A DNA stretch of 11,674 bases, from NCBI GenBank assembly GCA_028679775.1, contig JAJRAX010000045.1, positions 1-11,674 on the forward strand, read 5' to 3'. Every line of letters starts with the position of its first letter. Within the stretch, counting starts at the first letter, position 1. The DNA comes from Methanothrix sp. GTDB taxonomy: Archaea > Halobacteriota > Methanosarcinia > Methanotrichales > Methanotrichaceae. A program made the position numbers and the translations under genes. Positions 1 through 11,674 of the stretch are shown here, one piece after another. The notes beneath the pieces were generated by a model that was given only the letters and a program-made list of their open reading frames with translations, did not search any database and was not told the origin of the DNA.

Positions 1-16
1 ATTTTTTTTAAAGATC

Positions 17-21
17 GGAGG
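17..21 (+). promoter_or_regulatory. Shine-Dalgarno site of the chimeric ATPase/DUF4276 ORF
   Basis: GGAGG lies 4 bases before the ATG at 26. It is a strong archaeal ribosome binding site and fixes the start of the first ORF. Its preservation suggests that the translation signal of the original ATPase gene survived the rearrangement that made the chimera. Confidence 0.7.
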
Positions 22-25
22 AATC

Positions 26-577
26 ATGAGCTATAAAGATGATGATATTCGAACTATTGAGACGATTGGGCTTCACAATCTGTTGTCCTTTGGCCCCGAT
101 ACAGAGTCCATTTCCCTTAAAGCCTATGACATGTTCCATAATGCAGTTATATCTGCTGAAGATGGCGAATATCCGATACTTCTTGTAGACAGCGAAGATC
201 CGATTACCTCAGGCCCCTGGGATCATCTTAAGGTCCTAGATTGTTGGGACCGTCCAGTTGGGACGGAGGATGACCAGGCTCAGATGATGACAACTTGCAT
301 GGAAACCTGGATAATGGCAGATCATGAGGCACTCCGCAAGGTATTCGGTTCATGCCTCATGGAGAGGGCTCTCATCCCGACAGACAATTTGGAAGAACGA
401 TCGAGGCAAGAACTGCTGCAGGCGCTCAAATCTGCTACAAGAGACTGCGGAAAACGCAAAGGGTACGACAAAGGAAAGCGTTCATTCCAGATATTAGCAG
501 AACTGAACACCAGATCGCTTGAGGAGAACTTGCACTATTTTCGTCGTCTCAAGAAGACACTTGGCAGGCATCTGTGA
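26..577 (+). CDS. Chimeric remnant: ATPase N-terminus joined in frame to a DUF4276 (Toprim-like) C-terminus
   Basis: The 183-aa frame combines two families. Residues 8-32 (IETIGLHNLLSFGPDTESI and following) read like the first beta strands of the AAA/ABC ATPases that usually continue LNVLIGPNGSGKS, but no Walker A follows. From about residue 33 (AYDMF...) it matches DUF4276: LLVDSEDP at 52-59, then W..HL, W.RP, DDQAQMM, the CMETW hallmark at 91-95, a Y.KG..SF segment and a basic C-terminus. DUF4276 proteins normally begin with an acidic EGGG-type Toprim motif about 50 residues further upstream; it is absent. In many genomes an ATPase of this kind lies directly before DUF4276, as a defence-like ATPase/nuclease pair. 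I infer an internal deletion removing most of the ATPase and the start of DUF4276, with the frame kept. The family calls are from memory of consensus sequences. It may be translated but is probably not active as an ATPase or nuclease. Confidence 0.75.
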   Translation: MSYKDDDIRTIETIGLHNLLSFGPDTESISLKAYDMFHNAVISAEDGEYPILLVDSEDPITSGPWDHLKVLDCWDRPVGTEDDQAQMMTTCMETWIMADHEALRKVFGSCLMERALIPTDNLEERSRQELLQALKSATRDCGKRKGYDKGKRSFQILAELNTRSLEENLHYFRRLKKTLGRHL

Positions 578-601
578 GTGTTTTATTTGTATTGGCAGAA
601 C

Positions 602-703
602 GACTTTTGATTTTTTGGCGAATATCGTTTGCTGCGGTGTGTGCCGCCGCGGTTTCACTCTTATTTTCCGTGCCACATTGATGGGCATATGAAATCAAAA
701 GTC
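602..703. repeat. 12-bp inverted repeat with T-rich left arm, downstream of the chimera
   Basis: Positions 602-613 (GACTTTTGATTT) are the perfect reverse complement of 692-703, separated by 78 bases. The T-rich part at 605-616 could terminate transcription of the upstream ORF. The 578-734 stretch holds no convincing gene: the short frames there lack ribosome sites and family resemblance. Whether the repeat is structural or the ends of a small element cannot be told. No flanking target duplication is visible. Confidence 0.4.
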
Positions 704-730
704 TCGGGGCTGCACAACTGATCCTCATGC

Positions 731-746
731 AAAAAGCCTTAAATAT
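731..746 (+). promoter_or_regulatory. Archaeal promoter (BRE/TATA) of the metX locus
   Basis: TTAAATAT at 739-746, preceded by the A-rich AAAAAG at 731-736, fits an archaeal TATA box with a BRE. Transcription would start near 768-772, leaving about 25-30 bases of leader before the GGAG at 786-789 and the ATG at 797. Confidence 0.6.
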
Positions 747-750
747 GATA

Positions 751-779
751 ACAATCGTGAATACTGACTTCACAATTGT
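751..779. promoter_or_regulatory. Operator-like dyad over the presumed metX-locus transcription start
   Basis: ACAATCGTGAA (751-761) and TTCACAATTGT (769-779) form an 11-bp inverted repeat with one mismatch and a 7-bp spacer. The right half also contains the perfect palindrome CACAATTGTG (771-780). The dyad begins just after the TATA box and covers the predicted start site, the usual place for an archaeal repressor to block transcription. The regulator is not identifiable here; a methionine-responsive repressor is only a guess. Confidence 0.5.
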
Positions 780-796
780 GATTATGGAGACATGAC

Positions 797-877
797 ATGA
801 GCATGAAAGAAATCAGGCCCCGCACTCTGGTGATTCATGCCACCCAGGCGGGCCGGGGAGCCATTTCAGATTTATGA
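797..877 (+). CDS. 26-codon ORF overlapping metX; probable remnant of metY
   Basis: GGAG at 786-789 precedes ATG 797 by 7 bases, and the stop TGA overlaps the metX start as ATGA (874-877), typical of coupled operon genes. The first 17 residues ([17 protein letters not shown]) resemble the N-terminus of PLP-dependent O-acetylhomoserine sulfhydrylase (MetY), which usually reads ..TLA.HAGQ. before a ...RAVPIYQTTSY block. Here that block and the whole enzyme of about 430 residues are missing; after AGRGAISDL the frame ends. MetY commonly sits just before metX. I infer an in-frame internal deletion that kept the original start and the coupled stop. The alternative is a genuine leader peptide that couples translation into metX. 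The resemblance is short, so the MetY identity is tentative. Confidence 0.5.
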
Positions 878-2367
878 AGAGAGAATCCGTTGGTTTGACC
901 AAGATCCAATGCTATCGAATTGCAGAAGAGATTGCTCTGGAGCACGGCGGCAGGCTCTCTGCCGTAACCGTTGCTTACGAGACTTACGGCAAGTTAAACA
1001 ACGAACGGAGCAATGCCATACTGATCTGCCATGCCCTCTCCGGAGACGCCCATGCAGCAGGATGGCATAGGGACGATGAGAAGCGCGATGAAAAGCCGGG
1101 TTGGTGGGATATTGTTATCGGTCCTGGCAAGGCTCTGGATACGGACAAATTTTTTGTGATTTGCTCCAATGCCCTTGGCGGCTGCAAAGGCACCACCGGC
1201 CCATCCTCAATCAACCCCGACACCGGCAAGCCCTACGGTCTGGACTTTCCATTTATAAGCGTCAAGGACATGGTGAATGTCCAAAAGAAGCTCCTGGATC
1301 ATCTGGGAGTTAAAAAGCTGTTCGCAGTCATCGGCGGTTCATTTGGCGGGATGCAGGTCCTGCAATGGTGCGTATCCTATCCTGAGATGGTGCGAATGGC
1401 CGTGCCAATAGCAACCAGCGCCCGCTCCTCGCCCCAGCAAATTGCATTCAATGAGGTGGGGAGGAGAGCCATAACCTCAGATCCAGACTGGGATAACGGC
1501 AATTACTATGGCAGGGCGCAGCCTGCTCGCGGGCTGTCGCTGGCGAGAATGATCGGGCATATCACATATCTCTCGGACGAGTCCATGCAACAGAAATTCG
1601 GCAGGCGTCTGCAGGGCAAGACTGAGTTCAGCTTCGATCTGTCCTCTCTGGACTTTCAGGTGGAGAGCTATCTGAGCTACCACGGCAATGCTTTTGTGAA
1701 GAGATTTGATGCCAATTCATACCTTTACATCACCAAAGCCATCGACTACTTCGACCTGACTCATAAAGGCGCTCTATCTCTGGCAGAGGCCTTTAAGGAT
1801 GTCAAAGCCAAGCTCCTGGTCATATCCATAAGCTCGGACTGGCTCTATCCCCCCTACCAGAGTAAAGAGATCGCAGAAGCTCTGGGAGCCAATGACATCG
1901 ATGTCAAACACTGCGAGATAAAATCAAACTATGGCCATGATGCCTTCCTCCTGGAATCCGGGCAGATGAACTATTTGATTTCGAATTTCCTCTCCCGCAC
2001 GTCCGTTGGAGATGTGATGATCAGGGATGTTGTGACAGTTCGCCAGGGAAGAAGCGTGGAAGAGGCTGCAAGAATCATGATGACTGCGGGAGTGACTCAC
2101 CTCCCTGTGATCGATGAAGAAGGCAGGCTTGTGGGAATAGTCACCGCCTGGGATGTCTCAAAGGCCGTAGCCCTGAAGTACACACGCCTGGAGGAGATAA
2201 TGACCCGCAAGGTGGCCACATCGGCTCAGGATGACCCGATCGAGCGCGCCGCAAAACGCATGAACGAGCACAATATCTCCGCGCTGCCTGTTGTTGATGC
2301 AGATCAACGGGTTACGGGAATGATAACCAGCGATGGCGTCAGCCGGCTGGTCGGTGTATGCCGATGA
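874..2367 (+). CDS. metX: Homoserine O-acetyltransferase (MetX) with C-terminal CBS pair
   Basis: Acylates homoserine from an acyl-CoA, the first committed step of methionine synthesis, in the cytoplasm. Residues about 1-375 are an alpha/beta-hydrolase of the MetX family: CHALSGDAH near 52-60, the nucleophile elbow GGSFGGMQ with Ser156, the SSDWLYPP loop with Asp322, and YGHDAFL with His355 complete the catalytic triad. Residues about 378-432 and 440-494 form two CBS motifs (VMIRDVVTV..., [22 protein letters not shown]..., [12 protein letters not shown]), a module that often binds adenosyl ligands. Plain MetX is about 370-380 aa, so the 497-aa length reflects the fusion, which suggests allosteric control. 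The start ATG overlaps the previous stop, with GGGGAG at 855-860 as a possible ribosome site. Acetyl versus succinyl specificity cannot be fixed by eye. Confidence 0.93.
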
Positions 2368-2385
2368 TGCTGTTCAGAGCCCCTC

Positions 2386-2396
2386 AAAAAAATTTT
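2386..2396. terminator. Bidirectional A/T tract between convergent metX and the TPR gene
   Basis: A7T4 lies in the 30-bp gap between the metX stop and the TPR stop. On the minus strand it reads as T7 directly after the TPR stop codon, a good archaeal terminator; on the plus strand it offers only T4. Confidence 0.45.
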
Positions 2397-2397
2397 G

Positions 2398-2874
2398 TTA
2401 AAAATAGTAATAGTCATCATCGGTATCCACCTGGGACAGACTCTCCGAAGGCAGCATCTCCAGATGCTTCTTTATCTGGGCGGCTGCCGGATGATTTGCA
2501 TCCATATTGCCCTGATATATGGCCAGTGCCCTGATGAAGAATTCTCTCGCCTCAGCCAGTTCACCCTGTGCTTGTGCAGTCTTTCCGAGACCATTCAGAA
2601 TCACAGCAGCGTCGATGTGCCTAGGCCCATAAATCGATTCGATGATGGATAGAGCCTGCCGGTAATGGGATCGAGCTTCGCTCAGTCCGCCAAGCTCGCT
2701 GAGCAGATCTGCCAAAATGCAGGATCGCAATGCGACCTTCGGATGCCGCGACCCATAAACGGCCTCATCGATCTCCAGAGCCTTCTGGAAATAATGGATT
2801 GCGTCTTTTATGTTTCCCTGAGCCTTGAGAGATCTCCCCAGACTGTTCAGAGTTATCGCCACGTGGGGATGCAA
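2398..2874 (-). CDS. TPR-repeat protein, 5' end apparently lost
   Basis: The frame encodes kinesin-light-chain-type tetratricopeptide repeats of about 42 residues, with recurring HPxVA..LN.LG, A..Y...AL.I.E..YG..HP signatures: units begin near HPHVAITLNSLG, HPKVALRSCILADL and HIDAAVILNGLGK, and it ends in an acidic, Tyr-rich tail (DTDDDYYYF). It is probably a protein-interaction scaffold; no enzymatic domain is present. The only usable start in frame is TTG at 2872-2874, which falls inside a repeat and has no ribosome site. The TPR-like frame clearly continues upstream to about 3060 without a start codon (separate entry). It is either a truncated gene or one with a start I cannot recognise. 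It converges on metX, so it is not co-transcribed with it. Confidence 0.6.
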   Translation of the reverse strand: MHPHVAITLNSLGRSLKAQGNIKDAIHYFQKALEIDEAVYGSRHPKVALRSCILADLLSELGGLSEARSHYRQALSIIESIYGPRHIDAAVILNGLGKTAQAQGELAEAREFFIRALAIYQGNMDANHPAAAQIKKHLEMLPSESLSQVDTDDDYYYF

Positions 2875-3060
2875 TTGGCCGTGATCGGCTTGCTCTCTCT
2901 TCAGGTCCTCCTCATAATGCGCCCGAGCAAGTGTCAGATTGTCGCTGATCTCATAATACGGTCCGAGGCTGATGGCATTCCAGGCGGGCGGAGAATTGAT
3001 GCCGCTGGATTGATGCTCTATTCCTGCAGAGGTGGATTCCTCCTCAACAAAGTAGATCCC
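2875..3060 (-). pseudogene. In-frame 5' extension of the TPR gene without a start codon
   Basis: Upstream of TTG 2874 the same frame stays open for 62 codons and still looks coding: a further TPR unit is visible (PPAWNAISLGPYYEISDN... then ARAHYEEDLKRE). There is no ATG, GTG or TTG in it. It is closed by TGA at 3061-3063, preceded in frame by GTG AGA TAC AAA (3075-3064). A start at that GTG with a nonsense mutation at codon 5, or a deletion of the original 5' part, would explain the pattern. Confidence 0.5.
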
Positions 3061-3124
3061 TCATTTGTATCTCACCAGATCATAATACTATTTGAAAGTC
3101 TTTAAAGACTGGCTTTGAGGCAAA

Positions 3125-3209
3125 TTATAACGTTGGGGTAAAGGGGTAGAGAAGACCCATCTCCTTCAGGGGATGGGATGAATCGTACCCCTTTACCCCA
3201 ACGTTATAA
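3125..3209. repeat. Perfect 24-bp inverted repeat with a nested inner hairpin
   Basis: Positions 3125-3148 and 3186-3209 are exact reverse complements (core GTTGGGGTAAAGGGG), ending in TTATAA. The 37-base centre contains a second stem, CCCATCTCC (3156-3164) with GGGGATGGG (3169-3177), one wobble pair and a 4-base loop. It lies between the 3' end of the membrane-protein gene and the 5' side of the TPR gene, both on the minus strand. It is far longer than a normal terminator stem and lacks a T-tract. A small palindromic mobile element or a structured RNA site are both possible. A separate 12-bp palindrome, GATGAATTCATC, sits at 3214-3225. Confidence 0.85.
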
Positions 3210-3234
3210 AATCGATGAATTCATCTTGAATTGC

Positions 3235-4329
3235 TCATCCCTTTCGGGCAGGGCCAGGGTCGGATCTGCTGAAGATGCTGCCGCTCCTGGAGGGCAGGAA
3301 GCTCGCAGCCAATGCCATTAGCGGTCCCATGATCAGGCCCGAACCGGCCAGGAGGGCCATGGTTCCGAAGACTGCCAGAAGGGCTCTTTGCAGTATCCCC
3401 GCCTCTCCTCTGGCAAGGCGGATGCATGTCACGCCGAGGAGAGCATGGAAGAATGCGATGAGAACCGTGATGTAGACATCAGGCCCGAAGGGGGCGCGGG
3501 TGAGAGAGAAGATCATCTGGTTGAATACTGCAGCGCTGGTGGCCAGGAAGAGAAATCCGGCCAATGATCCTGCGAGACAAAAAGAGGTCCGTCGAGAGCA
3601 GCGCCAGAAGAAGAGCAGCGCTACGACCTCGCCGACCAGGTAGGGTATGAGAATCATGCCGAGGCTCTGGCCTTCCCAGATGTAGATAGAGATGAGCCTG
3701 ATGGGTGTGCTGATCCTGTCTGAGAAGCTCAAAACCTCCCGGTAGCCCACATCCAGGCCGTAGTGTCCTGCGGTGCTATTTCGGTCAGGTTCATTGCTGT
3801 AGACAGCCGCATAATACCTGGCCGATTCAGGTGCGGTGATGTTAATCTCCGCCAGGACGATGTGGCTGCTGGGTCCGAATGGCTCGTAAGTTGCAGCGGT
3901 GGCCTTTGGCTCGGCTGCCATGATCTTCAGATCAGATGCCTCTCTTGGCAGGGCCGGCAGCCGAGGGGGCTCTCGTTCCTCCAACAATCCCGGACCTATC
4001 AGGATAAGCGCTGGTGAAAAGGCCTGATCGTTCCTGTCTGCGGACTTGAAAAGCGAGAGATAAATCCGATCGTCCTTCTGCATGTCGAGACTGTAGTAGT
4101 GCGTCGCATTTCCGTAGAGCGATCCGTAAATTGTCCAGGACTTCTCAGAATCGGAGATGTGCATGGCTTGGGCGATGTTCTCATTTTCTCCGGCCATCAG
4201 TGGCACGCTGGCTAATGCCGGAGAGGGCAGGGCGAGAAATAGCAGGGCAAGCAGAATGAAGCCAAGTGGGACGCAGGATTTCACGGCTTTCTTGAAGGCA
4301 CAATTGGTATTCAATATTTCGCTTTGCAA
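3235..4329 (-). CDS. Secreted-domain membrane protein of unknown function (signal peptide plus about four TM segments)
   Basis: I recognise no named family. Residues about 21-40 (hydrophobic core ILLALLFLALPSPALA) form a signal peptide. Residues about 41-205 are a soluble, extracytoplasmic beta-rich region with several N-glycosylation-type sites (NAT, NIT, NST) and a segment resembling PPC-type beta sandwiches (SWTIYGSLYGNATHYYSLDMQKDDRIYLSLF). Four hydrophobic stretches follow at about 222-242, 250-272, 284-304 and 313-343, then a short basic tail. A role in the cell envelope is inferred. The start is uncertain: the longest frame begins with TTG at 4327-4329, while TTG 4312-4314 and GTG 4282-4284 are alternatives. 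GTG would give a clean signal peptide beginning MKSC. None has a clear ribosome site. It is divergent from the fasciclin gene. Confidence 0.75.
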   Translation of the reverse strand: MQSEILNTNCAFKKAVKSCVPLGFILLALLFLALPSPALASVPLMAGENENIAQAMHISDSEKSWTIYGSLYGNATHYYSLDMQKDDRIYLSLFKSADRNDQAFSPALILIGPGLLEEREPPRLPALPREASDLKIMAAEPKATAATYEPFGPSSHIVLAEINITAPESARYYAAVYSNEPDRNSTAGHYGLDVGYREVLSFSDRISTPIRLISIYIWEGQSLGMILIPYLVGEVVALLFFWRCSRRTSFCLAGSLAGFLFLATSAAVFNQMIFSLTRAPFGPDVYITVLIAFFHALLGVTCIRLARGEAGILQRALLAVFGTMALLAGSGLIMGPLMALAASFLPSRSGSIFSRSDPGPARKG

Positions 4330-4345
4330 TTGTAACTTACTGCCA

Positions 4346-4355
4346 ATAAATTTAT
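4346..4355. promoter_or_regulatory. Palindromic TATA box shared by divergent genes
   Basis: ATAAATTTAT is a perfect 10-bp palindrome in the gap between the divergent membrane-protein and fasciclin genes. In the plus direction it places transcription start near 4377-4380, before GGAGG 4394-4398. In the minus direction it places it near 4320-4324, which would favour the shorter starts of the membrane protein. Confidence 0.45.
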
Positions 4356-4406
4356 CATTTATCCCGTGCTACAGCTTGACCACAGAAATCAGTGGAGGTT
4401 GGTGTG

Positions 4407-5360
4407 ATGATTCAAAAAAATGGAGCAATTCTAGGATTGTTATTCATGGCAGCGATGCTTTGCATTGGCATGAGCCCTGCCCAGGATAGTGGAGCGGCAA
4501 AGACTGGCATCACGGACACTCTGAAAGAGCTTGGCCTCAATGAATTCTCGGCGGCGATGGATAGCGCAGGACTCGCCGGTGTCCTGAATGACGAGGGAGT
4601 CCTCACATTTGGCTCCGGCTCGTTTGTGATCTTCGCTCCGAGCGATGAGGCATTTCTCGCAGCGTCTGACGTCGTTGATTTGAACGCCATAATGGAGAAC
4701 CCAGCCGAGCTGAAGAGGGTCCTCTTCCATCACATGGTCTGGAATGCCGGCAGCTTTGATAACATCTCCGAGATATCAACTGTCAAAACCTTGCAGGGCG
4801 AAAATTTGACGCTGAACCGCACGGATACGGCCTGGTTGGTGGCGAACGGAGCAAATGTTACGGCATCACAAAAATACGACAGCGGCATCATTTACGTCAT
4901 CGATAGAGTGCTTCTGCCCGAGACTGACTCATCTATGGGCGTGACTGAGGCGGCCAACTATTTGGGTGCTAAGAAGTTTGCGGACGCTCTCAAGTCCTCC
5001 GAGCTTGCTGACACGCTCAACGGCCAGGGTCTGATGGGAATTGAGGATCTTGCTACTGGGCCGTTTACAGTCTTTGCACCAAGCGATGAGGCCTTCTCAA
5101 GCGCTAAATCCTCAATCGACGCCATCAGCAAGAAGGACTCCGGAATGCAAAATCTTCTATCCTATCATGTGGTTGATGCCCAGGGGCTGCTCGACATAAC
5201 TGCATCCAACTCCGTGAAGACAATGCTTGGCGACTCCCTGGCAGTTGATAAGAATCTCAGCCTGGTTGGCGGAGCCAATGTCATCGGTTCTGCGAGGTAT
5301 GACAATGGCATTGTCTATATCATCGATCAGGTGCTGGTGCCAATAAGCCTGAGCATGTAA
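4407..5360 (+). CDS. Secreted protein with two fasciclin (FAS1) domains
   Basis: Exported adhesion-type protein of 317 aa. A signal peptide covers residues about 1-25 (GAILGLLFMAAMLCIGMSPAQ). FAS1 domain 1 spans about 33-171 and domain 2 about 180-312. Each has the FAS1 hallmarks: FAPSDEAF (76-83 and 223-230), the H-box region (LFHHMVW near 106-112; LLSYHVVDA near 250-258), and a closing YDSGIIYVIDRVLLP or YDNGIVYIIDQVLVP strand. FAS1 proteins mediate cell-cell or cell-matrix contacts; in aggregating methanogens a role in flocs or the sheath is an inference. The ATG at 4407 is chosen because GGAGG at 4394-4398 is 8 bases upstream; GTG at 4392 would precede that site and GTG 4404 lies too near it. 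No membrane anchor is seen at the C-terminus. Confidence 0.92.
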   Translation: MIQKNGAILGLLFMAAMLCIGMSPAQDSGAAKTGITDTLKELGLNEFSAAMDSAGLAGVLNDEGVLTFGSGSFVIFAPSDEAFLAASDVVDLNAIMENPAELKRVLFHHMVWNAGSFDNISEISTVKTLQGENLTLNRTDTAWLVANGANVTASQKYDSGIIYVIDRVLLPETDSSMGVTEAANYLGAKKFADALKSSELADTLNGQGLMGIEDLATGPFTVFAPSDEAFSSAKSSIDAISKKDSGMQNLLSYHVVDAQGLLDITASNSVKTMLGDSLAVDKNLSLVGGANVIGSARYDNGIVYIIDQVLVPISLSM

Positions 5361-5366
5361 TCGAGT

Positions 5367-5396
5367 ATGCAAAAAAATTTGCATCCTCTATTTTTT
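5367..5396 (+). terminator. Hairpin plus T-tract after the fasciclin gene
   Basis: ATGCAAA (5367-5373) and TTTGCAT (5378-5384) form a 7-bp stem with an A4 loop, followed by T6 at 5391-5396, just after the fasciclin stop. Read on the minus strand the same hairpin carries T7, so it may also end transcription of the convergent secreted-protein gene. Confidence 0.65.
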
Positions 5397-5435
5397 CTGG
5401 GATCTGAAATGCTCTTTTTGTCTCTTCGCTGTTCC

Positions 5436-6215
5436 CTATGGACGAACACAATTCGCTGAGCAATTGAATACATCATCAGCGCTGAGGGATGCCTGATTTT
5501 GAGGCCGGATGAGATAATAGTCCTCGCAGCCATTGATCCCGCCGTTGATCCAACCATTGATCCAGCTATTCATATCCCCTTTGATGGATCTGCTGTTGTT
5601 CAGGGCGAAATTCTTGGAAATATGATACGTTCCGACGTATTCCTCTTCGATCTCGATGGCAGGGTTTTTCCAGGCGCTGGTCATCGGATCCACTCCGCCG
5701 TTATTGCTTCGACCAGGTCCCCCGTTTCCCACAAGGACACCGATGCTGACCCTGCCGCTAGTGACTGTCTCATCGATCTGCATCTGAGTTGAGGCTCTGC
5801 TGGTGCTCCCAAAATGGTCGCTGCTGCTAGAGGAGCTGACTGAGTAACCCGAATTGCCTGAGACCTCCTGGGCGAAGCTCACCTCATGGCTCATGGAAGT
5901 TGCGGAGTCTGCATTGGCGATTACCGTCCTGCTGCCGGAGCCAAGGCCTACGGCAATGGGGTGAGTTGAATAGTAGCCACTTCCAACCGAAAGGTCCACT
6001 GGAGAGCTTGTGAACTCTTTCTGGTTGGATAGAGCAATGGACGAATTGTTCCATGGACCATAGGATGACGAATTTGGGGTGAAGCTATCGTTATTCTGGA
6101 TAGACTCCCCGGAAAAGGCGTCTGCAAAGGCCGTGACTGAAATGACTGCGGATGCGAAGAAAAGCATGACGGACAATAATCGGAATGCTCCGTTTCCAGA
6201 ATTTTTTCTCTGCAT
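5436..6215 (-). CDS. Ser/Asn-rich secreted protein of unknown function
   Basis: 259 aa with a signal peptide at about 10-32 (LLSVMLFFASAVISVTAFA). The mature part is rich in Ser, Asn, Gly and Thr, with a run of six serines (SVSSSSSSDHF), many N-x-S/T sites, and a low-complexity WINGWINGGINGC stretch near residues 218-230 written by 12-bp repeats. It ends with two cysteines (NCSANC) and has no membrane anchor. I recognise no enzyme motif; a secreted or surface, adhesin-like role is inferred from composition. The ATG at 6213-6215 is preceded by AGGA at a good distance. A TATA-like TTCATATACATG on the minus strand (about 6239-6250) suggests its own promoter despite being 46 bp after tspO on the same strand. 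Confidence 0.75.
   Translation of the reverse strand: MQRKNSGNGAFRLLSVMLFFASAVISVTAFADAFSGESIQNNDSFTPNSSSYGPWNNSSIALSNQKEFTSSPVDLSVGSGYYSTHPIAVGLGSGSRTVIANADSATSMSHEVSFAQEVSGNSGYSVSSSSSSDHFGSTSRASTQMQIDETVTSGRVSIGVLVGNGGPGRSNNGGVDPMTSAWKNPAIEIEEEYVGTYHISKNFALNNSRSIKGDMNSWINGWINGGINGCEDYYLIRPQNQASLSADDVFNCSANCVRP
5532..5567. repeat. Three 12-bp tandem repeats within the secreted-protein gene
   Basis: Three imperfect copies of a/gTTGATCCnnCC-type units at 5532-5543, 5544-5555 and 5556-5567 encode the repeated WING/GING motif on the minus strand. The fourth unit (5568-) has diverged. Such in-frame minisatellites can change copy number by slippage. Confidence 0.7.
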
Positions 6216-6261
6216 TGTTTCCTATCGTTTGTGCCTGGCATGTATATGAATCGTTCGCAGT

Positions 6262-6750
6262 TCAGGGATTGAGCCTCCAGACTGTGTAATTGAGAAACCC
6301 GGCAAAACTCACCCAGAGAAAGTAGGGGATCAGGAGCAGGGCTGCCTCACGCCTGATTGACCAGAATGTGACGATTGTTTGCAGTATGAGCAGCCAAAGG
6401 AGCACAATGACAAGAATTCCTGCCAGTGGCGACTGCAAGCCGAAGAAGGCATAGGACCAGAGCACATTGACAAGAAGCTGAGAGGCAAATGTTGCCAGGG
6501 CGACTCTGTGGTTTGGACTGCCCTGGCCATCACGCCAGATCAAGAAGAGGGAGAGCCCCATCATGGCGAAGAGAGCTATCCAGACTGCAGAGAAGACAAA
6601 TCCAGGCGGATTGAACCAGGGCTTGTTAAGTGTCTGATACCACGTGACGACCGAGCTGGCCGTAAAGATTGAGCCCACAATTCCGACAGCCTCGCAGACT
6701 CCGATGCACACGATAATCTGCCCCGCCTCTTTTGCCGTTATGGATTTCAT
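6262..6750 (-). CDS. tspO: TspO/MBR family membrane protein
   Basis: 162 aa, the usual TspO length, with five hydrophobic helices (about 10-30, 50-72, 83-104, 108-131, 137-157). Family signatures are present: WYQTLNKPWFNPPGFVFSAVW at 37-57, the NVLWSYAFFG segment with Asn95 and Trp98, and a C-terminal PYFLWVSFAGFLNYTVWRLN. TspO proteins bind tetrapyrroles and are tied to porphyrin handling and oxidative or light stress in bacteria; the archaeal role is not established. Its ATG overlaps the cupin stop as ATGA (6747-6750), so translation is probably coupled to the cupin and the unknown gene upstream. Confidence 0.93.
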   Translation of the reverse strand: MKSITAKEAGQIIVCIGVCEAVGIVGSIFTASSVVTWYQTLNKPWFNPPGFVFSAVWIALFAMMGLSLFLIWRDGQGSPNHRVALATFASQLLVNVLWSYAFFGLQSPLAGILVIVLLWLLILQTIVTFWSIRREAALLLIPYFLWVSFAGFLNYTVWRLNP

Positions 6751-7115
6751 CTGAATATGATCTCCTCGTCTTCTGCTCGCCAGAATGGGTTGACAATGCA
6801 GATGAATTTTAGATCTTTGTCGCTCGTATTTTGCAGGTGCTGAATAGAGCCGGGCGGAATAAGTATGGCCTGGCCGGGCCGAACCTCTTTTAGATCGGAG
6901 TCTATGTGCATCAATCCCTCACCCTCTAAGATGAGGTACACCTCGGAGGAGGTTTTAAGGCGGTGGGGCAGAGAGGCGGTGCCTGCTGGCAGCAGCGCGT
7001 GGGCGATGCTATACGGAAGCTGCACACGGTCACGCTCAGGGTGAAGAAGCTCCGTAAGATATGTCAGGTCCATGGCCTGAAAATATCGGCATCTTGCCAA
7101 ATCTTTAACGATCAT
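6747..7115 (-). CDS. Small single-domain cupin protein
   Basis: 122 aa. The double-stranded beta-helix signatures are visible: motif 1 around PHRLKTSSEVYLILEGEG (His51, Glu58, Gly64; the second His of the usual HxH is Leu53) and motif 2 around GQAILIPPGSIQHLQN (Pro88, Gly89, His93, Asn96). Metal binding by His51, Glu58 and His93 is inferred. Cupins of this size include isomerases, dioxygenase-like enzymes and ligand sensors; the sequence does not say which. It sits in an overlapping three-gene unit: the previous ORF ends 11 bases inside it and its stop overlaps the tspO start. The substrate may therefore be linked to what TspO binds, but that is speculative. Confidence 0.88.
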   Translation of the reverse strand: MIVKDLARCRYFQAMDLTYLTELLHPERDRVQLPYSIAHALLPAGTASLPHRLKTSSEVYLILEGEGLMHIDSDLKEVRPGQAILIPPGSIQHLQNTSDKDLKFICIVNPFWRAEDEEIIFR

Positions 7116-7515
7116 ATATGACCAGATTTCTCTTTTTTGTTATTATCGTATTTAAGATCCAGTCAACTAAATCTGGCATTCTTGAAATCATCCTGACCAG
7201 ATTAGGGGTGAGCGGAAATTCGTCCCTCTGGGTGCAGCCTTCCTCTGATTCGTTTCTCTTGCTGATGGCATCGTTGATGAGGTATGCGAATACCGAATAA
7301 AGTTCTCCTTCGTCGCTTAAAGATAGCCCGTCGATGATGTGCATCTGGATATTCTCTCCTGTCGCATCGCAGGTTCGAATGCATAGAGAGGCTCGGCGGT
7401 CTGCCAACAGGATAAAGAAGTACCTTTCCGGGTGCCAAAGCAGGTCACAGCGCAAATTCCTATGATTGACCTCTATTCCAATCCGCATCTTACTCACGAC
7501 CCATGCCGACTTCAT
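7105..7515 (-). CDS. Conserved-looking 136-aa protein of unknown function, first gene of the cupin-tspO unit
   Basis: I recognise no family. The protein is soluble, without signal peptide or membrane segments. The N-terminal half is beta-rich (MRIGIEVNHRNLRCDLLWHPERYFFILLADR) and the C-terminal half helical and acidic or basic (NLVRMISRMPDLVDWILNTIITKKR). Two cysteines at about 46 and 50 (CIRTC) are close together. Start ATG 7513-7515 has AGGA upstream; an internal Met10 is an alternative. The last 11 bases overlap the cupin start (ATGATCGTTAA), so the two are probably co-translated. The gene is divergent from queE, with a TATA-like box at 7537-7544 (minus strand). Confidence 0.7.
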   Translation of the reverse strand: MKSAWVVSKMRIGIEVNHRNLRCDLLWHPERYFFILLADRRASLCIRTCDATGENIQMHIIDGLSLSDEGELYSVFAYLINDAISKRNESEEGCTQRDEFPLTPNLVRMISRMPDLVDWILNTIITKKRNLVIYDR

Positions 7516-7536
7516 TCAAATCCTAATAGTATAATC

Positions 7537-7544
7537 TTAAATAG
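7537..7544 (-). promoter_or_regulatory. Candidate TATA box for the unknown-cupin-tspO unit
   Basis: CTATTTAA on the minus strand is about 25 bases before the ATG at 7515, implying a leaderless or very short-leader transcript. Confidence 0.35.
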
Positions 7545-7557
7545 TGATCGTTTATGG

Positions 7558-7568
7558 AGTATATATTT
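7558..7568 (+). promoter_or_regulatory. TATA box of queE
   Basis: AGTATATATTT is a near-ideal archaeal TATA element. Transcription would start near 7588-7592, leaving a short leader that carries GGAGG at 7601-7605. Confidence 0.5.
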
Positions 7569-7611
7569 TTTGGTCGAACATCAGTCGAGCATTTATCTTT
7601 GGAGGATTGAT

Positions 7612-7632
7612 ATGGGGCTTAAATGCGTCTGA
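7612..7632 (+). CDS. Six-codon upstream ORF (MGLKCV) overlapping the queE start
   Basis: ATG 7612 sits 6 bases after the strong GGAGG at 7601-7605, and its stop (7630-7632) lies inside queE in another frame. The queE ATG at 7623 is 17 bases from that ribosome site, so ribosomes might first start here. It could couple or limit queE translation, or be chance. Confidence 0.35.
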   Translation: MGLKCV

Positions 7633-8222
7633 TTGAGATATTTGATTCGATACAGGGTGAGGGTCCAGCAATGGGAAGGCCGGCTACATTTGTGAGGTTT
7701 GCCGGATGCAATCTTCGATGCCAGGGATGCGATACAGATCAAAAGGCGCACTGGCAAATGTCACTTCCTGATGTTTTAGCTAAAATTCGAGGAGATCGCG
7801 TGGTCATCACTGGAGGAGAGCCCACAATGCAGATGAGGGAGTTCTCTGAGTTGATCTCACTTCTGCACAGCCACGGCAAGGAGATACACATTGAGAGCAA
7901 TGGCACCAATCCGATCGCCGAGGAAATTTTAAAGAAGATTCGATATGCAGTGATCAGTCCAAAGAGATGCTCAGATTTTCATCTCAATTTTTGGGCTAGC
8001 AAGGAGAATGTGCACCTCAAGTTTGTGATGGGCACGGCTCCCTGGTGCTGGACATCGAGTCTTTTAGAGCCATATCTGCCCATCCTCGATAGATGTCGGG
8101 TCTGGATAATGGCCTATGGCACAGATCAGGAGATGATGGGTGCGAGAGATGCCTGGGATCTGGCGATGAAGCTCGGAATAAATTACTCCGACCGGCTGCA
8201 TATCAGGCTCTTGAAGAGATAG
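7623..8222 (+). CDS. queE: 7-carboxy-7-deazaguanine synthase (QueE), radical SAM
   Basis: Converts 6-carboxy-tetrahydropterin to 7-carboxy-7-deazaguanine, a step toward preQ0. In archaea preQ0 is placed at position 15 of tRNAs and becomes archaeosine. 199 aa, normal for the family. The N-terminus IEIFDSIQGEGPAMGRPATFVRFAGCNLRCQGCDT carries the QueE signature and the CxxxCxxC cluster ligands Cys29, Cys33 and Cys36. GGEP follows at 64-67 (SAM binding), then ESNGT at 91-95, SPK at 112-114 and a C-terminal DRLHIRL. The ATG at 7623 is forced by an in-frame TAA at 7620-7622 and by family alignment. The usual partners queC and queD are not in the window. It is divergent from the cupin unit. Confidence 0.95.
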   Translation: MRLIEIFDSIQGEGPAMGRPATFVRFAGCNLRCQGCDTDQKAHWQMSLPDVLAKIRGDRVVITGGEPTMQMREFSELISLLHSHGKEIHIESNGTNPIAEEILKKIRYAVISPKRCSDFHLNFWASKENVHLKFVMGTAPWCWTSSLLEPYLPILDRCRVWIMAYGTDQEMMGARDAWDLAMKLGINYSDRLHIRLLKR

Positions 8223-8274
8223 AAGGGGATGGATCCGCCCGCCGGGAGTAGTCAGAAAAGTTGGGCCGGGCGGC

Positions 8275-8284
8275 CAAATATATG
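8275..8284 (+). promoter_or_regulatory. Candidate TATA box before the cyclophilin-like gene
   Basis: CAAATATATG lies about 70-80 bases before the likely start codons at 8342/8354. The GC-rich inverted repeat just upstream (CCGCCCG 8235-8241 with CGGGCGG 8267-8273) may mark the end of the queE transcript, though it has no T-tract. Confidence 0.35.
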
Positions 8285-8353
8285 ATAATATCCGCAGATA
8301 TGAGTAGATTTACCGTGCGGGGCGAAAGTAATCGTAATAGGATGGATAGACTT

Positions 8354-8707
8354 ATGAGGATGATCGAGATCGAGATCTTAGGAAAAGGCAAGTCTCTGGC
8401 AAAGCTGGATGAGAGAAATCCGAAAATCAGAGAGGCGTTCTTCGACTCTCTGCCGATCGAGGGCACAACGAACCTCTGGGGCGAGGAGGTTTACTTCGAT
8501 GTTGCCATGCAGATGGAAAACGAGAATCCTTCGCTTTCTGCCGTCGCTGGCGACATCTGCTACTGGTCGCCGGGGCCCGCATTTTGCATCTTCTTTGGCA
8601 AGACCCAGCCCTATTCTGCGGTAAACCACATCGGTAAGGTTACAGCAGGACTGGAGATATTCAGAATGGCAGAGACGGGGGACCGAATAGTGATTAGAAG
8701 GCGGTGA
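8354..8707 (+). CDS. Cyclophilin-like-fold protein (COG2164 type)
   Basis: 117 aa. The sequence matches small archaeal proteins with a cyclophilin-like beta barrel (Cyclophil_like family): an N-terminal strand MIEIEIL, then LPIEGTTNLWGEEVYF, then VAGDICYWSPGPAFCIFFGKTQ, and a C-terminal GDRIVIRR. These lack known prolyl-isomerase activity and their function is unclear. The frame is open back to TTG 8261, but homology begins at about 8360 and the TATA box lies inside that extension, so a start at ATG 8354 (or 8342 or 8360) is preferred. AGGA at 8339-8342 is a possible ribosome site for 8354. It lies downstream of queE on the same strand with a 131-bp gap. Confidence 0.85.
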   Translation: MRMIEIEILGKGKSLAKLDERNPKIREAFFDSLPIEGTTNLWGEEVYFDVAMQMENENPSLSAVAGDICYWSPGPAFCIFFGKTQPYSAVNHIGKVTAGLEIFRMAETGDRIVIRRR

Positions 8708-8718
8708 GCTGACTAACA

Positions 8719-8729
8719 CCCCTTTTTTT
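8719..8729 (+). terminator. T-tract terminator after the cyclophilin-like gene
   Basis: CCCC followed by T7 (8723-8729) begins about 15 bases after the stop, an archaeal-type terminator. In the rest of the gap to 8836 there is only a 9-bp inverted repeat, AAAGCATCC (8753-8761) with GGATGCTTT (8793-8801), which may serve the convergent gene. Confidence 0.55.
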
Positions 8730-8836
8730 CGCGACGCGCAGAGAGACCGCAGAAAGCATCCAAATTTCAAGGAGAACGCAGAAGCATTTGTGGGATGCTT
8801 TTCATGCTTTTTGCCGACATCTTGATGGTGATTGGC

Positions 8837-9466
8837 TCATGTCATCCCTATCTGTTCTTTTATTGCTTTGATATCTGCCTGCACTTGCCTCATACTCATT
8901 CCGTGTCCTGGTTGGATGTCTTCTCTTAAGCCCTTTACTTCTTCCAAGACCTGAGGAATAACATCTGTGTTTGCCTTCATTTGTGGTATCATATCGGTGT
9001 TCTGGCGCACTGCCTTGATGTCGACCTTCATCTCTTTGATGTCACCCTTCATCTCTTTGATGTCACCCTTCATCTCTTTGATGTCACCCTTCATCTCTTT
9101 GATGTCAACTTTCATCTCTTTGAGGTCGTCCCTCATATCAAGCAGCAGTGGGATGGCCTTGTCCAGCTGGACGAATGAGCAGAGCATAGCTACCTCACTG
9201 GTTCGCCCAACGTAGCCGTCATAGGGCTCGGAGGTCACCTTGGTGACTTCGGCTAGTTCCGGCTTATCTTTCTCAACTGTCTTCAAGAAAGCTTTGATTC
9301 TGCTCTCATCTCCTTTCACCAGAGCTATTACCTCCTGGTGGTCTTCCTCATCCCAGTTGTAGGTGGAGAGGCCGGGCAATGCCATGTTCATAGCATGTTT
9401 AAGCAAAAACACACGATAGCCCACATCATGGACTTTGGGACCAATAATCTTGATCTTCAGCTTCAT
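8837..9466 (-). CDS. Acylphosphatase-like domain fused to a repetitive coiled coil
   Basis: 209 aa. Residues 1-90 fit an acylphosphatase fold: a strand KLKIKIIGP, then VHDVGYRVFLLKHAM with the catalytic-type Arg18, Asn37 in TYNW, then VIALVKGDESRIKAFLKTV and AEVTKVTSEPYDG. The canonical GRVQGVGFR loop is altered to GPKVHDVGYR and the usual GWVRN segment is degenerate, so activity is doubtful. After a linker, residues about 112-155 are five near-identical heptads of the DIKEMKG type, a charged coiled coil, and then two related MIPQMKANTD/VIPQVLEE blocks and a further helix. Ordinary acylphosphatases are about 90 aa. The C-terminal half suggests oligomerisation or partner binding. The start ATG 9464-9466 has no clear ribosome site. 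It is cytoplasmic by sequence and stands alone on this strand. Confidence 0.75.
   Translation of the reverse strand: MKLKIKIIGPKVHDVGYRVFLLKHAMNMALPGLSTYNWDEEDHQEVIALVKGDESRIKAFLKTVEKDKPELAEVTKVTSEPYDGYVGRTSEVAMLCSFVQLDKAIPLLLDMRDDLKEMKVDIKEMKGDIKEMKGDIKEMKGDIKEMKVDIKAVRQNTDMIPQMKANTDVIPQVLEEVKGLREDIQPGHGMSMRQVQADIKAIKEQIGMT
9027..9131. repeat. Five tandem 21-bp repeats encoding the coiled-coil heptads
   Basis: Units begin with TTCATCTCTTTGATGTC at 9027, 9048, 9069, 9090 and 9111. The middle three are identical and the outer ones vary at a few bases. One unit equals one heptad, so copy-number change lengthens the coiled coil without breaking the frame. No spacers, so not a CRISPR array. Confidence 0.95.
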
Positions 9467-9555
9467 AGTCGTCTTTGATATACATCCACAAGCTATTTGA
9501 TTGTTTCCTCGATTGTGGACAGTCTGCCAAGAGTCTATATCTGGCAGCTAGAAAC

Positions 9556-9563
9556 TTTAAATA
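9556..9563 (+). promoter_or_regulatory. TATA box of the tRNA-Gly gene
   Basis: TTTAAATA, preceded by GAAAC as a BRE, lies about 27 bases before the first base of the tRNA, exactly the archaeal spacing. Confidence 0.8.
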
Positions 9564-9588
9564 CGAGAAGCTGCATCGCTTGCAAAGA

Positions 9589-9660
9589 GCGGCTGTGGTC
9601 CAGTGGTTATGACATAGGCTTCCCAAGCCTGTAACCCGGGTTCGAATCCCGGCAGCCGCA
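9589..9660 (+). tRNA. tRNA-Gly, anticodon CCC
   Basis: 72 nt. The acceptor GCGGCTG pairs with CAGCCGC, leaving discriminator A9660. The D arm is TGGTCCAGTGGTTATGACA. The anticodon stem TAGGC/GCCTG encloses the loop TTCCCAA with anticodon CCC, which reads GGG (Gly). The T arm CCGGGTTCGAATCCCGG has a 5-bp stem and the standard loop. CCA is not encoded. T4 at 9663-9666 follows as terminator. No intron. It lies between two minus-strand genes and has its own promoter. Confidence 0.97.
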
Positions 9661-9749
9661 CGTTTTCTTCTCAAACAAAATTGCAGGGAAATATCGTTCG
9701 CCTCGGTCGGACCTGACCTCTCGAAGTGTTCTGGGCACAGGTTAATGAT

Positions 9750-9757
9750 AAAAAAAA
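9750..9757 (-). terminator. T8 terminator after hisF
   Basis: A8 on the plus strand gives T8 on the minus strand, starting 21 bases after the hisF stop: a standard archaeal T-tract terminator. The rest of the 9661-9778 gap holds nothing recognisable. Confidence 0.6.
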
Positions 9758-9778
9758 TGTTGAAACCAACTTTGGCCT

Positions 9779-10597
9779 TTATCGTCTTACCCTGATCCCA
9801 TTTGCTTCAAGATAGTCCTTCACCTGGCCCACAGTGTACTCGCCTCTGTGGAACATGCCCGCAGCCAATGCCGCCTCGGCCTTGGCGACTGTGAACGCCT
9901 CCAGGATGTGCTGGGGAGTGGAAGCTCCACCGCTAGCGATGACCGGGATATTCACTGCATCGCAAATGGCTTTGGTGAGTGGAAGGTCGTACCCGATATT
10001 GGTTCCGTCCCGGTCCATGCTCGTAGGCAAAAGCTCTCCTACGCCAAAGCTTTCCATCTTGCGGCACCAGTCTATCGCATCGATGCCCATCGGCTTTCGC
10101 CCGCCGAAGATGACCAGCTCAAACCAGGCTTTTGTTCCGTCCTCCATCTCGTAGACATTGACACCTGGGACGATATCGGAATTGCGCCGGGCATCGACTG
10201 CCAAAGTGATGCGATTGCTTCCGAAGGCAGCGGAGGCCTCCTTGACGAAATCGGGATTCTTGACGGCGGCTGTGTTGATGCCCACCTTATCGGCTCCCGC
10301 ATCCAGTATCTGCTTTATCCCCTCCAGGCTTCCAATCCCCCCGCCCACGGCAAAGGGTATGTCCACTGCATCTGCGACCTTCCTGATAACGTCCACCATG
10401 GTCTTTCTGCCCTCATGTGAGGCGGTTATGTCCAGAAAGACCAGCTCATCAGCGCCCTGCTCTTGGTAGCGCCTGGCAAACTCTACGGGATCGCCCTGCC
10501 TCTTCAGATCAACGAACTTGATGCCCTTGACAACTGAGGGGACGCCGTCCACGACCTTGACATCCAGACAGGGAACTATCTTGGCGTAATCGTTCAT
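9779..10597 (-). CDS. hisF: Imidazole glycerol phosphate synthase cyclase subunit HisF
   Basis: Forms imidazole glycerol phosphate and AICAR from PRFAR and ammonia supplied by the HisH glutaminase; histidine synthesis, cytoplasm. 272 aa, slightly longer than the common ~255, with a (beta/alpha)8 barrel. Key features: KIVPCLDVK with catalytic Asp12, GADELVFLDITAS at 48-60, VGGGIGS at 84-90, TLAVDARRN with catalytic Asp135, SMDRDGTN at 193-200 and IASGGAS at 220-226. The start at ATG 10595-10597 is chosen because family proteins begin at this point. The frame extends to ATG 10636, but those 13 extra residues are not typical, and TTTTTTAC about 27 bases upstream (10621-10628) would make 10597 a leaderless start. 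A short insert (RRNSDIVPGVNVYEMEDGTKAW) accounts for some of the length. hisH is not in the window. Confidence 0.96.
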   Translation of the reverse strand: MNDYAKIVPCLDVKVVDGVPSVVKGIKFVDLKRQGDPVEFARRYQEQGADELVFLDITASHEGRKTMVDVIRKVADAVDIPFAVGGGIGSLEGIKQILDAGADKVGINTAAVKNPDFVKEASAAFGSNRITLAVDARRNSDIVPGVNVYEMEDGTKAWFELVIFGGRKPMGIDAIDWCRKMESFGVGELLPTSMDRDGTNIGYDLPLTKAICDAVNIPVIASGGASTPQHILEAFTVAKAEAALAAGMFHRGEYTVGQVKDYLEANGIRVRR

Positions 10598-10639
10598 GGC
10601 CAGGTAAAGGGTGGCATGGAGTAAAAAAGTTGTCATTGC

Positions 10640-10673
10640 AAAAATCGGGCCGGAGGGCCGGAAATCTCCGGCC
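10640..10673 (-). terminator. GC-rich hairpin plus T5 after the Cdc48-type gene
   Basis: On the minus strand GGCCGGAG (10673-10666) pairs with CTCCGGCC (10655-10648) over a 10-base loop, followed after CGA by T5 (10644-10640). It sits 23 bases after the ATPase stop and before hisF, separating the two transcription units. Confidence 0.7.
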
Positions 10674-10696
10674 TCAGAACCAGGCTTTCCCTTTGC

Positions 10697-11674
10697 TTAT
10701 GCTGCCTTGGCTCCTGCAAACCTCTTGTAGATCTCCATCTCTGAAGCTGTTGGCTTGACCTTCTTGAGGGCCTCCTCGAAGTGCTTGGCCTCCAGCTTGT
10801 ACTCGCAGACCTGGGCCTCAACTTTCGCCTTTCCCTCTAGCACGCACTCCCTGATGGCCAGCATCACCGCCTCGCCTACGAGTGCGCCCAGATCGGCTCC
10901 AGAGTACTGGTCAGTTCTTTTGGCCAGCTCCTCGATCTTGACATCATCTGCCAGGGGCTTCTTGGCCGTGTGGATCTTCAGGATCTCCTGGCGGGCCTGC
11001 TCATCCGGCAGACCGATCTCAATCAGCCTGTCAAAGCGCCCGGGCCGGAGCAACGCTGAATCGATGATGTCCGGCCTGTTTGTTGCAGCGATGACCATGA
11101 CGCTGTTCAGGGATTCAAGACCATCAAGCTCTGTGAGGATCTGCGATATCACCCGCTCGGTTACATGCGAGTCGCTGGTCGATCCTCCCCTGGCCGGAGC
11201 AATGGAGTCTATCTCATCCAGGAATATCACCGAGGGCGCAGCCTGCCGGGCCTTCCTGAAGGTCTCACGCACAGCCTTCTCGGACTCGCCTACCCACTTG
11301 CTCAGGAACTCCGGGCCCTTGATGCTTATGAAGTTGGCCTGGCTTTCCGTTGCCACCGCCTTGGCCAGCATTGTCTTGCCGGTACCGGGCGGCCCGTAGA
11401 GCAGTATGCCCTTGGGGGCCTTGGCATCCATGTGAGCGAAGAGCTTGGCATATGTGAGCGGCCACTCCACAGACTCGACGAGCTGCTGCTTGACATCAGA
11501 GAGTCCGCCGATATCCTCCCAGTGAACATTGGGCGACTCGACCATGACCTCACGCATGGCAGACGGCTCCATCTCCCGGAGCGCCTCCAGGAAGTCGTCG
11601 TTGTTGACCTCTATCTTGTTGAGGATATCTGCTGGAATGGATTCGACTTCGAGGTCAAGCTCCGGCAGGATGCG
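10697..11674 (-). CDS. Cdc48/VAT-type AAA ATPase, C-terminal (D2) part, cut by the window edge
   Basis: Hexameric unfoldase that extracts or unfolds proteins for the proteasome. The coding frame runs through the right end of the window; 325 residues are visible, the earlier N-domain and D1 lie outside. Residues 1-45 (ending [20 protein letters not shown]) are the classic D1-D2 linker. Then come [10 protein letters not shown], Walker A GPPGTGKT at 94-101, the pore-loop SKWVGESEK, Walker B VIFLDEID at 149-156, the second region of homology [20 protein letters not shown] with Arg211 and Arg214 as arginine fingers, and the [12 protein letters not shown] sensor-2 region. The family N-D1-D2 protein is about 730-760 aa. 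The stop is TAA at 10697-10699. The C-terminal tail [10 protein letters not shown] lacks an obvious HbYX proteasome-docking motif. An internal ATG at 11572 is not a real start. Confidence 0.95.

Follow-up and report, generated by a model that had tools for sequence, protein, structure and literature searches.

The window analysed here, 11,674 nucleotides of DNA from Methanothrix sp., is the whole of contig C260 of the archaeal MAG G000, which contains 2,342,195 bases in 410 contigs and is 83.26% complete and 2.67% contaminated. Close to its start, an open frame of 183 amino acids runs from position 26 to 577 on the forward strand, preceded by the ribosome-binding site GGAGG at 17–21 (+), 4 nt ahead of the ATG at 26, both read from the sequence. 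The first 32 codons (26–121, +) correspond to an HEC-01A-type ATPase, as indicated by the HEC-01A match, a DNA match and synteny with the relative G020, and stop short of the Walker A motif. The remainder (122–577, +) begins at what is residue 50 in the intact protein, runs to the stop and represents the C-terminal three quarters of a DUF4276 (HEC-01B) protein. The strong ribosome site and the approximately 32 ATPase residues described in the first-pass annotation are thus present, and the translation lacks, as it had also stated, both Walker A and the segment with the N-terminal Toprim glutamate. In the right half, the Pfam model DUF4276 (PF14103) matches residues 46–179 (E 1.1e-7, profile positions 54–191 of 192) with 32.7 bits, above the curated cut-off of 30.2 although the N-terminal quarter is gone. 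The PADLOC model HEC-01B matches residues 32–181 (E 1.4e-45) over about 49–199 of its 202 positions, less than a full gene. The HEC-01A match is weak (E 0.009) and confined to residues 9–34, profile positions 3–28 of 393, so that a full ATPase gene is likewise missing from the window. At the sequence level, this weak half is backed by its genomic position and by pairwise matches to ATPases, since residues 4–37 of the product (P0001) align with the ATPase of G020 at E 6.6e-5 and the closest of 120 ATPase homologues agrees with the fragment at 19 of 24 residues. NCBIfam gave nothing at E ≤0.001 for either P0001 or the intact DUF4276 protein, and a search of G000 revealed no HEC-01A-like ATPase other than the fragment. 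A viral or phage origin was set aside, because one scan of P0001 against viral contigs gave two pattern matches without any relative.

The region downstream also seems to have undergone a loss. About 220 bases after the fused ORF begins an apparent remnant of metY (O-acetylhomoserine sulfhydrylase), a 26-codon ORF at 797–874 (+) assigned by its position and by a DNA match of its start to metY (52 nt, 75% identity, E 0.001–0.002). It ends at the start of metX (homoserine O-acetyltransferase with CBS domains), which is intact at 874–2367 (+) and has a 98% identical counterpart in the protein database (P0244). The metY of G020 is longer than the remnant by 1,227 nt, a multiple of three, and 797–874 may therefore reflect a separate, apparent in-frame loss in metY. 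A tblastn search of the 26-aa ORF against the loci collected returned itself and one chance match, and tblastn of the G020 metY against the window returned nothing. Elsewhere in G000, an intact metY with 90% identity to that of G020 lies on C85 with no metX behind it, and metX matches at E up to 1e-100 are found on C260 and C148 only. On C148 (L065), positions 2214–2687 hold a metY cut to its C-terminal third, followed by a second metX copy; metY looks damaged in two of its three places in this MAG. The overall pattern looks like reciprocal loss after duplication, judging from these gene arrangements. Farther along the window, an acylphosphatase-domain protein with a repeat tail is encoded at 8837–9466, the tail arising from an array at 9015–9127 of 5.4 near-identical 21-nt repeats (94% matches) that translate into repeated KEMKGDI heptads, and a tRNA-Gly (CCC) gene at 9589–9661 (+) lies between this acylphosphatase-like gene and hisF.

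When the ORF was searched against 99 genomes, the window's own G000 included, seven matched, and the closest four of the seven named matching loci are Methanothrix or Methanocrinis records. In G020, of the same genus, the order is gltX, a 401-aa ATPase, a 200-aa DUF4276 protein and a convergent prenyltransferase. G006, also of the same genus, has ATPase, DUF4276 and prenyltransferase in that order behind gltX, its gltX being 87.7% identical to the one on contig C344 of G000. C344 holds gltX (glutamate-tRNA ligase) directly 5' of the ATPase start codon, and the ATPase origin of the fragment is supported because gltX thus precedes it in G000 as it precedes the ATPase gene in G020. The G020 proteins are nearly full-length matches to HEC-01A (E 2.9e-180) and HEC-01B (E 1.3e-66), and in G006, where the DUF4276 gene behind gltX was the one scanned, this gene is HEC-01B at E 1.5e-67; the same-locus relatives are therefore HEC-01 by both genes in G020 and by HEC-01B in G006. 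With these intact pairs behind the same gltX, the proposal that the ORF is the product of a deletion in an ATPase–DUF4276 pair is well founded. Beyond the joint, the metY remnant and metX stand in place of the prenyltransferase of G020 and G006, and the prenyltransferase of G000 is on C151. In the class, 13 of 237 genomes have HEC-01B at E ≤1e-10; the match starts at model position 1–5 in all 12 of the other genomes and at 49 in G000. Among these 12, the match in G144 stops at 153 and that in G130 carries an internal TGA.

Pairwise DNA matches place the joint in the word AAAGCCT at 119–125 (+). Window positions 11–125 match the DNA at the start of the ATPase gene in G020 (BLAST, 71.6% identity, E 6.8e-11) and positions 119–573 match the G020 DUF4276 DNA; since these two matches overlap from 119 to 125, the joint lies within this interval, and codon arithmetic sets it at K32|A33, that is, 121|122. 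This pairwise placement was used because a five-sequence DNA alignment put the ATPase fragment on the wrong part of the relatives. Positions adjacent in the window are separated by 1,250 nt in G020, within the 1.2–1.5 kb that had been predicted. The first-pass annotation had called it striking that the deletion left a single open frame. However, the native ATPase and DUF4276 genes lie in different frames in G020 and G006, with an offset of 2, and a loss would therefore join them in one frame by chance in about one case in three, so the open frame is not striking. The microhomology looked for at the junction appears in some relatives: AAAGCCT flanks the lost segment on both sides in three of six relatives (G038, G044 and G048) and on one side in G040, but on neither side in G020 and G006, and a simple exchange at this word in G038, G044 or G048 would, by eye, yield one base more than the window has. 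No shared word longer than 7 nt occurs between the flanks in the six relatives compared, nor does any direct repeat span 121|122 within window positions 1–900. Judging from these short words, a short-homology event at the joint is possible.

The joined architecture seems to be confined to this contig. A search of 5.8 billion proteins gave 257 candidates and 190 matches, and among the best 120 of the 190, which were examined, the architecture appears only in the window's own entry, with the ATPase N-terminus in none of the 119 others. A single-gene family of 183-aa proteins, whose full-length homologues would have spoken against a deletion, is therefore rejected on the basis of these best 120 of 190 matches. 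In ungapped scoring, residues 9–32 reach at best 7 of 24 identities in the 119 other DUF4276 matches listed and up to 19 of 24, with a median of 13, in 120 ATPase homologues (the best 120 of 8,000), among which proteins with shorter annotated starts score low; the resemblance of residues 8–32 to ATPase N-termini, on which the first-pass annotation had made its reading depend, is thus real. A second copy of the joint was not found in the 98 other genomes searched. Three proteins with 90–98% query coverage (P0092, P0115 and P0116) are normal full-length members of DUF4276, and the alignment of their N-termini is a chance one. Another entry, the 139-aa DUF4276 protein P0045 from a 109,763-nt contig, lacks the N-terminal Toprim part and may represent, from its sequence, a second and possibly independent decayed copy of HEC-01B.

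The fold of DUF4276 was assessed on a predicted model of an intact relative, and the 13 best structure matches listed are OLD, PARIS or Gabija proteins, which supports an OLD-type Toprim nuclease fold; a PDB sequence search gave no convincing relative of DUF4276 (one row, E 0.98). The Toprim acidic pair is incomplete in the window, as the segment with E9 is deleted and VDSED is kept after strand 3. Both E9 and VDSED are presumably catalytic, an assignment based on the fold and on known Toprim motifs. In the predicted model of the 183-aa product, 23 of the first 26 residues have pLDDT <50, and the lost strands are not replaced. Most likely, the product has no function and the system is disabled.

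The retained DUF4276 residues show no visible relaxation of constraint. All 30 invariant columns of the retained part in alignment A4 are unchanged in the window, and over 150 codons its dN/dS is 0.26 to G020, 0.12 to G006, 0.11 to G038 and 0.16 to G044, compared with 0.11–0.26 between intact relatives, all these values being rough, with one of ten pairs saturated and several dS >1. In a three-way comparison, amino-acid and silent unique changes number 16 and 16 in the window, 8 and 6 in G020, and 13 and 23 in G006. With no relaxed constraint, either the event is recent or constraint acts on another allele; from these substitution patterns, the deletion is probably recent.

The position of the joint within the assembly calls for caution. 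Window positions 1–121 (+) repeat exactly the 121 bases at the end of C344, with gltX just upstream, and the identity fails at base 122 when the last 122 bases are tested. At the other end, positions 11554–11674, again exactly 121 bases, equal an end of C374 in reverse complement. The third end tested, the start of C344, has no exact overlap and matches C358 at 96.9% over 447 nt. This near-identical overlap, between positions 1–447 of both contigs (L077 on C358 and L033 on C344), seems to be a sign of mixed strains in the MAG. Since exactly 121 bases are common at two of the three ends, the word length of the graph would be 121, which suggests that the overlap stems from the assembly graph, forking at the joint; because the shared 121-mer ends inside the joint interval, the joint sits at the end of that overlap. 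A toy graph reproduces the contig ends if a second sequence diverges after base 121 without rejoining, and with rejoining at 122 the contig would begin at 122. The reads probably held a second continuation at the joint, which would most simply be the intact operon. The MAG does not contain the presumed intact sister allele, and the other listed DUF4276 matches (best 120 of 190) are all at most 81% identical, although the protein database includes the 98% identical metX (P0244). A fixed genomic deletion is thus not proven, as the joint lies at a contig-overlap boundary.

The reading that we favour, with a probability of roughly two in three, is a recent, disabling deletion allele of an HEC-01-type operon in a strain mixture of the Methanothrix population. 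The ancestral operon would have encoded an ABC-family ATPase and an OLD-type Toprim nuclease, and a stretch of about 1.25 kb, with one end within the ATPase gene and the other within the DUF4276 gene, would have been lost, possibly through a short-homology or end-joining event. The ATPase would thereby have lost Walker A and all later motifs, and the nuclease its first two strands, the glutamate on the first included, together with the first helix and the beginning of the second. The resulting 183-aa protein would keep VDSED but would not be expected to bind ATP, to be regulated or to cleave, and, as active parts are lost from both genes, the locus would be disarmed. At the fork, the second continuation, most simply the intact operon, would probably come from the same sample. 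Against the deletion allele, the contig ends in the toy graph do not fit a simple bubble of intact and deleted paths, the intact sister allele has not been found, and the downstream order differs from that of G020 and G006.

Alternatively, the organism could have an intact operon, with the joint stemming from chimeric reads in the library or from a wrong graph path at a contig end. We consider this unlikely, though it ranks next after the deletion allele: the joint coincides with the boundary of the 121-nt overlap, the MAG is fragmented into 410 contigs and seemingly mixes strains, neither the 119 other listed matches (best 120 of 190) nor the 98 other genomes contain the joint again, and the gene order past it is unlike that of G020 or G006. 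However, a de Bruijn contig that opens with a shared 121-mer normally requires read-supported longer words across the joint, as assemblers of this kind behave, the flanks share no repeat >7 nt in the six relatives compared, and a dominant intact path should have been assembled.

It is very unlikely that the deletion allele encodes a functional fused protein, for example one that pairs with intact HEC-01 subunits in a dominant-negative way, or a small regulatory protein. The first-pass annotation had left room for a small protein that still does something, and the frame, start and ribosome site are indeed kept, together with all 30 invariant columns and an ordinary dN/dS. Nevertheless, a recent event would explain the kept constraint equally well, no homologue with the same architecture was found among the listed matches and the genomes searched, the N-terminal 26 residues are mostly modelled at pLDDT <50 with the lost strands unreplaced, and the MAG yielded no intact partner; with no positive evidence for such a protein, a disarmed locus is favoured. 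There is only a slight chance that the fork reflects a standing polymorphism between cells whose HEC-01 is intact and cells with the frame-preserving deletion, with the 183-aa product, in which most of the C-terminal Toprim part is kept, restraining the intact nuclease in a dominant-negative manner. Similarly improbable is a programmed or recurrent deletion (phase variation) switching a costly defence off in part of the population, since the two coexisting states suggested by the apparent fork and the 7-nt joint word flanking the lost segment in three of six relatives are countered by the lack of a long repeat at the joint, of any recombinase noticed when the ORFs of the window and C344 were inspected by eye (part of them also checked with family models), and of a second instance.

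A broken HEC-01 copy is now identified in a methanogen. Under the deletion-allele reading, the scar would be ordinary decay of a known candidate system; provided that the deletion exists and is polymorphic, it captures a candidate archaeal defence system in the course of disappearing. The locus also cautions that what looks like a gene fusion at the end of a contig may be the trace of a forked assembly graph. HEC-01 is a candidate defence system. A 2026 archaeal survey reported activity for several HECs, HEC-06 among them (PMC12988326), and HEC-01 is not named in the available part of its text on active HECs. The accessible portions of PMC12724379, PMC8565338, PMC9252829, PMC12988326 and PMC10568477 yielded no mechanism for HEC-01, and no paper mentioning DUF4276 by name was found in the literature library searched.

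Among known systems, the likeness to OLD and PARIS that had been proposed at the outset holds in so far as the model of the intact relative matches OLD, PARIS and Gabija, but the parallel with AbiL was too loose, the G020 ATPase scoring E 8.9e-27 on AbiLi. This ATPase gives E 3.9e-37 on AriA and 1.3e-16 on Old, compared with 2.9e-180 on HEC-01A. PARIS (AriA/AriB, proposed class 4) thus differs in that the G020 ATPase is far weaker on AriA than on HEC-01A; moreover, the G020 DUF4276 protein matches four PADLOC families at E up to 0.001, all four HEC-01B models, with AriB absent among them, and by best match the G020 pair is not PARIS. Compared with the OLD-family Toprim nucleases, PARIS included, both active sites of the window copy are incomplete. 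The closest counterpart is HEC-01, the PADLOC Hma-embedded candidate composed of the HEC-01A ATPase and the HEC-01B DUF4276 protein, which both halves of the window ORF match, the ATPase half weakly. The window copy differs from it in having lost nearly all of the ATPase and the first 48–49 residues of HEC-01B, with two genes turned into one ORF, but it retains the gene order, the direction and the gltX neighbour of the intact copies in G020 and G006.
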